From Paraburkholderia caballeronis (lineage in GTDB: Bacteria > Pseudomonadota > Gammaproteobacteria > Burkholderiales > Burkholderiaceae), in NCBI RefSeq assembly GCF_900104845.1, contig NZ_FNSR01000001.1, forward strand, positions 1,612,001 to 1,676,000: a DNA stretch of 64,000 nt. Direction: 5' to 3'. The notes under the pieces were generated by a model. It was not told where the DNA came from. It worked only from the letters and a program-made list of their open reading frames with translations, and searched no databases. Positions within the stretch are counted from its first letter, which is position 1, and the number at the start of each line of letters is the position of its first letter. Shown piece by piece: positions 1 through 64,000 of the stretch. Made by a program: the position numbers and the translations under genes.

Positions 1-100
1 GTCAGCGTGACCGACACAGGGCGACGCGGAGAGCTTCGCGCCGCAGCGTTGTTATCGCGAGCCGCCGATTCCGCGACGGGGTGTCAACGTCGTGCCCGCG

Positions 101-742
101 TCAGCGCGACCTGCTTTTCGCGCTCTTTTTCGCGGCCACGGGCCTGCGCGTTTCCTTCTGCGCGACCGGCGCATCACCGCCGTTCAACTGCTCCATCCAC
201 GACAGCGCGTCGACGTACGACAGGAACTGCTCCAGATAACCGGGCGACAGCTCGCGCATCAGCGACAGCGACCGGTGCACGAGGCTGCTCGAATTCAGCG
301 GCCCCGCGTTCGTCGGCACCTGGTCGCGCGACTGGCGCACCTGCCGTTCGGCGCTCACGCGCGACCAGGTTTTCCTGAAGTAATCGAGCATCTCCAGCTC
401 GGGCCACGCGCCAGCGCGGGGCATCGCGCGAGCGGCGCGCGCCTGGTTCGCGATGTAGTCGTTCAGGTCTGCGAGACCGTTGGCCGTTTCGCGCTGCGTG
501 TCCTTCTCGCCGGCCGCCGCCGTTGCGGACGATGCCCGCTCGACATCGTCCGCATACGCGGCGACCAGCGCATCGAGCCGTGCATCCAGCACGCGCCGCG
601 CGTCGCCGCCGTGACGCGACGCACGCCGCTCCAGCGCGTCGATCAACCCGAAGCGCACCGGATCGAGACGATCCATGCCGCGCTCCCGCCACGCATCGAG
701 CCGTGCGCGCGCGCGGGTCGTCGTCTGGGTTTCGTCAGTCAT
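101..742 (-). CDS. DUF2894 domain protein
   Basis: This 213-residue soluble protein has no signal peptide or membrane segment. It matches the DUF2894 family as I remember it, a family seen in Burkholderia and relatives next to DUF3348 and DUF802 genes. The C-terminal 20 or so residues are lysine/arginine-rich and probably disordered. Its start overlaps the stop of the upstream OmpA-family gene by 8 bp, so the two are very likely translationally coupled. It is the last gene of a four-gene minus-strand cluster. The function is unknown; by context it may be an accessory factor of the MotA/MotB-like pair upstream. Confidence 0.75.
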   Translation of the reverse strand: MTDETQTTTRARARLDAWRERGMDRLDPVRFGLIDALERRASRHGGDARRVLDARLDALVAAYADDVERASSATAAAGEKDTQRETANGLADLNDYIANQARAARAMPRAGAWPELEMLDYFRKTWSRVSAERQVRQSRDQVPTNAGPLNSSSLVHRSLSLMRELSPGYLEQFLSYVDALSWMEQLNGGDAPVAQKETRRPVAAKKSAKSRSR

Positions 743-1382
743 GGCGCGCGCCGTCGGCGACCGACGACTTCGGCACCGCCGCGATCTCGACGCGCCGGTT
801 GCGCGCGCGGCCCGCGTCGTCCGCGTTCGAACTGACCGGCTGCTCGGACCCGAACGCGGCCGCGAACACCGACGACGCCGGCAGGCCTTCGTCGACGAAC
901 GCGCGCGTGACGGTCAGCGCGCGCTCGGCCGACAGTTCCCAGTTGTCCGCGAAGCGCCGGTTGCCCGAGCGGACCTGGCGGTCGTCCGCGAAGCCGCTGA
1001 CCATCAGGATTTCGTCATGCGTCTTCAGATACGCGGCGAGCGGCCCCGCGAGGCTCTTCAGCAGCTCGCGGCCGGCCGGCTGCAACTGGTCCGAGTTCAG
1101 CGCGAACAGCACCGCGCCGTTGATGCCGATGCGTCCGTTCACGAGCGTCACGCGGCCGGCCGCGAGCGGGCCGGCCAGCGCCTGTTCGAGCGTCTTGCGG
1201 CGCTGCGTTTCGAGCTGCCGCTGCCGGACCTCGTGGTCGAGCCGCGACGACAGTTCGAGCTGCACGCCGATCACGCTGACGAGGATCAGCACGAACGCGC
1301 CGAGCAGCACCGACATCAGGTCGCCGAACGCGGCCCAGATCGGCGTCGTCGATTCGACGCCGCCGTCGATTTCGTCGTTCAT
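735..1382 (-). CDS. OmpA/MotB-like membrane protein
   Basis: The product has 215 residues. A short cytoplasmic N-terminus is followed by one membrane segment at about residues 14-37 and then a periplasmic OmpA-like domain with the usual C-terminal NRRVEI signature. The membrane segment has the pattern W16-A-A-F-G-D21, which is how MotB/TolR/ExbD-type stator subunits place their ion-carrying aspartate (known of the family). The start was chosen at the Met just after the upstream stop, 5 bp away. It lies directly downstream of the DUF802 MotA/TolQ-like gene, which suggests they form one ion-driven complex. The OmpA domain should bind peptidoglycan. Flagellar MotB is an alternative name, but no flagellar genes are nearby. 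Confidence 0.8.
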   Translation of the reverse strand: MNDEIDGGVESTTPIWAAFGDLMSVLLGAFVLILVSVIGVQLELSSRLDHEVRQRQLETQRRKTLEQALAGPLAAGRVTLVNGRIGINGAVLFALNSDQLQPAGRELLKSLAGPLAAYLKTHDEILMVSGFADDRQVRSGNRRFADNWELSAERALTVTRAFVDEGLPASSVFAAAFGSEQPVSSNADDAGRARNRRVEIAAVPKSSVADGARHD

Positions 1383-1387
1383 GCCGG

Positions 1388-3997
1388 TCAGTCTCCGAGA
1401 CTTGCGCGCGAATCGGCGAGCCGTTGCAGATCGTCGATGATCTGCTTCTGCGACAGCACGCTCAGATCGACGACCTCGCGCGCCTGCGCGACGTAATACG
1501 CGAGCTGTTCGTCGCTGCGCGCGAGCGATTTGTCGAGCGCGGCCTCGATGCGTTGCAGGTGCTCGACGAGCTTGTCGTTCGATGCGCCGAACCGTTGCAC
1601 CGCCGCGCCAAACGTTTCGCCGAGGCTCGCGACTTCGACCGCGCTGCCGGTCATCTGCGCGGCGACCTCGTCCAGCCGGCGCGCGCCGTGGTCGACCTGC
1701 GCGCCGAAGCGGCCGCCGACGCGTTCGAGCAGATCGGCCGACGTCGACACGAGCGCGTCGATGGCCGTGCGCTGATCGGTGGACGCGTGGTTCACCGCGT
1801 CGAGCAGCGTGCCGAGCGTGTCGAGCAGGCGGTTGCGTTCGTCGAGCATCGCGGTGTCGCGCGCCATGCTGTCGGCCAGATTCGCGCGCAGTTCGGCGAT
1901 CACGTCGGCGGCGGCCTTCGGCGCTTCGGAGGCGGCATCGACGAGGCGGGCGATTTCCGCGATCGTTTCGGCCGCGTGCTGGTGCGTCTGTTCGGTGATC
2001 TGCTGGGCGGTTTTTGCAAGCGTGTCGCAGATTTGCTGCTGCTGCGCTGCCGCCTGTTCGCCGGTCTGCTGCCAGTCGTTGCGCAACGTGGTGGCGGTCG
2101 CGGCGAGCGAGTCGGTCCACGCCGCAAGCCGTTGCTCGTCGCGCGAGGCCAGTTCCGTCATCAGATCGGCGGCGGCCTTCGGCGCTTCGGAGGCGGCATC
2201 GACGAGGCGGGATATCTCCGCGATCGTTTCGGCCGCGTGCTGGTGCGTTTGTTCGGTGATCTGCTGGGCGGTTTTGGCAAGCGTGTCGCAGATTTGCTGC
2301 TGTCGTGCTGCCGCCTGCTCGCCGGTCTGCTGCCAGTCGTTGCGCAACGTGGTGGCGATAGCGGCGAGCGAGTCGGTCCATGCGGCGAGCCGCTGCTCGT
2401 CGCGCGAGGCGAGTTCCGTCATCAGATCGGCGGCGGCCTTCGGCGCTTCGGATGCGGCATCGACGAGGCGGGCGATTTCCGCGATCGTTTCGGCCGCGTG
2501 CAGGTGCGTTTGTTCGGTGATCTGCTGGGCGGTTCTTGCAAGCGTGTCGCAGATTTGCTGCTGCTGCGCCGCCGCCTGCTCGCCGGTCTGCTGCCAGTCG
2601 TTGCGCAACATGGTGGCGGTCGCGGCGAGCGAGTCGGTCCATGCGGCGAGCCGCTGCTCGTCGCGCGAGGCGAGTTCGGCTTGCAGGTTCGCGTGCGACT
2701 GATCGATCGTCTGAAGCAGCGACGCCGCGTGCCGCTCGAACGTCGCGGCCGCCGCTTCGAGCGCGCGCCGATGGTCGTCCGCGAGTTTTTCACCGGACTG
2801 CTGCTGCTGCGACAGCGCCTCGCGCCACGCGGTCGATGCGCGATCGACGGCCGTTTCCGCGCGCGACGACACGCGGTCCACGAGGTCCGTCGAACGCTGG
2901 TCGAACGTCGCCGCGAACTGGTCGAGCGACGCGCGCAGTTGCTGAACCAGCGTCTCGCCCGACTGCCGTTGCTGCGCGAGCGCATCGGTCCACGTGCTCG
3001 CGACGGTCTTCGTCGTCGCTTCGAAGCCGCTCGACAATCCGTCCAGATGCCGCTCGACCGACTGCGAAACGGACGCGTGCAGCGCGGCCGTCTCGCGCGC
3101 GAGGCCAGCCATCGTCGCCTCGACGACCGGCGCGAGCGCGGCGCCCGCGATGCGCGCGCTGTCGGCGGCGCTGTCCTTCAGCGACTGCCCGACCGACGAC
3201 GCAAGGCGCGCATACGCGGTCTGCGCATGATCGAGAAACGCCTGCTGGCTCGCGATCTGCCGTTCGTTCGACGCGGCGCCTTGCTGCTCCAGCGTCGCGA
3301 TCATCGTTTGCAGGCGATCGACCAGCGCGGGCATCGCGTCGGCCTGCCGCTGCATCAGCCGGAACGTTTCGTCGCGCTGATGCGCGTGCGAGAAGACGCG
3401 CAGCGTGGTCGCGATCTTTGCGTCGAGCCGTTGCGTGACTTCGGCGCGCTCGCGCCGGTACAGCGCGGACAGCAGCCCGAGCATCGCGGACGTCGCGACG
3501 CCCGCGATCGACGTGCCGAACGCGAAGCCGAGCCCCTTGACCGGCGCGGCGAGCGACGCGCGGATCGCGTCGAGGTCGGCTGCGCTGTCGAGCGCGGTGC
3601 CGGTGCCGCGCAGCGTCGCGACCATGCCGAGCAGCGTGCCGAGCATCCCGAGCAGCACCAGCAGACCGACCAGATACGGCGTCAGCGCCGGCCCCGGCAG
3701 CGCGGCGCGCGCGCCTTCGATGCGCATCCGCACCGCGCCGCGCAGGCCCGGATGCAGCCGGTCGAGCCAGTCCGCGAGCCCGCCCGGCGGCGTATCGAGG
3801 CTCGCGAGCGCGTGGGCGAGCGTCGAGGTGGCCTGGCGGTAGCGATACAGTTCGACCGCGCCCGCGACGTAACACGCGCCGATCAGCAGCGTGACGGCGG
3901 ATGCGAGCGGATTCGCGACGAGGTAGCCGCCGCCGATCCAGCACACGGCGGCCAATCCCGCGAGGAAAACAGGTATATCGATGCGAAATCTGGACAT
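1388..3997 (-). CDS. DUF802 protein: MotA/TolQ/ExbB-like with long coiled-coil tail
   Basis: The product has 869 residues. Predicted membrane segments lie at about 9-27, 31-48, 107-128 and 157-179. The last two show the glycine-rich pattern of MotA/TolQ/ExbB proton channels (GMLGTLLGM and GLGFAFGTSIAG). From about residue 185 to the C-terminus the protein is alanine-, glutamine- and glutamate-rich and should form a long cytoplasmic coiled coil. It includes three near-identical 87-residue repeats at about 442-700. The start at 3997 precedes the first hydrophobic segment; an in-frame extension to 4153 overlaps the upstream gene and has no such logic. It lies between DUF3348 and the OmpA/MotB-like gene. 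Known family: DUF802 (function unknown). Inference: the channel half of an ion-driven complex with a long cytoplasmic tail. Confidence 0.8.
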   Translation of the reverse strand: MSRFRIDIPVFLAGLAAVCWIGGGYLVANPLASAVTLLIGACYVAGAVELYRYRQATSTLAHALASLDTPPGGLADWLDRLHPGLRGAVRMRIEGARAALPGPALTPYLVGLLVLLGMLGTLLGMVATLRGTGTALDSAADLDAIRASLAAPVKGLGFAFGTSIAGVATSAMLGLLSALYRRERAEVTQRLDAKIATTLRVFSHAHQRDETFRLMQRQADAMPALVDRLQTMIATLEQQGAASNERQIASQQAFLDHAQTAYARLASSVGQSLKDSAADSARIAGAALAPVVEATMAGLARETAALHASVSQSVERHLDGLSSGFEATTKTVASTWTDALAQQRQSGETLVQQLRASLDQFAATFDQRSTDLVDRVSSRAETAVDRASTAWREALSQQQQSGEKLADDHRRALEAAAATFERHAASLLQTIDQSHANLQAELASRDEQRLAAWTDSLAATATMLRNDWQQTGEQAAAQQQQICDTLARTAQQITEQTHLHAAETIAEIARLVDAASEAPKAAADLMTELASRDEQRLAAWTDSLAAIATTLRNDWQQTGEQAAARQQQICDTLAKTAQQITEQTHQHAAETIAEISRLVDAASEAPKAAADLMTELASRDEQRLAAWTDSLAATATTLRNDWQQTGEQAAAQQQQICDTLAKTAQQITEQTHQHAAETIAEIARLVDAASEAPKAAADVIAELRANLADSMARDTAMLDERNRLLDTLGTLLDAVNHASTDQRTAIDALVSTSADLLERVGGRFGAQVDHGARRLDEVAAQMTGSAVEVASLGETFGAAVQRFGASNDKLVEHLQRIEAALDKSLARSDEQLAYYVAQAREVVDLSVLSQKQIIDDLQRLADSRASLGD
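1891..2673 (-). repeat. three 261-bp in-frame tandem repeats
   Basis: The segment starting near 2673 and read on the minus strand repeats three times with a period of exactly 261 bp (87 codons). Landmarks recur at 2162 and 2423 and at 2133, 2394 and 2655. The copies differ at scattered positions only. Each encodes a coiled-coil block beginning ASRDEQRLAAW and ending SEAPKAAAD. Confidence 0.9.
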
Positions 3998-4007
3998 GTC
4001 GTCTGGG

Positions 4008-4742
4008 TTAGCGGGTGCGAAGGGCCGCGAGCAGCCCTTCGACCGGTTGAAACCGAACGTCGAGTTCGGCGAGCAATACGCTCTGCATATCGGTGCGAAA
4101 CGCGCGCAGCCATGCGCCGGGCGCGGCGGCGCGCGTTTCGGTTGTGTCGGCATCGGCCGCCGGCGTCGGCTGTTGCGCGTCGCGCAGGCGTTCGAAGTGC
4201 GCGCCGAGCAGCGCCGGCACGGTCGCGAACAGGCCGCGCTCGCGCGCGCCGAGCGCGCGTTCCATCGCGGCGTCGACGGTCGCGAGCCGGGCCATCTCCG
4301 GTCCCATCGCGGCGACCATCACGCGCAGCCGCGCGCGCAGGTCGCCGAGGTCCGTCTCCATCGCCTGCTGGACCGCCAGGTAACGCTGCCGGAAGTCCGC
4401 GTAGTCGGCGGTCGTGTCCGCCGCGGCGGCGGCCTGCGCCGCCGATGCGCCGCGCATGGACGGCGCGCGCGTTGCCGCGGTGATTGCGCCCGTCAACGAC
4501 CGGCGCGCGTGCGCGCACAGGCTCGATGCGTCGCCGCCGGCGGCCTGCGCGAAGCGCGCGGCCGCGGGCGGCGCGCCCGCGAGCGCCGTGGACAGCGTGA
4601 TCGCGTCGGTCCAGCCGAGCCATTCGCTCAGCCGGTCCGACAGCGACTGCCGGGATTCGGAGACGTCGACGTCCGCGATGCGCGCAAGCAGGCGAACCAG
4701 CGTCGGGCCGCGGACCGCCGTGCGCTGAAGAGCTTGCACCAT
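4008..4742 (-). CDS. DUF3348 domain protein
   Basis: This 244-residue soluble protein has no signal peptide. It fits DUF3348, a family of unknown function found almost entirely in Burkholderiales as I recall it. It is the first gene of the minus-strand cluster DUF3348, DUF802, OmpA-like, DUF2894, and its stop lies 10 bp before the DUF802 start, so the genes are probably one operon. The middle is alanine/arginine-rich and helical in appearance, with no enzyme motif that I recognise. The role is unknown; genomic linkage suggests it works with the MotA/MotB-like pair. Confidence 0.75.
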   Translation of the reverse strand: MVQALQRTAVRGPTLVRLLARIADVDVSESRQSLSDRLSEWLGWTDAITLSTALAGAPPAAARFAQAAGGDASSLCAHARRSLTGAITAATRAPSMRGASAAQAAAAADTTADYADFRQRYLAVQQAMETDLGDLRARLRVMVAAMGPEMARLATVDAAMERALGARERGLFATVPALLGAHFERLRDAQQPTPAADADTTETRAAAPGAWLRAFRTDMQSVLLAELDVRFQPVEGLLAALRTR

Positions 4743-5113
4743 GCCAAAACAGCCAAAAAAGGCAGGAGTTTACACTCCCGCGGCCGATCGGCCGTCGTTC
4801 GGTGCGCCGATGCGGGTCGATACCGGCCGGACCCGGCCTTCGTCGGACGTCCTTCGATGATGCGTGCATACGCACTGCGAAAGCCGACGATCGGGGCTGC
4901 AGAAAGCCATGAGGCCTATCCGTCAACCTTCCGTTTAGCGCTTTTCCTCAGACCTGATGCGACTACGAATTTGCGCGACGACAGTTTTATGCATCGTCGC
5001 AAGGGTTCAGATTGGTCGACGGAGTCCGTTAAAGAGAGATGTCGGTTGCGGGTGCAACGCGGCCGACGACTCCGCCATCGATGGCCAACCTCTAATGTTC
5101 TGAATTCTGAAGA
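4743..5113. other. intergenic region between divergent DUF3348 and chemoreceptor
   Basis: No gene is supported in these 371 bp. The region is more AT-rich than its surroundings. A short hairpin (arms 4975-4981 and 4994-5000, GCGACGA) lies about 115 bp before the chemoreceptor. I looked for a flagellar sigma-28 promoter before the chemoreceptor and found no convincing one. Confidence 0.5.
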
Positions 5114-6922
5114 ATGAAGCGAATGTCGTTGAACCGGAAAGCATGGAGCATCGTCGGTCTGCTATGGATCGCACTCATCGTGCTGGTGGTCATGAACGCA
5201 ATCATGACGCGCTCGTCGATGCTCGACGAGCGCAGGAGCGAACTCGCGCAGCAGACGCAAATCGCGATGGGCGTGATCGGCTCGTATCAGAAGAAGGTCG
5301 GCACGAAGGAACTCACGGTGGACGACGCGAAGCGCGCGGCGATCGCGGCGCTGCGCGACGTGCGCTACGGTGCGGACCGCAGCGGCTATTTCGGCGTCTA
5401 CGATTCGTCGCTGATCGCGCTGCTCGTGCCGCCGAAGCCCGAACTCGAATCGAAGGACCAGTCCGGCATGGTCGATGCGAACGGCACGCACATCGCGGTC
5501 GAGATCGTGAAGAGTTCGTCGCCGGGCGGCAATCATCTGAGCGCCTATGTGTGGCCGAAGCCGGGCCACGACGCGCCGGTCGCGAAGATCACCTATAGCG
5601 ACGCGGTGCCCGAATGGGACTGGCACGTGTTCACCGGCGCGTACGTGGACGACATCGACGACATGTTCTACGGCGCGCTGGTGCGCAATCTCGTGCTGGT
5701 CGTGGTGATCGGCGCGTGCGTGACGCTCGGGATGCTGTGGCTGATCCGCAGCATCCGCACGAGCCTCGGCGGCGAGCCGGATCTCGCGGCGGACCTGTGC
5801 CGGCAGATCGCGGCGGGCGACCTGACGACGAAGGTCGAGCCGCGCAGCGGCGACAGCGGCAGCCTCCTGTACGCGATGGGCCAGATGCAGCGGCAACTGG
5901 TCGATACGGTGCGGCGCATCCAGGCGTCGGCCGAGTCGATCACGACCGGCACGAACGAGATCGCGGCGGGCAACATGGACCTGTCGTCGCGCACCGAGCA
6001 GCAGGCCGCGTCGCTCGAAGAGACGGCGGCCAGCATGGCCGAGCTGACGTCGACGGTGAAGCAGAACACCGAGAACGCGCGGCAGGGCACGACGCTCGCG
6101 CAGAGCGCGTCGGAGATCGCGGCGCGCGGCGGCGACGTGGTGCGCCGCGTGGTCGAGACGATGCACGACATCTCCGGCACGTCGGAGCGGGTCGAGCAGA
6201 TCATCGGCGTGATTGACGGGATCGCCTTCCAGACCAACATCCTCGCGCTGAACGCGGCGGTCGAGGCCGCGCGCGCGGGCGAGCAGGGGCGCGGGTTCGC
6301 GGTGGTCGCGTCCGAGGTGCGCAGCCTCGCGCAGCGCAGCGCGAGCGCGGCGAAGGAGATCAAGGACCTGATCGGGCAGTCGGTCGCGCAGGTGAACGAA
6401 GGCTCGCGGCTCGTCGACGAGGCGGGCGCGACGATCGACGAAGTGGTGAAGTCCGCGCGACGCGTCGCCGACCTGATGGGCGAGATCGCGTCCGCGTCGG
6501 AAGAGCAGCACACCGGGATCGAGCAGGTGAACCAGGCGGTGTCGCAGATGGACGCGGTCACGCAGCAGAACGCGGCGCTCGTCGAGGAGGCGTCGGCGGC
6601 CGCGCAATCGATGGCCGCGCAGTCGAACGGGCTGCGCGAGGTCGTCGCGACGTTCAGGCTCGGAGCGGACGGGGCGCGGTCGGCGGCTGCGAATGCGGCG
6701 ACCGCTGCCGGGCGCGGCGGTGCTTCGAGCGCGCCGCGTCCCGCCGTGCGGCGGACCGAGCCGACCATTGCGGCCGGGGCGTCGGCCGCATCCGCGAAGC
6801 CGGCCGCGCCGGCGAAACCCGTGAGGACGAAGCCGGTCGCGTCGGCTGCTGCCGCTGCGAAACCGGCGGCGTCCGCCGCGCCGGCACAGACCGCCAGTTC
6901 GGAGGACTGGGAGACGTTCTGA
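5114..6922 (+). CDS. methyl-accepting chemotaxis protein (single Cache)
   Basis: The product is a 602-residue chemoreceptor. Membrane segments at about 11-30 and 192-211 bracket a periplasmic sensing domain of the single-Cache type (residues about 38-185, with GYFGVYD). A HAMP-like linker and the methyl-accepting signalling domain follow. The conserved hairpin tip [20 protein letters not shown] is at about 370-390, so it should couple to CheW/CheA. After an alanine/proline-rich linker the protein ends in DWETF, matching the known CheR/CheB-binding pentapeptide (NWETF type). No che genes lie nearby, so it is an orphan receptor. A second ATG nine bases downstream (5123) is equally possible as the start. 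The ligand cannot be told; this Cache type often senses small organic acids. Confidence 0.9.
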
Positions 6923-7201
6923 TCCGTCGAGTCCGGGCGCCGCGTTTCGCGGCCGGATTAAAGCCGGCACGGAGCGCGGCGGCGTTTGCCGGGGCGGGAG
7001 GCGGTATGGATGGCAGGGCGGGCACCCGGCCGTGCGCCGCGTTTCGCCGGTCTGCACAACGGCATCCAGCGCGAATGCCGATTGCGGACTCGGAGCCGGC
7101 GATGTGACGAACTCAATCGATCCGCCGCATTTCGTCCGCGGTCATAGCCTTTGCGAAGCCCGTCCCGGCATCGCCGGAACGTCGGTCGCCCCCCATCCCG
7201 T

Positions 7202-8659
7202 TCAATCGTCGCGCGGCAGCGTCAATTCCGCGTCCAGCCCCGCGATCCGTCCCGCTTCGATCCGGTTGGTCAGCACCAGCGTTCCGCCATGCGCGGCCGC
7301 GATGCTGCGCGCGATCGTGAGCCCGAGGCCGGTGCCGCCCGGCGCTCCGTCGGCCTTCGGCGCGAGCCGGAAGTACGGCTCGAACACGCGCTCGCGCAGC
7401 GCGTCGTCCGCGATGCCGGGACCGCGATCGGCGATCACGATGCGCACGCGGCGGCCGTCGTCGTGCACGCCGATCGCCGCTTCGTTTCCATGGCGGATCG
7501 CGTTGTCGAGCAGGTTCTGAAGACAGCGTTTCAGGTTGCGCGGAAAACCCGCGACCGGCAGCCGCGCCGTACCTTCGACGCTCACGCGATGTCCCGCTTC
7601 GCGCGCATCGAGCGCGAGGCCTTCGAGCATCGAATCGACGTCGATCCGCTGCCGCGCCTCGGTGATTTCGATGCCCTGCACCGCGTCGAGCGTCGCGCGG
7701 ACCATCGCTTCCATGTCGTCGAGATCGCCGCGCAGCCGTTCGCGCCACGCCGGGTCGGGCAGCATCTCGGTGCGCAGGCGCAGCCGCGTCAACGGCGAAC
7801 GCAGGTCGTGCGACACCGCGCTCAGGAAACGCGTGCGCGCGGCGAAACTGTCGATCAGCTGCTGCTGCATCGCGTTGAACGAGCGCGCCGCGCGGCGCAC
7901 CTCGCGCGGGCCGCCGACCGGCAGCGGCGCGCGATAGATGTTGCGGCCGAGCGATTCGGCCGCGACGGCGAAGCGGTGCAGCGGGTTCAGCGCGAGCCGC
8001 ACCGCGATCAGCGCGAGCGCGCAGATCGCGACGAAGCGGATCAGATAGATGCGCAGCAGGTAGTCGAGCACGAGCGTCCCGCGCTCGGTGTGCATGCCGG
8101 CCTGGCCTTCGTTCGAGCGGATGTCGAGCCAGCCCTGGCCGGGCACCCGCAGTTGCACGTGGAAGTCGCCGGTCGGCATCCGCGAATCGAACAGGCTCAG
8201 GATGCCGCGGTGGCGGCCCGAGTCGTCGCGCACCTGCGCCTCGACGAGGCGCACGTCGATCGGCTCGCCGAGCCGCTTGCGGATCACGCCTTCGATCAGC
8301 TCGCCGGTCGCGTGCTGGGCGAGCGGCCGCGCGCCGGGGGCCGGCGGCGGCGCGGCGGCCAGCCATTGCAGTTGATAACGCGCGTCGCCGAGCCGCGCGA
8401 CGACCGCGTCGCGCGCGGCCGCGTCGGGCGCGCGTTCGAGCAGGCGCACGGTGTCCGCGAGGCGGCTCGCGAACAGCCGCGCCGGGATTTCGAGCGTGCG
8501 GTTGTCGTGCGTGTCGAACCAGATCGTGCTGGTCAGCAACTGGCCGGCGAACATGCCGGCCGCGAGGATCGCGACGAGCCGGCCGAACAGCGTGTCCGGC
8601 CACGCGCGCAGTCTCGCGAGCGCGCGCAGCGCGCGATGGACGCGATGTGCGCGGCTCAT
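7202..8659 (-). CDS. sensor histidine kinase (EnvZ-type)
   Basis: The product has 485 residues. An N-terminal membrane segment at about 27-48, a periplasmic domain and a second membrane segment near 190-210 are followed by HAMP, the phospho-acceptor motif SHDLRSPLTRLRLR (His near 281) and an HATPase domain with N-box NAIRHGN and G-boxes DRGPGIA and GGTGLGL. It is a complete EnvZ-like kinase. Its ATG overlaps the stop of the response regulator by 4 bp (ATGA), so the two are coupled. The signal is unknown. The divergent neighbour is an iron/siderophore importer, which is a possible target. Confidence 0.9.
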   Translation of the reverse strand: MSRAHRVHRALRALARLRAWPDTLFGRLVAILAAGMFAGQLLTSTIWFDTHDNRTLEIPARLFASRLADTVRLLERAPDAAARDAVVARLGDARYQLQWLAAAPPPAPGARPLAQHATGELIEGVIRKRLGEPIDVRLVEAQVRDDSGRHRGILSLFDSRMPTGDFHVQLRVPGQGWLDIRSNEGQAGMHTERGTLVLDYLLRIYLIRFVAICALALIAVRLALNPLHRFAVAAESLGRNIYRAPLPVGGPREVRRAARSFNAMQQQLIDSFAARTRFLSAVSHDLRSPLTRLRLRTEMLPDPAWRERLRGDLDDMEAMVRATLDAVQGIEITEARQRIDVDSMLEGLALDAREAGHRVSVEGTARLPVAGFPRNLKRCLQNLLDNAIRHGNEAAIGVHDDGRRVRIVIADRGPGIADDALRERVFEPYFRLAPKADGAPGGTGLGLTIARSIAAAHGGTLVLTNRIEAGRIAGLDAELTLPRDD

Positions 8660-9369
8660 GCTTCGTACGCGACGTCGGCGACCAGCATGTAACCCTCGTT
8701 GCGCACGGTGCGGATCAGCGACGCGTTGCGCGCCGAGTCCTTCAGGTGATGCCGCAGCCGGCTCACGCAGACGTCGATCGACCGGTCGAGCGGCGTCATG
8801 CCTTTGTCGAACACGCGGTCGAGCAGGAATTCGCGCGACAGCGGCCGGTTCGGATGGTCGAGCAGCGTGCGCAGCGTCCGGTAGTCCGAACCGCCGAGCG
8901 ACACGACGATGCCGTCCGGCGAGCACATCTGCTTCATCCGCGTGTCGAGCCGCCAGCCGGCGAACTTCACGAACGCGCTCGCGTCGGCCGCGCGCGCGCC
9001 GGGCGCCGCGCGCGTGCGGCGCAGCACGACCTTGATCTTCGCGACCAGTTCGCGCGGGTCGAACGGCTTCGGCAGATAGTCGTCGGCGCCCATCTCCAGC
9101 CCGAGTATCCGGTCGAGCAGGCCGCCGCGCGCGGACAGGATGATGACCGGCACGCCGTGCTCGCGGCACAGGTCGCGGGTCAGGTCGAGACCATCCTCGC
9201 CGTCGAGCATCAGGTCGAGCACGACCAGATCGACCGGCGCGGTCTTCAGGATCTGCTTCATCTGCGCGCCGCCGGTCGCGGCGGCGGCGTCGTAGCCCAT
9301 CTCGCGCAGGTAGTCGCGCAGCAGTTGGCGGATGTTGGGATCGTCGTCGACGACCAGGATGTGATCCAT
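8656..9369 (-). CDS. OmpR-family response regulator
   Basis: The product has 237 residues. The receiver domain has the acidic pocket D8-D10, the phosphorylated Asp D52 (in VVLDLML) and the conserved K101 (in LPKPFDP). A winged-helix DNA-binding domain follows (SIDVCVSRLRHHLKD and a C-terminal RTVRNEGYML). The start at 9369 was chosen because it begins directly with the receiver strand (MDHILVVDDD); a 13-residue extension is unlikely. It is the first gene of a two-gene operon with its kinase. Two direct copies of a 19-20 bp box lie just upstream and suggest autoregulation. Confidence 0.92.
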   Translation of the reverse strand: MDHILVVDDDPNIRQLLRDYLREMGYDAAAATGGAQMKQILKTAPVDLVVLDLMLDGEDGLDLTRDLCREHGVPVIILSARGGLLDRILGLEMGADDYLPKPFDPRELVAKIKVVLRRTRAAPGARAADASAFVKFAGWRLDTRMKQMCSPDGIVVSLGGSDYRTLRTLLDHPNRPLSREFLLDRVFDKGMTPLDRSIDVCVSRLRHHLKDSARNASLIRTVRNEGYMLVADVAYEA

Positions 9370-9400
9370 CGCGTTCTCTTGTTGTCGCGGACCTTCGGGC

Positions 9401-9451
9401 CAACACATTCCATTACAAAACGGCCGCGTTTCAACACATCGCCATTACAAA
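9401..9451. promoter_or_regulatory. direct-repeat boxes upstream of the response regulator
   Basis: CAACACATTCCATTACAAA at 9401-9419 is repeated at 9432-9451 as CAACACATCGCCATTACAAA. The CCATTACAAA cores are 32 bp apart, about three helical turns. Paired direct repeats are the usual target shape of OmpR-family regulators. They sit 32-82 bp before the regulator gene and also upstream of the divergent ABC operon. Confidence 0.55.
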
Positions 9452-9474
9452 GCATCGCTAAAGTGACGCGTGCA

Positions 9475-9493
9475 AATAGCAATCGTTCTCATT
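9475..9493. promoter_or_regulatory. possible Fur box before the iron ABC operon
   Basis: The 19-mer AATAGCAATCGTTCTCATT resembles betaproteobacterial Fur boxes (the AATnnTTCTCATT half is good, the left half weaker; about 9 of 19 match the classical GATAATGATAATCATTATC). It lies 14 bp before the first gene of a siderophore-type ABC importer. The match is partial. Confidence 0.4.
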
Positions 9494-9506
9494 CGTGAAC
9501 TATATC

Positions 9507-10721
9507 ATGTCGATGTCACGCATTTTTCGGGCGGCGCGCGGCGCGCTCGCCGTCACGGGTGCGATCAGCGCGCTCGCGGGCGCGCCGGCGGCGCGCGCGG
9601 CCGACGCGAACGCGCCTGGATCGAACGCCGCGCCGGCCACGCTGACCGACCTCGCCGGCCGCGTCGTGAAGGTGCCGGCCGAGCCGCACCGGATCCTGCT
9701 TGGCGAGAGCCGTCTGCTCGAAGCGGTCGCGCTGCTGGAAGGACCGAAGCCGCTCGCGCGGATCGTCGGCTGGCAGGGCGACCTGCCGACGATGGACCCG
9801 CAGACCTTCGACGCCTACGCGCGCAAGTTTCCGGAGATCCGCACGATCCCGCTGATCGGCAAAGCGACCGAGGACAGCATCAGCCCGGAGAAGGCGCTCG
9901 CGCTGAAGCCGGACGTCGCGATCTTCAGCATCGCGGGCCATGGGCCGAGCCGCTACAACGCGCTGGTCAGGCAACTGGAGGCGACCGGCACGACGGTGGT
10001 GTTCGTCGATTTCCGCGTGCATCCGATGCAGGACACGCTGCCGGGCATCCGTCTGCTCGGCGCGGTGCTGCACCGCGAACCGCAGGCCGACGCGTACATC
10101 CGGTTCTATCAGCAGCATCTCGCGCGCGTGCAGCGCGTCGTCAGTGCGATTGCCCCCGCGCAGCGGCCGAAGGTGTTCGTCGACATGCTGGCCGGCGTGT
10201 GGGACGCGGGCTGCTGCCACACGGCGGGCAACGGCAATTTCGGCGAGTTCGTCGATGCGGCCGGCGGCCGCAACATCGCGGCGGGCCTGCTGCCGGGCGT
10301 GCTCGGCGACATCAGCATGGAGCAGGTGATCGCCGCGCGGCCGGACGTCTATATCGCGACCGGCAGCCGCACGAAACCGGGTCTCGCGTCGCTGCGGGTC
10401 GGTCCGCTGACCGATGCGCACGACGCGCAGGCGAGCCTCGCGCAACTGGCCGCGCGGCCGGGCTTCGATGCGATCAAGGCGATCCACGACGGCCGCGTGC
10501 ACGGGATCTCGCACAACTTCTACGACTCGCCGTACAACATCGTCGCGATCGAGGCATTCGCGAAGTGGTTCTATCCGCAGCAGTTCGCGTCGCTCGACGT
10601 GCAGGCGACCGAGGACGAACTGTATCGCCGTTTCCTCGCGATTCCGGACGGCGGCACCGAGTGGGTCGATGCGCCGCTGCCGGCCGCGCCGCTCGCTCAG
10701 GCCATGCAGGCCGCGCGATGA
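9507..10721 (+). CDS. ABC importer substrate-binding protein (iron/siderophore type)
   Basis: The protein has about 404 residues, with an N-terminal signal peptide ending near ARAADA and a periplasmic-binding fold of the BtuF/FhuD/FepB type. It should capture a ferric siderophore, haem or a cobalamin-like ligand in the periplasm. A GTG at 9495 would add four residues; ATG 9507 or 9513 both fit the signal peptide better. The stop overlaps the permease start by 4 bp (ATGA). The protein carries a double cysteine (CC near residue 230 in DAGCCHTAG), which is unusual for this class. A Fur-like box just upstream supports iron-regulated uptake. Substrate not determined. Confidence 0.85.
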   Translation: MSMSRIFRAARGALAVTGAISALAGAPAARAADANAPGSNAAPATLTDLAGRVVKVPAEPHRILLGESRLLEAVALLEGPKPLARIVGWQGDLPTMDPQTFDAYARKFPEIRTIPLIGKATEDSISPEKALALKPDVAIFSIAGHGPSRYNALVRQLEATGTTVVFVDFRVHPMQDTLPGIRLLGAVLHREPQADAYIRFYQQHLARVQRVVSAIAPAQRPKVFVDMLAGVWDAGCCHTAGNGNFGEFVDAAGGRNIAAGLLPGVLGDISMEQVIAARPDVYIATGSRTKPGLASLRVGPLTDAHDAQASLAQLAARPGFDAIKAIHDGRVHGISHNFYDSPYNIVAIEAFAKWFYPQQFASLDVQATEDELYRRFLAIPDGGTEWVDAPLPAAPLAQAMQAAR

Positions 10722-11842
10722 GCGACGCGCGCGTGCCGGCGTCGGCCGGCTACGACGGGCGGGCGGCGAGCCACGGACTCGACGTGTCCGACGTGTCCGA
10801 CGCGCTCGCGCCGCTGCGTGCGTACGCGCGCGTCACGCGCCGCCGCGCGTTGAGTCTCGTCGCGGTCGTCGCGCTGATCGTCGCGTCGCTGCTGTTCGAC
10901 CTGAGTTCGGGGCCGTCCGGGCTGCCGCTCGCGACGCTGCTGCACACGCTGTTCGAGCGCGCGTCGGCCGATCCGGCCAGCAGCGTGATCGTGTGGCAGA
11001 TCCGCCTGCCGTACGCGGTGATGGCGCTCGCGGTTGGGGCGGCGCTCGGCCTGTCGGGCGCGGAGATGCAGACGATCCTGAACAATCCGCTCGCGAGCCC
11101 GTACACGCTCGGCGTATCGGCGGCGGCCGCGTTTGGCGCGTCGCTCGCGATCGTGCTCGACGTCGCGATTCCGGGCGTCGCACAGACGTGGATCGTATCG
11201 GCGAACGCGTTCGTGTTCGCGTTCGCGTCGGCGCTGCTGCTCGACGCGGTCGCGCGCTGGCGCGGGATGAGCACGGCCGGCGTCGTGCTGATGGGGATCG
11301 CGCTGGTGTTCTCGTTCCATGCGCTCGTCGAGCTGATGCAGTTCATCGCGTCCGCGGACGCATTGCAGGGCCTCGTGTTCTGGACGCTCGGCTCGCTGGC
11401 TCGCGCGGACTGGCCGAAGATCGGCGTGCTGGTCGCGGCGCTCGCGCTCGCGCTGCCGCTGTCGATGCGCAACGCGTGGACGCTGACGGCGCTGCGCCTC
11501 GGCGAGGACCGCGCGGCGAGCTTCGGCATCGACGTGCGGCGGCTGCGGCTCGTCACGCTGCTGCGCGTATCCGTGCTGTCGGCGCTAGCGGTGTCGTTCG
11601 TCGGCACGATCGGCTTCGTCGGACTGATCGCGCCGCACATCGCGCGCACGCTGTTCGGCGAGGATCACCGCTTTTATCTGCCGGGCAGTCTGCTGCTCGG
11701 CGCGCTGATGCTGTCGCTCGCGTCGATTGCGTCGAAGCTGCTGGTGCCGGGCGTGCTGATCCCGGTCGGCATCGTCACCGCGCTGGTCGGGATTCCGCTG
11801 TTCCTCGCGATCGTCGTGCGTTCGCAGGGGGCGTCGCAATGA
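10718..11842 (+). CDS. FecCD-family ABC permease
   Basis: This 374-residue, strongly hydrophobic protein fits the FecCD/BtuC permease family, which has about ten membrane helices. Diagnostic stretches are LGLSGAEMQTILNNPLASPY near 110-130 and GFVGLIAPHIAR near 305-315; the latter carries the loop that contacts the ATPase. It has a longer soluble N-terminus (about 40 residues) than most members. It overlaps both neighbours by 4 bp, so binding protein, permease and ATPase form one operon and one importer. Confidence 0.93.
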   Translation: MSDARVPASAGYDGRAASHGLDVSDVSDALAPLRAYARVTRRRALSLVAVVALIVASLLFDLSSGPSGLPLATLLHTLFERASADPASSVIVWQIRLPYAVMALAVGAALGLSGAEMQTILNNPLASPYTLGVSAAAAFGASLAIVLDVAIPGVAQTWIVSANAFVFAFASALLLDAVARWRGMSTAGVVLMGIALVFSFHALVELMQFIASADALQGLVFWTLGSLARADWPKIGVLVAALALALPLSMRNAWTLTALRLGEDRAASFGIDVRRLRLVTLLRVSVLSALAVSFVGTIGFVGLIAPHIARTLFGEDHRFYLPGSLLLGALMLSLASIASKLLVPGVLIPVGIVTALVGIPLFLAIVVRSQGASQ

Positions 11843-12666
11843 GCGGGCTCGCGATCCGCGACCTGTCGGTGCGCTACGGCCGGCGCGACGTGCTCCGCGG
11901 CCTGACGGCCGGCCCGCTGCCGCGCGGGCGGATCACCGCGCTGCTCGGGCCGAACGGCAGCGGCAAGTCCACGCTGCTGCGCGCGCTCGCGGGGCTCGCG
12001 CCCGCCAGCGGCGGCGGGCTGACGCTCGACGGCGAGACGCTCGCGCTGTCGGCGGCGAGCGCGCGTTCGCACAGCGTCGTTTATCTGCCGCAGGCGCTGC
12101 CGGCCGGCGTGCGTCTGCAGGTGCTGGAGTCGGTGCTGGTCGCGAGCCGCGCGGGGCGCGGGTGGGCGGACGCTGCGGCGCTGCGCGGGCGCACGCCGGC
12201 GGCTGGTCTCGCGATGGCGCACGCGGCGCTCGCGCGGCTCGGCATCGACACGCTCGCGAACCGCACGCTCGACGAATTGTCCGGCGGCCAGCGGCAACTG
12301 GTGGGCATCGCGCAGGCGCTGGTCCGCGATCCGCAGGTGCTGCTGCTCGACGAGCCGCTGTCCGCGCTGGACCTGAACCATCAGTTCCACGTGATGCAGG
12401 TGCTGCGCGACGTGACGCGCGAACGCGGACTCGTGACCGTCGTCGTGCTGCACGACATCAACGCGGCGGTGCGCGGCTGCGATTACGCGATGCTGCTGCA
12501 CCGCGGGCGCATCGAGCGTTTCGGGCCGCCGGCCGAGGTGGTCACGCCGGCGAGCCTTGCGGACGTTTTCGGGGTGGACGCGCGCATCGAGCCATGCTCG
12601 CGCGGCTATCCGCAGGTTCTGATCGACGGTCTCGCCGGTCAGGTGGGCATCGCCAGCCGTCTCTAG
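11839..12666 (+). CDS. ABC transporter ATPase (FecE/FepC type)
   Basis: The product has 275 residues. It shows Walker A GPNGSGKST at 37-45, the signature LSGGQRQ near 148, Walker B VLLLDEP near 167 and the H-loop VLHD near 203. It is the nucleotide-binding subunit for the FecCD-type permease upstream, with which it overlaps by 4 bp. It energises import of the iron or siderophore ligand. No clear terminator follows before the porin gene 132 bp downstream. Confidence 0.93.
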   Translation: MSGLAIRDLSVRYGRRDVLRGLTAGPLPRGRITALLGPNGSGKSTLLRALAGLAPASGGGLTLDGETLALSAASARSHSVVYLPQALPAGVRLQVLESVLVASRAGRGWADAAALRGRTPAAGLAMAHAALARLGIDTLANRTLDELSGGQRQLVGIAQALVRDPQVLLLDEPLSALDLNHQFHVMQVLRDVTRERGLVTVVVLHDINAAVRGCDYAMLLHRGRIERFGPPAEVVTPASLADVFGVDARIEPCSRGYPQVLIDGLAGQVGIASRL

Positions 12667-12798
12667 CACGGCCCAGCCAGCCCGTTCACTTCGTCGTGCG
12701 ACGCACGCGGCCCGCCTTCGCGCCTTCGTTTCGCGTGAAGGCGCGGGCGGCGCGCGCCCGCGCGGCTTCGACACGACAACACGACATCACGGGAAACA

Positions 12799-13938
12799 AT
12801 GAAAAAGACCATCGTCGCCGCCGCGTGCGCGGCAGCTTATGCGTGCGGGGCGCATGCGCAGAACAGCGTGACGCTGTACGGCCTGATCGACGCGGGCCTG
12901 TCCTGGACGAGCAACGCGAAGGGCTCGAAGCTGTGGCAGGCGGGCAGCGGCAACGTGACCGGCAGCCACTGGGGAATCCTCGGGCGCGAGAACCTGGGCG
13001 GCGGCACGTCGGCGCTGTTCGAACTGGAGAACGGCTTCAGCGTGACGAACGGCTCGCTGCGCCAGGGCGGGCGGCTGTTCGGTTATCAGGCGTACGTGGG
13101 GCTCGCGAACGATCGCTATGGCACGCTGACGCTCGGCCGGCAGTACGACCCGGTCGTCGATTACCTCGCGCCGCTCAGCTTCACGGGGCGTCATCCGGGC
13201 GGCAACAACCTGAGCATGCACCCGTACGACAACGACAATCTGAACAACTCGTTTCGCGTGAACAACGCGGTCAAGTACGCGAGCGTCGATTTCGCGGGGC
13301 TGAAGTTCGGCGGGCTGTATGGATTCTCGAACGAGGCGGGTGGTTTCGCGGACAACCGGCTGTACAGCGTCGGCGCGTCGTATGCGAACGGGCCGCTGCT
13401 GTTCGGCGCGGGCTACCTGCAGGCGAACAACGGCGGCAGCAGCAACACCGACGGCGCGCTCACGCTGACCGACCGCTCGTTCATCGCGGCGCGGCAGCGC
13501 ACGTATGGCGCGGGCGTGAACTATCTGGCTGGCCGCGCGCGGTTCGGCGCGGTGTGGACGCGCACGCAGCTGGGCGGCCTCGACACGATCAACGGCGCGA
13601 ACGGGCTCGGGCTCGTGCAGAACGGGCAGGGCGCGAGTTTCAGCAACTACGAGGTCAACGCGAGTTATGCGTTCACGCCGTTCTTCAGCCTGAACGGCGA
13701 ATACACGTTCACGCAGGGGACGCTGTCGGGTGCGGACGGCGAGCATCGGCCGCGCTGGCACGAGGTGTCGGTGCAGGCGGACTACTTCCTGTCGAAGCGG
13801 ACCGACGTGTATGCGCAGGTCAGTTATCAGCACATCGGCGCGGACGGGGCGGGGCTAGGCGCGGATATCGGCGGGCAGACGCCGTCGTCGTCGAACCAGC
13901 AGACGGTCGTCGGCGTCGGAATGCGGCACCGGTTCTAA
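12799..13938 (+). CDS. OmpC-type outer membrane porin
   Basis: The product has 379 residues. A clear signal peptide (cleavage after AHA, residue 20) is followed by QNSVTLYGLIDAGL, the typical first strand of Burkholderia porins, and the protein ends in a terminal phenylalanine (RHRF), needed for outer-membrane assembly. The length and strand-loop pattern fit a 16-stranded trimeric general porin. It follows the iron ABC operon by 132 bp and may be transcribed separately. Substrate specificity cannot be read from the sequence. Confidence 0.92.
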   Translation: MKKTIVAAACAAAYACGAHAQNSVTLYGLIDAGLSWTSNAKGSKLWQAGSGNVTGSHWGILGRENLGGGTSALFELENGFSVTNGSLRQGGRLFGYQAYVGLANDRYGTLTLGRQYDPVVDYLAPLSFTGRHPGGNNLSMHPYDNDNLNNSFRVNNAVKYASVDFAGLKFGGLYGFSNEAGGFADNRLYSVGASYANGPLLFGAGYLQANNGGSSNTDGALTLTDRSFIAARQRTYGAGVNYLAGRARFGAVWTRTQLGGLDTINGANGLGLVQNGQGASFSNYEVNASYAFTPFFSLNGEYTFTQGTLSGADGEHRPRWHEVSVQADYFLSKRTDVYAQVSYQHIGADGAGLGADIGGQTPSSSNQQTVVGVGMRHRF

Positions 13939-14253
13939 CGCGTGCGTGACGCGGAAGGTTTGGCGCGTGAAACGGGAACAGTGGCCCGGAGCCTCGGCGC
14001 GGGCAACCGGCCGTTGTTCGCGCTGGCCTTCCGCTGGTGGCGGCATGGCTTGCCGGCGTTCTGAGCGGAAGCGGTAGGGGGCAGGCTGGCGGGTCTTGTT
14101 CAGGGCCGGTATGGATGCCGAAACGAAAGCCGCTGCCGAAATGGCGATAACGTTTTGCCGGAATCGGGGATGGAACGAGGCGGGAGACGGAAAAAGCAGG
14201 AACGGGCGACGAACGTCGTCCGGTAGGGCAGTCGGGAAGGGCGGTTCGGTCCG
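13939..14253. other. intergenic region after the porin
   Basis: No gene is supported in these 315 bp. The sequence is GC-rich with closed or implausible frames and no clear U-run terminator. Confidence 0.4.
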
Positions 14254-14367
14254 TTATTCGGCGGCGGAACGGCCGCGGATCTTGCCGGTCACCGGGTGGA
14301 CCAGCTTCGCGAATCCGAACAGCGCCGCGATCCCGAAGGGACAGATGATAAAAAAGGCAGTTAACAT
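14254..14367 (-). CDS. candidate 37-residue membrane protein
   Basis: A small minus-strand reading frame encodes 37 residues. A hydrophobic stretch (MLTAFFIICPFGIAALFGFA) is followed by a polar, basic tail (KIRGRSAAE), typical of a single-pass or hairpin inner-membrane miniprotein. No strong ribosome-binding site precedes the ATG, and the upstream 100 bp are AT-rich, as a promoter would be. I do not recognise it. It may be a real small protein or an accidental frame. Confidence 0.35.
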   Translation of the reverse strand: MLTAFFIICPFGIAALFGFAKLVHPVTGKIRGRSAAE

Positions 14368-14545
14368 GATACAAACGTAACCAAATGTATCGCGAGTGTA
14401 CTCCGGGAATGCGGATTGAATACCAGGGCAAACGTCAACAAACTGTTTTACATTTGACGAATATGGCGGTCACAAACGTCTGAGCAAAGAGCCGCCGCGC
14501 GGCGTGAAATACGGGCGGCGAAGGGAGGCGGAACGGGATGGGAAC

Positions 14546-14818
14546 TTACAGGCAGTCGAACACGACTTCGACGGACTGGCGGGTCACCCCACGCAGTCCC
14601 TGGCTATGCACGGTGACCTCGTGCATCTGCTTGTTGTGCCGGGTGCAGTACGCCTGAGCCTGCTTGACGCCGGTTTTCCGGACGTGGTTCCACGAGACGA
14701 GATTCCAGCGGGAAAAACAGGTGACGGAGAGATGGCCGTCCTGCGTCGAGTTGATTCCCGATACCGATGTACAAGCAGTCAACGACCCGATTACGACCAA
14801 CAGGATACGTCCTTTCAT
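14546..14818 (-). CDS. small lipoprotein, function unknown
   Basis: The product has 90 residues. The N-terminus MKGRILLVVIGSLTAC is a lipoprotein signal with lipobox L-T-A-C (Cys16), so the mature protein should be about 75 residues anchored in the envelope. The mature part contains three further cysteines. The start was chosen because GGAGGG lies just upstream; an 11-residue extension would spoil the signal peptide. Many Burkholderia encode similar short lipoproteins, without known function. The gene stands alone. Confidence 0.7.
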   Translation of the reverse strand: MKGRILLVVIGSLTACTSVSGINSTQDGHLSVTCFSRWNLVSWNHVRKTGVKQAQAYCTRHNKQMHEVTVHSQGLRGVTRQSVEVVFDCL

Positions 14819-14930
14819 AACCCTCCCCGGTTCCCGGCATTGTCCCGACAACGCAGAACGCTGGCAACCGGAAAGAAAGTGCCGGTGCGCGCCCGAGGCG
14901 GGTCGCCGCGGAGCGGACTGCGCGGGTGGG

Positions 14931-15722
14931 TTAGCGCGCGAGCTTCACCGCGTCGAATGCGTCGGTCACGTAAGGCACGGTGACCGTCTGCCGTCCGTTC
15001 AGCGTGGGCTGTGCGGCGATCAGCGCGCGGACTTCCGCGTCGACCTGCGCCTGTTCGTCGGCGGGCAGCGCCGCGATGAAACTCGTCGAGCGCACGCGCG
15101 CGACGATCACGTCTTCCGGCGATCCGGTATGGCCGAACGAAAAATGTTGGGTGTGCAACGGACTGAAGCCGTCGAACGGAAACGCCGCGCGCCACGCGCC
15201 GGTGTAGTAGCGCGGCGCGTCGCCTTCGTGGCGGTTCACGATCGCGTCGAGTTGCGCGACCCAGCCGACGCGCGCATCGCGCAGATTCCAGATCAGCCCG
15301 AGCCGGCCGCCCGGCTTCAGCACGCGATGGATTTCCGCGAGCGCGGCCGCGTTGGCGAACCAGTGGAACGACTGTGCGCAGACGACCGCGTCGACCGAAT
15401 CGTCCGCGAGCGGCAGCGCGGTGGCGGTGCCGTCGATCGCCTCGACCTGCGGCAGCGCGGCGGCCAGCTTGTCGCGCATCGCGGCGACCGGTTCGGCCGC
15501 GATCACGTGCGCGCCGGTGTCGACGAGCCGGCGGGTGAACTTCCCGGTGCCGGCGCCGAGATCGACGACGGTGCGGCCCGGCTGCAGGCCGAGCGTGCCG
15601 CACAGCCACGCGGCGACTTCGGGGGGATAGTCGGGACGGCCGCGCACGTAGTTGTCGGCGGTCGTCGTATAACCTTCGGCCGCGGCGCGATGCACGCCGG
15701 CGGCAGGCGAGGAGTCGGTCAT
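14931..15722 (-). CDS. SAM-dependent methyltransferase (class I)
   Basis: The product has 263 residues. SAM-binding motif I VVDLGAGTGKF is at 52-62, and later motifs (VCAQSFHWF, EIHRVLKPGGRLGLIW) fit the UbiE/COQ5-like Methyltransf_11 group. The start at 15722 removes a 20-residue basic extension that lacks family similarity. The substrate is unknown; the closest general family acts on small metabolites. It stands alone between two small envelope genes on the same strand. Confidence 0.88.
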   Translation of the reverse strand: MTDSSPAAGVHRAAAEGYTTTADNYVRGRPDYPPEVAAWLCGTLGLQPGRTVVDLGAGTGKFTRRLVDTGAHVIAAEPVAAMRDKLAAALPQVEAIDGTATALPLADDSVDAVVCAQSFHWFANAAALAEIHRVLKPGGRLGLIWNLRDARVGWVAQLDAIVNRHEGDAPRYYTGAWRAAFPFDGFSPLHTQHFSFGHTGSPEDVIVARVRSTSFIAALPADEQAQVDAEVRALIAAQPTLNGRQTVTVPYVTDAFDAVKLAR

Positions 15723-15818
15723 CTGGGGCGCTCCGGGTATGGTCGGCGGGTGGACGCGAGCATACCATCCGGCCGCGCGCATCAGGCGCGGCCGCCGGGA
15801 ACGGCGGAGCGCCGGCGC

Positions 15819-16067
15819 TCAGTCGTGGGCGACGATCTTGCCGATTTCTCCGTAGCCGGAAACGAGGCACGCGGACAGGAAATTCTCACCCTGACTGCGC
15901 GCGCCGATTTCGGTGAAGCCGCGGCCGAGTGCTTCGGCCTTCACGAGTTCCGATCCCTGCGCGCAGGTCACCTTGCCCGATTCGTGGGCCTGCACGCGCG
16001 TCATGGTCCGGTTCGCAACCACAAGGGCGAGGACGATGACAACGGCGATATTGAATGCTTGTCTCAT
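15819..16067 (-). CDS. small exported or membrane-anchored protein, unknown
   Basis: The product has 82 residues. An N-terminal hydrophobic segment (about 6-20, NIAVVIVLALVVAN) acts as a signal or anchor, followed by a short polar domain with two cysteines (VTCAQGS and SACLVSG) that could form a disulfide in the periplasm. AAGGAG precedes the ATG at good spacing. I do not recognise the family. It lies 96 bp upstream of the methyltransferase on the same strand. Confidence 0.6.
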   Translation of the reverse strand: MRQAFNIAVVIVLALVVANRTMTRVQAHESGKVTCAQGSELVKAEALGRGFTEIGARSQGENFLSACLVSGYGEIGKIVAHD

Positions 16068-16696
16068 GATTTCGTCTCCTTGTACATTGAGACTAGTCCA
16101 CGCGCGCCGCTACCGATGCCAGGAGTTTCCCGGCGATGCGGTGCAGCAGATGCGGCGTCTAAAAACAGCGTTCGATGCGTACTGCCTGGCACTTTTCCGT
16201 CAGACGATTCGGGATGCAGACCGAAGCGCGTTCACCAGCGCGGGTTGCGGCGCATCCCGCGCATACGCGGCGCTGGCACTGCGTTGCAGCATTGCCGCGC
16301 CGCCGCACGCGGGACGTCAGCAAACGAATCTAGCGCCGCACAGGGAGTACAGCGCGTGGCACATCGACGCGTCGCGTTCGCGCGGCTGGTTTCGATGCAA
16401 CGGACTTGCGTTGTGTCGAATGCGGAAGCGTTATTCGACTGATGAATGGGCGGTGCGTAGGGGTGTCGGTCGGTGTCGGTCGGTGTCGGTCGTTGCCGAC
16501 ATCATCGGAATCTGACAGACGAAGCCGGGTCCGCCGAACGCGATGGCGGTCGTGGTCAACGGCGGCTGCATAAACCGGTTCCGATGCGTTGCCCGTGGCG
16601 CAGTTTTACGACGGCGGCCAAGGTTGCTAACCGCTATCCAATGCGGCACCATCGACAATCCGTCCCCTGTTTTTGTTCTATTCGCGAGGTGAGGCA
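16068..16696. other. 629-bp region without a supported gene
   Basis: All frames here are short or have unnatural composition. It holds a three-copy 10-bp tandem repeat (16462-16491) and, just before the glutathione transferase gene, a good ribosome-binding site. It may be a decayed gene remnant; nothing specific is recognisable. Confidence 0.4.
16462..16491. repeat. 10-bp tandem repeat, three copies
   Basis: GGTGTCGGTC is repeated perfectly three times head to tail in the non-coding region upstream of the glutathione transferase gene. A short simple repeat; likely slippage product. Confidence 0.9.
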
Positions 16697-17314
16697 ATGC
16701 AACTGATCGGCATGATGGATTCCCCGTATGTGCGCCGCGTGGCGATCTCGCTGCACGTGCTCGGGTTGCCGTTCGAGCACCGCAGCGTGTCGGTGTTCCG
16801 GCATTTCGACGAGTTCGCGAAGATCAACCCGGTCGTAAAGGCGCCGACGCTAGTCGACGACGGCGGCGCCGTGCTGGTCGATTCGACGCTGATCCTCGAC
16901 TACCTCGACCGCAAGGTGCCGGCGGAACGGCGTCTGCTGCCGGAGGATCTGGCGACGCGCACGTTCGCGCTGCGCGTGGTCGGCTTCGGACTCGCGGCGG
17001 CCGAAAAGACCGTGCAGCAGGTGTACGAGCGCGAACTGCGTCCGGCGGAGCGGCAGCACGAGCCGTGGTTCGAGCGCGTGCGCGCGCAGATGCACGCGGC
17101 GTATGGCGTGCTCGAGCAACTGGTCGCCAGTCGCGGCGACGGCTGGCTGTGCGCGGACCGCATCACCCAGGCGGACATCACGGCGGCCGTCGCGTGGCGT
17201 TTCACGCAATACATGCTGCCCGGTGCGCTGGACGCCGTGCGGTATCCGGCGCTGACCGCGTTGTCCGCGCGGCTGGAGGCGCTGCCCGAGTTCGTCGCGA
17301 CGCCGCTCGAATAA
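16697..17314 (+). CDS. glutathione S-transferase family protein
   Basis: The product has 205 residues. The thioredoxin-like N-domain starts MQLIGMMDSPYVRRVAISL, with the S-P-Y-V-R active-site pattern and the glutathione-contact motif STLILDYLD, then an all-helical C-domain (ADITAAVAWRF). It should conjugate or reduce small electrophiles with glutathione in the cytosol. The start was placed at ATG 16697, preceded by GAGGTGAGGC; an upstream in-frame start has no support. Physiological substrate unknown. Confidence 0.9.
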   Translation: MQLIGMMDSPYVRRVAISLHVLGLPFEHRSVSVFRHFDEFAKINPVVKAPTLVDDGGAVLVDSTLILDYLDRKVPAERRLLPEDLATRTFALRVVGFGLAAAEKTVQQVYERELRPAERQHEPWFERVRAQMHAAYGVLEQLVASRGDGWLCADRITQADITAAVAWRFTQYMLPGALDAVRYPALTALSARLEALPEFVATPLE

Positions 17315-17514
17315 CCTGTTTCGTAGCGCGCGCCCGTGGCGCGCCGCCGGCCCGGATCGTCCCGGGCGTCGGGATAACCCGGATTGTTCGCGGAATGTGA
17401 CAACTGACTTCGTCCGCGGCCCATTTATCCGCGGCATCGGCCTCCGTAGAATCCCACCATCGAATTGCGACGACGGACGGCTTCTCCGCCCCCGCGCACG
17501 CGAAAGGGGCCGTC

Positions 17515-17709
17515 ATGAAATCTTTTATCGAACGCCAGCTATATCAGCCCGCCGTGGTCCTGCCGATGGTGGACCTGATGCAACTGATGGTGTCGCACGA
17601 CTTCAACATGAGCCAGGTGGGCTTCATGGTGGCGACGCGCGGCGCGCGCGCCGCCCTCCAGCGTTCGCGCAGGCTGCTGTGCGCCGCGCATTGCGGCGGC
17701 GCGCACTGA
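17515..17709 (+). CDS. 64-residue protein of unknown function
   Basis: The product has 64 residues: an amphipathic middle (VVLPMVDLMQLMVSHDFNM) and a basic, alanine-rich C-terminus (ARAALQRSRRLLCAAHCGGAH). The gene has a ribosome-binding site (GAAAGGGG), a -10-like TAGAAT at 17447-17452 and its own Rho-independent terminator at 17802-17830, so it looks like a monocistronic transcript. I do not recognise the family. It could be a small regulatory protein or a short ORF on a regulatory RNA. Confidence 0.55.
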   Translation: MKSFIERQLYQPAVVLPMVDLMQLMVSHDFNMSQVGFMVATRGARAALQRSRRLLCAAHCGGAH

Positions 17710-17801
17710 ATTTCGCCGGCGAGGCCGCGTCAGCCCGCCGGTTTTACCTCTCCCCCGACGCATGACGGTGCCGCCCGTGTGCCGTTGTGTCGTCACCCTG
17801 T

Positions 17802-17830
17802 GAGCTGCCCTTCGGGGCGGCTCTTTTTTT
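17802..17830 (+). terminator. Rho-independent terminator after the 64-residue gene
   Basis: The stem GAGCTGCCC (17802-17810) pairs with GGGCGGCTC (17815-17823) around a TTCG tetraloop, with one G-U pair, followed by seven T. Confidence 0.9.
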
Positions 17831-17960
17831 GCCTTTTTTCCGTCGCACTGCCGCTTCCCGCCCGGTCGCCGACGGCGGACCGGGTGCGCTCCGTGCTGTG
17901 CGGTGCGGCGTAAGATGGCGCGAGGCGCTCCACCAGACGTTCATCCGAAGGAGATGCGGC

Positions 17961-19352
17961 ATGGCACAGCAATTCGATGCAATCGTGATCGGCACCGGAC
18001 AGAGCGGCCCGCCGCTCGCCGTGCGGCTCGGCGCAAGCGGCCGCAGGACCGCGGTGATCGAGCGGGCGGCGTTCGGCGGCACCTGCGTGAACGTCGGCTG
18101 CACGCCGACCAAGGCGTACGTCGCGTGCGCGCGTGCCGCGCACGTTGCGCGGCACGCGGCGGATTTCGGCGTGCGGCTCGGCGCGTCACCCGGCGACATC
18201 AGCGTCGATCTTGCCTACGTGAAAGCGCGCAAGGACAAGATCATCGGCGGGTCGCGGCAAAGCGTCGAGAAGTGGCTGCGCACCGCGGACAACGTGAGCG
18301 TGTTCACCGGGCACGCGCGGTTCACCGGCCCCCACGCGGTGCACATCGAATTGCACGACGGCGAGCCGCTCGACCTCGAAGCGCCGGAAATCTTCATCAA
18401 TACCGGCACGCGCGCAGGGGTGCCGTCCGTTCCCGGGCTCGACCGCGTGCGCTACGAAACGAATTCGACGCTGCTCGACCTCGATACGCTGCCCGCGCAT
18501 CTCGCGATCGTCGGCGGCAGTTACGTCGCGCTCGAATTTGCGCAGATGTTTCGCCGTTTCGGCAGCCGCGTGACGGTGCTCGTGCGCGGCGATCGCGTGC
18601 TCGCGCGCGAGGACGACGACGTTTCGCACGCGGTGCAGCAGGTGCTCGCGCGCGAGGGCGTCGTGTTCCGCTTCGGCGTCGAGCCGCGCCGCGTCGATCC
18701 GCATGACGGCGGCGTGCGGATCGCGCTCGACGGCGAGCCGCTCGACGCGTCGCATCTGCTGTTCGCGACCGGCCGGCTGCCGAACACCGACGACCTCGGC
18801 CTCGACGCAGCCGGCATCGAAACGGACCGCCACGGCCTCATTCCGGTGGACGGCCAGTTGCGCACGAACGTGACCGGCGTGTGGGCGCTCGGTGACGTGA
18901 ACGGTCGCGGCGCGTTCACGCATACGTCGTACGACGACTATCAGGTCGTCGCGGCGAACCTGCTCGACGGCGCGAGCCGTAGCGTCGATACGCGGATTCC
19001 CGCGTATGCGGTGTTCGTCGATCCGCCGCTCGCGCGGGTCGGGCTCAGCGAACGCGACGTGCGCGCGAGCGGCCGCGACGCGCTGATCGCGACGATGCCG
19101 ATGTCGCGCGTCGGCCGCGCGCGCGAGCGCGGCGAGACTGACGGCTTCATGAAGGCGCTCGTCGATGCACAGACGAAGCGGATTCTCGGCGCGGCGATCT
19201 TCGGGATCGAAGGCGACGAGGCGATCCATACGTTCATCGACACGATGACCGCCGACGCGCCGTACACGACGCTGCAATTCGCGATGCACGTGCATCCGAC
19301 CGTCAGCGAGCTGGTGCCGACGCTGCTCGACGGACTGAAGCCGCTCGCATGA
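17961..19352 (+). CDS. FAD-dependent disulfide oxidoreductase (mercuric-reductase-like)
   Basis: The product has 463 residues. The FAD motif GTGQSG is at 11-16, the redox disulfide C42-V-N-V-G-C47 follows, then a NAD(P) motif near IVGGSYVALEFA, a second FAD motif ALGDVNG, and a C-terminal dimerisation domain with HPTVSE. This is the pyridine nucleotide-disulfide oxidoreductase family (dihydrolipoamide dehydrogenase, glutathione reductase, MerA). No MerA N-terminal metal domain or C-terminal cysteine pair is present, so mercury reduction is unlikely. The start follows GAAGGAG. It overlaps the cupin gene by 4 bp. The substrate is unknown. Confidence 0.88.
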   Translation: MAQQFDAIVIGTGQSGPPLAVRLGASGRRTAVIERAAFGGTCVNVGCTPTKAYVACARAAHVARHAADFGVRLGASPGDISVDLAYVKARKDKIIGGSRQSVEKWLRTADNVSVFTGHARFTGPHAVHIELHDGEPLDLEAPEIFINTGTRAGVPSVPGLDRVRYETNSTLLDLDTLPAHLAIVGGSYVALEFAQMFRRFGSRVTVLVRGDRVLAREDDDVSHAVQQVLAREGVVFRFGVEPRRVDPHDGGVRIALDGEPLDASHLLFATGRLPNTDDLGLDAAGIETDRHGLIPVDGQLRTNVTGVWALGDVNGRGAFTHTSYDDYQVVAANLLDGASRSVDTRIPAYAVFVDPPLARVGLSERDVRASGRDALIATMPMSRVGRARERGETDGFMKALVDAQTKRILGAAIFGIEGDEAIHTFIDTMTADAPYTTLQFAMHVHPTVSELVPTLLDGLKPLA

Positions 19353-19693
19353 GGCCGACGGTCGGCAACCTGTACGCGGATCTCGCGCCGGACGCGGCGG
19401 CCGAACGTTTCGACGCGCTGCTCGCGCGCCGCGACGTGACGATCGAGCGGATCGTGTCGATGGGGCAGACGAGTCCGGACGGCTTCTGGTACGACGATCC
19501 GCGCGACGAATGGGTCGTGCTGCTCGCCGGCGCTGCGGCGTTGCAGTTCGACGGCGGCGCGGGCGAGCTTCGGCTTGCACCAGGCGATCACGTGCATATT
19601 CCCGCGCACTGCCGGCATCGCGTCGCGTGGACCGATGCGCGGGAGCCGACGGTGTGGCTCGCGGTGTATTTCCCGGCGGGCGAGGGACGCTAG
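19349..19693 (+). CDS. cupin-domain protein
   Basis: This 114-residue single-domain cupin has a conserved metal-binding stretch GDHVHIPAHCRHRVAW near 78-93, where the histidines would bind a divalent metal, and an upstream EWVVLLAG strand. Its ATG overlaps the stop of the oxidoreductase (ATGA), so the two are translationally coupled and probably act in the same pathway. The reaction is unknown. Confidence 0.8.
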   Translation: MRPTVGNLYADLAPDAAAERFDALLARRDVTIERIVSMGQTSPDGFWYDDPRDEWVVLLAGAAALQFDGGAGELRLAPGDHVHIPAHCRHRVAWTDAREPTVWLAVYFPAGEGR

Positions 19694-19756
19694 AGGGCTG
19701 CCGGCGATGGAGCGCATCGGCGCCACGCGTGATGCGCCGCGGCCGGCTCGCCGATA

Positions 19757-20323
19757 ATGAACGCCAACGCCAACGCCAACGCCAACGCCAACGCCAACGC
19801 CAACGCCAACGCCAACGCAACAACCCGAACCGCCATGCCCGCAAGTCTTTTCCCAGCCACGACCCGCGTCGCACTGATCTCCGACACGCACAACCTCATG
19901 CGTCCCGAGTTGCTGCGTTTCGTCGAAGGCTGCGATGCGATCGTCCATGCGGGCGACATCTGCGACGCGGCCGTGCTCGACACGCTCGCGCGCATCGCGC
20001 CGCTGACCGCGGTGCGCGGCAACAACGATCGCGGCGCATGGGCCGATGTGCTGCCAGTCCAGGCCAGATTCGACGTCGGCGGCGTGCGTATCGCGGTCGT
20101 GCACGAACTGCCGGACCTGAGCGGCGATCCGCGCAACGACGGTGTCGCGGTGGTCGTCAGCGGGCATTCGCACAAGCCGTCGCTCGACACCCGCGATGGT
20201 GTGATCTACGTGAATCCCGGCAGCGCCGGCCCGCGCCGCTTCCGTTTGCCGATCACCGCCGCGATGCTGACGATCGGCGCGAGCGGCGCGCTGTCGATCG
20301 AGCATATGCCGCTGGTCGAATGA
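19757..20323 (+). CDS. YfcE-type metallophosphoesterase
   Basis: The catalytic domain shows the calcineurin-like motifs ISDTHN, HAGDIC, GNND and SGHSH, which bind two metal ions. It resembles the E. coli YfcE and archaeal MJ0936 family of small phosphodiesterases (about 150-185 residues). The natural start is uncertain. ATG 19757 gives 188 residues beginning with ten Asn-Ala dipeptides encoded by a hexanucleotide repeat, while ATG 19835 gives a 162-residue protein of usual family length. I favour 19835 or an equal mix. The substrate is not known. Confidence 0.8.
   Translation: MNANANANANANANANANANATTRTAMPASLFPATTRVALISDTHNLMRPELLRFVEGCDAIVHAGDICDAAVLDTLARIAPLTAVRGNNDRGAWADVLPVQARFDVGGVRIAVVHELPDLSGDPRNDGVAVVVSGHSHKPSLDTRDGVIYVNPGSAGPRRFRLPITAAMLTIGASGALSIEHMPLVE
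19760..19819. repeat. hexanucleotide tandem repeat, ten copies of AACGCC
   Basis: Ten head-to-tail copies of a 6-bp unit are present (the last reads AACGCA). If translated they give Asn-Ala repeats; otherwise they form part of the leader of the phosphoesterase gene. Copy-number change would keep the frame. Confidence 0.95.
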
Positions 20324-20346
20324 AAAAGCCGGCGCGAAGCCGGCTT
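20321..20346 (-). terminator. terminator of the MFS transporter gene
   Basis: On the minus strand AAGCCGG, a 7-nt loop and CCGGCTT are followed by a T-run, 31 bp after the MFS stop codon. The stem may also serve the convergent phosphoesterase gene, although no T-run follows on that side. Confidence 0.8.
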
Positions 20347-20376
20347 GCAGAGCAGAACGAATCGGCGCGTCGAACG

Positions 20377-21828
20377 TCAGACGCGCACCGCCGCGTTCGC
20401 GTAATCGTCGTCGAGTTCGCGCGCGACCCGCGCGCCGCGCAGCACCGCATGCGCTTCGGCCTTCGTGCCGACGCACGGCGCGGAGCCCGGCAGCGGCCGG
20501 CGCGCGGTCTCGCGCAGCGCGAGCACGGTGACGAGGCCGATCGCGGCCGCGCCCATCAGGTAATACGCGGGCATCATCAGGTCGTGCGTCGTTTCGACGA
20601 GCCACGCGGCGACGAGCGGCGTCGTGCCGCCGAACAGCGACACCGACACGTTGAAGCCGATCGCGAGCGCGCCGTAGCGGACCGGCGTCGGGAACAGCGC
20701 GGGCAGCGCGGACGGCATCGCGCCGGTGAAGCACGACAGCAGCGCGCCGAGCATCAGGATCCCGAAGAACACCGGCAGCAGCGAGCCGGTCTGGATCAGC
20801 AGCAGCGCGGGCGCCGACAGCGCGATCAGTCCGACGCAGCCCGCGAGCATCACCGGCTTGCGGCCGATCAGGTCCGACAGGTGGCCGAAGCCGAGCGTCA
20901 TCGGCATCATCAGCACCATCACGAGCAGCACGAGGAAGAGGCCGTGCGTCTCGTTGAAGTGCAGCGTCGCGGACAGATAACCCGGCAGGTACGACAGCGC
21001 CATGTAGTCGGTCACGTTGAAGACCAGCACCAGCCCGACGCACAGCAGCAGCGGCCGTAGCTGCTCCGTGAACAGCGCGCGCAGCGTCGGCTTCGGCAGC
21101 GCGTGGTCGGCGGCTTCGCGCGCCTCGGCTTCGCGCCTGAACGCGGGCGTTTCTTCGAGCTTCATCCGGATGTACAGCCCGACGAGGCCGAGCGGACCGG
21201 CGATCAGGAACGGCACGCGCCAGCCCCAGTCGAGCAGCGCGGTTTCGGACAGCGTCGCGGTCAGCAGCGCGACGGTGCCCGCGCCGAGCACGTAGCCGAT
21301 CAGCGTGCCGAATTCGAGGAAGCTGCCCATGAAGCCGCGGCGCTTGTCGGTCGCGAACTCGGCGATGAAGGTCGCCGCGCCGCCGTACTCGCCGCCGGTC
21401 GAGAAGCCCTGCACGAGCCGCGCCGCGAGCAGCAGCAGTGGGGCGGCGAAGCCGATCGACGCATACGACGGAATCAGCCCGATCGCGAAGGTGCCGCACG
21501 CCATCAGGATCATCGTCATCGCGAGCACGCGCTGGCGGCCGATGCGGTCGCCGAGCGGGCCGAACACCATGCCGCCGACCGGCCGCACGAGGAATGCGGC
21601 GGCGAACGTGCCGAACGTCGCGATCAGTTGCGCGGACGGGCTGCTGGACGGGAAGAACACTTTGCCGAGCGTGACGGCGATGTAGCTGTACACGCCGAAG
21701 TCGAACCATTCCATCGCGTTGCCGAGCGCCATCGCGCCGACGGCGCGTTTGAGCAGGCTGCGGTCGACGATCGTGATGTCGTCGAGGGTCAGGGGTTCGG
21801 GCTGGGAGCCGGTGCGGGATGCGGTCAA
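20377..21828 (-). CDS. MFS metabolite:H+ symporter (ProP/ShiA type)
   Basis: The product has 483 residues with the usual 12 membrane helices. Motifs are AMEWFDFGVYSY near the first helix, the loop 2-3 motif GPLGDRIGRQRVL and RLVQGFSTGGEYGGA, all typical of the metabolite:proton symporter subfamily that includes ProP (proline/betaine) and ShiA. The substrate cannot be assigned within that group. It stands alone with its own terminator. The upstream 585 bp hold AT-rich stretches that could be its promoter. Confidence 0.88.
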   Translation of the reverse strand: MTASRTGSQPEPLTLDDITIVDRSLLKRAVGAMALGNAMEWFDFGVYSYIAVTLGKVFFPSSSPSAQLIATFGTFAAAFLVRPVGGMVFGPLGDRIGRQRVLAMTMILMACGTFAIGLIPSYASIGFAAPLLLLAARLVQGFSTGGEYGGAATFIAEFATDKRRGFMGSFLEFGTLIGYVLGAGTVALLTATLSETALLDWGWRVPFLIAGPLGLVGLYIRMKLEETPAFRREAEAREAADHALPKPTLRALFTEQLRPLLLCVGLVLVFNVTDYMALSYLPGYLSATLHFNETHGLFLVLLVMVLMMPMTLGFGHLSDLIGRKPVMLAGCVGLIALSAPALLLIQTGSLLPVFFGILMLGALLSCFTGAMPSALPALFPTPVRYGALAIGFNVSVSLFGGTTPLVAAWLVETTHDLMMPAYYLMGAAAIGLVTVLALRETARRPLPGSAPCVGTKAEAHAVLRGARVARELDDDYANAAVRV

Positions 21829-22413
21829 GGTCAGAGTCTCCAGTGACAGCGCGGAAACGCCGGGGCGATCCGCTTCGGTTGCCGGAGCGTGTTTTTTCGC
21901 GAAAAGCCGGGACCGCCGCGCCCGATGGAGCGCATGAAAGGCAAGCCGGTGCGTCGCGAAACGACACGCGGGATGAATGCTGAAGTTGCACCTGCGTGGC
22001 CGTGCAAGGGGGGCAGGATGCAGAAGGACGCTGCGCCGGCAGGGGCTGCCGGCTGCGCCGCTGAAAGGCCCGCAACGACCGGTTCGCGTCAGGCGGACGA
22101 CCGGCAGGCCTCGTATGAAACGTTCAATCCGCCGCGCGAATTGAACGCAATTGATGGTTAATCACTGTTGAAAGTGGCGACATGTTAGCACGATGCGCGA
22201 CGATCGTGCAAACCGCCCGTCGGGCGGGTCGCGCTGGCGGCCGCCGAAGCCCCGTGTGGCGGCGCTTGACGGGAAATCGCGGAAGCCGGGAACGAACCCG
22301 GGAAACGGGGGCGATGGAAAACCGCCAGGCGAAAAAAACCGCGCCGGGGCGCGGATTTTTCGAAGCGCGAGACGGCCGGCCAATGGGTTCGGTCCGGCCG
22401 TGCCGTTTTTTCG
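21829..22413. other. 585-bp region between yggX and the MFS gene
   Basis: No gene is supported. An AT-rich island at about 22130-22190 contains an inverted repeat GAATTG-AACG-CAATTG and may be the promoter/operator of the MFS gene. Near 22371-22415 a GC-rich hairpin lies just past the yggX stop. Confidence 0.4.
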
Positions 22414-22689
22414 TCAGCCTTCGGTCGGCGGCACGAAGCCGGACGCCTGGTCCGCGCCGTCGCCGAAGAAGAACTTTTCGGTCTGCTTCATCAGATACTG
22501 GCGCGCGCGCGGGTCGGCCATGTTCAGCCGGTTCTCGTTGATCAACATCGTCTGCTGCTTCAGCCAGAGCTGCCATGCCTCCTTCGACACGCTTTCGTAG
22601 ATGCGCTTGCCGAGTTCGCCCGGCAGCGGCGGAAAGTCGAGTCCTTCGGCTTCCTTGCCGAGCTTCGCGCATTGAATCATTCGGGCCAT
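22414..22689 (-). CDS. yggX: Fe(2+)-trafficking / oxidative damage protection protein YggX
   Basis: The product has 91 residues and begins [19 protein letters not shown], with the conserved Cys7 and a C-terminal QTEKFFFG segment. This is the small cytosolic YggX family, linked to protection of iron-sulfur proteins. The start at 22689 matches the family; a 24-residue extension does not. It lies 68 bp downstream of argA on the same strand and is probably co-transcribed. Confidence 0.95.
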
Positions 22690-22757
22690 GCTGTGCTTCT
22701 CCTGTGGTCGTATGGGGGGCGGGCAGTCGCCGGTGCGAGTCGTCCGAACGGCGACGC

Positions 22758-24137
22758 TCACAACTGCTTCATCAGCACAAGCGACTTGCGTTGCCAGTTA
22801 TAGAGGCGGCGGCGGTCTTCGGGCAGGTCGTCGACCGTCGCCTTCACGAAGCCGCGCTTCAGGAACCAGTGTTCGGTGCGGGTCGTCAGCACGAAGATCC
22901 GCGTGAGGCCGCGCGCCCGCGCGCGCTGCTCGATCCGGCGCAACAGGCGTTCCCCGTCGCCGGAACCCTGCGCTTCCGGCGCGACGGTCAGGCACGCCAT
23001 CTCGCCGATGCGCTCCTGCGGATACGCGTAGAGCGCCGCGCAGCCGAACAGCACGCCATCGTGCTCGATCACCGAGAAGTGGTCGATGTCGCGCTCGATC
23101 TGGTGACGGCCGCGGCGCACCAGCGTGCCGTCCGTTTCCAGCGGCTCGATCAGCGTGAGGATGCCGCCGACGTCGTCCGGCGTCGCTTCGCGCAGGCTTT
23201 CGAGGTTCTCGTACGAGATCATCGTGCCGACGCCGTCGTGCAGGAACAGTTCGAGCAGCAGGCTGCCGTCGAGCGCGTACGGAATGATGTGCGCGCGCGC
23301 GACGCCGCCGCGGCACGCGCGGATCGAATGCTTCAGATAAAAACCCGCGTCGCCGAGCACGGTGCCGCTTTCTTGCAGCTTGTAAGCGTCGTCGAGCGAC
23401 ATTTCGCGGACCAGCTCGCCGTCCCCGGCGATGAGGCCGGCGGTTTCGGTCAGGAACACGATCTTGTCCGCGCGCAGCGCGATCGCGGCGGCCGACGCGA
23501 CGTCTTCCATCGACAGGTTGAACGCCTCGCCGGTCGGCGAGAAGCCAAGCGGCGACAGCAGCACGAGCTTGCGGCTTGCGAGCGAATGGCGGATCGAGTC
23601 GGCGTCGATCTTGCGCACGACGCCGGTGTGCTGGAAGTCCACGCCGTCGAGAATCCCGACCGGCCGCGCGGTCACGAAGTTGCCGGACACGACGCTGATG
23701 TGCGCGTGCGCCATCGGCGTGTTCGGCAGCCCCTGGCTGATCGCCGCCTCGATGTCGAGACGGACTTCGCCGGCGGCTTCCTTCGCGGATTCCAGCGCGC
23801 GCGCGTTGGTGATCCGCATGCCGTGCGAGAACTCGGACTCGACGCCGTGCAGGCTCATCTGCTCCTCGACCTGCGGCCGCGAGCCATGCACCAGCACGAT
23901 CTGGATGCCCATCGCCTGCAGCAGCGCGATGTCGGACGCGAGCGCGTTGAGCAGGTTCTGATGGACGACTTCGCCGCCGAATCCGACGACGAAAGTCTTG
24001 TTCTGGAACGCGTGGATGTAGGGCGCGACCGATCGCATCCAGTCGACGAACTGCGCGTGCTGCGATTCGGTATCCGCGGCGCCGGACGAGGCCGGCACCG
24101 CCGCGGGCGCGGGGACGAGGTCGGTTTGGGAATTCAT
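22758..24137 (-). CDS. argA: amino-acid N-acetyltransferase (N-acetylglutamate synthase)
   Basis: The product has 459 residues. The amino-acid-kinase-like domain at about 25-300 ([23 protein letters not shown]) is followed by a GNAT acetyltransferase domain at about 310-459 ([18 protein letters not shown], acetyl-CoA loop). This is the classical ArgA fusion, which makes N-acetyl-L-glutamate from glutamate and acetyl-CoA, the first step of arginine synthesis, and is normally inhibited by arginine through the kinase-like domain. No ribosome-binding site precedes the ATG: a TATAAT lies 8 bp upstream, so the transcript may be leaderless. It is divergent from hrpA. Confidence 0.94.
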
Positions 24138-24144
24138 GCCCGGG

Positions 24145-24152
24145 ATTATAAT
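24145..24152. promoter_or_regulatory. symmetric -10 element shared by argA and hrpA
   Basis: ATTATAAT is its own reverse complement, so it presents TATAAT on the plus strand (24147-24152, 8 nt before the hrpA ATG) and on the minus strand (24150-24145, 7 nt before the argA ATG). Neither gene has a ribosome-binding site. A moderate plus-strand -35 (TTTGGG, 24125-24130) lies inside argA; the minus-strand -35 is poor. Confidence 0.65.
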
Positions 24153-24160
24153 GCGCCCCC

Positions 24161-27100
24161 ATGTCGAATGTACCCAAAAGACCTGCGTCCGCGCAGGGCA
24201 GCAACACGCGCGGCGAAGGGCGTGACGACGCCGGCGCGCCGCGCGGGCAAACGCCGGTCGAAGCAGGCGTTCGCGCGCCGCGCGGGCACGCCGGAAGCGG
24301 GCGGCCGGAGCATGCGGGCGGCGCCGCGCAACCGCCGTCGAACGACGGACGCCGGCGCGAAGCTTCGCAGTCGCCGCAGCCGCAATCTCAGCCGCAATCC
24401 CGGCCTCAATCTCAGCCTCAAGCACAACCGCGCCGCGAGCGTAAGAACCACGAAGGAAACGAACGTCGCCCGCCACGCGACGACGCTCGCGCGCAACCGG
24501 CTGCTCCGCGCGTAGCGCAGGCGCCGGACGACGCCGGCCGCCCGCGCGGCGAGCGTCGTCCGCGCGCGCCGGTCGAGCCGAATCCCGTTCCGCCCGTCAC
24601 GTTCCCGGAGGCGCTGCCGGTCTCCGGCCGCCGCGAGGAAATCGCACGCGCGATTGCGTCGAACCAGGTCGTGATCGTCAGCGGCGAGACCGGCTCCGGC
24701 AAGACGACCCAGCTGCCGAAAATCTGCCTGTCGCTCGGCCGCGGACGCGGCGCGGGCGGCGCCGGCCTGATCGGTCATACGCAGCCGCGCCGGATCGCGG
24801 CGTCCGCGACCGGGCGGCGGATCGCCGAAGAACTCGGCACGCCGTTCGGCGAGGTGGTCGGCTACAAGGTGCGCTTCACGGACAACCTCGCGCCCGGCGC
24901 GTCGGTGAAATTGATGACGGACGGCATCCTGCTCGCGGAGACGCAGACCGATCCGCTGCTGAAGGCGTACGACACGCTGATCATCGACGAGGCGCACGAG
25001 CGCAGCCTGAACATCGACTTCCTGCTCGGCTACTTGAAGGAGATCCTGCCGAAGCGCCCGGACCTGAAGCTGATCGTCACGTCCGCGACGATCGACGCGG
25101 ACCGCTTCGCGCGCCACTTCGGCCGCGACGACAAACCCGCGCCGGTGATCGAGGTGAGCGGGCGGCTGTATCCGGTCGAGGTCCGCTACCGGCCGGTGAT
25201 GGAGGACAGCCCCGCGGTGAAGGCCGCGCAGGGCACGACCGGGCGCGAGCGCAGTGAGCGCGCGAAATCGCAGCGCGACGCCGACCGCGACCTGATGGAC
25301 GCGATCGTCGACGCGGTCGACGAACTGTGCCGCGAAGGCTCGGGCGACGTGCTCGTGTTCCTGCCCGGCGAGCGCGAGATTCGCGACGCGGCCGAGGCGC
25401 TGCGCAAGCATCACCCGCCGCACACCGAGATCCTGCCGCTGTTCGCGCGGCTGTCCGCGCAGGAGCAGGAGCGCGTGTTCCGGTCGTCGAACGCCCGGCG
25501 CATCGTGCTCGCGACGAACGTCGCGGAAACGTCGCTGACCGTGCCCGGCATCCGCTACGTCGTCGATACCGGGCTCGCGCGCGTGAAGCGCTACTCGTAC
25601 CGCAACAAGGTCGAGCAGTTGCAGATCGAGCCGATCTCGCAGGCCGCCGCGAACCAGCGCGCGGGCCGCTGCGGCCGTGTCGCGGACGGCATCTGCATCC
25701 GGCTCTACGAAGAGGCGGATTTCGTCGCGCGGCCGCGCTTCTCCGATCCGGAGATCCTGCGCTCGTCGCTCGCGGCGGTGATCCTGCGGATGAAGTCGCT
25801 GCACCTGACCGGGATCGAGACGTTCCCGTTCATCGAGCCGCCGCCCGGCCGCGCGATCGCGGACGGTTATCAACTGCTGAACGAACTCGGCGCGGTCGAC
25901 GACGACAACGCGCTGACGCCGCTCGGCCGCGAACTGGCGCGGCTGCCGCTCGATCCGCGCGTCGGCCGGATGATCCTCGGCGCGCGCGACGAACACGCGT
26001 TGCGCGAGGTGCTGGTGATCGCGAGCGCGCTGTCGGTGCAGGACCCGCGCGACCGGCCGATCGAAGCGCAGGAGCAGGCGGACCAGGCGCACCGGCGTTT
26101 CGCGGACGAGCGCTCCGAGTTCCTGCAATGGCTGAAGATCTGGACGTGGTTCGAGGAAGCGGTCGCGCACAAGAAATCGAACCGGCAACTGGTCGACGCG
26201 TGCCGCGCGAATTTCCTGTCGCATCTGCGGCTGCGCGAATGGCGCGACGTGCATTCGCAACTGCTGACGGTCGTGCGCGAGCACGGCTGGCGGCTCAACG
26301 AAGCGGACGCGACCTACGAGCAGATCCATCACGCGCTGCTGACCGGCCTGCTCGGCAACATCGGGCTGAAGGCCGACGACGATCCGCATTATCTCGGCGC
26401 GCGCGGGATCAAGTTCCATCTGTGGCCCGGCTCCGCGCTCGTGAAGAAGGCGGGGCGCTGGGTGGTCGCCGCGGAACTGGTCGAGACGAGCCGGCTGTAC
26501 GCGCGCTGCATCGCGAAGATCGAGCCGGAGTGGCTGGAAAAGGTCGGCGCGCATCTGCTGCGCAAGTCGTTGTCCGAGCCGCATTGGGAAAAGCGCGCGG
26601 CACAGGTGTCCGCGTACGAGCGCGCGGTGCTGTACGGGTTGACCGTCTATCAGCGGCGGCGCGTGAGCTTCGGCCGCCAGGACCCGGCGCGCGCGCGGGA
26701 ACTGTTCATTCGCGGCGCGCTGGTCGAAGGCGAGTTCGACACGAAACTCGCGTTTTTCGCGCACAACCGGCGGCTGCTCGCGGACATCGAGCAACTGGAG
26801 CACAAGTCGCGCCGCCAGGACGTGCTGGTCGACGACGAACTGATCTTCGCGTTTTACGACCAGGCGGTGCCGCAAGGCATCCATACGGGCGCCGCGTTCG
26901 AGCGCTGGTATCGCGACGAGGTGAAGCAGAGCGGCCAGCCGGAGGACAAGCTGCGCCTCTTGTACCTGTCGCGCGACGACCTGATGCGCCACGAGGCGGC
27001 CGGCGTGACGACCGACCTGTTCCCGAAGCGCGCGACGATGGCCGGCGTCGCGATGGCGCTGTCGTATCACTTCGAGCCGGGTTCGCCGCGCGACGGCGTG

Positions 27101-28543
27101 ACGCTCGCGGTGCCGCTCTATGCGCTGAACCAGGTCGATGCGCGCCGCTCCGAATGGCTCGTGCCGGGGATGCTGAAGGAGAAGGCGCAACTGCTGCTGA
27201 AGTCGCTGCCGCAGAAGCTGCGCCGCCATTGCGTGCCGCTGCCGGAATACGCGGCCGGTTTCGTCGAGCGGCACGCGGGCGAGCGTTTCGGCGCGGGTGC
27301 GCTGCTCGACGTGCTGATCGCGGACGTGCGCGAGCAGAAGCAGGTCGCGCTGAAGCAGGCGGACTTCAAGCTGGAGACGCTGCCCGCACATCTGTTCATG
27401 AATTTCAAGGTCGTGGACGAGCATGGGCGGCAACTGGCGATGGGCCGCAACCTCGCGCAGTTGCGCGCCGAACTCGGCGCGCAGGCGCAGCAGCAGTTCC
27501 AGAAGCTCGCGGCGAGTGCCGGTCTGACGGCGACGGCCCAGCCGCGCCCGCCGGCGACGGACGCCGCCGTGTCGCCACCGGTGGCGGCCGCAAAGCAGGG
27601 CGTTCGCGCGAGCGTGCCGCAGACCGGCGGCGCGCGGCCGGCGTCGTTGGCGCCGTCTACGCCGGCTGCGGATGCGGCGCCGGCCACCGCGCTGTACGAA
27701 AACCTGACCACGTGGAATTTCGGCAAGCTGCCCGAGCTGCTCGAAATCCGTCGCGGGGGACAGACGCTGTTCGGTTATCCGGCGCTCGTTGATCGCGGCA
27801 CGCATTGCGACGTCGAGGTGTTCGACTCGCCGGAGGAAGCCGCGCGGATTCACCGGGTCGGACTGCGCCGGTTGTTCGCGCTGCAACTGCGCGAGCCGAT
27901 CCGCTATCTGGAGAAGAACCTGCCGGGCTTGCGCGAGATGGCGATGCAGTTCATGTCGCGCGCGACGCAGGAAGAACTGCGCGATCAGTTGATCGAACTG
28001 GCGCTCGACCGCGCGTGCCTGCAAGACCCGCTGCCGGCCGACGACGCGGCGTTCCACGCGCGCCGTGACGAAGGCCGCGCGCGGCTGTCGCTGCTCGCGC
28101 AGGAGATCGCGCGGCTCGTCGGCCAGGTGCTGGCCGAATACGCGTCGCTCGCGAAAAAACTCGTGCAGGCGAAGGGTTTCGCGCCGGCCGCCGCCGACAT
28201 CCACGCGCAACTCGACGCGCTGATCGGCAAGCGTTTCATCGTCGATACGCCGTATGCGCAGCTCACGCATTTCCCGCGTTATCTGAAGGCGATCGCGCTG
28301 CGCATCGACAAGCTGCGCGCGGACCCGGCCCGCGACGCGCGGCAGTTCGCGGAGCTTCAGCCGCTGTTGCAGCAGTATCAGCGCGCGCTGTCGCAGCGCG
28401 GCGGCGTGTTCGATTCGCGCCTCGGCGAATTCCGCTGGCTGCTCGAAGAACTGCGCGTGTCGCTGTTCGCGCAGGAGTTGCGCACGCCGGTGCCGGTGTC
28501 GGTGAAGCGGCTCCACAAGGTCTGGGAATCGATGCAGCGGTAG
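24161..28543 (+). CDS. hrpA: ATP-dependent RNA helicase HrpA
   Basis: The product has 1460 residues. A disordered, Arg/Pro/Gln-rich N-terminus (about 1-150) is followed by a DEAH-box helicase core: GETGSGKTTQ near 174, DEAH (IIDEAHERS) near 275, SAT (TSATID), motif VI with QRAGRCGR, then the HA2 and OB-fold domains and the long HrpA-specific C-terminal region. Bacterial HrpA acts on structured RNA, for example in fimbrial mRNA processing and ribosome rescue. The ATG has no ribosome-binding site and lies 8 nt after a TATAAT, consistent with a leaderless mRNA. A strong terminator follows. Confidence 0.95.
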   Translation: MSNVPKRPASAQGSNTRGEGRDDAGAPRGQTPVEAGVRAPRGHAGSGRPEHAGGAAQPPSNDGRRREASQSPQPQSQPQSRPQSQPQAQPRRERKNHEGNERRPPRDDARAQPAAPRVAQAPDDAGRPRGERRPRAPVEPNPVPPVTFPEALPVSGRREEIARAIASNQVVIVSGETGSGKTTQLPKICLSLGRGRGAGGAGLIGHTQPRRIAASATGRRIAEELGTPFGEVVGYKVRFTDNLAPGASVKLMTDGILLAETQTDPLLKAYDTLIIDEAHERSLNIDFLLGYLKEILPKRPDLKLIVTSATIDADRFARHFGRDDKPAPVIEVSGRLYPVEVRYRPVMEDSPAVKAAQGTTGRERSERAKSQRDADRDLMDAIVDAVDELCREGSGDVLVFLPGEREIRDAAEALRKHHPPHTEILPLFARLSAQEQERVFRSSNARRIVLATNVAETSLTVPGIRYVVDTGLARVKRYSYRNKVEQLQIEPISQAAANQRAGRCGRVADGICIRLYEEADFVARPRFSDPEILRSSLAAVILRMKSLHLTGIETFPFIEPPPGRAIADGYQLLNELGAVDDDNALTPLGRELARLPLDPRVGRMILGARDEHALREVLVIASALSVQDPRDRPIEAQEQADQAHRRFADERSEFLQWLKIWTWFEEAVAHKKSNRQLVDACRANFLSHLRLREWRDVHSQLLTVVREHGWRLNEADATYEQIHHALLTGLLGNIGLKADDDPHYLGARGIKFHLWPGSALVKKAGRWVVAAELVETSRLYARCIAKIEPEWLEKVGAHLLRKSLSEPHWEKRAAQVSAYERAVLYGLTVYQRRRVSFGRQDPARARELFIRGALVEGEFDTKLAFFAHNRRLLADIEQLEHKSRRQDVLVDDELIFAFYDQAVPQGIHTGAAFERWYRDEVKQSGQPEDKLRLLYLSRDDLMRHEAAGVTTDLFPKRATMAGVAMALSYHFEPGSPRDGVTLAVPLYALNQVDARRSEWLVPGMLKEKAQLLLKSLPQKLRRHCVPLPEYAAGFVERHAGERFGAGALLDVLIADVREQKQVALKQADFKLETLPAHLFMNFKVVDEHGRQLAMGRNLAQLRAELGAQAQQQFQKLAASAGLTATAQPRPPATDAAVSPPVAAAKQGVRASVPQTGGARPASLAPSTPAADAAPATALYENLTTWNFGKLPELLEIRRGGQTLFGYPALVDRGTHCDVEVFDSPEEAARIHRVGLRRLFALQLREPIRYLEKNLPGLREMAMQFMSRATQEELRDQLIELALDRACLQDPLPADDAAFHARRDEGRARLSLLAQEIARLVGQVLAEYASLAKKLVQAKGFAPAAADIHAQLDALIGKRFIVDTPYAQLTHFPRYLKAIALRIDKLRADPARDARQFAELQPLLQQYQRALSQRGGVFDSRLGEFRWLLEELRVSLFAQELRTPVPVSVKRLHKVWESMQR

Positions 28544-28561
28544 CGCGTGGCGTACCAAAAG

Positions 28562-28601
28562 CGGGGTAGAGGTGTTGGTTTTACGCCTCTGCCCCGTTTT
28601 T
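28562..28601 (+). terminator. Rho-independent terminator after hrpA
   Basis: A 13-bp stem (28562-28574 with 28584-28596, two G-U pairs) and a 9-nt loop are followed by TTTTT. Confidence 0.9.
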
Positions 28602-28673
28602 CAAGATGTTTGCGTCAACCTTGCTGAACGGCGGGCGTTCTACAATCACGCATCTCTCCGTAAGCGAGTCTTC

Positions 28674-29699
28674 ATGCGTAGATCCCCCATTCGCCGGACG
28701 GCCGCGCGCATCACGCATATCGCGCTGTCCGCGACGCTGGCCCTCGCGGCCACCCTGCCGTTTGCGCGTAGCGCATCCGCCAACAACATCATCGTGCTGA
28801 ATTCCGGCGAGGCGACGCTCTCGCTGATCGACGAGGCCACCCAGCAGGTCGTCGGCACCGTGCCGACCGGCAAGGAGCCGCACCACCTGTTCCCGACGCC
28901 GGACAACGCGTCGCTGATCGTCGCGAACTCGGTGTCGAACAGCCTGCTGTTCGTCGATCCGAAGACCGGCAAGCCGCAGCGCTGGCTCGACAACATCGAG
29001 GACCCGTATCAGCTCGGCTTTTCGCCGGACCGCAAGTGGTTCGTGACGACCGGCCTGCGGCTCGACCGCCTCGACATCTATCACTACGACGGCGCGAACA
29101 TGACGCTCGCGAAGCGCCTGCCGCTGTCCGCGATGCCGAGCCACATGGCGTTCACGAACGACAGCCGCACGGTGATCGTGTCGTTGCAGGTCTCGGGCGA
29201 ACTCGCGGCGATCGACCTGCCGACGCAGACGGTCAAGTGGAAGATGCCGGTCGGCAGCGCGCCAGCGGGCCTGTGGATGACGCCCGGCGACAAGTACCTG
29301 CTCGTCGGGATGACCGGCGCGGACTACGTCGCGGTCGTCGACTGGCGCAACCAGAAGGTCGTGAAGCAGATACCGGCCGGCAAGGGCACGCACAACTTCC
29401 GTTCGCTCGTCGACGGCCGGCACGTGCTGGTGTCGAACCGCGTCGCGAGCACGATCAGCATCATCGACGAGGAAACGCTGACGAACGTCGGCGACATCAC
29501 CGGGCTGCTGCCGGGGCCGGACGACATGGAGCTGTCCGCCGACCGGCGCTACCTGTGGGTGACGTTCCGCTTCGCGCGGCACATCGGCGTGATCGACATG
29601 ACGACGCGCAAGCTGGTCAAGACGATCCCGGTCGGCCGTTCGCCGCACGGCATCTATTTCTACAACCGCGCGCCGGTGACGGCGCCGAACGGCGCGTGA
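28674..29699 (+). CDS. YVTN-family beta-propeller protein
   Basis: The product has 341 residues. A signal peptide (basic N-region, hydrophobic core about 15-30, cleavage near SASA-N) is followed by tandem beta-propeller repeats of the YVTN/PQQ-dependent type (for example SLIVANSVSNSLLFVD, RHIGVIDMTTRKLVKTIPVG). It should be periplasmic. The exact role of these proteins is mostly unknown; some bind partners or redox enzymes. TACAAT (28641-28646) is a plausible -10. Followed 19 bp later by a membrane hydroxylase on the same strand. Confidence 0.85.
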   Translation: MRRSPIRRTAARITHIALSATLALAATLPFARSASANNIIVLNSGEATLSLIDEATQQVVGTVPTGKEPHHLFPTPDNASLIVANSVSNSLLFVDPKTGKPQRWLDNIEDPYQLGFSPDRKWFVTTGLRLDRLDIYHYDGANMTLAKRLPLSAMPSHMAFTNDSRTVIVSLQVSGELAAIDLPTQTVKWKMPVGSAPAGLWMTPGDKYLLVGMTGADYVAVVDWRNQKVVKQIPAGKGTHNFRSLVDGRHVLVSNRVASTISIIDEETLTNVGDITGLLPGPDDMELSADRRYLWVTFRFARHIGVIDMTTRKLVKTIPVGRSPHGIYFYNRAPVTAPNGA

Positions 29700-29718
29700 G
29701 CCCCGTCGCGCAAGCGGG

Positions 29719-30762
29719 ATGACCGGGACCATGCTTTCGCTGTGGCATCTGCTCGTTTCGTCCGCCGACGACTTCGTCGCGTCGCTGCAAACCGCGCTGT
29801 ACGTGCACGTCGTGCAGCCGCTGCTGTTTCGCGCCGGCCTGATGGACGTCGACGAGGATGCGTATGACGCGCTGTACTGGGTGATCGTCGGCGCGCTCGA
29901 AGTGCTCGCGATGTACGCGCTGCTGCGTCCGCTCGAAGCGCTGCTGCCGGCCGAGAAGTGGCGCGACCGCAAGGGCGTCGGCGTCGATGCGATCTACACG
30001 TGGATCACGAAGCTCGGCATCGTGAACCTGCTGTTCTTCTTCACGCTGCAGCCGATGTTCGACCGCGCGCAAGGGTGGCTGCGGCTGCACGGCGTGCGCA
30101 GCCTCGACATCGACAATCTGTGGCCCGGCGTCACGACGCGGCCGCTCGTTGCGTTCGTCGTTTATCTGGTCGTGCTCGACTTCGCCGGCTACTGGTATCA
30201 CCGGCTCGAACACCGGTTCGGCATCTGGTGGGAACTGCACGCGGTGCATCACAGCCAGCGCCGGATGTCGCTGTGGTGCGACGATCGCAATCATCTGCTC
30301 GACGTGCTGCTGCAGGCGTGCGTGTTCTCGTCGATCGCGCTCGTGATCGGCGTGCCGCCCGCGCAGTTCGTCGTGCTCGTCGCGCTGACCAACTTCGTGC
30401 AGAGCGTGCAGCACGCGAACATCCGCGTGCATTTCGGCCGGATCGGCGAACGGCTCGTCGTGAGCCCGGCGTTCCATCGCCGCCATCATGCGATCGGGTT
30501 CGGCCGTGACGGGCTCTCGGGCGGACTCTCCTACGGCTGCAACTTCGGCGTGCTGTTTCCGTGGTGGGACATGCTGTTCGGCAGCGCGTCGTGGAACCGT
30601 GCGGCCGAGCCGACCGGCATTCCGGACCAACTCGACGGCGTGCGCTACGGCGACGGCTTCTGGGCGCAGCACGCGCTCGCGTTCGTGCGGATCGCGCGCC
30701 GCCTTTCGGCGCGCGCCCGCGCCGCCGAACTGCGCGAGCGCGACGACGCGACCGTCGCGTAA
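29719..30762 (+). CDS. sterol desaturase / fatty acid hydroxylase superfamily protein
   Basis: This 347-residue membrane protein has about four to six hydrophobic helices and the di-iron histidine clusters HRLEH (near 160), HAVHH (near 173) and HRRHH (near 253). That places it in the fatty-acid hydroxylase/sterol desaturase superfamily, which uses O2 and electrons to hydroxylate or desaturate lipids in the inner membrane. The natural substrate in Burkholderia is not known; carotenoid or hopanoid/sphingolipid-type substrates are possible. The gene lies 19 bp after the beta-propeller gene, probably the same operon. A second start, 29731, is possible. Confidence 0.85.
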   Translation: MTGTMLSLWHLLVSSADDFVASLQTALYVHVVQPLLFRAGLMDVDEDAYDALYWVIVGALEVLAMYALLRPLEALLPAEKWRDRKGVGVDAIYTWITKLGIVNLLFFFTLQPMFDRAQGWLRLHGVRSLDIDNLWPGVTTRPLVAFVVYLVVLDFAGYWYHRLEHRFGIWWELHAVHHSQRRMSLWCDDRNHLLDVLLQACVFSSIALVIGVPPAQFVVLVALTNFVQSVQHANIRVHFGRIGERLVVSPAFHRRHHAIGFGRDGLSGGLSYGCNFGVLFPWWDMLFGSASWNRAAEPTGIPDQLDGVRYGDGFWAQHALAFVRIARRLSARARAAELRERDDATVA

Positions 30763-30927
30763 TCCGCGCCGTCTTTCTTTCGATTCCGTTCCCCGCGCGG
30801 TCGGGTTTCGGCTCGCGCGGCCGTTTTACCAGGCGGCCGCGCGCTGGTTTATGCTGTCGGCTATGCTGGATCCAGTCCCCACCGTCCCCGCGTCTTGCGA
30901 CGCCTTTTTTGCCGCCATCCCGCCCGC

Positions 30928-31749
30928 ATGAATGACCTGTTGCGTTCGTTTGGACGCGCGCTGTCGAGCGTGTTCCATCCGGTCATGCTGTTCCTGACCT
31001 TCGTGCCGTTCGCGGTCGCGGCGGTCGCCTGGGGCGCGCTGCTCTACGTGTTCTGGCAGCCGCTGCTCGACACGACGCGCCTGTGGCTCGACACGTGGTC
31101 GTTCACGTCGACGCTGTATCACCTGTTCGACTGGCTCGGTTTCGCATCGCTGCGCGCGGTCGTGGCGCCGTTCGTCGTGATCTCGATGGCGATTCCGCTG
31201 ATCGTCGTGACGGTGTTGCTGCTGATCGTCACGATGTCGATGCCGCGCGTGATCCGCCATCTGTCGAACCGGCAGTTCGCGTCGCTCGAAATGCGGCGCG
31301 GCGGCAGCTGGTACGGCAGCCTCTGGTATTCGCTGTGGACCACGCTGCTGTGCATCGCGCTCCTCGTCATCACGCTGCCGCTGTGGCTCGTGCCGCCGTT
31401 CTTCGCGCTGATTCCGCCGCTGCTGTGGGGCTGGCTCACCTATCGCGTGATGACCTACGATGCGCTCGCGCTGCACGCGAGCGCGGACGAGCGGCGCGCG
31501 CTGGTGCGCCGCCACCGTCTGCCGCTCTTGACGATCGGCGTGGTGAGCGGCCTGTTCGGCTCGCTGCCGACGATGATCTGGGCGTCGTCCGCGTGGCTGG
31601 TGCTGTTCTTTCCGGTGATCACCGCGGTGACCATCTGGATCTATGCGTTCATTCTGGTGTTCACGGCGCTGTGGTTCGGCAACTACTGTCTGCGCGCGCT
31701 GCAGCGCATGCGCGCGCAGGAGCCGCACAGCGTCGCGACGCTGTCCTGA
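30928..31749 (+). CDS. EI24-domain (CysZ-like) membrane protein
   Basis: The product has 273 residues with about six hydrophobic segments; the EI24 family also includes the sulfate transporter CysZ. The start was placed at ATG 30928; an 11-residue upstream extension is not supported. It lies 34 bp before the MoCF-domain gene and is likely co-transcribed. In Burkholderia such genes are annotated only as EI24 domain proteins, so the role is undetermined; sulfate import is a possibility from the family. Confidence 0.8.
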   Translation: MNDLLRSFGRALSSVFHPVMLFLTFVPFAVAAVAWGALLYVFWQPLLDTTRLWLDTWSFTSTLYHLFDWLGFASLRAVVAPFVVISMAIPLIVVTVLLLIVTMSMPRVIRHLSNRQFASLEMRRGGSWYGSLWYSLWTTLLCIALLVITLPLWLVPPFFALIPPLLWGWLTYRVMTYDALALHASADERRALVRRHRLPLLTIGVVSGLFGSLPTMIWASSAWLVLFFPVITAVTIWIYAFILVFTALWFGNYCLRALQRMRAQEPHSVATLS

Positions 31750-31783
31750 GTCCTTATCTTCGAGTTTTCGACGAGGCGAAAAA

Positions 31784-32641
31784 ATGGCATTTGGCGTCAT
31801 CATCATCGGCGACGAGATCCTGTCCGGCCGCCGCAGCGACAAGCATCTGCCGAAGGTCATCGAACTGCTCGGCGCGCGCGGTCTTTCGCTCGACTGGGCC
31901 GAATACATCGGCGACGATCCCGACCGGATCACCGACACGCTGCGCCGCTCGTTCGCATCCGGCGACATCGTGTTCTCGACGGGCGGCATCGGCGCGACGC
32001 CGGACGACCACACGCGGCAGTGCGCGGCGAAGGCGCTCGGCGTGCCGCTCGCGCTGCATCCGGAGGCGGAGGTGCTGATCCGCGAGCGGATTCGCGACAT
32101 GCACACCGGCGCGGACCCGGTCGATTACGCGTCGCCGGAAAACCAGCACCGTTTCCAGATGGGCACGTTCCCGCAGGGCGCGGACATCATCCCGAACGGC
32201 TACAACAAGATTCCGGGTTTCTCGGTGCGCGACCATCATTTCGTGCCGGGTTTTCCGGTGATGGCGTGGCCGATGATCGAGTGGGTGCTGGACACGAAAT
32301 ACGCGCATCTGCATCACAGCACGCCGCACGCGGAGAAATCGCTGCTGGTGTTCGAACTGCCGGAATCGACGCTGACGCCGCTGATGGTGAGCATCGAGCA
32401 GGACTTTCCGGGCGTGCGCGTGTTCAGCCTGCCGAGCGTCGGCGACACCGAGCGCGGCGGCATCTATGCGCGCCGCCATATCGACCTCGGCGTGAAGGGC
32501 GAGCCGGAAGCGGTCGCGGCCGCGTTCGTGAAGCTGCGCGAAGGGGTGCACCTGCTCGGCGGCGACGTCGTCGAGCCACCGGAGGAACAGCCGGCGCCCA
32601 GCGATCGCGAACGGCGCAGTCCGGGGCGGGCCGGTTTCTGA
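31784..32641 (+). CDS. molybdopterin-binding (MoCF/CinA N-domain) protein
   Basis: The product has 285 residues. The MoCF domain shows GDEILSGRR near 9-17 and the conserved STGGIGATPDDHT near 66-78. It resembles the CinA N-terminal half, but the CinA deamidase domain is absent, so nicotinamide mononucleotide deamidation is unlikely. In this form it may bind a pterin-like cofactor. Immediately after the stop, GATGGGGC-GTTT-GCCCCATC forms a hairpin, without a clear T-run on the plus strand. Confidence 0.85.
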   Translation: MAFGVIIIGDEILSGRRSDKHLPKVIELLGARGLSLDWAEYIGDDPDRITDTLRRSFASGDIVFSTGGIGATPDDHTRQCAAKALGVPLALHPEAEVLIRERIRDMHTGADPVDYASPENQHRFQMGTFPQGADIIPNGYNKIPGFSVRDHHFVPGFPVMAWPMIEWVLDTKYAHLHHSTPHAEKSLLVFELPESTLTPLMVSIEQDFPGVRVFSLPSVGDTERGGIYARRHIDLGVKGEPEAVAAAFVKLREGVHLLGGDVVEPPEEQPAPSDRERRSPGRAGF

Positions 32642-32755
32642 AGCGGGAAGGGCGCGGCTGATGGGGCGTTTGCCCCATCATCGCCGTGTCATATCGGACG
32701 GCGACGATGGGTTATCGCGCCGGCGGGTATTGCGGCGAATGGTGGTGTGACGGAA

Positions 32756-33220
32756 TCAGGCGCCGATCCACGGCAGGCCGCGAAAGCACCAGCCGGATAC
32801 CGTCTTGCGATGGCCCTGGCTGTCCTTGTCGCCTTCGAAGCCTTCCAGTAGGTCGTACGCGTGCGTGAAGCCGGCTTTCGCCGCTTCGATCGCGGCGAGC
32901 TTCGAGCGCGCCGCGCTGCGGCACAGGAACAGCACCGGCGTGTCCGGCGTCGCGACCGCGCGCAACTGGTCGAGGAATTCGGCGTTCGGCACCGCGCCCG
33001 GGTAGCGGGTCCATTCGACGTGCGCGTACTGGCCGTCACCGATCACCGGGCGGCCGACCCAGTCGAGTTCCGCGCGCGTGCGGACGTCGATCAGGCGCGT
33101 GCGGGGATCGAGCTGCAGCAGCTCGAACGCTTCCGCAGGCGACACCGCGCCCGCATAGGGCAGCTGATTCTCGTTGCGGCGCTTTTCGGCCTGGGCGTAC
33201 AACTGTTCGAGCGAGCTCAT
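32756..33220 (-). CDS. rhodanese-like domain protein
   Basis: The product has 154 residues. A single rhodanese domain has the catalytic Cys100 in FLCRSAARSK and the usual RLIDVRTRAEL near 42-52. It may carry persulfide sulfur or act in thiosulfate:acceptor sulfur transfer. AAGGAG precedes the ATG well. It is divergent from glnA, separated by 470 bp. The physiological acceptor is unknown. Confidence 0.9.
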   Translation of the reverse strand: MSSLEQLYAQAEKRRNENQLPYAGAVSPAEAFELLQLDPRTRLIDVRTRAELDWVGRPVIGDGQYAHVEWTRYPGAVPNAEFLDQLRAVATPDTPVLFLCRSAARSKLAAIEAAKAGFTHAYDLLEGFEGDKDSQGHRKTVSGWCFRGLPWIGA

Positions 33221-33411
33221 GGCAGCGGATCTCCTTCATGCGTTGGACCAAAAGGGCATTCTAGCGCCGGGGCCGACGGCGAGCGAAGGGCCGGGGGTCA
33301 CGAAGGCGCGGGCGAGCGGGAATGCGGACGAGGTGGCTAAAAGCTTCGCACTGGTGCAAAATCGGCGTTTCGCACCATAATGGATAAAAAATTGCGCGCC
33401 AACTTCGTGAT

Positions 33412-33428
33412 TGCACGATATTGGTGCG
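33412..33428. promoter_or_regulatory. NtrC binding site
   Basis: TGCACGATATTGGTGCG fits the NtrC site GCAC-N7-GTGC and lies about 120 bp upstream of the sigma-54 promoter, a normal enhancer distance. Confidence 0.75.
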
Positions 33429-33547
33429 AATGAGTCGGTCGGAGCGGGGTCAGGGCGGCGGCGAACAGGGTGGGTTTCCCCTTAAACGCGCGCCGGAAAC
33501 GGGTTTGTAACGGTTTCGCGGGATTTTGCGCCACGCTGGCGCACGTA

Positions 33548-33563
33548 TGGCACGGAAGCTGCT
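33548..33563 (+). promoter_or_regulatory. sigma-54 promoter of glnA
   Basis: TGGCACGGAAGCTGCT carries the GG-N10-GC core of sigma-54 promoters at -24/-12; only the -12 element (CTGCT for TTGCW) is off consensus. Transcription would start near 33574. Confidence 0.8.
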
Positions 33564-33690
33564 TATAAGGACGCGATCGATTCGCAGCCGGCGCTTCGGG
33601 GCCAGCGAAGGCAGGAAGCCGGCGGACCGAATACAAAGAATTGGGACGGCGGGCAGCGTTCGCCGAATTCGTTAATCAGGAGAATAGGTT

Positions 33691-35106
33691 ATGAGTAAAT
33701 CCGTGGCCGACGTCATGCAACTCGTCAAGGACGAAGACGTCAAGTTTGTCGATTTCCGTTTCACGGATACGCGCGGCAAGGAGCAGCACGTGTCGGTGCC
33801 GGTGTCGGCATTCGACGAGGACAAATTCGAAAGCGGCCATGCGTTTGACGGTTCGTCGATTGCCGGCTGGAAGGGCATCGAAGCTTCGGACATGCTGCTC
33901 GTTCCGGATTCGAACACCGCGTTCATCGACCCGTTCTACGAAGAATCGACGCTCGTGCTGACCTGCGACGTCGTCGAACCGGCTGACGGCAAGGGCTACG
34001 AGCGCGACCCGCGCTCGCTCGCGAAGCGCGCGGAAGCGTACCTGAAAAGCTCGGGCCTCGGCGACACCGCGTTCTTCGGTCCGGAGCCGGAATTCTTCAT
34101 TTTCGACTCGGTCCAGTGGAACACGGACATGTCGGGCTGCTTCGTGAAGATCGGCTCGGATGAAGCGCCGTGGTCGTCGGGCAAGGAAATCGAAGGCGGC
34201 AATCCGGGCCACCGTCCGGGCGTGAAGGGCGGCTACTTCCCGGTTCCGCCGGTCGATTCGTTCCAGGACATCCGCTCGGAAATGTGCCTGCTGCTCGAAC
34301 AGATCGGCATTCCGGTCGAAGTGCACCACCACGAAGTGGCGGGCCAGGGCCAGAACGAAATCGGCACGAAGTTCTCGACGCTGGTGCAGCGCGCGGACTG
34401 GACGCAGCAACTGAAGTACATCGTCCATAACGTCGCGCACTCGTACGGCAAGACGGCGACGTTCATGCCGAAGCCGGTCGTCGGCGACAACGGTTCGGGC
34501 ATGCACGTTCACCAGTCGATCTGGAAGGACGGCCAGAACCTGTTCGCGGGCAACGGCTACGCGGGCCTGTCGGAATTCGCGCTGTTCTACATCGGCGGCA
34601 TCATCAAGCACGCACGCGCGCTGAACGCGATCACGAACCCGACGACGAACTCGTACAAGCGTCTCGTGCCGCACTTCGAAGCGCCGGTCAAGCTCGCGTA
34701 CTCCGCGCGCAACCGTTCGGCGTCGATCCGCATTCCGCACGTGAGCAACCCGAAGGGCCGCCGCATCGAAACGCGCTTCCCGGACCCGATGGCGAATCCG
34801 TATCTGTGCTTCTCGGCGCTGATGATGGCGGGTCTCGACGGCGTGCAGAACAAGATCCATCCGGGCGAAGCCGCCGACAAGAACCTGTACGACCTGCCGC
34901 CGGAAGAGGATGCAAAGATCCCGACCGTGTGTGCCGGCCTCGACCAGGCGCTCGAAGCGCTCGACAAGGATCGCGAGTTCCTGACGCGCGGCGGCGTGTT
35001 CACGGACGGCATGATCGACTCGTACCTCGCGCTGAAGGAAGGCGAGCTGCAACGCGTGCGCATGACCACGCATCCGGTCGAGTTCGAACTGTACTATTCG
35101 CTGTAA
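33691..35106 (+). CDS. glnA: glutamine synthetase type I
   Basis: The product has 471 residues, the length of GSI-beta enzymes. It shows the N-terminal [14 protein letters not shown], the catalytic NGSGMHVH and [17 protein letters not shown] segments and the adenylylation tyrosine Y400 in NLYDLPPEE, so it should be controlled by GlnE adenylylation. It joins ammonia to glutamate with ATP. Codon use is more biased than in its neighbours, as expected of a highly expressed gene. A terminator follows, and ntrB/ntrC lie downstream. Confidence 0.97.
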
Positions 35107-35174
35107 AGACGGCGATGGCGCTTCGCTCACGCAGGTGCGGCGAAGCGCATACCCGACGTTCGCGATCGGTCACG

Positions 35175-35200
35175 AAGGGACGGCGGTGCCGTCCCTTTTT
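35175..35200 (+). terminator. terminator between glnA and ntrB
   Basis: AAGGGACGGC, loop GGT and GCCGTCCCTT form a perfect 10-bp stem followed by a short T-run. It would let most transcription stop after glnA, with some read-through to ntrBC. Confidence 0.88.
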
Positions 35201-35305
35201 CGTTGCGCGATCCGTCATGCAGCACGGCGGGACTTCGCGCACGGCCGCGCGGCAACCTGTGGAATTCGACACTACCGGCATGCCTCGCGGCGGCCGGTCC
35301 GCGAC

Positions 35306-36448
35306 ATGGTGCTCAAGAATCTGATCAAGGCAAGAAAGGGCCACGCAGACGCGCTGTCCGACGATGCTCCGCTCGTCGGCTCCGGCCTGCTGCCCGGCTT
35401 CGAGGCGCTGCCGACCGTCGTGCTCGTGCTCGAAAAGCGCACGCTGCGGGTCGCGTTCGCGAACCCGTCGGCGGAAGCGATGCTCGAACTGTCGCGCCGC
35501 CAGCTCGCGCAGATGGCGTGGTCCGATCTGTTCTCGAACGCGGACGAACTGATCGCGACGATCGCGTCGATCGCCGAGCACCGCTTTCACGCGACGCGGC
35601 TCGACGCGACGCTCGAACGCATGGGCCGCGAGCCGCTGCACGTGCATGCGATCGTCGGCTTTCTCGAAAGCGCGCCGGACTACGTGCTGCTCGAACTGTT
35701 CGAGAACGAGCGGCATCTGCGCAGCGACCGCGAGGAGCGCATCCAGGACCTCACCGCGGTCAACAAGCAGTTGATCCGCAATCTCGCGCACGAGATCAAG
35801 AACCCGCTCGGCGGCATCCGCGGCGCGGCGCAGCTGCTCGAATTCGAACTCGGCGCGCTTCAGCGCGACGAGCTGCGCGAATACACGCAGGTGGTCATCA
35901 AGGAATCCGACCGGCTGCAGACGCTGGTGGACCGCCTGCTCGAACCGCACCGCCATCCGCACATCGTCGGCGACGTGAACATTCACGAGGTGTGCGAACG
36001 GGTGCGCGCGGTGATTCTCGCGGAGTTTCCGCGCGGGCTCACGGTCGAGCGCGACTACGACGTCAGCGTGCCGGACCTGCGCGGCGACAAGGAACAACTG
36101 ATCCAGGCGGTACTGAACATCGTGCGCAACGCGGCGCAGGCGCTGCGCGAACGCATCTCGCAGGGCGATGCGCGAATCGAATTGCGCACGCGGATCGCAC
36201 GCAAGATCACGATCTCGAAGCGTCTGTGCAAGCTGGCATTGGACTTGCATATCGTGGACAACGGACCTGGCATTCCCGAAGAGATCCGCGACCGCATCTT
36301 CTATCCGCTCGTGTCGGGGCGCGAGGACGGCAGCGGTCTCGGTCTCACGCTCGCGCAGACCTTCATTCAGCAGCACGATGGTTTGATCGAGGTGGAAAGC
36401 CGGCCAGGACATACCGAATTCCAGATTCTGCTGCCGCTCGACTGCTGA
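35306..36448 (+). CDS. glnL: nitrogen regulation sensor kinase NtrB
   Basis: The product has 380 residues. A PAS-like N-domain is followed by the histidine box NLAHEIKNPLGGIRGAAQL (His near 161), N-box NIVRNAAQAL, and G-boxes VDNGPGIP and GSGLGLTLAQ. No membrane segment, as in NtrB. It phosphorylates NtrC when PII signals nitrogen shortage. The start was placed at ATG 35306; an upstream frame extension overlaps the terminator and is not supported. The gene lies between glnA and ntrC, the common order. Confidence 0.95.
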   Translation: MVLKNLIKARKGHADALSDDAPLVGSGLLPGFEALPTVVLVLEKRTLRVAFANPSAEAMLELSRRQLAQMAWSDLFSNADELIATIASIAEHRFHATRLDATLERMGREPLHVHAIVGFLESAPDYVLLELFENERHLRSDREERIQDLTAVNKQLIRNLAHEIKNPLGGIRGAAQLLEFELGALQRDELREYTQVVIKESDRLQTLVDRLLEPHRHPHIVGDVNIHEVCERVRAVILAEFPRGLTVERDYDVSVPDLRGDKEQLIQAVLNIVRNAAQALRERISQGDARIELRTRIARKITISKRLCKLALDLHIVDNGPGIPEEIRDRIFYPLVSGREDGSGLGLTLAQTFIQQHDGLIEVESRPGHTEFQILLPLDC

Positions 36449-36481
36449 TATCTGCCTGCCTTCAAGACTTCTGACGACCTT

Positions 36482-38026
36482 ATGAAGCCGATCTGGATAG
36501 TAGACGACGACCAGTCGATCCGCTGGGTGCTGGAAAAGGCCCTTGCCCGCGAGAATTTCGCGACCCGCAGCTTTTCGAACGTGCGCGAAGCCGTAAGCGC
36601 GCTCGATCACGACAATCCGCAGGTGCTCGTATCCGACATCCGGATGCCCGGCGGCTCCGGGCTTGAACTGTTGCAGACCGTGCGCGAGCGCGTGCCCGGC
36701 CTGCCGGTCATCATCATGACCGCGTTCTCCGACCTCGACAGCGCGGTGGCCGCGTTCCAGGGCGGCGCGTTCGAATATCTCGCGAAGCCGTTCGACGTCG
36801 ACAAGGCGGTCGAACTGATTCGCCGCGCGGTCGACGAAAGCATGCGCGGCGAGCATCAATGGGACGAGCGTCCGGCCGAGACGCCGGAGATGCTCGGCCA
36901 GGCGCCGGCGATGCAGGACATGTTCCGCGCGATCGGGCGGCTGTCGCATTCGGCGGCGACCGTGCTGATCACCGGCGAGTCCGGCACCGGCAAGGAACTG
37001 GTCGCGCGCGCGTTGCACCGGCACAGCCCGCGCGCGAACGGACCGTTCATCGCGCTGAACACCGCCGCGATCCCGAAGGACCTGCTGGAATCCGAACTGT
37101 TCGGCCACGAGCGCGGCGCGTTCACCGGCGCGCAGGCGATGCGGCAGGGCCGCTTCGAGCAGGCCGAGAACGGCACGCTGTTCCTCGACGAAATCGGCGA
37201 CATGCCGTTCGATTTGCAGACGCGTCTGCTGCGCGTGCTGTCCGACGGGCAGTTCTATCGCGTCGGCGGCCACAATCCGCTGCGCGCGAACGTGCGCGTG
37301 ATCGCGGCCACGCACCAGAACCTCGAAACGCGCGTGCGCCAGGGGCTGTTCCGCGAGGATCTGTATCACCGGCTCAACGTGATCCGGCTGCGCCTGCCGC
37401 CGCTGCGCGAGCGCAGCGAGGACATTCCGCTGCTCACGCGCCACTTCCTGCAAAAGAGCGCGCGCGAACTCGGCGTCGAGCCGAAGCGCGTATCCGACGA
37501 GGCGCTGGTGTACATGTCGTCGCTGCCGTTCCCGGGCAACGTGCGGCAACTCGAAAATCTCGCGAACTGGCTGACCGTGATGGCGCCCGCGCAGACCATC
37601 GAGATCAAGGACCTGCCGCCGGACCTCGTGCCAGCGCAAGGCAGCAGCGCGCCGACCGACACGACGGCGGCCGCGCTCGGCGCCGACGTCGGCGCGGCGA
37701 CGGCTGCGGGGCCGCTCGGCGGCGCGTCGGCGGCCGGTACGCCGGGGGCGTTGCCGGGCCTCGGCACGGCCGGGGCGGCGGGCGCATCGGGCGTCGCGGT
37801 CGCGACGCCGGTCAGCGTGTGGGAAAGCGGGCTTCGCACCGAGGTCGCGCGGCTCCTGCGCGAGAACAGCGCCGACGTGATGGACGAACTCTCGCGCCGC
37901 TTCGAGGCGGCCGTGATCCGCGAGGCGCTCGACTTCACGCGCGGCCGCAAGGTCGAGGCGGCCGAACGGCTCGGCATCGGCCGCAACACGATCACGCGCA
38001 AGATCCAGGAACTGAACCTGGAGTGA
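36482..38026 (+). CDS. glnG: nitrogen regulator NtrC
   Basis: The product has 514 residues. The receiver has D52 as phospho-acceptor (VSDIRMPGGSG), the AAA+ domain has Walker A GESGTGKEL near 164 and the sigma-54 contact loop GAFTGA near 213, and the C-terminus carries a Fis-type helix-turn-helix (AAERLGIGRNTITRKIQEL). An alanine/glycine-rich linker of about 70 residues (near 385-440) is longer than in enteric NtrC. It should activate the sigma-54 promoter of glnA in this window. Confidence 0.96.
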   Translation: MKPIWIVDDDQSIRWVLEKALARENFATRSFSNVREAVSALDHDNPQVLVSDIRMPGGSGLELLQTVRERVPGLPVIIMTAFSDLDSAVAAFQGGAFEYLAKPFDVDKAVELIRRAVDESMRGEHQWDERPAETPEMLGQAPAMQDMFRAIGRLSHSAATVLITGESGTGKELVARALHRHSPRANGPFIALNTAAIPKDLLESELFGHERGAFTGAQAMRQGRFEQAENGTLFLDEIGDMPFDLQTRLLRVLSDGQFYRVGGHNPLRANVRVIAATHQNLETRVRQGLFREDLYHRLNVIRLRLPPLRERSEDIPLLTRHFLQKSARELGVEPKRVSDEALVYMSSLPFPGNVRQLENLANWLTVMAPAQTIEIKDLPPDLVPAQGSSAPTDTTAAALGADVGAATAAGPLGGASAAGTPGALPGLGTAGAAGASGVAVATPVSVWESGLRTEVARLLRENSADVMDELSRRFEAAVIREALDFTRGRKVEAAERLGIGRNTITRKIQELNLE

Positions 38027-38147
38027 TCGACGCGCGGCGGCCCGTTTGCGCTCCCACGCGCGAACGGGTCGCGCGCTTCGCAGACGCCGGACCGCTCCGG
38101 CGCGCGGGCAGGGCATAATCGACGCTGTCTTCCAGCCGATACTCACC

Positions 38148-40238
38148 ATGCCCGTCAAATCCCCGTGGCCCCGCGAGGCCGATCCGTTCCTTTCTCTCGA
38201 ATCGCTCGACGATCCCGTCGTGCGCGAATGGGTCGACGCGCAGAACGCGCGAACCCGCGCCGCGTGGCACGGCGGCGAGCGTTTCGACGCGCTCGCGAAG
38301 CGGTTTGCGCAAGCGTATTTGCCGCGCGAGCGGCCGGTGATCCCGAGCCGCTGGCAACAGTGGGCGTACGACTTCTGGGAGGACGAGGACAACCCGAAGG
38401 GGCTGTGGCGGCGCGCGCCGTGGGCCGACTGGCGCGCGCGCCGCGCGCAGTGGCAGCCGCTGATCGACTTCGACGCGCTCGGCGCGGCCGAGAACATGCC
38501 GTGGGTGTGCGCGGGCATCGACATCCTGTATCCGGACGGCGACCGCGCGCTGATCCAGCTATCGGACGGCGGCGCGGACGCGACGGTGGTGCGTGAGTTC
38601 GACATCGAGCGCCGTGAGTTCGTGACCGGCGGTTTCGAGATCGCGACCGAAGGCAAGCATGGAATCTCGTGGATCGATCGCGATACCGTTTATGTCGGTT
38701 GGGACAACGGCCCGAAGACGCTGACGCGCTCCGGTTATCCGCGCGAAGTGCGGCGCTGGACGCGCGGCACGCGGCTCGCCGATGCGCCGGTCGTGTTTCG
38801 CGGCGAATACGACGACATCAGCGTCGAGGCCGACTACGATCCGGTCGAGCAGCGTCACGACGTCGTGCGCAGCGTGGACTTCTTCGATTCGCATACGTAC
38901 CGGCTCGATGCGAACGGCGCGTGGGTGCGCTACGACGTGCCTTCGCACGTCGAGGTCGGCGCATGGCACGGCTGGCTGCTGCTCGAACCGCGTCTTGACT
39001 GGGCGGTCAATGGCGTCACGCATCCGGGCGGTTCGCTGCTCGCCATCCGCGAGGATGCGTTCGTCGCCGGCGCGCGGGCGTTCGCGACGCTGTTCACGCC
39101 GACGCCGGTCACGTCCGCATGCGACTGGACGCATACGCGCCACTGCGTGCTCGTGTCGTGGCTCGACGACGTGCAGAGCCGCACGATGCTGTGGGAACCG
39201 GCGCAGGACGGCGACGCGTGGACATGGCGCTCGCGCGCGTTTCCGGCGCGCGCGAGTTCGCAGGTGGATGTGTCGCCGGTCGACGACACGGTCGACGACG
39301 AGGTGTTCGTCGACGTCGACGACTATCTGCAACCGCCCGAATACTGGCTCGCGGATCTCGCGAAGCCGGACTTGCAGGACTGGGAGTTGATCGACCGCTG
39401 GCCGACGCAGTTCGACGCGTCGTCGCTGACCGTGATCCGCTCGCACGCGCGCTCGGCAGACGGCACCCAGGTGCCGTTCACGGTGATCGGCCCGCGAGCC
39501 GCGCTGGAAGGCAACGCGCGCGAGCCGCGCCCGTGTCTGCTGACCGGCTACGGCGGATTCGCGATTGCGTTGACGCCGCAGTATCTGGTCAGTTCCGGCA
39601 TCGGCTGGCTCGCGCAGGGCGGCGTGGTCGCGATCGCGCATATCCGCGGCGGCGGCGAATACGGCACCGCGTGGCACGTGAACGCGCAGCGCGAGCATCG
39701 GCAGCGTTCGTTCGACGACTTCATCGCGGTCGCGGAGCAACTCGTCGCCGATCGCGTGACGACGTCCGCGCAACTCGGCATCAAGGGCGGCAGCAACGGC
39801 GGGCTGCTGGTCGCCGCGTGCATGGTGCAGCGGCCCGAACTGTTCGGCGCGGTCGTCTGCGAAGTGCCGCTGCTCGACATGCAGCGGTATCCGCTGCTGC
39901 ACGCGGGCGCGTCGTGGCTCGACGAATACGGCGACCCCGACGACCCCGAACAGCCGCAGGAGGCGCGCGCGCTGGCTGCGTATTCGCCGTATCACCGCGT
40001 CGCGGCCGGTGTTGCGTATCCGCCGGTGCTGTTCACGACGTCGACCAGCGACGACCGCGTGCATCCGGGCCACGCGCGCAAGATGGTCGCGTTGATGCAG
40101 CGCCAGGGCCACGCGAACGTCTGGTATCTGGAGAACACCGACGGCGGCCACGGGCCGGGCAGCGACGCGCTGGAGCGCGCGCAGTACGATGCGCTCGTCG
40201 ACCGGTTCCTGTGGACGACGCTCGCGGGCGCGTGGTGA
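38148..40238 (+). CDS. prolyl oligopeptidase family serine peptidase
   Basis: The product has 696 residues, with an N-terminal beta-propeller half and a C-terminal alpha/beta-hydrolase. The catalytic triad is visible: Ser549 in GGSNGG, Asp near 635 (SDDRVHP) and His668 (DGGHGPG). It is a cytosolic S9-type peptidase without signal peptide and should cut short peptides after proline or similar residues. CATAAT at 38114-38119 is a plausible -10. The start at 38148 fits the family; the upstream in-frame extension is basic and unsupported. It is convergent with xthA. Confidence 0.92.
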   Translation: MPVKSPWPREADPFLSLESLDDPVVREWVDAQNARTRAAWHGGERFDALAKRFAQAYLPRERPVIPSRWQQWAYDFWEDEDNPKGLWRRAPWADWRARRAQWQPLIDFDALGAAENMPWVCAGIDILYPDGDRALIQLSDGGADATVVREFDIERREFVTGGFEIATEGKHGISWIDRDTVYVGWDNGPKTLTRSGYPREVRRWTRGTRLADAPVVFRGEYDDISVEADYDPVEQRHDVVRSVDFFDSHTYRLDANGAWVRYDVPSHVEVGAWHGWLLLEPRLDWAVNGVTHPGGSLLAIREDAFVAGARAFATLFTPTPVTSACDWTHTRHCVLVSWLDDVQSRTMLWEPAQDGDAWTWRSRAFPARASSQVDVSPVDDTVDDEVFVDVDDYLQPPEYWLADLAKPDLQDWELIDRWPTQFDASSLTVIRSHARSADGTQVPFTVIGPRAALEGNAREPRPCLLTGYGGFAIALTPQYLVSSGIGWLAQGGVVAIAHIRGGGEYGTAWHVNAQREHRQRSFDDFIAVAEQLVADRVTTSAQLGIKGGSNGGLLVAACMVQRPELFGAVVCEVPLLDMQRYPLLHAGASWLDEYGDPDDPEQPQEARALAAYSPYHRVAAGVAYPPVLFTTSTSDDRVHPGHARKMVALMQRQGHANVWYLENTDGGHGPGSDALERAQYDALVDRFLWTTLAGAW

Positions 40239-40272
40239 CGCGCGCCGTTTGAATGATGCGGCAGTCGCGGGA

Positions 40273-41058
40273 CTACGCGCTGAGCGCGAGTTCCGCGACG
40301 ACCGGCGCGTGGTCGGACGGCTGCTCCCACTTGCGCGGCGCCTTGTCCACCGTGCACGACGTGCAGTGCGGCGCGAGCGCCGGCGACAGCAGGATGTGGT
40401 CGATCCGCAGCCCCGCGTTGCGGCGGAACGCGAACATCCGGTAGTCCCACCACGTGAAGGTCTTTTCCGGTTGCTCGAACTGGCGGAACGCATCGACGAA
40501 GCCGAGCCCGATCAGCCGCTCGAACTGCGCGCGCTCTTCCGGCGACACGAGGTTCTGGCCTTCCCACGCCTTCGGGTCGTGCACGTCGCGGTCGTCGGGC
40601 GCGATGTTGTAGTCGCCGAGCAGCGCGAGCTTCGGATAACGCGTCAGCTCGTCCGCGAGCCAGTCGTGCAGCGCGTTTAGCCATGCGAGCTTGTACGCGA
40701 ACTTGTCGGTGCCGGGCGCCTGGCCGTTCGGGAAATACGCGCTGACGATCCGCACGCCGTCGATGGTCAGCGCGATCACGCGCTGCTGCGGGTCGTCGAA
40801 CGCAGGGATGTTGCGCACGACCGTCGCTTCGTCGACGAACAGGTTCCCGCGCACGAGAATGCCGACGCCGTTATAGGTTTTCTGGCCCGCGAACCAGCTG
40901 CGATAACCGTGCGCTTCGAGTTCCGCGCGCGGGAATTTTTCGTCGGGGAGCTTCAGTTCCTGCAGGCACAGCACGTCGACATGGCTTTCCGCGAGCCAGT
41001 CGATCACGTGTTGCTGGCGGACCTTCAGGGAGTTGACGTTCCAGGTGGCGATTTTCAT
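40273..41058 (-). CDS. xthA: exodeoxyribonuclease III
   Basis: The product has 261 residues. Catalytic motifs: ATWNVNS near 4-10, E34 in LQELKLPD, LGDYNIAP (Asp/Asn pair) and the C-terminal SDHAPV. This is the AP endonuclease and 3'-5' exonuclease of base excision repair. A close variant in some Burkholderia is named for a catabolite repression protein Crc-like fold, but the catalytic residues are intact here. Confidence 0.94.
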   Translation of the reverse strand: MKIATWNVNSLKVRQQHVIDWLAESHVDVLCLQELKLPDEKFPRAELEAHGYRSWFAGQKTYNGVGILVRGNLFVDEATVVRNIPAFDDPQQRVIALTIDGVRIVSAYFPNGQAPGTDKFAYKLAWLNALHDWLADELTRYPKLALLGDYNIAPDDRDVHDPKAWEGQNLVSPEERAQFERLIGLGFVDAFRQFEQPEKTFTWWDYRMFAFRRNAGLRIDHILLSPALAPHCTSCTVDKAPRKWEQPSDHAPVVAELALSA

Positions 41059-41353
41059 GTGAGGCTCGATCGGCTGACGGCGAAGGGTGATGGTGCTCGC
41101 GCGCGGACCTCGAAGGGGCCGGTCGCGCGTCGCGCAACATTATGAACTGCTTCGCGGGGGCGGCGTAGGGGGAGCGGTGCGGCGTGCGCCGTGATGAAGC
41201 GCTCGATGCCGCATCACGGCGCCGGCACGGAAGAGGGTAGGCTCCCTCGTCGGTCAAGGCCGCGTCACTGCGCGCGCTGATAGCGGGAGAGTACGCGCGC
41301 GTCGCGCCGCATGAGCGGTGCGGCGGCGCGTGCGCGTTCGCAGGACGAGAAGA

Positions 41354-42367
41354 TTAAAGCGCGGGTTGCGGCTCGCCGCGTCCGTCGCGTGCGGCGTCGG
41401 CCGAGGCGAGACCGAGCCGTTGGCGCGCGTCGTCGTATTCGCGCTTCAGCCGCGCGATCAGTTCCGCCGCCGGCACCACGGACTTCACCGCGCCGATGCC
41501 CTGGCCCGAACCCCAGATATCCTTCCACGCCTTCGCGCGCGAGCCGCCGCCGGAGCCGAAGTTCATCTTCGACGGATCGGACTCCGGCAGCGCATCCGGA
41601 TCGAGCCCGCTCGCGACGATGCTCTGCCGCAGATAGTTGCCGTGCACGCCGGTGAACAGGTTCGAGTAGACGATGTCGGCCGCGTTGCCTTCGACGATCA
41701 TCTGCTTGTACGCATCGGCCGCGTTCGCTTCGTTCGTCGCGATGAACGCGGAGCCGACATATGCGAGGTCCGCGCCCGCGGCCTGCGCCGCAAGGATCGC
41801 ATTGCCGTTGCCGATCGCGCCGGACAGCAGCAGCGGGCCGTCGAACCATTCGCGGATCTCGTGGACCAGCGCGAACGGCGACAGCGTGCCCGCATGGCCG
41901 CCGGCGCCGGCCGCGACCGCGATCAGGCCGTCGGCGCCTTTCTCGATCGCCTTTTTCGCGAATGTGTTGTTGATCACGTCGTGCAGCACGATGCCGCCCC
42001 ACGCGTGAACGGCTGCGTTCACTTCCTCGCGCGCGCCGAGCGACGTGATCACGATCGGCACCTTGTAGCGCGCGCAGACTTCGAGGTCGTGCTGAAGGCG
42101 GTCGTTCGACTTGTGGACGATCTGGTTCACCGCGAACGGTGCGGCCGGACGGTCCGGATGCTTCGCGTCGTGCCCGGCCAGTTCGGTCGTGATGCGGTCG
42201 AGCCATTCGCCGAGCACGTGCTCGGGGCGCGCGTTCAGCGCCGGGAACGAGCCGATCACGCCGGCCTTGCACTGCGCGATCACGAGATCGGGATTCGAGA
42301 TGATGAAGAGCGGCGAGCCGACGACCGGAATCGACAGGCCGCGTCGCAGCACGGCGGGCACGGACAT
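41354..42367 (-). CDS. nitronate monooxygenase family protein
   Basis: This 337-residue TIM-barrel flavoprotein has the 2-nitropropane dioxygenase pattern: AGAGGHAGTLSPFALV near 165-180, GAIGNG and FIATNEA segments that bind FMN. It should oxidise nitronates such as propionate 3-nitronate. The start at 42367 is the first Met before the barrel. It is divergent from a PadR-family regulator across 181 bp with a 22-bp palindrome, so it is probably under PadR control. Confidence 0.88.
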   Translation of the reverse strand: MSVPAVLRRGLSIPVVGSPLFIISNPDLVIAQCKAGVIGSFPALNARPEHVLGEWLDRITTELAGHDAKHPDRPAAPFAVNQIVHKSNDRLQHDLEVCARYKVPIVITSLGAREEVNAAVHAWGGIVLHDVINNTFAKKAIEKGADGLIAVAAGAGGHAGTLSPFALVHEIREWFDGPLLLSGAIGNGNAILAAQAAGADLAYVGSAFIATNEANAADAYKQMIVEGNAADIVYSNLFTGVHGNYLRQSIVASGLDPDALPESDPSKMNFGSGGGSRAKAWKDIWGSGQGIGAVKSVVPAAELIARLKREYDDARQRLGLASADAARDGRGEPQPAL

Positions 42368-42490
42368 GGAATCTCCTTGATCGGGCGGCCGCGCGTCCCG
42401 GCGGCCGTCCTGTTTATGGGCGGGCGAGACCGCGGCGGCGCATGCTGGCCGTCGCGGTTCGGTAACGGCAACCATAACAAACGGCTTTGT

Positions 42491-42512
42491 ACTATGCAAC
42501 CAGTTGCATAGT
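42491..42512. promoter_or_regulatory. 22-bp palindromic operator (likely PadR)
   Basis: ACTATGCAAC and GTTGCATAGT form perfect 10-bp arms around a CA spacer, between the nitronate monooxygenase and the PadR gene. PadR operators commonly have ATGCAAC-type arms. The site overlaps likely promoter sequence for both genes (TACTAT on the plus strand). Confidence 0.8.
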
Positions 42513-42548
42513 GACGGCGTTCGAGTCGCCGTGGTTTAGAATCGCCGC

Positions 42549-43133
42549 ATGTCCACCCCCCATGCGATCCTGATTGCGCTGCTCGAAAAGCCGTCGTCCG
42601 GCTACGACCTTGCGCGGCGCTTCGACCGCGCGATCGGCTACTTCTGGCGCGCGACCCATCAACAGATCTATCGCGAACTGGGCCGCATGGTCGAGGCCGG
42701 CTGGGTGGCCGTGATGGACGGCGACGCGTTGGCTCAGGCGAGCCAGGAGGCTCTGCCGGCCGCGACGCGCAGGAAGGTGTATCGCGTGCTGCCGGTCGGC
42801 CGCGACGAGGTCGCGCGCTGGGTGCGCGAGACGCGACTCGGCGTCGATGACCGCAATGCGTTTCTGCTGAAGCTGCGCGCGGATGCGGCGATCGGGCCGC
42901 TTGGCCTCGGCGACGAACTGTTGCGATTGATCGACGAACATCGCGCGCGTCTCGACACGTATCGCGAGATCGAGCAACGCGACTTCGCGGGCCACGCGCT
43001 GACGAACGCGCAGCAACTGCAATATGCGATTCTGCGGGCCGGGCTGTTGCAGCAGCAGACGTGGCTCGAATGGGCCGACGGCGTGCGTCCGCTGCTCGGC
43101 TTGCCGGCGAGCGAACGGGGCGTTGCGAATTAG
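42549..43133 (+). CDS. PadR-family transcriptional regulator
   Basis: The product has 194 residues. An N-terminal winged helix (TPHAILIALLEKPSSGYDLARRF, first residues) and a helical C-terminal dimerisation domain fit PadR subfamily 2 (Vir-like). It should repress its divergent neighbour, the nitronate monooxygenase, and itself, from the palindrome at 42491-42512. The inducer is unknown. Confidence 0.9.
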   Translation: MSTPHAILIALLEKPSSGYDLARRFDRAIGYFWRATHQQIYRELGRMVEAGWVAVMDGDALAQASQEALPAATRRKVYRVLPVGRDEVARWVRETRLGVDDRNAFLLKLRADAAIGPLGLGDELLRLIDEHRARLDTYREIEQRDFAGHALTNAQQLQYAILRAGLLQQQTWLEWADGVRPLLGLPASERGVAN

Positions 43134-43216
43134 TTCGCCATCCGTATCAATTCGGTTTGGGATGACTTCGGCTGCGAGCGTTGCCGCATTCTTTATCCGC
43201 CTCGTGTGAAAACGAT

Positions 43217-43245
43217 TTGACGTAGCTGCTTAATCCACGTAGAAT
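43217..43245 (+). promoter_or_regulatory. promoter of tRNA-fMet
   Basis: TTGACG (43217-43222) and TAGAAT (43240-43245) are 17 bp apart, a strong sigma-70 promoter starting about 16 nt upstream of the mature tRNA. Confidence 0.85.
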
Positions 43246-43261
43246 GCTTTTCTCAGACGGA

Positions 43262-43338
43262 CGCGGGGTGGAGCAGTCTGGCAGCTCGTCGGGCTCATAA
43301 CCCGAAGGTCACAGGTTCAAATCCTGTCCCCGCAACCA
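43262..43338 (+). tRNA. initiator tRNA-fMet (CAT)
   Basis: This 77-nt tRNA with encoded CCA has anticodon CAT in the loop CTCATAA. Initiator marks are visible: a C1:A72 mismatch at the acceptor end and three G:C pairs in the anticodon stem (GGG/CCC). It is the attachment site of the downstream island; its own sequence remains intact. Confidence 0.96.
43323..43338. repeat. left attachment core (tRNA 3' end)
   Basis: CCTGTCCCCGCAACCA is the end of tRNA-fMet and recurs with one mismatch at 51497-51512. The two copies bound the island. Confidence 0.75.
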
Positions 43339-43347
43339 AGCTTTCCG

Positions 43348-43385
43348 AAAAGCCTTGATTTCACGATGAAATCAAGGCTTTTTTG
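43348..43385 (+). terminator. terminator after tRNA-fMet (inside the island)
   Basis: A 16-bp stem AAAAGCCTTGATTTCA / TGAAATCAAGGCTTTT with loop CGA is followed by T residues. It lies 10 bp past the attachment core, so it is brought in by the island and can terminate tRNA-fMet transcription. Confidence 0.9.
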
Positions 43386-43397
43386 TTTTCGGGCGGT

Positions 43398-43415
43398 GCT
43401 ACACATGGAGCTACA
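43398..43415. repeat. paired GCTACA boxes, left end
   Basis: GCTACACATGGAGCTACA carries two GCTACA boxes (43398 and 43410). A near copy occurs at the right end (51408-51426). They look like integrase arm-binding sites. Confidence 0.55.
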
Positions 43416-43418
43416 CCT

Positions 43419-44993
43419 GTGGCCCGTCAGCATCTGCAACCAAACCCGCAATCCTGCGGCGCGTCTTATACTCGGACCGGGTTCCCCCGGCTCTACGTCT
43501 CCCGGCACGGTGTCTATTACTGGCGCGAGCGCAACCGCTGGCGGAGCCTCCATACCAAAGACCCGCGCGCGGCTCACCTGTTTGCGATGGAACGGAACCT
43601 GTACCTCGCGCGGCAACGACAGAACCGGGACCGCATGAGCATCGTTGATCCGAACTACCCGAAGTTCCCCCGCCCGAACCCGGACGATCACCAGCGCTTT
43701 GAGATCGACCTGCGCCGTGGCATCTACAAGACCAACGGCACGCCCGAGGACGCCCAGGCGCTACGCGAAACGCTGGAAATCATCCAGCAGATGCCGCCGC
43801 CTGCGCCGGAACCGGCTGCTCCGCTGCCGCCTGGAATCGCGGCCGACGAGGAAGCGATTTTGCGCGCCGCAATCGATGAGGCCATGAACGAGAGCCAGCG
43901 CTCTGAGGAAGTCGCTCAGGGTGGGCCGATGCTGTCGGACGTGGTGGACATGTGGCTGACCGAGCGGGCGCTGAAGAACAAGCCGCGCACGGTCAACGCG
44001 AAACGCTTGCACCTGGAAGATTTCCGCCGCCGGATCGGGGCGGCCGAGCCGAACGACGTCGGCATCAACACGCTGCGCAAGTCGGTCCTGGTCAGCTACA
44101 AGGCTGCGCTGCTGGCCGAAGGCCAGACCGGCAAGACGGCGGACAACAAGCTGCTGACGCTGCACGACTTCTTCAAATACGCGATCAACAACGGGCACTA
44201 CACCGCCTCGGACGTGAACCCGGTGGCGGGCCTGTTCGTGCTGACCAAGCGCGAGCGGCTGGCCAAGGCGGAATCCTACGAGCCGTTCACGCCCGACGAC
44301 CTGCGCGCCGTGTTCGAGCCGGCTGGGTTCAAGACCTGGGCGAGCGCGCCCGATCTGTGGTTTCCGCCGCTGGTGGCGTTGTTCTCCGGGATGCGGATCA
44401 GCGAGGCGACGGCCATCGCCACGGCGGACGTGAAGCTGGCCGAGAACGGCGTGCATTACATCAGCATCCCGGACAGCAAGACGGCGGCCGGGATCCGCAA
44501 CGTGCCGGTTTGCGATGCCTTGATCAGCCTGGGCTTCCTGCGCTACGTCGAAGAGGTACGGTCCGCCGGGCACGATCGGCTCTACCCGCACCGGCCGTTC
44601 GTGAACGGCACCTACTCGAAGCGGTTGAGTGAGAAGTTTCGGGAGCGGCTGGACGCCTTGACGATCACCGATCCGCGCAAGTCGTTCCACTCGTTCCGGG
44701 TGAACGTGATCACGGCGCTGGCGAACCTGGGGGCCAACACGGCGCAGACCTTCAAGATCACGGGCCACAAGGACCGGGACGACGCCGGCACGCACCTGGG
44801 TTACGTGCGCGATCTGCCGGACCTGAAAGCGGTGGTGGACGGGCTGGCCTGGCCGATCAACCTCGATGCGCTGGCCTACGATGGGCGCTTTGCGGGCTTC
44901 CTGACTGCGCGGCGGTGGGAGCGTGAGCGTCGGGGCGGATCGCGCACGCCGAAGGCCGGGGCGGGCCGAAAAACGGCCGGCAAAGCGCAGTAG
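43419..44993 (+). CDS. tyrosine-type site-specific integrase
   Basis: The product has 524 residues. An N-terminal arm-binding/core-binding part is followed by a catalytic domain with R326 (SGMRISEA), H424-S-F-R427, H450 (TGHKD) and the nucleophile Y462 (THLGYVRD), so it looks active. It should recombine the island with the 3' end of tRNA-fMet. The start is proposed at GTG 43419, preceded by GGAG at 8 bp; a TTG at 43383 lies in the tRNA terminator and a first internal ATG (43636) would shorten the arm domain. Confidence 0.9.
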   Translation: MARQHLQPNPQSCGASYTRTGFPRLYVSRHGVYYWRERNRWRSLHTKDPRAAHLFAMERNLYLARQRQNRDRMSIVDPNYPKFPRPNPDDHQRFEIDLRRGIYKTNGTPEDAQALRETLEIIQQMPPPAPEPAAPLPPGIAADEEAILRAAIDEAMNESQRSEEVAQGGPMLSDVVDMWLTERALKNKPRTVNAKRLHLEDFRRRIGAAEPNDVGINTLRKSVLVSYKAALLAEGQTGKTADNKLLTLHDFFKYAINNGHYTASDVNPVAGLFVLTKRERLAKAESYEPFTPDDLRAVFEPAGFKTWASAPDLWFPPLVALFSGMRISEATAIATADVKLAENGVHYISIPDSKTAAGIRNVPVCDALISLGFLRYVEEVRSAGHDRLYPHRPFVNGTYSKRLSEKFRERLDALTITDPRKSFHSFRVNVITALANLGANTAQTFKITGHKDRDDAGTHLGYVRDLPDLKAVVDGLAWPINLDALAYDGRFAGFLTARRWERERRGGSRTPKAGAGRKTAGKAQ

Positions 44994-45234
44994 ATCGGCG
45001 CACGCCCGTTTTTCCGCTCTGGGTCTTGCCGCGCGCTGTCGCGCGCCTGCGGGGAGCGCTTCGGGGTGGTACGTGCCTTAGCATGGTGGCCGGGTGCCCC
45101 TTCGGGGCGCCTTCGACCTGTAACCCTGCGGGTGGCTTACGCCTGTGCCCTATAAAGGTGGCCCATGCGTCGGAATGGTACGCCTTTGCCTTGCTTCGCT
45201 CCCCTGGTCCCGGCAAAGCCCGGGGCTGCGCCCC

Positions 45235-45312
45235 GGCCTAAGCCGGGAAAGCCTCTCCCCTGCGCGCCGCAAGATATGCGACATGCATGGAATGACTTTC
45301 CCGGCTTAGGCC
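45235..45312. repeat. perfect 17-bp inverted repeat with 44-bp spacer
   Basis: GGCCTAAGCCGGGAAAG at 45235-45251 and CTTTCCCGGCTTAGGCC at 45296-45312 are exact inverted copies. Confidence 0.9.
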
Positions 45313-45913
45313 GTCCCGTTCGATGCTGCTGAACGGTGCCATTTACCGGGGCTGGGATAGATGCGCTCCCCAACTACGGACAGTTCACGATTCGATCATC
45401 GCCGGTGCCAGGTCTGTCCACCACCGTGAAGGTGGCGCCTCTCTGTTGGCGTTGTGCACCGTGGCCCGGCCGTCGCCGGGCACTTCCCCGCTCATCACGC
45501 CTTACCCATTCAATGCCGAGCCGTCGCGGGCACACGATCCAAGCCAGATTGAGCCATACCTGGAGCCCTCGCGGGACGAAGCGCTGCGGGTCGGATCGCG
45601 CACGGGGTGCGCGGTTCAAGATCGTCTGCTGCCAAGGTCGCGTGAAACGTTCCCATGTCGGGGCGGGGCCTGGTACGACTCGCAGACATCAGGGGCTGGT
45701 TACCCTGACACGTCCTTGTTCGGATCTCCGGCGGTGCTGCGCTGTCGGGCGTCGGGCTGGATGGTGGGGACGGCGGAAACTTGACCTGGGATTTCGGATC
45801 GCTAGGATAGGTTCAGCGGGGCCGAAGTTTGGGTTGTCGTAGCCTTCATCTACTCAATCCAGTTCCCGATGCTGGAAACATCGCGGAACCGCAACCCCAC
45901 GGTAGCAGACCAC

Positions 45914-45946
45914 GGCCCCCTGTCAAACAGGGGGCCTTGCTTTTTT
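45914..45946 (+). terminator. Rho-independent terminator in the island
   Basis: GGCCCCCTG, loop TCAAA and CAGGGGGCC form a perfect 9-bp stem followed by a T-rich tail. Confidence 0.92.
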
Positions 45947-45991
45947 CCTGGTAGCTGCCTGGATGGTCTGGGATCATCACAGGAGCCAGCC

Positions 45992-46195
45992 ATGCGGGCC
46001 ACCGACACGCGGAGCGGTACCATAGACCTGAACCTTCGAAACCTATGGTTTCAAGCCTACATCGCAGCGCTGCACCGGGCCGAGCCGGTATCGGCCGGCA
46101 TGATTGCGGACGACGCGGTACGGGTTGCAATCAACCGCTGGAAGGTCTTGCCAAATACCACCTCTCCAGCTGAAAGCCCTGGCCCTGTAAGATAA
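45992..46195 (+). CDS. 67-residue protein of unknown function
   Basis: The product has 67 residues (MRATDTRSGTIDLNLRNLW onward) with a predicted helical middle. AGGAGCCAGCC precedes the ATG, a fitting ribosome-binding site, and the gene starts 46 bp after a terminator, so it may open a new transcript. I do not recognise the family. An upstream extension (45869) is unlikely. Confidence 0.5.
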   Translation: MRATDTRSGTIDLNLRNLWFQAYIAALHRAEPVSAGMIADDAVRVAINRWKVLPNTTSPAESPGPVR

Positions 46196-46220
46196 GCGTG
46201 CATTTTGGACGGAGGAGCGC

Positions 46221-46595
46221 TTGAATAATCACGGATTTACACAGAAAGAATGGTCGGACGCGAAGCGTGAAGCCAAGGAAATCTTGGCCACTCGCGCCAA
46301 AGTGCGTGGAATGATTCCCTATTCCGATCTTGTGGCCAGAATCAAGTCGGTTCGACTTGAAGCCCATGACCAACGTCTTTTCCATTTGCTTGGCGAAATA
46401 TCTGAAGAAGAAGATGACGCCGGCAGAGGCATGTTGAGCGTTATCGTTGTTCACAAGACCGGAGATATGCAACCCGGCCCGGGATTCTTCGATCTTGCAG
46501 AGCAACTTGGGCGGAACACCTCTGACATTTTGAAGTGTTGGATTGATGAGTTGAAAAAGGTCCATGCGTATTGGAGTTCCGCAACCCGTTCCTAG
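46221..46595 (+). CDS. 124-residue protein of unknown function, low GC
   Basis: The product has 124 residues. GGAGGAGC lies just before a TTG start (46221); a Met at residue 31 is the alternative. Landmarks are RGMIPYSDLVARIKS and MLSVIVVHKTGDMQPGPGFF, segments I associate loosely with small proteins of unknown function found in accessory DNA. The reading frame is clearly AT-richer (near half GC) than the chromosome, a sign of separate origin. No function assigned. Confidence 0.6.
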   Translation: MNNHGFTQKEWSDAKREAKEILATRAKVRGMIPYSDLVARIKSVRLEAHDQRLFHLLGEISEEEDDAGRGMLSVIVVHKTGDMQPGPGFFDLAEQLGRNTSDILKCWIDELKKVHAYWSSATRS

Positions 46596-46781
46596 TGAAT
46601 CTTGACCCCAACAGGTAACAAACTCCCCTTCGAATAAGAAGCGGTTTGTGTTTGTGACGCTTGGGAAAAACCGAAGACACGACCGGACCGCCACGGGCGA
46701 CATCAGAGACTGGCGGCACTTGTGCCGCCGCCGTAACCTGTCATCCTGGAAAGGTAGCCCACGGATCGGTAGGACAGGAAC

Positions 46782-48236
46782 ATGGCACCGCGCAAGACTG
46801 ACATGCCGTTCTCATTGTTGGACGGGCTTGAACCGTCCAACAATGAGGTGATTGGTCATCGTTCAGATGATCAATCACAAGGCCGTAGCGAAAGCGAAGG
46901 CCGTATGCGTGGTCGCGGGAGCGAACACGCACCGGCTCGATGCGGGAGCAGCGAGCCGAGCACAGACGGCGGGAGCCGGCTGTGCGGTCCCCGGATGGAC
47001 GCCCAAGCGACCATCTGGGGACACGCCATCACGGACGCACTCCGTGATGGCGAAGCCAGCGCACGGAAAGCCGCCGAGGACGATACGAAGCCCTGGACCC
47101 TGCACGCCGACCAGCAGACGCGCAACATACTGCGCGACGAGGAACAGCGCAAGGTCTCGCCGACCACCGCAACGAAGTATCGCCGCGAATACGAACGACT
47201 GCGCACCGAAGGCATCACCGCACTGGACAAAGCACGGACACGGCAACACTACGACCTGCTGCGGACCGCGTCGCACTACTGCATGGAAACCGACGTGCGC
47301 GCGCTCCGGGCTTCATCGGAGCGCGCGCGCCGCGCCGGTCACGTGGACCAAGCACAACGCCTGACGCTCGAAGCCTGGAAACTAGCGACGGAGATGGATG
47401 TGCAGTTTCGCCAGCCGGAGCGGAAAACCTGGAAGGACAAGGCGGACGCCATGCGGAAGGCCAGCGCCCCAATCGTGTCGAAGTCGAAACGCGACACGCG
47501 CGCGCCGGTTCCGTCGCTCGCGGTCGCGGCGCTGCTGACGACGGGGCATCACGGCGTGAAGGTCGCGGAGCGCCACGCCGAGCGGCTGGCGGTGCTGGCG
47601 CTGTTCGGGGTTCGACCGGCCGAGCTGAAACGTGGGATCGAGTTGGAAACGCGGATCGACCCGCAGACCGGCGGCCACTTCCTGGCCGCCCGGGTCAAGG
47701 GCGTGAAGGTCAACGCCGAGCGCGGCCAGGCTTGGCGCACGCTGGTGGTACCGGTCGATAACGCCGCCGCAAGCGGGCTTGCGGCGGTGGTTCAGGAGCG
47801 CGGCGGCAAGGCGGTGGTGTCGATGACCGACGCGGATCACCGGAGCCTGAATCGCGCGCTCCAGCGGTCAGGCCTGTCGATCTATTCGTTCCGCCACGCG
47901 GTTGCCAGCGAACTGAAACGAGAGGCGATCCGCAAGCCGGAGACGGCAGCCAGGGCGGCGACGTTCATGGGGCACGCGAGCACGCGCAGCCTGATGAGTT
48001 ACGGGCGTGCTGCGCACGCCCGTGGTGGTCGCCGGTTCCAGGCACGAGCAGAGCGCCAGGTGCGCAGCGTGCCCGTTACGTTCAAACAAAAGACCGCCGT
48101 GCGCGAGGCTGCCCGTGCGACGGCCGCATCTGCGACCGCCGCGCCGGTTCCAAACCTTGGGGCGCTAGCGCGCCGGCTCCCCGCGCCCGCTGGGCTGACG
48201 CCACCACGCGGGCCAAAACTGCCCTGGAAGCGGTAG
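46782..48236 (+). CDS. second tyrosine recombinase, atypical
   Basis: The product has 484 residues. A catalytic-like C-domain shows R278 (FGVRPAEL), a box Y368-S-F-R371-H372 where the family usually has H-x-x-R, H398 (MGHASTRS) and Y407 (MSYGR). The Arg, second His and Tyr positions of tyrosine recombinases are thus present and the first His is replaced by Tyr. The N-terminal 70 residues are of odd composition and overlap two hairpins, so the true start may be 46905 or 46995. It may invert or excise DNA in the island; a Rci-like role for the PilV gene is only a guess. Confidence 0.7.
   Translation: MAPRKTDMPFSLLDGLEPSNNEVIGHRSDDQSQGRSESEGRMRGRGSEHAPARCGSSEPSTDGGSRLCGPRMDAQATIWGHAITDALRDGEASARKAAEDDTKPWTLHADQQTRNILRDEEQRKVSPTTATKYRREYERLRTEGITALDKARTRQHYDLLRTASHYCMETDVRALRASSERARRAGHVDQAQRLTLEAWKLATEMDVQFRQPERKTWKDKADAMRKASAPIVSKSKRDTRAPVPSLAVAALLTTGHHGVKVAERHAERLAVLALFGVRPAELKRGIELETRIDPQTGGHFLAARVKGVKVNAERGQAWRTLVVPVDNAAASGLAAVVQERGGKAVVSMTDADHRSLNRALQRSGLSIYSFRHAVASELKREAIRKPETAARAATFMGHASTRSLMSYGRAAHARGGRRFQARAERQVRSVPVTFKQKTAVREAARATAASATAAPVPNLGALARRLPAPAGLTPPRGPKLPWKR
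46811..46847. repeat. perfect 15-bp inverted repeat, 7-bp spacer
   Basis: CTCATTGTTGGACGG (46811-46825) and CCGTCCAACAATGAG (46833-46847) flank GCTTGAA. This is the geometry of a tyrosine-recombinase core site and it lies at the 5' end of the recombinase gene. Confidence 0.85.
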
Positions 48237-48386
48237 GCCGCCCGGACGGGGCAGCGGGTCAAGGAGCGCGCAGCGCCCCCGTAGGGGCCTGTCCTTGACG
48301 CGCTGAACCGGCCCCGCACGCTCGGGCACGGGCGGGCAGAGCCAGAGCGCTGCCCGCCCATGCCGACCTGCTGCGGGCCGGGTTCA

Positions 48387-48965
48387 TCACTGCACGCGCC
48401 AGCCGTTGTTCGTTTTCGCCATCATGGCTTCGTCGTTCACGGACGCGGTCATCCCCGGCAGCGTCTGGAACTTGTCGCGCTCGACCCAGGACGGCACGTC
48501 GTCGATCTTCCAGGTGAACTTCACATCGGACATGCCGTCGTTGTCCTTGTTCGGAACCGTGAACTCCGTCACCTCATCAACGGTCTTCGTCCCCACACAG
48601 AAACCCTTTTGCGGGTCCCATGCGCCAGTGGATCGCCCTTTGTTCGTCAGGTTGATGGTGAACGCCGAGACGTTCGCGAAGCCTTGCTGGACCAGTCCGA
48701 GTTGTACGGTCGCAATGCCCTCACGGTTCAGCCCGTCCAGGATGCCGACCTGTTCTTTCGTCATGCCCTCCGACGGGATCTGGATCGGCCACTGCACCGC
48801 CGCGCTGTTCTCGACGTTCCAGCAAACCGCCTGCGGTTTGTCCTTGAAATACTGCGCCAGGCCGTCTTTCAAATCCCCTTTCGACGGCCCGCTGCTGCAC
48901 CCGGCGAGCACTGCTGCAGCGGCGACCAGCGCCCCGAGCGCCAAATTTTGCTTCTTGTTGTTCAT
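48387..48965 (-). CDS. lipoprotein of unknown function
   Basis: The product has 192 residues. The signal peptide ends in lipobox V-L-A-G-C (Cys23), and a mature domain of about 170 residues has one pair of further cysteines (AVCWNV and GFCVGT). ATG 48965 gives the lipoprotein signal; a 26-residue extension would spoil it. It is the downstream gene of a minus-strand pair with the PH-like protein 29 bp away, convergent with the recombinase gene. Function unknown; by context possibly tied to the pilin. Confidence 0.75.
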   Translation of the reverse strand: MNNKKQNLALGALVAAAAVLAGCSSGPSKGDLKDGLAQYFKDKPQAVCWNVENSAAVQWPIQIPSEGMTKEQVGILDGLNREGIATVQLGLVQQGFANVSAFTINLTNKGRSTGAWDPQKGFCVGTKTVDEVTEFTVPNKDNDGMSDVKFTWKIDDVPSWVERDKFQTLPGMTASVNDEAMMAKTNNGWRVQ

Positions 48966-48994
48966 GATGGTCCCTACGGATTGTTGTGCTGTTT

Positions 48995-49297
48995 TTACCG
49001 GTACGCCTGCATGTCCATCGCCGCGCCGAGCCGGTTGTACCATTCCTGCGCGCCTCGTCCAGTGTGGAAGTAGACACGATGCTGCGGCTGGTCCAGGTTC
49101 TTCGTGTTGATCTGCACGTAGGGCTTGACCATGTTGTTCGACGTGGAGACTTCGACAGTCCGCACCTGATCGAACGGGATCATGCGTGCCGAGCTGAACC
49201 AGCCTGACTTGACGAGCAACTGCCGGCTGTTCGGATCGAGTTCCAAGCGGCTGCGGCCGAAGCCGAGCGAATGGCGATAGGTCGGGTTGAACGACAT
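48995..49297 (-). CDS. small PH-like domain protein
   Basis: The protein has about 100 residues. Strand-rich sequence (MIPFDQVRTVEVSTSNNMV, KPYVQINTKNL) closes with a helix (GAQEWYNRLGAAM), the outline of a bacterial PH-like domain; this is structural guesswork. GAGGA precedes ATG 49297; ATG 49333 would add 12 residues but has no ribosome-binding site. It is divergent from the XRE regulator and upstream of the lipoprotein gene. Confidence 0.6.
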   Translation of the reverse strand: MSFNPTYRHSLGFGRSRLELDPNSRQLLVKSGWFSSARMIPFDQVRTVEVSTSNNMVKPYVQINTKNLDQPQHRVYFHTGRGAQEWYNRLGAAMDMQAYR

Positions 49298-49364
49298 AAA
49301 GTCCTCATCGGTGAATGACGCATGCATATCCATGCGAAAGCGATCATACCCAAAATGATAACCA

Positions 49365-49388
49365 TATCCCGTGATATTTTATCCCGTG
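49365..49388. promoter_or_regulatory. direct-repeat operator before the XRE gene
   Basis: TATCCCGTG occurs at 49365-49373 and again at 49380-49388, separated by 6 bp, in the AT-rich space between divergent genes. Likely target of the XRE regulator encoded just downstream. Confidence 0.5.
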
Positions 49389-49420
49389 GAGATTTATCGC
49401 TAGGAAAGCAACCATGAGGC

Positions 49421-49693
49421 ATGGCAACCTCATCCCCTCCGATCAAGACGAAACCCAAAGCGCCGGCCCTAGTGGCGTTCGGTGAGGCCGTTCGTCGGCG
49501 GCGCAAAGCACAGGGGCTGTCGCAGGAAGCCTTCGGCGACGCCTGTGGAATCGACCGTAGTTACATGGGTGGGATCGAGCGAGGCGAGCACAACCTGGCG
49601 CTTGTCAATATCATCAAGATCGTCCATGCCCTGGGCGTCAAACCGTCCGAGTTTTTCAGCGACCTAGACGATCTGCCGGACCTCGACGCATAG
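49421..49693 (+). CDS. XRE-family helix-turn-helix regulator
   Basis: This 90-residue protein is mainly a single HTH domain (GLSQEAFGDACGIDRSYMGGIE near 33-54) with a Pro/Lys-rich N-terminus. Such proteins are DNA-binding repressors or anti-repressors. It lies 65 bp upstream of the PilV gene on the same strand and divergent from the PH-like and lipoprotein genes, so it can control both sides. Confidence 0.85.
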   Translation: MATSSPPIKTKPKAPALVAFGEAVRRRRKAQGLSQEAFGDACGIDRSYMGGIERGEHNLALVNIIKIVHALGVKPSEFFSDLDDLPDLDA

Positions 49694-49758
49694 CGCACTG
49701 GCATTTGACGGCGGTTCCTGGCGCGGTAAGTTGGTAGAAACCACCACCAGAGCCTGTC

Positions 49759-51351
49759 ATGCTGACCGGGAATCCCTTCCTCCAGAGACCCGCAGCCTTG
49801 CGGGCCGCTTCGCCTTGCCGCCCCCGTCGCGGCTTCACCCTGATCGAGTTGATCCTCGTGCTGGCCGTCGGCTCGATGATCACGCTGCTGTCGTTCCAGG
49901 GCATGAAGCGCGACACCGAAAGCAACCAGGCCCGGATCGTCGGCCAGCAAATGCAGACGGTTGGCCGGGCCGTCGATACCTACATCGCCAGCCGCTACAC
50001 CCCGATCAGCCAGTTGCAGGGTGCGGCAGGCGGGGCCAGCGATCCCGGCCCGCGCACCTGCTCGGGGACCACCTGCACGATCACGATCCAAACGCTTGTG
50101 AGCGAAGGCCTGCTGCCCGTGACCTACCAGAACCTGAACAGTTATGGATCGGGCTACAACATCACCCTAAACGTCACCGGTACCGCGCCGAACTGGAACG
50201 TGGTCGGCGTGGTAACAACGGCCAAGCCGTGGACGGTTGGCGGCGTGACGCGTTACGACCTGCTTGGCCGGGCGATGGCGGCGGCCGGGGCAGACAGCGG
50301 CATGAGTCGCTCCAGCGCTTCCCGGATCGACGGCTACGGCGGCGTCTGGAACGCGCCGATCACGATCAGCCCGGCACTCGGGCTGCTCGGCTTCCAGGTC
50401 GGCACCGGGACCGGGCTTTACTCGGTCTACCTGCGCCGGGATGGCACCCTGCCGATGACCGGCGACCTGAACCTGTCGGACGGCACAAACCACAACATCA
50501 TCAATGCCAGCAACGTCACCGGGACCGGGCGCTTCACGTCGGCCCAGACCTACACCAACTACGTGAACCTGGCCGGCAACCTCGACATGACCGGGACGGC
50601 GACGATTCAGGGCAGCGCCAATGTGAACGGCCAGGTCGTGGCCCAAGGCATGATCTGGTCAGCAAACAGCCTGCAAACCGCCGGCGGGGTGAGTGCCAAC
50701 GGCGAGATTTACTCGGGCACGACGGTGCAAACACCAGGCACCATGTGGGCGGGTGGCAACATCACAGCCAACGGCATGATCTGGTCGGCAAACAGTCTGC
50801 AAACGGCTGGCGGAGTGAGTGCCAACGGCGAGATTTATTCCGGCACGACGGTGCAAACACCAGGCACCATGTGGGCCGGCGGCAACATCACCGGCAACTA
50901 TCTGATTCCAAGCGGTAGCGCATCCGTGGGCGGCAGCTGCAGCCCAAGCGGTGCGATAGGAACCGATGGTAGTCAAACGCTGTTCTGCAAAAACGGGGGG
51001 TGGAGCAGTGCTGGATCGGCGACGGTCTCCGCTCCTACGGTTCTTGTAAGTGCGGCTGCAAAAAATCAATCGTATTGCTTCACCATGCCGAAAGCGGCCG
51101 TCGTAACAACCTCCGCGCTGGGGACGGTCACCACTACCGTTGACGGGGTAGTTGTTGGCTTCAGCGTAGGGGTGTCAGGGCAGAACTCCGACGTTGAGAT
51201 TGGCACGAGCGTGACTGTTTTCGCGCCTGCGGGCGCCAGCGTGTGCTCGTCTTCTGCCCTCGTTACGGCATATGGTGGCGGCCCTAACCAGATCGTGACC
51301 AAGACGATCAATGGCGCTGGCTTTCTCATGGTGGCCACATACCTAAACTAA
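49759..51351 (+). CDS. PilV-like pilin (shufflon N-terminal family), orphan
   Basis: The product has 530 residues. A prepilin leader ends at G25-F26 (RRGFTLIELILVL, E30 as the conserved Glu5), so it should be cut and methylated by a prepilin peptidase. The N-terminal half matches the constant region of PilV, the tip adhesin of IncI-type thin pili (Shufflon_N). It then has two near-identical 42-residue repeats (50650-50775 and 50776 onward) and a C-terminal GSCSPSGAIGTDGSQTLFC domain. No other pilus gene is on the island, and no inverted alternative C-terminus or shufflon repeat was seen. Confidence 0.8.
   Translation: MLTGNPFLQRPAALRAASPCRPRRGFTLIELILVLAVGSMITLLSFQGMKRDTESNQARIVGQQMQTVGRAVDTYIASRYTPISQLQGAAGGASDPGPRTCSGTTCTITIQTLVSEGLLPVTYQNLNSYGSGYNITLNVTGTAPNWNVVGVVTTAKPWTVGGVTRYDLLGRAMAAAGADSGMSRSSASRIDGYGGVWNAPITISPALGLLGFQVGTGTGLYSVYLRRDGTLPMTGDLNLSDGTNHNIINASNVTGTGRFTSAQTYTNYVNLAGNLDMTGTATIQGSANVNGQVVAQGMIWSANSLQTAGGVSANGEIYSGTTVQTPGTMWAGGNITANGMIWSANSLQTAGGVSANGEIYSGTTVQTPGTMWAGGNITGNYLIPSGSASVGGSCSPSGAIGTDGSQTLFCKNGGWSSAGSATVSAPTVLVSAAAKNQSYCFTMPKAAVVTTSALGTVTTTVDGVVVGFSVGVSGQNSDVEIGTSVTVFAPAGASVCSSSALVTAYGGGPNQIVTKTINGAGFLMVATYLN
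50650..50896 (+). repeat. two 126-bp in-frame tandem repeats in the pilin
   Basis: ATGATCTGGTC begins at 50650 and again at 50776, a period of 126 bp (42 codons) with few differences; each copy encodes MIWSANSLQTAGG onward to AGGNIT. Confidence 0.92.
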
Positions 51352-51407
51352 CCTGGCAACATGCACGTCATGCTGAGGTGCGTGTGATGCCGAATCCTAC
51401 ATCTTGA

Positions 51408-51426
51408 GCTACACTCTGGGGCTACA
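51408..51426. repeat. paired GCTACA boxes, right end
   Basis: GCTACACTCTGGGGCTACA resembles the left-end copy (43398-43415). Confidence 0.55.
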
Positions 51427-51496
51427 ACTTTCGGAACCCGCAACCGTCCGGGAACCCCGTGTAATCAAGAGGTTATGAGGTGCCGGGCGCTACGCT

Positions 51497-51512
51497 CCTG
51501 CCCCCGCAACCA
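51497..51512. repeat. right attachment core
   Basis: CCTGCCCCCGCAACCA repeats the tRNA-fMet 3' end with one mismatch and marks the right edge of the island. Confidence 0.75.
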
Positions 51513-51776
51513 GGAATCATCCGTACGCCGCCGCTTGCGATCAACAGTCGCCCGGCGGCGTATCCATTTTGGCGAAGGCATTTTCCTTTGCTCCGTTCTC
51601 CGCGCCATCTCGTCCCATCGTCGCTGCATTAAGCGACTCGATCCAGGCGTTGTCGGTCAATCTGCGCGCCGACCCACGATAAGCCGTCCGCTACGGTGAT
51701 AGTCTCGCGTGACAGACTACGTTCTCGCTGTTGCCGCATGGTCGAACGTCGCCTGCAATCGAACGGAGGCTGATCG

Positions 51777-51977
51777 ATGGAAAACGCAGTGTATTGGAAC
51801 GGCGTGCAGGTCGGGCTCGAAGTCGAAGGCCGCATCTTCTGGTATCCATCGACGCCTCAGGCGGCTATCGACGCATACGGCGACCATCGCAATGACGACG
51901 CGTGCCAGCCGGTCGCGAGCCACGCGAATCTGGGCATCGTGGCGGGGATACCCGATAACGGCGTCGGCCGTCGTTGA
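51777..51977 (+). CDS. 66-residue protein of unknown function
   Basis: The product has 66 residues and begins MENAVYWNGVQVGLEVEGRI. CGGAGGC lies at good distance before the ATG. The N-terminal half looks like a short beta-rich domain. Similar small proteins occur in Burkholderia as I recall; no function is known. It is the first gene outside the island. Confidence 0.6.
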   Translation: MENAVYWNGVQVGLEVEGRIFWYPSTPQAAIDAYGDHRNDDACQPVASHANLGIVAGIPDNGVGRR

Positions 51978-52013
51978 CGACCGATACCGAACAAAGCCCG
52001 CATCGAACCCGCA

Positions 52014-52709
52014 TCACGCTCCGATTGCCCATTCGACCGCCGCCTGCACGTGCAGCGCGGTCGTATCGAACACTGGCAGCGACGAATCTTCCGCGCCGAT
52101 CAGCAGCGTGATCTCCGTGCAGCCGAGAATCACCGCCTGCGCGCCGCGTTGCGCGAGCCCGTCGATCACACGGCGATACACGTCGCGCGAAACTTCATCG
52201 ACGACGCCGTGACACAACTCGTCGTAGATGATCCGGTGAACGTCCGCGCGCTCGCGTTCATCCGGCACGATCGCTTCGAGGCCGTGCGTGTCGCGCAGCC
52301 GGCCGACGTAAAAATCCTGTTCCATCGTGTAGCGCGTGCCGAGCAGCCCCACGCGTTCGACGCCCGCCGCGCGCAGCGCCGCGCCGGTCGGATCGGCGAT
52401 GTGCAGGAACGGAATCGAGATTACCGCGTCGATCGACGCGCACACGCGATGCATCGTGTTCGTCGCGAGCAGCACGATGTCCGCGCCGCCGCGCTCCAGT
52501 TGCCGCGCCGCGTCGGCCATCAGCGTGCCTAGCGTCGCCCAGTCGCCGGCGCGCTGCAATGCTTCGACGTCCGCGAAATCGACGGTCGCCATCAGGCTGC
52601 GCGCGTTGTGATGGCCGCCGAGCCGCGCTTTCGCCTCACGGTTCAGCAGCCGGTAATACTCGGCGGACGATTCCCAACTCATGCCGCCGATCACGCCTAT
52701 CGTCTTCAT
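52014..52709 (-). CDS. aspartate/glutamate racemase family protein
   Basis: The product has 231 residues. It has the racemase fold with VIGGMSWESSAEYY, ATNTMHRV (Thr in place of the first catalytic Cys) and LGCTEI with the second catalytic Cys. A Thr/Cys pair is known from the broad-specificity racemase YgeA of E. coli, so this may be a racemase of a wider amino-acid range. The start at 52709 begins directly with the first strand. Confidence 0.88.
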   Translation of the reverse strand: MKTIGVIGGMSWESSAEYYRLLNREAKARLGGHHNARSLMATVDFADVEALQRAGDWATLGTLMADAARQLERGGADIVLLATNTMHRVCASIDAVISIPFLHIADPTGAALRAAGVERVGLLGTRYTMEQDFYVGRLRDTHGLEAIVPDERERADVHRIIYDELCHGVVDEVSRDVYRRVIDGLAQRGAQAVILGCTEITLLIGAEDSSLPVFDTTALHVQAAVEWAIGA

Positions 52710-52857
52710 CGTGGATTCCCGCCCAGTCCAGAACGCACGAGTATAGGGCGCACGCGGATGGCAGGGCGGTACGGTCGCGCGCGCGGCGGCCGGTACGGCG
52801 GTGTGGCTCTGGCGTGGCGATGACGTGGAACGCGTGGAAATCCGCTTGAAATGAACA

Positions 52858-52873
52858 CTGTGTTTTTGTACAG
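52858..52873. promoter_or_regulatory. LexA (SOS) box of dinB
   Basis: CTGTGTTTTTGTACAG matches the LexA consensus CTGT-N8-ACAG. The symmetry extends to 9-bp arms (GAACACTGT and ACAGTGTTC, 52853-52878). A promoter TTGAAA (52846-52851), 17 bp, TACAGT (52869-52874) overlaps it. Confidence 0.9.
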
Positions 52874-52884
52874 TGTTCATCATC

Positions 52885-54021
52885 GTGACCGTACCGTCAT
52901 CCACGTTGCCGCAACCCGCCGCGCCCTTCGTGCGCAAGATCATTCACTGCGATTGCGACTGCTTCTACGCGTCGGTCGAGATGCGCGACGACCCGTCGTT
53001 GCGCGGCCGTCCGCTCGCGGTCGGCGGCCGTCCGGACCAGCGCGGCGTGATCGCGACGTGCAACTACGACGCGCGGCGCTTCGGCATTCATTCGGCGATG
53101 TCGTCCGCGCTCGCGATGCGCAAATGCCCGGACCTGTTGATCCTGCCGTCCGCGATGGAGAAGTACCGCGCCGCGTCGAAGCAGATCATGGCGATCTATC
53201 GCGACTACACGGCGGACGTCGAGCCGCTGTCGCTCGACGAGGCGTATCTCGACGTCACCCATGCGTCGCATCACAAGGGCAGCGCGACGCTGATCGCGCG
53301 GGAGATCCGCGAGCGCGTGCGCAGGACGGTCGGCGTCACGGTGTCGGCGGGCGTCGCGCCGAGCAAGTTCATCGCGAAGATCGCCTCGGACTGGAACAAG
53401 CCCGATGGCCTGTTCGTCGTGCGTCCGCACGAGGTCGATGCGTTTGTCGCCGCGCTGCCGGTGCGCAAGATTCACGGCGTCGGCAAGGTGACCGCGGCGA
53501 AGCTCGAAAGACTCGGGCTGACGACTTGTGCGCAGTTGCGCGCGTGGCCGCTGGTCGAACTGCACCGGCACTTCGGCGCGTTCGGCAGGCGGCTCTACGA
53601 ACTCGCGCGCGGCATCGACGAGCGGCCGGTGCGCGCGGACCAGGAGCGCAAGTCGGTGAGCGTCGAGACGACCTACGTGACCGACCTGAAGACGCTCGAA
53701 GCATGCGGCGACGAACTGCGCGACCTGGCGCGCCAGCTCGACGAGCGGATTGCACGCGCGGGGGTCGCGCACGCGGTGCGCAAGCTGTTCGTGAAGATCC
53801 GCTTCGCGAACTTCCAGCGCACGACGGTCGAATGCGTGCGCGACGCGACCGATCTGCCGACGCTGCTCGCGATGCTTGAAAAGGGACTCGCGCGGCGCAG
53901 GGAGCCGGTGCGGCTGCTCGGCGTCGGCGTGCGGCTCGAAGAGGAGAACGCGGGGTCGGGCGGACAGTTCGCGCTGTTCGACACCGAACTCGACGACGAC
54001 GTGCACGCGTTGCCGGACTGA
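52885..54021 (+). CDS. dinB: DNA polymerase IV
   Basis: The protein has about 378 residues. It is a Y-family polymerase with HCDCDCFYASVEMRDD near the N-terminus, the SLDEAYLD catalytic motif near 115 and a little-finger domain. It performs error-prone translesion synthesis and is induced in the SOS response here by the LexA box just upstream. The start is uncertain: GTG 52873 would lie inside the LexA box, GTG 52885 needs a leader of only a few nt, and GTG 52930 is closest to usual family N-termini (RKIIHCD). I use 52885. Confidence 0.92.
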   Translation: MTVPSSTLPQPAAPFVRKIIHCDCDCFYASVEMRDDPSLRGRPLAVGGRPDQRGVIATCNYDARRFGIHSAMSSALAMRKCPDLLILPSAMEKYRAASKQIMAIYRDYTADVEPLSLDEAYLDVTHASHHKGSATLIAREIRERVRRTVGVTVSAGVAPSKFIAKIASDWNKPDGLFVVRPHEVDAFVAALPVRKIHGVGKVTAAKLERLGLTTCAQLRAWPLVELHRHFGAFGRRLYELARGIDERPVRADQERKSVSVETTYVTDLKTLEACGDELRDLARQLDERIARAGVAHAVRKLFVKIRFANFQRTTVECVRDATDLPTLLAMLEKGLARRREPVRLLGVGVRLEEENAGSGGQFALFDTELDDDVHALPD

Positions 54022-54100
54022 ACGGTCGAGCGGGTCGCCGTCGTCCGGTGGCGAGGCTTTTCTGGTGTCGCTAGAATCGACGCAAACGAGGAGCCGCCCC

Positions 54101-55390
54101 ATGGACCTGATCATTCGCCGCGCCACGCTCGCGCATCCGCATCCGCCCACGCAGCCGGGCACCGTCGATATCGGCATCGAGGGGGGCCGCATCGTCGCGG
54201 TCGAACCTCGCATCGACGCGGCCGCGCGCGACGAGATCGACGCGAACGGCTCGCTCGTCACGCCGCCTTTCGTCGATGCGCATTTCCACATGGACGCGAC
54301 GCTGTCGTACGGGCTGCCGCGCGTGAACCAGTCGGGCACGCTGCTCGAAGGCATTGCGCTGTGGGGCGAACTGAAGCCGGATCTGACCCAGGACGCGCTC
54401 GTCGAACGCGCGTTGCAGTATTGCGACTGGGCGGTCGCGCGCGGGCTGCTCGCGATCCGCAGCCACGTCGACGTCTGCGACGAGCGGCTGCTCGCGGTCG
54501 AGGCGCTGCTTGAAGTGCGCAGGCGCGTCGCGCCGTATCTGGACCTGCAACTGGTCGCGTTTCCGCAGGACGGTTTGCTGCGCAGCCCCGGCGCGTTCGA
54601 CAACCTGAAGCGCGCGATCGCGATGGGCGTCGACGTGGTCGGCGGCATTCCGCACTTCGAGCGCACGATGGCGGACGGCGCGGAGTCGGTGCGCCTGCTG
54701 TGCGAGTTCGCCGCGCAGAAGGGCCTGCGCGTGGACATGCATTGCGACGAGTCGGACGATCCGCTGTCGCGCCACATCGAAACGCTCGCGGCCGAGACAC
54801 ACCGGCTCGGGATGCATGGGCGCGTCGCGGGCTCGCATCTGACGTCGATGCATTCGATGGACAACTACTACGTGAGCAAGCTGCTGCCGCTGATGCGCGA
54901 GGCAGGCGTCGCGGCGATCGCGAACCCGCTGATCAACATCACGTTGCAGGGGCGCTCGGATACGTATCCGAAGCGGCGCGGGATGACGCGCGTGCCGGAA
55001 TTGATGGCGGCCGGCATCGACGTCGCGTTCGGCCACGACTGCGTGATGGACCCGTGGTACAGCTTCGGCTCCGGCGACATGCTGGAGGTCGCGCACATGG
55101 GGCTGCACGTCGCGCAGATGACCGGCGTCGCCGCGACGCGCGCCTGTTTCGACGCGGTGACGGTGAATTCCGCGAAGATCCTCGGGCTCGAAGGTTACGG
55201 CATCGCGCCCGGCTGCGCGGCGAACTGCGTGGTGCTCGATGCGCGCGAGCCGGCCGAGGCGATCCGGCTGCGCGCCGCGCGGCTCGCGGTCGTGAGCCGC
55301 GGCAAGGTGGTGAGCCGTTCGCCGGCCGCGCGCGCGGCGCTGTCGCTCGAAGGGCGTCCGGCCGAAGTCGATTTCCGGCTGCATCGCTGA
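54101..55390 (+). CDS. amidohydrolase, cytosine-deaminase-like
   Basis: The product has 429 residues. Metal-binding motifs: DAHFHMD near 58-64, DMHCDESDD, GSHLTSMHS and GHDCVMDPW, as in CodA-type cytosine deaminases and related atrazine/cyclic-amidine hydrolases. The start follows GAGGAG, and TAGAAT (54072-54077) is a plausible -10. It could deaminate cytosine or a related heterocycle; no permease gene is next to it, so the substrate is open. Confidence 0.85.
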   Translation: MDLIIRRATLAHPHPPTQPGTVDIGIEGGRIVAVEPRIDAAARDEIDANGSLVTPPFVDAHFHMDATLSYGLPRVNQSGTLLEGIALWGELKPDLTQDALVERALQYCDWAVARGLLAIRSHVDVCDERLLAVEALLEVRRRVAPYLDLQLVAFPQDGLLRSPGAFDNLKRAIAMGVDVVGGIPHFERTMADGAESVRLLCEFAAQKGLRVDMHCDESDDPLSRHIETLAAETHRLGMHGRVAGSHLTSMHSMDNYYVSKLLPLMREAGVAAIANPLINITLQGRSDTYPKRRGMTRVPELMAAGIDVAFGHDCVMDPWYSFGSGDMLEVAHMGLHVAQMTGVAATRACFDAVTVNSAKILGLEGYGIAPGCAANCVVLDAREPAEAIRLRAARLAVVSRGKVVSRSPAARAALSLEGRPAEVDFRLHR

Positions 55391-55431
55391 AAAAGAAAAT
55401 CGCGACGCCGCGTGGAAGCGGCGTCGCGATT
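55391..55431 (-). terminator. terminator of oligopeptidase A gene
   Basis: On the minus strand a perfect 14-bp stem (arms 55418-55431 and 55398-55411) is followed by a T-rich run, 60 bp after the prlC stop. The same hairpin may also help end the convergent amidohydrolase transcript. Confidence 0.88.
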
Positions 55432-55490
55432 CGCGGTGCGTCGTATATGAGCGCATGCGCGCCACGCGAACGCGGCGCGCATCCACATAC

Positions 55491-57593
55491 TCAATGCGTG
55501 GCGGCCGGCGGCTGCGTCATCCCGTTGTGGCGCAGCAGGGCGTCGATGCTCGGCTCGCGGCCGCGGAACGCCTTGAACGATTCCATCGCTGGCCGGCTGC
55601 CGCCGACTTCGAGAATCTCGCGGCGATAACGCGTGCCGGTCGCGACGTCGAGCACGCTCGTATTCGCGAGTTTGGCTGCTTCCTCGAACGCCGCATACGC
55701 GTCCGCGGACAGCACCTCGGCCCACTTGTAGCTGTAGTAGCCGGCCGCATAACCGCCCGCGAAGATGTGGCTGAACGTGTCCGGCCAGCGCGAGAACGGC
55801 GCCTGCGGCACGACGTGATAACGCTCGTTGATCTCGCGCGCGAGGTCGTTCGCGGACTTGCCCTGCGACGCGTCGAAGTCCACGTGCAGCGCCATGTCGA
55901 ACATCGAGAACACGATCTGGCGCAGCGTGCCGAGGCCGCTCTGGAAGTTCTTCGCGGCGAGCATCTTGTCGAACAGGTCGCGCGGCAGCGGTTTCGCGGT
56001 ATCGACGTGCGACGTCATCTCGCTCAGCACGTCCCACTCCCAGCAGAAGTTTTCCATGAACTGCGACGGCAGTTCGACCGCGTCCCATTCGACGCCGTTG
56101 ATGCCGGAGACCGCCAGTTCGTCGACGCGCGTCAGCATGTGATGCAGCCCGTGGCCGAACTCGTGGAACAGCGTGATGACCTCGTCGTGCGTGAAGCACG
56201 CGGGTTTGCCGCCGACCGGCGCGGAGAAGTTGCAGGTCAGGTACGCGACCGGCGTCTGCACGCCGTTCGTGTCGAGCTTGCGGCGCGAGCGCGCGTCGTC
56301 CATCCACGCGCCGCCGCGCTTGCCTTCGCGCGCGTACAGGTCGAGGTAGAACTGCGCGACCAGCGTGCCGTCGAGATTCTCGACGCGGAAGAAACGCACG
56401 TCCGGGTGCCACACCGGCGCGCTGTCGTCGCGGATGCGCACGCCGAACAGCGTCTCGGTCACCTTGAACAGCCCCTTCAGCACGAAGTCCTCGGGGAAGT
56501 ACTGCTTCACTTCGTTTTCCGAGAACGAATAACGCTTCTGGCGCAGGCGCTCGGCGGCGAACGCCATGTCCCACGGCTGAAGGTCCGCGAGGCCCAGTTC
56601 GGTCGCCGCGAAGTCGCGCAGTTCCTGCCAGTCCTGTTCCGCGTGCGGACGCGCGCGCGTCGCGAGGTCGTCGAGGAAGCTCATCACCTGCTGCGGCGAC
56701 TCGGCCATCTTCGGCGTCAGCGACACTTCGGCGAAGTTGTCATAACCGAGCATCTTCGCTTCTTCCGCGCGCAGCTTCAGCTGCTCCGCGATGATCTCCG
56801 TGTTGTCCCATTCGGGCTTGCCGCCGCCGTAGGTCGGGCCGAGTTCGGACGCGCGCGTCACGTACGCGCGATACATCGTCTCGCGCATCGCGCGGTTTTC
56901 CGAGTACTGCATCACCGGGAAATACGACGGGAAGTGCAGCGAGAATTTCCAGCCGGCCTTGTTCTCGCGTTCGGCCGCCTCGCGCGCGGCCGCGATCACG
57001 TCGTCGGGCAGGCCGACGAGTTCCGCTTCGTCCGTCGCGACGTACGCGTACGCGTTCGTCGCGTCGAGCACGTGATCGGAAAACGCCTTCGACAGCGCGG
57101 CCTGGCGTTCCTGCAATTCCGCGAAACGCGGTTTCTGCTTCTCGGGCAGTTCGGCGCCGGACAGGCGGAAGTCGCGCAGCGAGTTGTCGAGGATCTTGCG
57201 GCGCTCGCCGGACAGCACGCCGTAGGTGTTGCTGTTCGCGATCGCCTTGTACTTCTCGTACAGCGCGAGGTTCTGGCCGACGCTCGCCCAGAACTCGGTC
57301 ACGCGCGGCAGGTTTTCCGCATGGGCCGCGCGCAGTTCCGGCGTGTCGGCGACCGCGTTCAGATGGCCGATCACGCCCCACGCGCGCGACAGCGGCTCGG
57401 AAGCGCGCTCGACCGGGTCGACGACGTCGCTCCACTGCGCGGGCGTCGCCGGCAGCGCGGCGCGCTCGACGGCGGCCTTCGCGTCGGCGAGCAGCACGTC
57501 GAGCGCCGGCGTCACGTGTTCGGGGCGGATCTCGCCGAAACGCGGCAGGCCGGTGAAGTCGAGCAGCGGATTATCGGATGGGGTAGTAGCCAT
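55491..57593 (-). CDS. prlC: oligopeptidase A (M3 peptidase)
   Basis: The product has 700 residues. The zinc motif HEFGHGLHH is near 478, with the M3-family segments around it (YAREGKRGGAW, FMENFCWEW). It degrades short peptides in the cytosol, including cleaved signal peptides. ATG 57593 fits the family; the upstream frame continues but is unrelated. folD lies upstream on the same strand, 496 bp away, so it is probably transcribed independently. Confidence 0.94.
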   Translation of the reverse strand: MATTPSDNPLLDFTGLPRFGEIRPEHVTPALDVLLADAKAAVERAALPATPAQWSDVVDPVERASEPLSRAWGVIGHLNAVADTPELRAAHAENLPRVTEFWASVGQNLALYEKYKAIANSNTYGVLSGERRKILDNSLRDFRLSGAELPEKQKPRFAELQERQAALSKAFSDHVLDATNAYAYVATDEAELVGLPDDVIAAAREAAERENKAGWKFSLHFPSYFPVMQYSENRAMRETMYRAYVTRASELGPTYGGGKPEWDNTEIIAEQLKLRAEEAKMLGYDNFAEVSLTPKMAESPQQVMSFLDDLATRARPHAEQDWQELRDFAATELGLADLQPWDMAFAAERLRQKRYSFSENEVKQYFPEDFVLKGLFKVTETLFGVRIRDDSAPVWHPDVRFFRVENLDGTLVAQFYLDLYAREGKRGGAWMDDARSRRKLDTNGVQTPVAYLTCNFSAPVGGKPACFTHDEVITLFHEFGHGLHHMLTRVDELAVSGINGVEWDAVELPSQFMENFCWEWDVLSEMTSHVDTAKPLPRDLFDKMLAAKNFQSGLGTLRQIVFSMFDMALHVDFDASQGKSANDLAREINERYHVVPQAPFSRWPDTFSHIFAGGYAAGYYSYKWAEVLSADAYAAFEEAAKLANTSVLDVATGTRYRREILEVGGSRPAMESFKAFRGREPSIDALLRHNGMTQPPAATH

Positions 57594-58089
57594 GATGCGT
57601 CCTGTTCGTGTCTGTCGCGGTTGAATAGGTTCGGGCGCGCTGCGCCCGACTGTCCGAGTATTGGGGTCGCGCGCGCGCTTTCCAACCGGGGCGGGTTCGC
57701 GGCGCGGCGCCTGGCGGCGGCCGTCGGCGTGCATGGCCTTGCGGGGCAATGCGGTTCGGGCCGGCGGTTACCCGGGTGGAAATCGGCGCGCGGCGCGCCT
57801 TGCCTTGCGATCCTACTGCAAGGGCATCGCCGGCGCACCTATGGACGCCCGCTTGCCAGGGGCAATGCGGTTTCGGCAGGAAAAAAGGGGCGTCGGCGCA
57901 GAGGCGATGGGGGCGTGTAATGCGCGTGCGGCGAGCCACAGGCGGTTTCGATGCGCGCCGGCGCGGGGCCGGCGCAGCATGCGGCATCATGGCAGCGCGA
58001 AGCGGCGACGGCCCGCCTTCTTCGATGTAGCGCGCACGCCCCGGGCAAGACCACGGGGCTGTCGAATCCGCACGCGGGGATGGCGCCCG
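57594..58089. other. 496-bp region between prlC and folD
   Basis: No gene is supported. A hairpin (TCGGGCGCG-CT-GCGCCCGA near 57632) lies upstream of prlC. The rest has no recognisable feature. Confidence 0.4.
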
Positions 58090-58947
58090 TTACGCGGCAC
58101 CCGCCGCGCGTTCCGCGGCTTCGATCGTGTTGACGAGCAGCATCGTGATCGTCATCGGGCCGACGCCGCCCGGCACCGGCGTGATGTGGCCGGCCACTTC
58201 CTTCACGCCCGCGAAATCGACGTCGCCGCACAGCTTGCCCGCGTCGTCGCGGTTCATCCCGACGTCGATCACCGTTGCACCCGGCTTCACCATGTCGGCG
58301 GTCAGGATGTTGCGCTTGCCGACCGCCGCGACGACGATGTCCGCTGCGCGCGTATGCGCGGCGAGGTCGCGTGTCTTGCTGTGGCAGATCGTGACGGTCG
58401 CGCCCGCGTCGAGCAGCAGCATCGCCATCGGCTTGCCGACGATGTTCGAGCGGCCGATCACGACCGCGTTCGCGCCGCCGGGCGCGATGCCGTACGCGTC
58501 GAACATCTTCATCACGCCGTACGGCGTGCACGGGCGGAACAGCGGCTGGCCGGTCATCAGCGCACCGGCGTTCGCGACGTGGAAGCCGTCGACGTCCTTC
58601 TCCGGCGCGATCGCCTCGATCACCTTGTGGCTGTCGATGTGCTGCGGCAGCGGCAACTGAACGAGGATGCCGTGGATCTTCGGATCGCGGTTCAGTTCGT
58701 CGATGCGCTTGAGCAGGTCCGCTTCGGACAGCGTCGCCGGATAGCGGTCGTACGACGAGAAGAGGCCATTGTCCTCGCACGCCTTCACCTTGTTGCGCAC
58801 GTACACTTCGCTCGCCGGGTTGTCGCCGACCAGCACGACCGCGAGGCCCGGCTGGCGCCCGCGGGCGGTGAGGGCGGCGGCGCGCGTGGCGACGTCGGCG
58901 CGCAGTTGCTTGGAGAGGGCGAGGCCGTCGATCAGGGTGGCTGTCAT
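58090..58947 (-). CDS. folD: methylenetetrahydrofolate dehydrogenase/cyclohydrolase
   Basis: The product has 285 residues. It shows the catalytic [13 protein letters not shown] (Lys near 54), [18 protein letters not shown] and PCTPYG, and the NADP-binding [14 protein letters not shown]. It interconverts 5,10-methylene-, methenyl- and 10-formyl-tetrahydrofolate. It is a single gene with no close partner. Confidence 0.96.
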
Positions 58948-59438
58948 GGTCGGTACACGAGTGCGGTTCGGAATGCGGGAGCGGGGCGGGTCGCGCGCGA
59001 GTTGGGAGCGTCGGTTGTCGCCGGCGCGGCGGACCGAGGCGCGGCGCGCGCGCCGCTGCGAAGTCCGACATTATACCGGTCGCGGCAACGGCGCTTCGGG
59101 CCGGGCGAGCGGTTGTCGCGACGTGGCGGATGGCATTGGCGGGCGCGAAGAAGGCCGCTAGCGGGATGTGACGGATGGATGTTCTGCCGCGTGTCGCGCG
59201 GACAAGGCGGGATGTCGGTCAACCCGCGAAGCGCGGCCGTCACTCAATGCCCGCGGCGCTTCTGCGACGACTCAATCGCGAGAGATCGCTTCAGAAGCCT
59301 GATGGGATGCGAAGCAAAAACGCGCGCCGCTGAAAGACTTGCGGGAACCTGCAGGGATTCGAAAGCCCGTCTGCCGGCGAAGCAACGCAGGCAGACGGAG
59401 CGACAGCGGCGGGCGGCGCGACGGCCGCCCGCGCGGCA
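58948..59438. other. 491-bp region between folD and the FixJ-like gene
   Basis: No gene is supported. Near 59410 a GGGCGGC-GCGACG-GCCGCCC hairpin follows the FixJ-like stop on the minus strand, without a T-run. It holds the folD promoter region. Confidence 0.4.
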
Positions 59439-60083
59439 TCACTGATGCGCTTGCGGCTTGTTCGACAGCGCGAGGCGAAGCAGATCCGCGACCGTGTTCA
59501 CGTTCAGCTTCTCCATGATGTTCGCGCGATGCGCCTCCACGGTCTTGATGCTGATGCCGAGGTCGTCCGCGATCTGCTTGTTGAGGCGCCCCGCGATGAT
59601 CCGCTCCAGCACCTGATGCTCGCGTGCGGTCAGCTTCGACAGCCGTTCGGCGGCCGCGCGCTGCTGCTGCACGTTGGTGCTTTCGCTGCGCGCCTTGTCG
59701 AGCATCCGCTCGACGAGCTTGCGCAGTTCCGCTTCGTCGAACGGCTTCTCGATGAAATCCATCGCGCCTTTTTTCATCGTCGACACCGCCATCGGCACGT
59801 CGCCGTGGCCGGTCACGAAGATGATCGGCAGCGACGCGTTCTCGGCGATCAGGCGTTCCTGCAGTTCGAGCCCGCTCATGCCCGACATCCGCACGTCCAG
59901 AATCAGGCATGCGATCTGGCCGGTCTGCTGGAACGGCTGATACGCGTCGTGGAATTCCTCGGCGCTCATGAAGCATTGCACGCGGTAGCCGTTCGCTTCG
60001 AGCAGCCAGCGCAGAGAGTCTCGTACGGCCTCGTCGTCATCAACGACAAACACGGTTTCCTGGGTGGTGACTGGGCTGTTCAT
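59439..60083 (-). CDS. FixJ-like response regulator (LuxR type)
   Basis: The product has 214 residues. The receiver (VFVVDDDEAVRDSL, LILDVRMSG with phospho-Asp near 59, FIEKPFD Lys) is followed by a LuxR/GerE helix-turn-helix (LTAREHQVLERIIAG, GISIKTVEAHRANIMEKL). The family includes FixJ, TtrR and StyR-type regulators. It overlaps the sensor kinase gene by 4 bp (ATGA). The regulated genes are not identified. Confidence 0.92.
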   Translation of the reverse strand: MNSPVTTQETVFVVDDDEAVRDSLRWLLEANGYRVQCFMSAEEFHDAYQPFQQTGQIACLILDVRMSGMSGLELQERLIAENASLPIIFVTGHGDVPMAVSTMKKGAMDFIEKPFDEAELRKLVERMLDKARSESTNVQQQRAAAERLSKLTAREHQVLERIIAGRLNKQIADDLGISIKTVEAHRANIMEKLNVNTVADLLRLALSNKPQAHQ

Positions 60084-62596
60084 GGCTCTCCCGTAACGGT
60101 TTGTGGAGTTGGCTCGTCGGAGCGGTCTGGACGCTGACCGTCCGCCTCGCCGATCGGCAGATTGCAATGGAACGTGGCGCCGCTGATGTGGCCGTCCGCC
60201 TCGACGTTGTTGACCACCCACAGGCGCCCGCGATGCGACTCGATGATAGAGCGGCAGATGTTGAGCCCCATGCCCATGCCGTCGGACTTGGTGCTGTAGA
60301 ACGGCTCGAACAGCCGCTCGGCGGTGGCCTCGTCGACGCCCGGACCCTGGTCGACGACGCTGATGCACACGTAGCCGCCGTCACGCTGGACGACCACGCG
60401 GATCACCGGATCGACCGCATTCGGACGCGCGTCGGCCATCGCCTCGGCGGCGTTTTTCAGCAGGTTCACCAGCACCTGCTCGATCAGCACCGGATCGACG
60501 TAGATCACCGGCATGCGCGCGCGCATGTCGGTCACGATCCGGATGCGGCGCTTGCGCGCCTCGATTTCGGCCAGGCCGACCGCGTCCGCGACGATGTCCG
60601 CGACGCGCGTCGCCTGGCGCTTCGGCTCGCTGCGCTTCACGAACTCGCGGATGCGCTTGATGATCATCCCCGCGCGCACCGCCTGCTGCGCGGTTTTTTC
60701 GAGCACCGGCAGCAGGTTGTCCGCCGACGCGCGGCCCGACTTCACCAGCGCGACGGTGCCGGACGCGTAGTTGTTGATCGCCGCGAGCGGCTGGTTCAGT
60801 TCGTGCGCGAGCGACGACGCCATCTCGCCCATCGTCATCAGCCGGCTCGTGAACTGGAGCTTCTCGTCCTGCTGCCGCGCGAGTTCCTGCGCCTGCTTGC
60901 GGGTCGTGATGTCGGTCGCGATCTGCATCTGCGCGAGGTGGCCGTCGACCCACTGGATGTACTGGCGCCGCACCTCGAACCACTTCTGGATGCTCTCGAC
61001 GTAGATTTCCTGCGCGTCGGCGGCGCTCTCGGTCAGCGCGGCGGCCGGCAGGCCCGCGAACGCGTCGACCATGTCGATCGAGTCCGACGACGCCTGCGCG
61101 CTGTCGAAACCGCCGCCGCCCGCGAGTTCGAGGTGGCCGTCCGGGCGGATGCCGAACAGGTGGCGGTAGTAGCGGTTCGCGAACAGCAGTTCCGCTTCGT
61201 CGGCGGCGAGCACGGACACCGCCGCGTCGAGGCTTTCGAGCACGGTCGTGAAGCGTTCGTGCGCGGCCGCGAGTTCCTCGCGCGCGCGTTTCGGCTCGGT
61301 GATGTCGGTCATCGACGACATCCAGCCGGTCTGCCGGCCGGAACTGTCGATCAGCGGCGAAACATAGAGACGCGCATGGAACGTCGAGCCGTCCTTGCGC
61401 CGCACGCGCAGTTCGAACCCGGACGACGGCGCCTTGCCGCGCAGCGTCATGTCCAGTTGGCGCTGCATTTCCGGATACGCGTCGCGCGGCCAGTACGGGA
61501 ACGGCGCGGTCTTGTTCACGAGGTCGCTTTCGTCCCAGCCGGTCATCCGGCAGAACGCGGGATTCACGTGGGTGATGCGGCCGTGCATGTCGAGCACGCG
61601 CATGCCGATCAGCACCGAGTTCTCCATCGCGCGGCGGAAGAACGCCTCCGCGTACAGCGCCTGCTGCGCCTCGAAACGCTGGCGCGTGTGTTTCCACAGG
61701 CTCCACAGGCTCCACAGCACGAAACACGACAGCCCGGCGACCAGCCACACGAGCGTGTTGTTCGTGAAGTTGGTCATCTGCGGATACGAATAGACGCGCA
61801 CCGACAGCCCCTGGCCCGGCGGATCGAGCGGCAGGTCGTAATACACGTCGCGCGGCAGGCGCGGGCGGGTGGACGTGGTCGCGAGTTCGCGGTTGTTCAC
61901 GTCGAGGATCGAGATCTTGTACTTCGCGGACAGCTCGGGCGGGATGTCGTGCTTCAGCATCCCCTCGACCGAGAACACGGCCGCGATCGAGCCGAGAAAT
62001 TCGCGGTCGCGATATACAGGCGTCTGGAGCGTGATGTAGCCGTTGCCGAAGTCGTCATGGATCAGCGGCGAATAGACCTGGCGGCGCGTCGTGCGCGCCT
62101 CGTTGAACGCGGCCTTCACGGCTTCGTCCATCTGCGCGTCGGTCGGCTTCGCGAGCCGCTGGCCGAGCGTCGGCAGCGCGGTGGCGGGCCAGCGCGGCTG
62201 GTGCACGCTCGTGTACCAGTTCAGATAGAGGATCTCCGGATGCGCCTGCATGATGTCCCCGGCGGACACCTGGAACGACTGGGGATCGCCGTGGCCGGTC
62301 GCGAGGTCGCGCGCGAGCGCCTGCAACTGCTCCTGCGCGCCGGTCATCGACAGCCGGATCTGCTGCTGCGCCCATGCGACGTTTCGATACAGCGTGTCTT
62401 CCTGCTGCTGCTGCTCGCGCCGGTTCAGACTCCACAGGATCAGGCTCATGACGATCAGGAACACCAGGATCGACAGGAGCGGCGTCAGCAAATAGGAATT
62501 GGACCACCACGGTCCGTGGTGCCAGCGGGACGGCGACGACGCGCCGGGCGAAGCGGGCGTCCGCGCCGAGCGTGCGAAAAGCCGTTCGGTCAACAT
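60080..62596 (-). CDS. FixL-like PAS sensor histidine kinase
   Basis: The product has 838 residues. A membrane segment near 35-55, a large periplasmic Cache-like domain (about 56-290), a second membrane segment near 285-310, two PAS domains (near 335-460 and 470-590) and a histidine kinase core follow, with MGEMASSLAHELNQPLAAIN (His near 632), N-box NLLKNAAEAM and GPGVDEATAERLFEPF. No FixL haem-binding pattern is evident, so oxygen sensing is not shown. It forms a pair with the FixJ-like regulator. TATAAT on the minus strand (62736-62731) is a likely -10. Confidence 0.9.
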   Translation of the reverse strand: MLTERLFARSARTPASPGASSPSRWHHGPWWSNSYLLTPLLSILVFLIVMSLILWSLNRREQQQQEDTLYRNVAWAQQQIRLSMTGAQEQLQALARDLATGHGDPQSFQVSAGDIMQAHPEILYLNWYTSVHQPRWPATALPTLGQRLAKPTDAQMDEAVKAAFNEARTTRRQVYSPLIHDDFGNGYITLQTPVYRDREFLGSIAAVFSVEGMLKHDIPPELSAKYKISILDVNNRELATTSTRPRLPRDVYYDLPLDPPGQGLSVRVYSYPQMTNFTNNTLVWLVAGLSCFVLWSLWSLWKHTRQRFEAQQALYAEAFFRRAMENSVLIGMRVLDMHGRITHVNPAFCRMTGWDESDLVNKTAPFPYWPRDAYPEMQRQLDMTLRGKAPSSGFELRVRRKDGSTFHARLYVSPLIDSSGRQTGWMSSMTDITEPKRAREELAAAHERFTTVLESLDAAVSVLAADEAELLFANRYYRHLFGIRPDGHLELAGGGGFDSAQASSDSIDMVDAFAGLPAAALTESAADAQEIYVESIQKWFEVRRQYIQWVDGHLAQMQIATDITTRKQAQELARQQDEKLQFTSRLMTMGEMASSLAHELNQPLAAINNYASGTVALVKSGRASADNLLPVLEKTAQQAVRAGMIIKRIREFVKRSEPKRQATRVADIVADAVGLAEIEARKRRIRIVTDMRARMPVIYVDPVLIEQVLVNLLKNAAEAMADARPNAVDPVIRVVVQRDGGYVCISVVDQGPGVDEATAERLFEPFYSTKSDGMGMGLNICRSIIESHRGRLWVVNNVEADGHISGATFHCNLPIGEADGQRPDRSDEPTPQTVTGEP

Positions 62597-62730
62597 GGCA
62601 GGATTGTAGCGCAGCGTAAGACACGGAATTGACGTGAAAAAAGCGGTAAATCGCCGACAAACGAGCGCAAACTGGCCGGTATGGGCCAACGGGAGCAAAC
62701 AATTCAGCGTGCGCCGCAGCAATTTTCCAC

Positions 62731-62736
62731 ATTATA
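62731..62736 (-). promoter_or_regulatory. -10 box of the FixL-like kinase gene
   Basis: A perfect TATAAT on the minus strand with a TTTCGA-type -35 at 17 bp spacing. It gives a leader of roughly 128 nt. Confidence 0.5.
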
Positions 62737-62765
62737 AAATCCCATCTCGCAATTCGAAAATTTTG

Positions 62766-62795
62766 TTGCGCGATGCCGAGAGGGGTCATTACAAT
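62766..62795 (+). promoter_or_regulatory. promoter of aceE
   Basis: TTGCGC (62766-62771), 18 bp, TACAAT (62790-62795). It gives a leader of about 90 nt before the aceE ATG. Confidence 0.55.
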
Positions 62796-62890
62796 CGCCC
62801 CGAAAGTTGCGCGGTCGGCCGGTCCGTCATCGTTATCGCTGCCCGCATGGTCTGTTCAACAGCGTTCCCAGAAATTCCCAGGAGACGAGC

Positions 62891-64000
62891 ATGTCCGCTG
62901 TACCCGACGAAGTCCTCAAGTACGTAGCCGCCGACAAGGACGAAGACCCGCAGGAAACGGCCGAATGGCTCGAAGCGCTGGATGGCGTGATCTCGACCGT
63001 CGGCCCGGACCGCGCGCACCACCTGATCGAAAAGCAGATCGAGTTCGCCCGCGTGCACGGCGAACACCTGCCGTTCTCGGCGAACACCCCGTACATCAAC
63101 ACGATCCCCGTCGCCGGTCAGGCGAAGAATCCCGGCGACCAGGACCTCGAACACCGCATCCGCTCGTACACCCGCTGGAACGCGATGGCGATGGTGCTGC
63201 GCGCGGGCAAGGACACGAACGTCGGCGGCCACATCGCGTCGTTCGCGTCGGCCGCGACGCTCTACGACGTCGGCTTCAACCACTTCTGGCACGCGCCGTC
63301 CGCCGACCACGGCGGCGACCTCGTGTTCGTGCAGGGCCACTCGTCGCCGGGCGTCTACTCGCGCGCGTTCCTGCTCGGCCGCCTGTCGGAGAAGCAGCTC
63401 GACAACTTCCGCCAGGAAGTCGGCGGCGAGGGCATCTCGTCGTACCCGCACCCGTGGCTGATGCCGGACTTCTGGCAGTTCCCGACCGTGTCGATGGGCC
63501 TCGGCCCGATCATGGCGATCTACCAGGCGCGTTTCATGAAGTATCTGCAGGCGCGCGGCATCGCGAAGACCGAGGGCCGCAAGGTGTGGGCGTTCCTCGG
63601 CGACGGCGAGACCGACGAGCCGGAATCGCTCGGCGCGATCGGCATGGCCGGCCGCGAGCGGCTCGACAACCTGGTGTTCGTGATCAACTGCAACCTGCAG
63701 CGTCTCGACGGCCCGGTGCGCGGCAACGGCAAGATCATTCAGGAACTCGAAAGCGAGTTCCGCGGCGCCGGCTGGAACGTGATCAAGGTGATCTGGGGCA
63801 GCCGCTGGGATGCGCTGTTCGCGCGCGACCGCACCGGCGCGCTGATGCGCCGCATGATGGAAGTCGTCGACGGCGAATACCAGACGTACAAGTCGGAGTC
63901 GGGCGCGTACGTGCGCGAGCACTTCTTCAACACGCCTGAACTGAAGGCGCTCGTCGCGGACTGGTCCGACGACGACATCTGGAACCTGAACCGCGGCGGC
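62891..64000 (+). CDS. aceE: pyruvate dehydrogenase E1 (homodimeric type), partial
   Basis: The first 370 codons are present; the gene runs off the right edge of the window (full proteins are near 890 residues). It begins MSAVPDEVLKYVAADKDEDP after a GGAGACGAGC ribosome-binding site, and shows HGGDLVFVQGHSSPGVYSRA and the thiamine-diphosphate motif GDGETDEPES. This is the E1 subunit that decarboxylates pyruvate in the pyruvate dehydrogenase complex. It is divergent from the FixL-like kinase gene. Confidence 0.95.
   Translation, partial: MSAVPDEVLKYVAADKDEDPQETAEWLEALDGVISTVGPDRAHHLIEKQIEFARVHGEHLPFSANTPYINTIPVAGQAKNPGDQDLEHRIRSYTRWNAMAMVLRAGKDTNVGGHIASFASAATLYDVGFNHFWHAPSADHGGDLVFVQGHSSPGVYSRAFLLGRLSEKQLDNFRQEVGGEGISSYPHPWLMPDFWQFPTVSMGLGPIMAIYQARFMKYLQARGIAKTEGRKVWAFLGDGETDEPESLGAIGMAGRERLDNLVFVINCNLQRLDGPVRGNGKIIQELESEFRGAGWNVIKVIWGSRWDALFARDRTGALMRRMMEVVDGEYQTYKSESGAYVREHFFNTPELKALVADWSDDDIWNLNRGG

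Follow-up and report, generated by a model that had tools for sequence, protein, structure and literature searches.

Zorya types I and II have in common a ZorA/ZorB pair with a long tail on ZorA and an ion-binding Asp and a peptidoglycan domain on ZorB, and they need the tail, the ZorB Asp and peptidoglycan binding (PMC11890865). Type I has in addition ZorC and ZorD, type II the HNH nickase ZorE. The same study suggests that all Zorya types recruit a nuclease, and it leaves open whether the ZorA rod rearranges or rotates. Zorya type III was named in 2021 from 6,401 gene pairs flanked by DUF3348 and DUF2894 genes. According to that report (PMC8565338), at least one phage plaqued less well on E. 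coli expressing a type III system from Stenotrophomonas, and the new Zorya types were patchy at genus level. The accessory genes that define type III are DUF3348 and DUF2894 (PMC8565338, PMC11890865).

Gene content and assignment of the locus

The locus studied here lies in the window, i.e. the whole stretch of 64,000 nucleotides of Paraburkholderia caballeronis DNA that was analyzed. It consists of four open frames at window positions 101-4742, all on the minus strand and in the order DUF3348, DUF802, OmpA, DUF2894. They are tightly packed, with gaps of 10 nt between DUF3348 and DUF802 and 5 nt between DUF802 and OmpA and an overlap of 8 nt between OmpA and DUF2894. The first (4008..4742) encodes a DUF3348 protein of 244 aa (PADLOC PDLC00656, E = 1.8e-91; PF11828, 4.7e-86). 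The second (1388..3997) encodes a type III ZorA of 869 aa with a motor domain and a long cytoplasmic tail (PADLOC ZorA3, E = 0; Pfam DUF802, 2e-29), and the third (735..1382) a type III ZorB of 215 aa with one transmembrane (TM) helix and an OmpA/MotB peptidoglycan-binding domain (PADLOC ZorB3, 3.3e-116; PF00691, 1.3e-17). The fourth (101..742) encodes a DUF2894 protein of 213 aa (PADLOC PDLC00652, 5.1e-80; PF11445, 7.6e-63). The PADLOC families matched are ZorG3 (DUF3348), ZorA3 (DUF802), ZorB3 (OmpA) and ZorF3 (DUF2894). Here the names ZorF and ZorG are swapped: in the papers DUF3348 is ZorF and DUF2894 is ZorG, in PADLOC-DB v2 (PDLC00652-PDLC00658) it is the opposite. Upstream of the four genes are a Cache-domain chemoreceptor (5114-6922, plus strand) and a response regulator with a DNA-binding domain (8656-9408, minus strand); on the opposite flank, in the genome just below the window (L233:5125-10759), lie a PQQ dehydrogenase and the cytochrome bd oxidase subunits I and II.

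The initial annotation had seen a ZorA/ZorB-like architecture in the DUF802/OmpA pair, and the ZorA3 and ZorB3 matches bear this out. ZorA reached 1445.9 bits with ZorA3 versus 34.7 bits with the other types. A point against the assignment is that the NCBIfam ZorA models for types I and II remained far below their cut-offs (33.5 versus 190 and 19.2 versus 100 bits). The annotation had further proposed a different, still undescribed machine. This is refuted, since DUF3348 and DUF2894 are precisely the genes that define the described type III. Judged by sequence, the locus represents a known anti-phage system, Zorya type III: all four gene families and the neighborhood are alike and nothing was found that excludes membership, the difference being that the window's ZorA bears three near-identical 87-aa modules. 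In contrast to types I and II (PMC11890865), the system is without ZorC, ZorD or ZorE, which were absent among the four genes and 10 nearby proteins scanned, and neither a nuclease nor a helicase was recognized among its four proteins.

The best explanation, which we regard as quite probable, is a Zorya type III system with a predicted ion-driven 5:2 rotary motor on the peptidoglycan, the tail of which likely engages two helical partners against phage. That the window's own copy serves in phage defense would follow by analogy.

Distribution and neighborhood

That the four genes form a conserved unit had been put forward as a point to check, and it holds. Counting the window's own genome, DUF3348, DUF2894 and ZorB3 each occurred in the same 109 of 117 genomes of the genus Paraburkholderia and were all absent from the other eight; extra matches in a few genomes were split or weak. 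The order of the four genes was kept in 40/40 loci fetched with flanks. PglZ from BREX, the sole control of its kind, was present in 7 of the same 117 genomes. At class level, ZorB3 was found in 10 of 369 genomes.

The near-universal presence in the genus is unlike that of a patchy defense gene and counts against the defense reading. It raises the question of whether a defense motor has become housekeeping. A first alternative is that these bacteria use the locus chiefly for housekeeping in the envelope (wall or outer-membrane work, like the Tol/Exb motors), and that E. coli is protected from phage only because the genes are overexpressed there. Besides the count for the genus, the frequency in the family speaks for it (98 of 150 genomes carry DUF3348, from 11 of 25 genera), as do the searches of phage, viral and plasmid sequences: DUF3348 had no match in 50,697 phage records, none of the 39 stretches of viral contigs that fitted the ZorB pattern encoded a relative, and ZorB occurred in only 27 of 72,556 plasmid records, each 366 kb or larger. 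Likewise, loci close to each other on the ZorAB tree (less than 0.1 changes per site) had at least two neighbor clusters in common in 6/6 pairs.

However, eight genomes of the genus lack the whole unit, and DUF2894 was found in a mere 17 of 300 genomes of the order, 5 of them from the same family and one below the cut-off. The neighbors vary between clades, no neighbor cluster recurring in more than 8 of 41 loci, and at least two clusters were common to 0/1 pairs at 0.1-0.2 changes per site, 9/24 at 0.2-0.4 and 25/179 over 0.4. In Dyella, which belongs to another order, ZorB of five loci is 78-81% identical to the window's (77-81% when counted by query segment rows), and these loci fall among the Burkholderiales on the tree (rooted at the midpoint for drawing only). 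Because neighbor sharing tracks the ZorAB distance and Dyella lies amid the Burkholderiales, the unit apparently stays where it is within a clade and has moved from one clade to another. Transfer involving Dyella, in one direction or the other, is likely. Transfer, as suggested by this identity, and the plaque reduction in E. coli (PMC8565338) also argue against housekeeping as the main role. Taken together, we consider that role unlikely and Zorya type III the better reading.

In one locus, L157 (G156:C2:486359-489531), DUF3348 and DUF2894 are retained, and the ZorB match covers no more than profile positions 1-161. This system looks decayed because only about 1.2 kb remain where ZorA should be.

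The motor domain, the partner proteins and a possible mechanism

The motor domain of ZorA, delimited by alignment, hydropathy and PDB profile, comprises residues 1-230 (3308..3997, minus strand). Hydropathy predicts TM helices near residues 10-28, 30-48, 109-127 and 158-176, and about 690 residues follow the last of them, in line with the channel helices and giant tail that had been noted at first sight. For ZorB a single TM helix is predicted (residues 22-40). The membrane Asp described for this single-pass OmpA/MotB-like protein, D21 (codon GAC at 1320..1322, minus strand), is the predicted ion-binding residue and was invariant in 12/12 aligned relatives, while T121, T162 and S163 of ZorA were invariant in 19/19 sequences of the motor-domain alignment. 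The locus thus possesses both a membrane Asp in ZorB and conserved Thr/Ser residues in the predicted channel helices of ZorA.

With a profile of the 19 ZorA motor domains, the sole solved relative below E 0.3 was the Zorya I ZorA from Shewanella (8VVN chain C, E = 2.6e-4); the alignment spans residues 109-195, i.e. the TM3-TM4 region. The ZorB profile matched the Zorya ZorB chains 8VVN chain B (3e-6, residues 9-202) and 8QYD chain F (5.5e-5, residues 10-199). The offset of the matched ranges in chain B (query 9, chain 12) fits D21 being the counterpart of D24 in the Zorya I ZorB.

A second alternative, that what looks like Zorya is really a stator of the flagellar type or a TolQR/ExbBD motor, would account for the common MotA/TolQ/ExbB and MotB/OmpA parts and for the scores of ZorB on many MotB/OmpA families (just PRK09040 above cut-off, among the best 25 of 35 families), but it is highly improbable given the full-length ZorA3 and ZorB3 matches far above other types, the PDB search with the ZorA profile, in which Zorya I ZorA appeared but, up to E = 1, none of MotA, TolQ and ExbB, and the fixed DUF3348 and DUF2894 partners. 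Compared with the stators MotAB and PomAB, the Asp in the MotB-like helix and the OmpA-like domain are alike, whereas the tail of about 690 aa and the two partners set the Zorya type III system of the window apart; no MotA family was found for ZorA in Pfam or NCBIfam at E 0.001.

The AlphaFold2 models of both partner proteins are all-helical (DUF3348: pLDDT 81.6, pTM 0.78; DUF2894: pLDDT 77.7, pTM 0.48). In a Foldseek search of the PDB neither model had a match reaching E 0.001, in Pfam both proteins were significant solely to their own DUF families, and no nuclease fold was seen in the models. This lack of matches is compatible with a catalytic role of DUF3348 or DUF2894. A type III system without a visible nuclease bears on the suggestion that all Zorya types recruit one (PMC11890865).

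Possibly, the system works as follows. Phage entry would disturb the cell wall and the OmpA domain of ZorB would grip the peptidoglycan; this step is modeled on the proposal for types I and II, where binding of the ZorB domains to peptidoglycan has been seen in vitro. Ions would then pass between D21 of ZorB and the Thr/Ser ring of ZorA, residues that are conserved, and ZorA would turn. The tail would transmit the torque as far as its conserved distal region, the presumed dock of ZorF and ZorG. As neither a nuclease nor a helicase comparable to ZorD and ZorE (types I and II) was recognized, the effector acting against the phage would likely be a host enzyme or an ion leak. In evolution, the tail changes in length by in-frame tandem modules that approximate whole helical turns, and the rod would thereby remain continuous.

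Modules in the tail of ZorA

In kind, the locus is an ordinary Zorya III; its unusual features are the register-keeping length changes of the tail and the near-universal distribution in the genus. In the open-licence literature searched (including PMC13192584 and PMC12904381) we found no description of either. The tail modules are the least expected result of the analysis. In the window, the proximal tail contains two DUF802 (PF05650) matches (2714..3037; genome 1614714-1614872 and 1614879-1615037). They are followed by a tandem array of three near-identical 261-bp units of 87 aa each (1905..2677) and by a distal tail of about 172 aa (1388..1904), whose counterpart in array-free relatives exceeds their mid tail in per-column conservation; all lie on the minus strand. 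Tandem Repeats Finder (TRF) reported a period of 261, 3.0 copies and 94% matches, and lag peaks were at 87 and 174. The initial annotation makes no mention of these modules. The hydrophobic stripe beyond the last TM helix has a period near 3.65 residues, as expected for a long helical rod, which the tail is predicted to be. The rise of an α-helix is 0.15 nm per residue; at this value 87 residues correspond to about 13 nm and the window's tail to about 96 nm.

For a survey of lengths, 101 of the 109 loci of the genus were fetched, the window included, and ZorA was readable in 100. In 65 of these its length fell on 698 + 87n residues with n = 0-4, the rungs being 697-699 (16 genomes), 784-785 (21), 871-872 (16), 959 (10) and 1046 (2). 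The remaining 35 were off this ladder, e.g. at 811-812 (7) and 756 (3); the window's ZorA, with 869 aa, is among them, 3 residues off the 872 rung. The favored period of the lengths in the genus (tested from 15 to 130) was 29 residues with R 0.77, while 87 gave R 0.63. When distinct lengths were counted once (32 clusters from 198 loci, some of them from the same species because named and unnamed sets overlap), significance was reached by neither period (87, p 0.79; 29, p 0.12); the 87 ladder thus belongs to some clades. Over the 198 loci the type III ZorA ranged from 627 to 1229 aa; within types I and II the size of the components is well conserved (PMC11890865).

Tandem arrays with a period of 60 bp or more were present in 71 of the 100 ZorA genes of the genus and in 57 of 98 others. 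In the array-free forms (n = 51) the mid tail was the least conserved part (0.67-0.74, columns 331-480), and the distal tail was better conserved (0.81-0.91, columns 481-690). Taking the best array per gene and leaving out one 400-bp array, we obtained 15 distinct whole-codon unit lengths: 22, 29, 33, 51, 58, 69, 76, 80, 87, 98, 102, 113, 131, 149 and 153 residues. All 15 lie at most 0.121 turn from a whole number of 3.64-residue turns. This fit was matched by 0 of 20,000 random sets, also with the period left free between 3.60 and 3.68, and the result was unchanged when units that are multiples of a smaller one were removed, leaving 11. The hydrophobic stripe had a period of 3.655 in all 198 tails, 3.665 in the 51 array-free tails and 3.625-3.63 in the window's array. 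For the module lengths the best fit is at 3.64, a value within the span of these stripe periods, with a mean cosine of 0.51 at 3.66 and 0.28 at 3.667. Because the fit is poor at 3.665, it is the array region, and not the array-free tail, whose pitch the modules follow. With module lengths close to whole numbers of turns, the tail would probably remain an unbroken rod as it lengthens or shortens. The register rule could stem from duplication between helical stretches that were already similar, rather than from selection.

Turnover of the modules was followed across 67 ladder genomes on a tree built from ZorB and residues 1-230 of ZorA, i.e. with the tail left out; rungs were given a 4-residue margin, which includes the window and one 702-aa form, and 34 of the 97 inner branches have support below 80. 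At least 27 rung changes are needed on this tree. ZorA lengths were equal in 16 of the 30 sister pairs. Among the 14 unequal pairs, three of which have support below 80, the length difference keeps register to within 0.1 turn in 12; in the other two, with differences of 174 and 123 residues, the deviation is about 0.2 turn. Alignments showed clean gaps in Pigmentiphaga litoralis (1217 versus 1130, one of 87), Burkholderia ubonensis (1015 versus 935, one of 80) and Cupriavidus oxalaticus (1132 versus 958, two of 87). Cupriavidus necator (1045 versus 958) gave a step of 87 as well, in a pair that at 82% identity is perhaps not one species; the alignment of the C. basilensis pair P0104/P0025 was without a clean step.

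Streptococcal M proteins are size-variable coiled coils with in-register repeats, and their length shifts by whole helical modules. In contrast to these, the modules of the window sit within the shaft of a predicted rotary motor. Tentatively, and with somewhat less than even confidence, Zorya III could be regarded as a rotary machine that is nearly core in Paraburkholderia and its kin, works without a nuclease and has a quantised drive-shaft tail, whose reach of about 60 to 150 nm is tuned in evolution by gain or loss of whole-turn modules just before the conserved docking end. If so, related strains would be natural experiments in shaft length: as the same motor carries tails that differ by whole modules, in some cases within a named species, length and register become separable in tests. 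Such relatives bear on the role of the ZorA tail in Zorya systems.

A ladder other than that of the window's genus also occurs: in nine Burkholderia that form one supported clade (L128, L135, L141, L142, L144, L147, L148, L150 and L151), ZorA has 1015, 935 or 775 residues, lengths that differ by multiples of 80.
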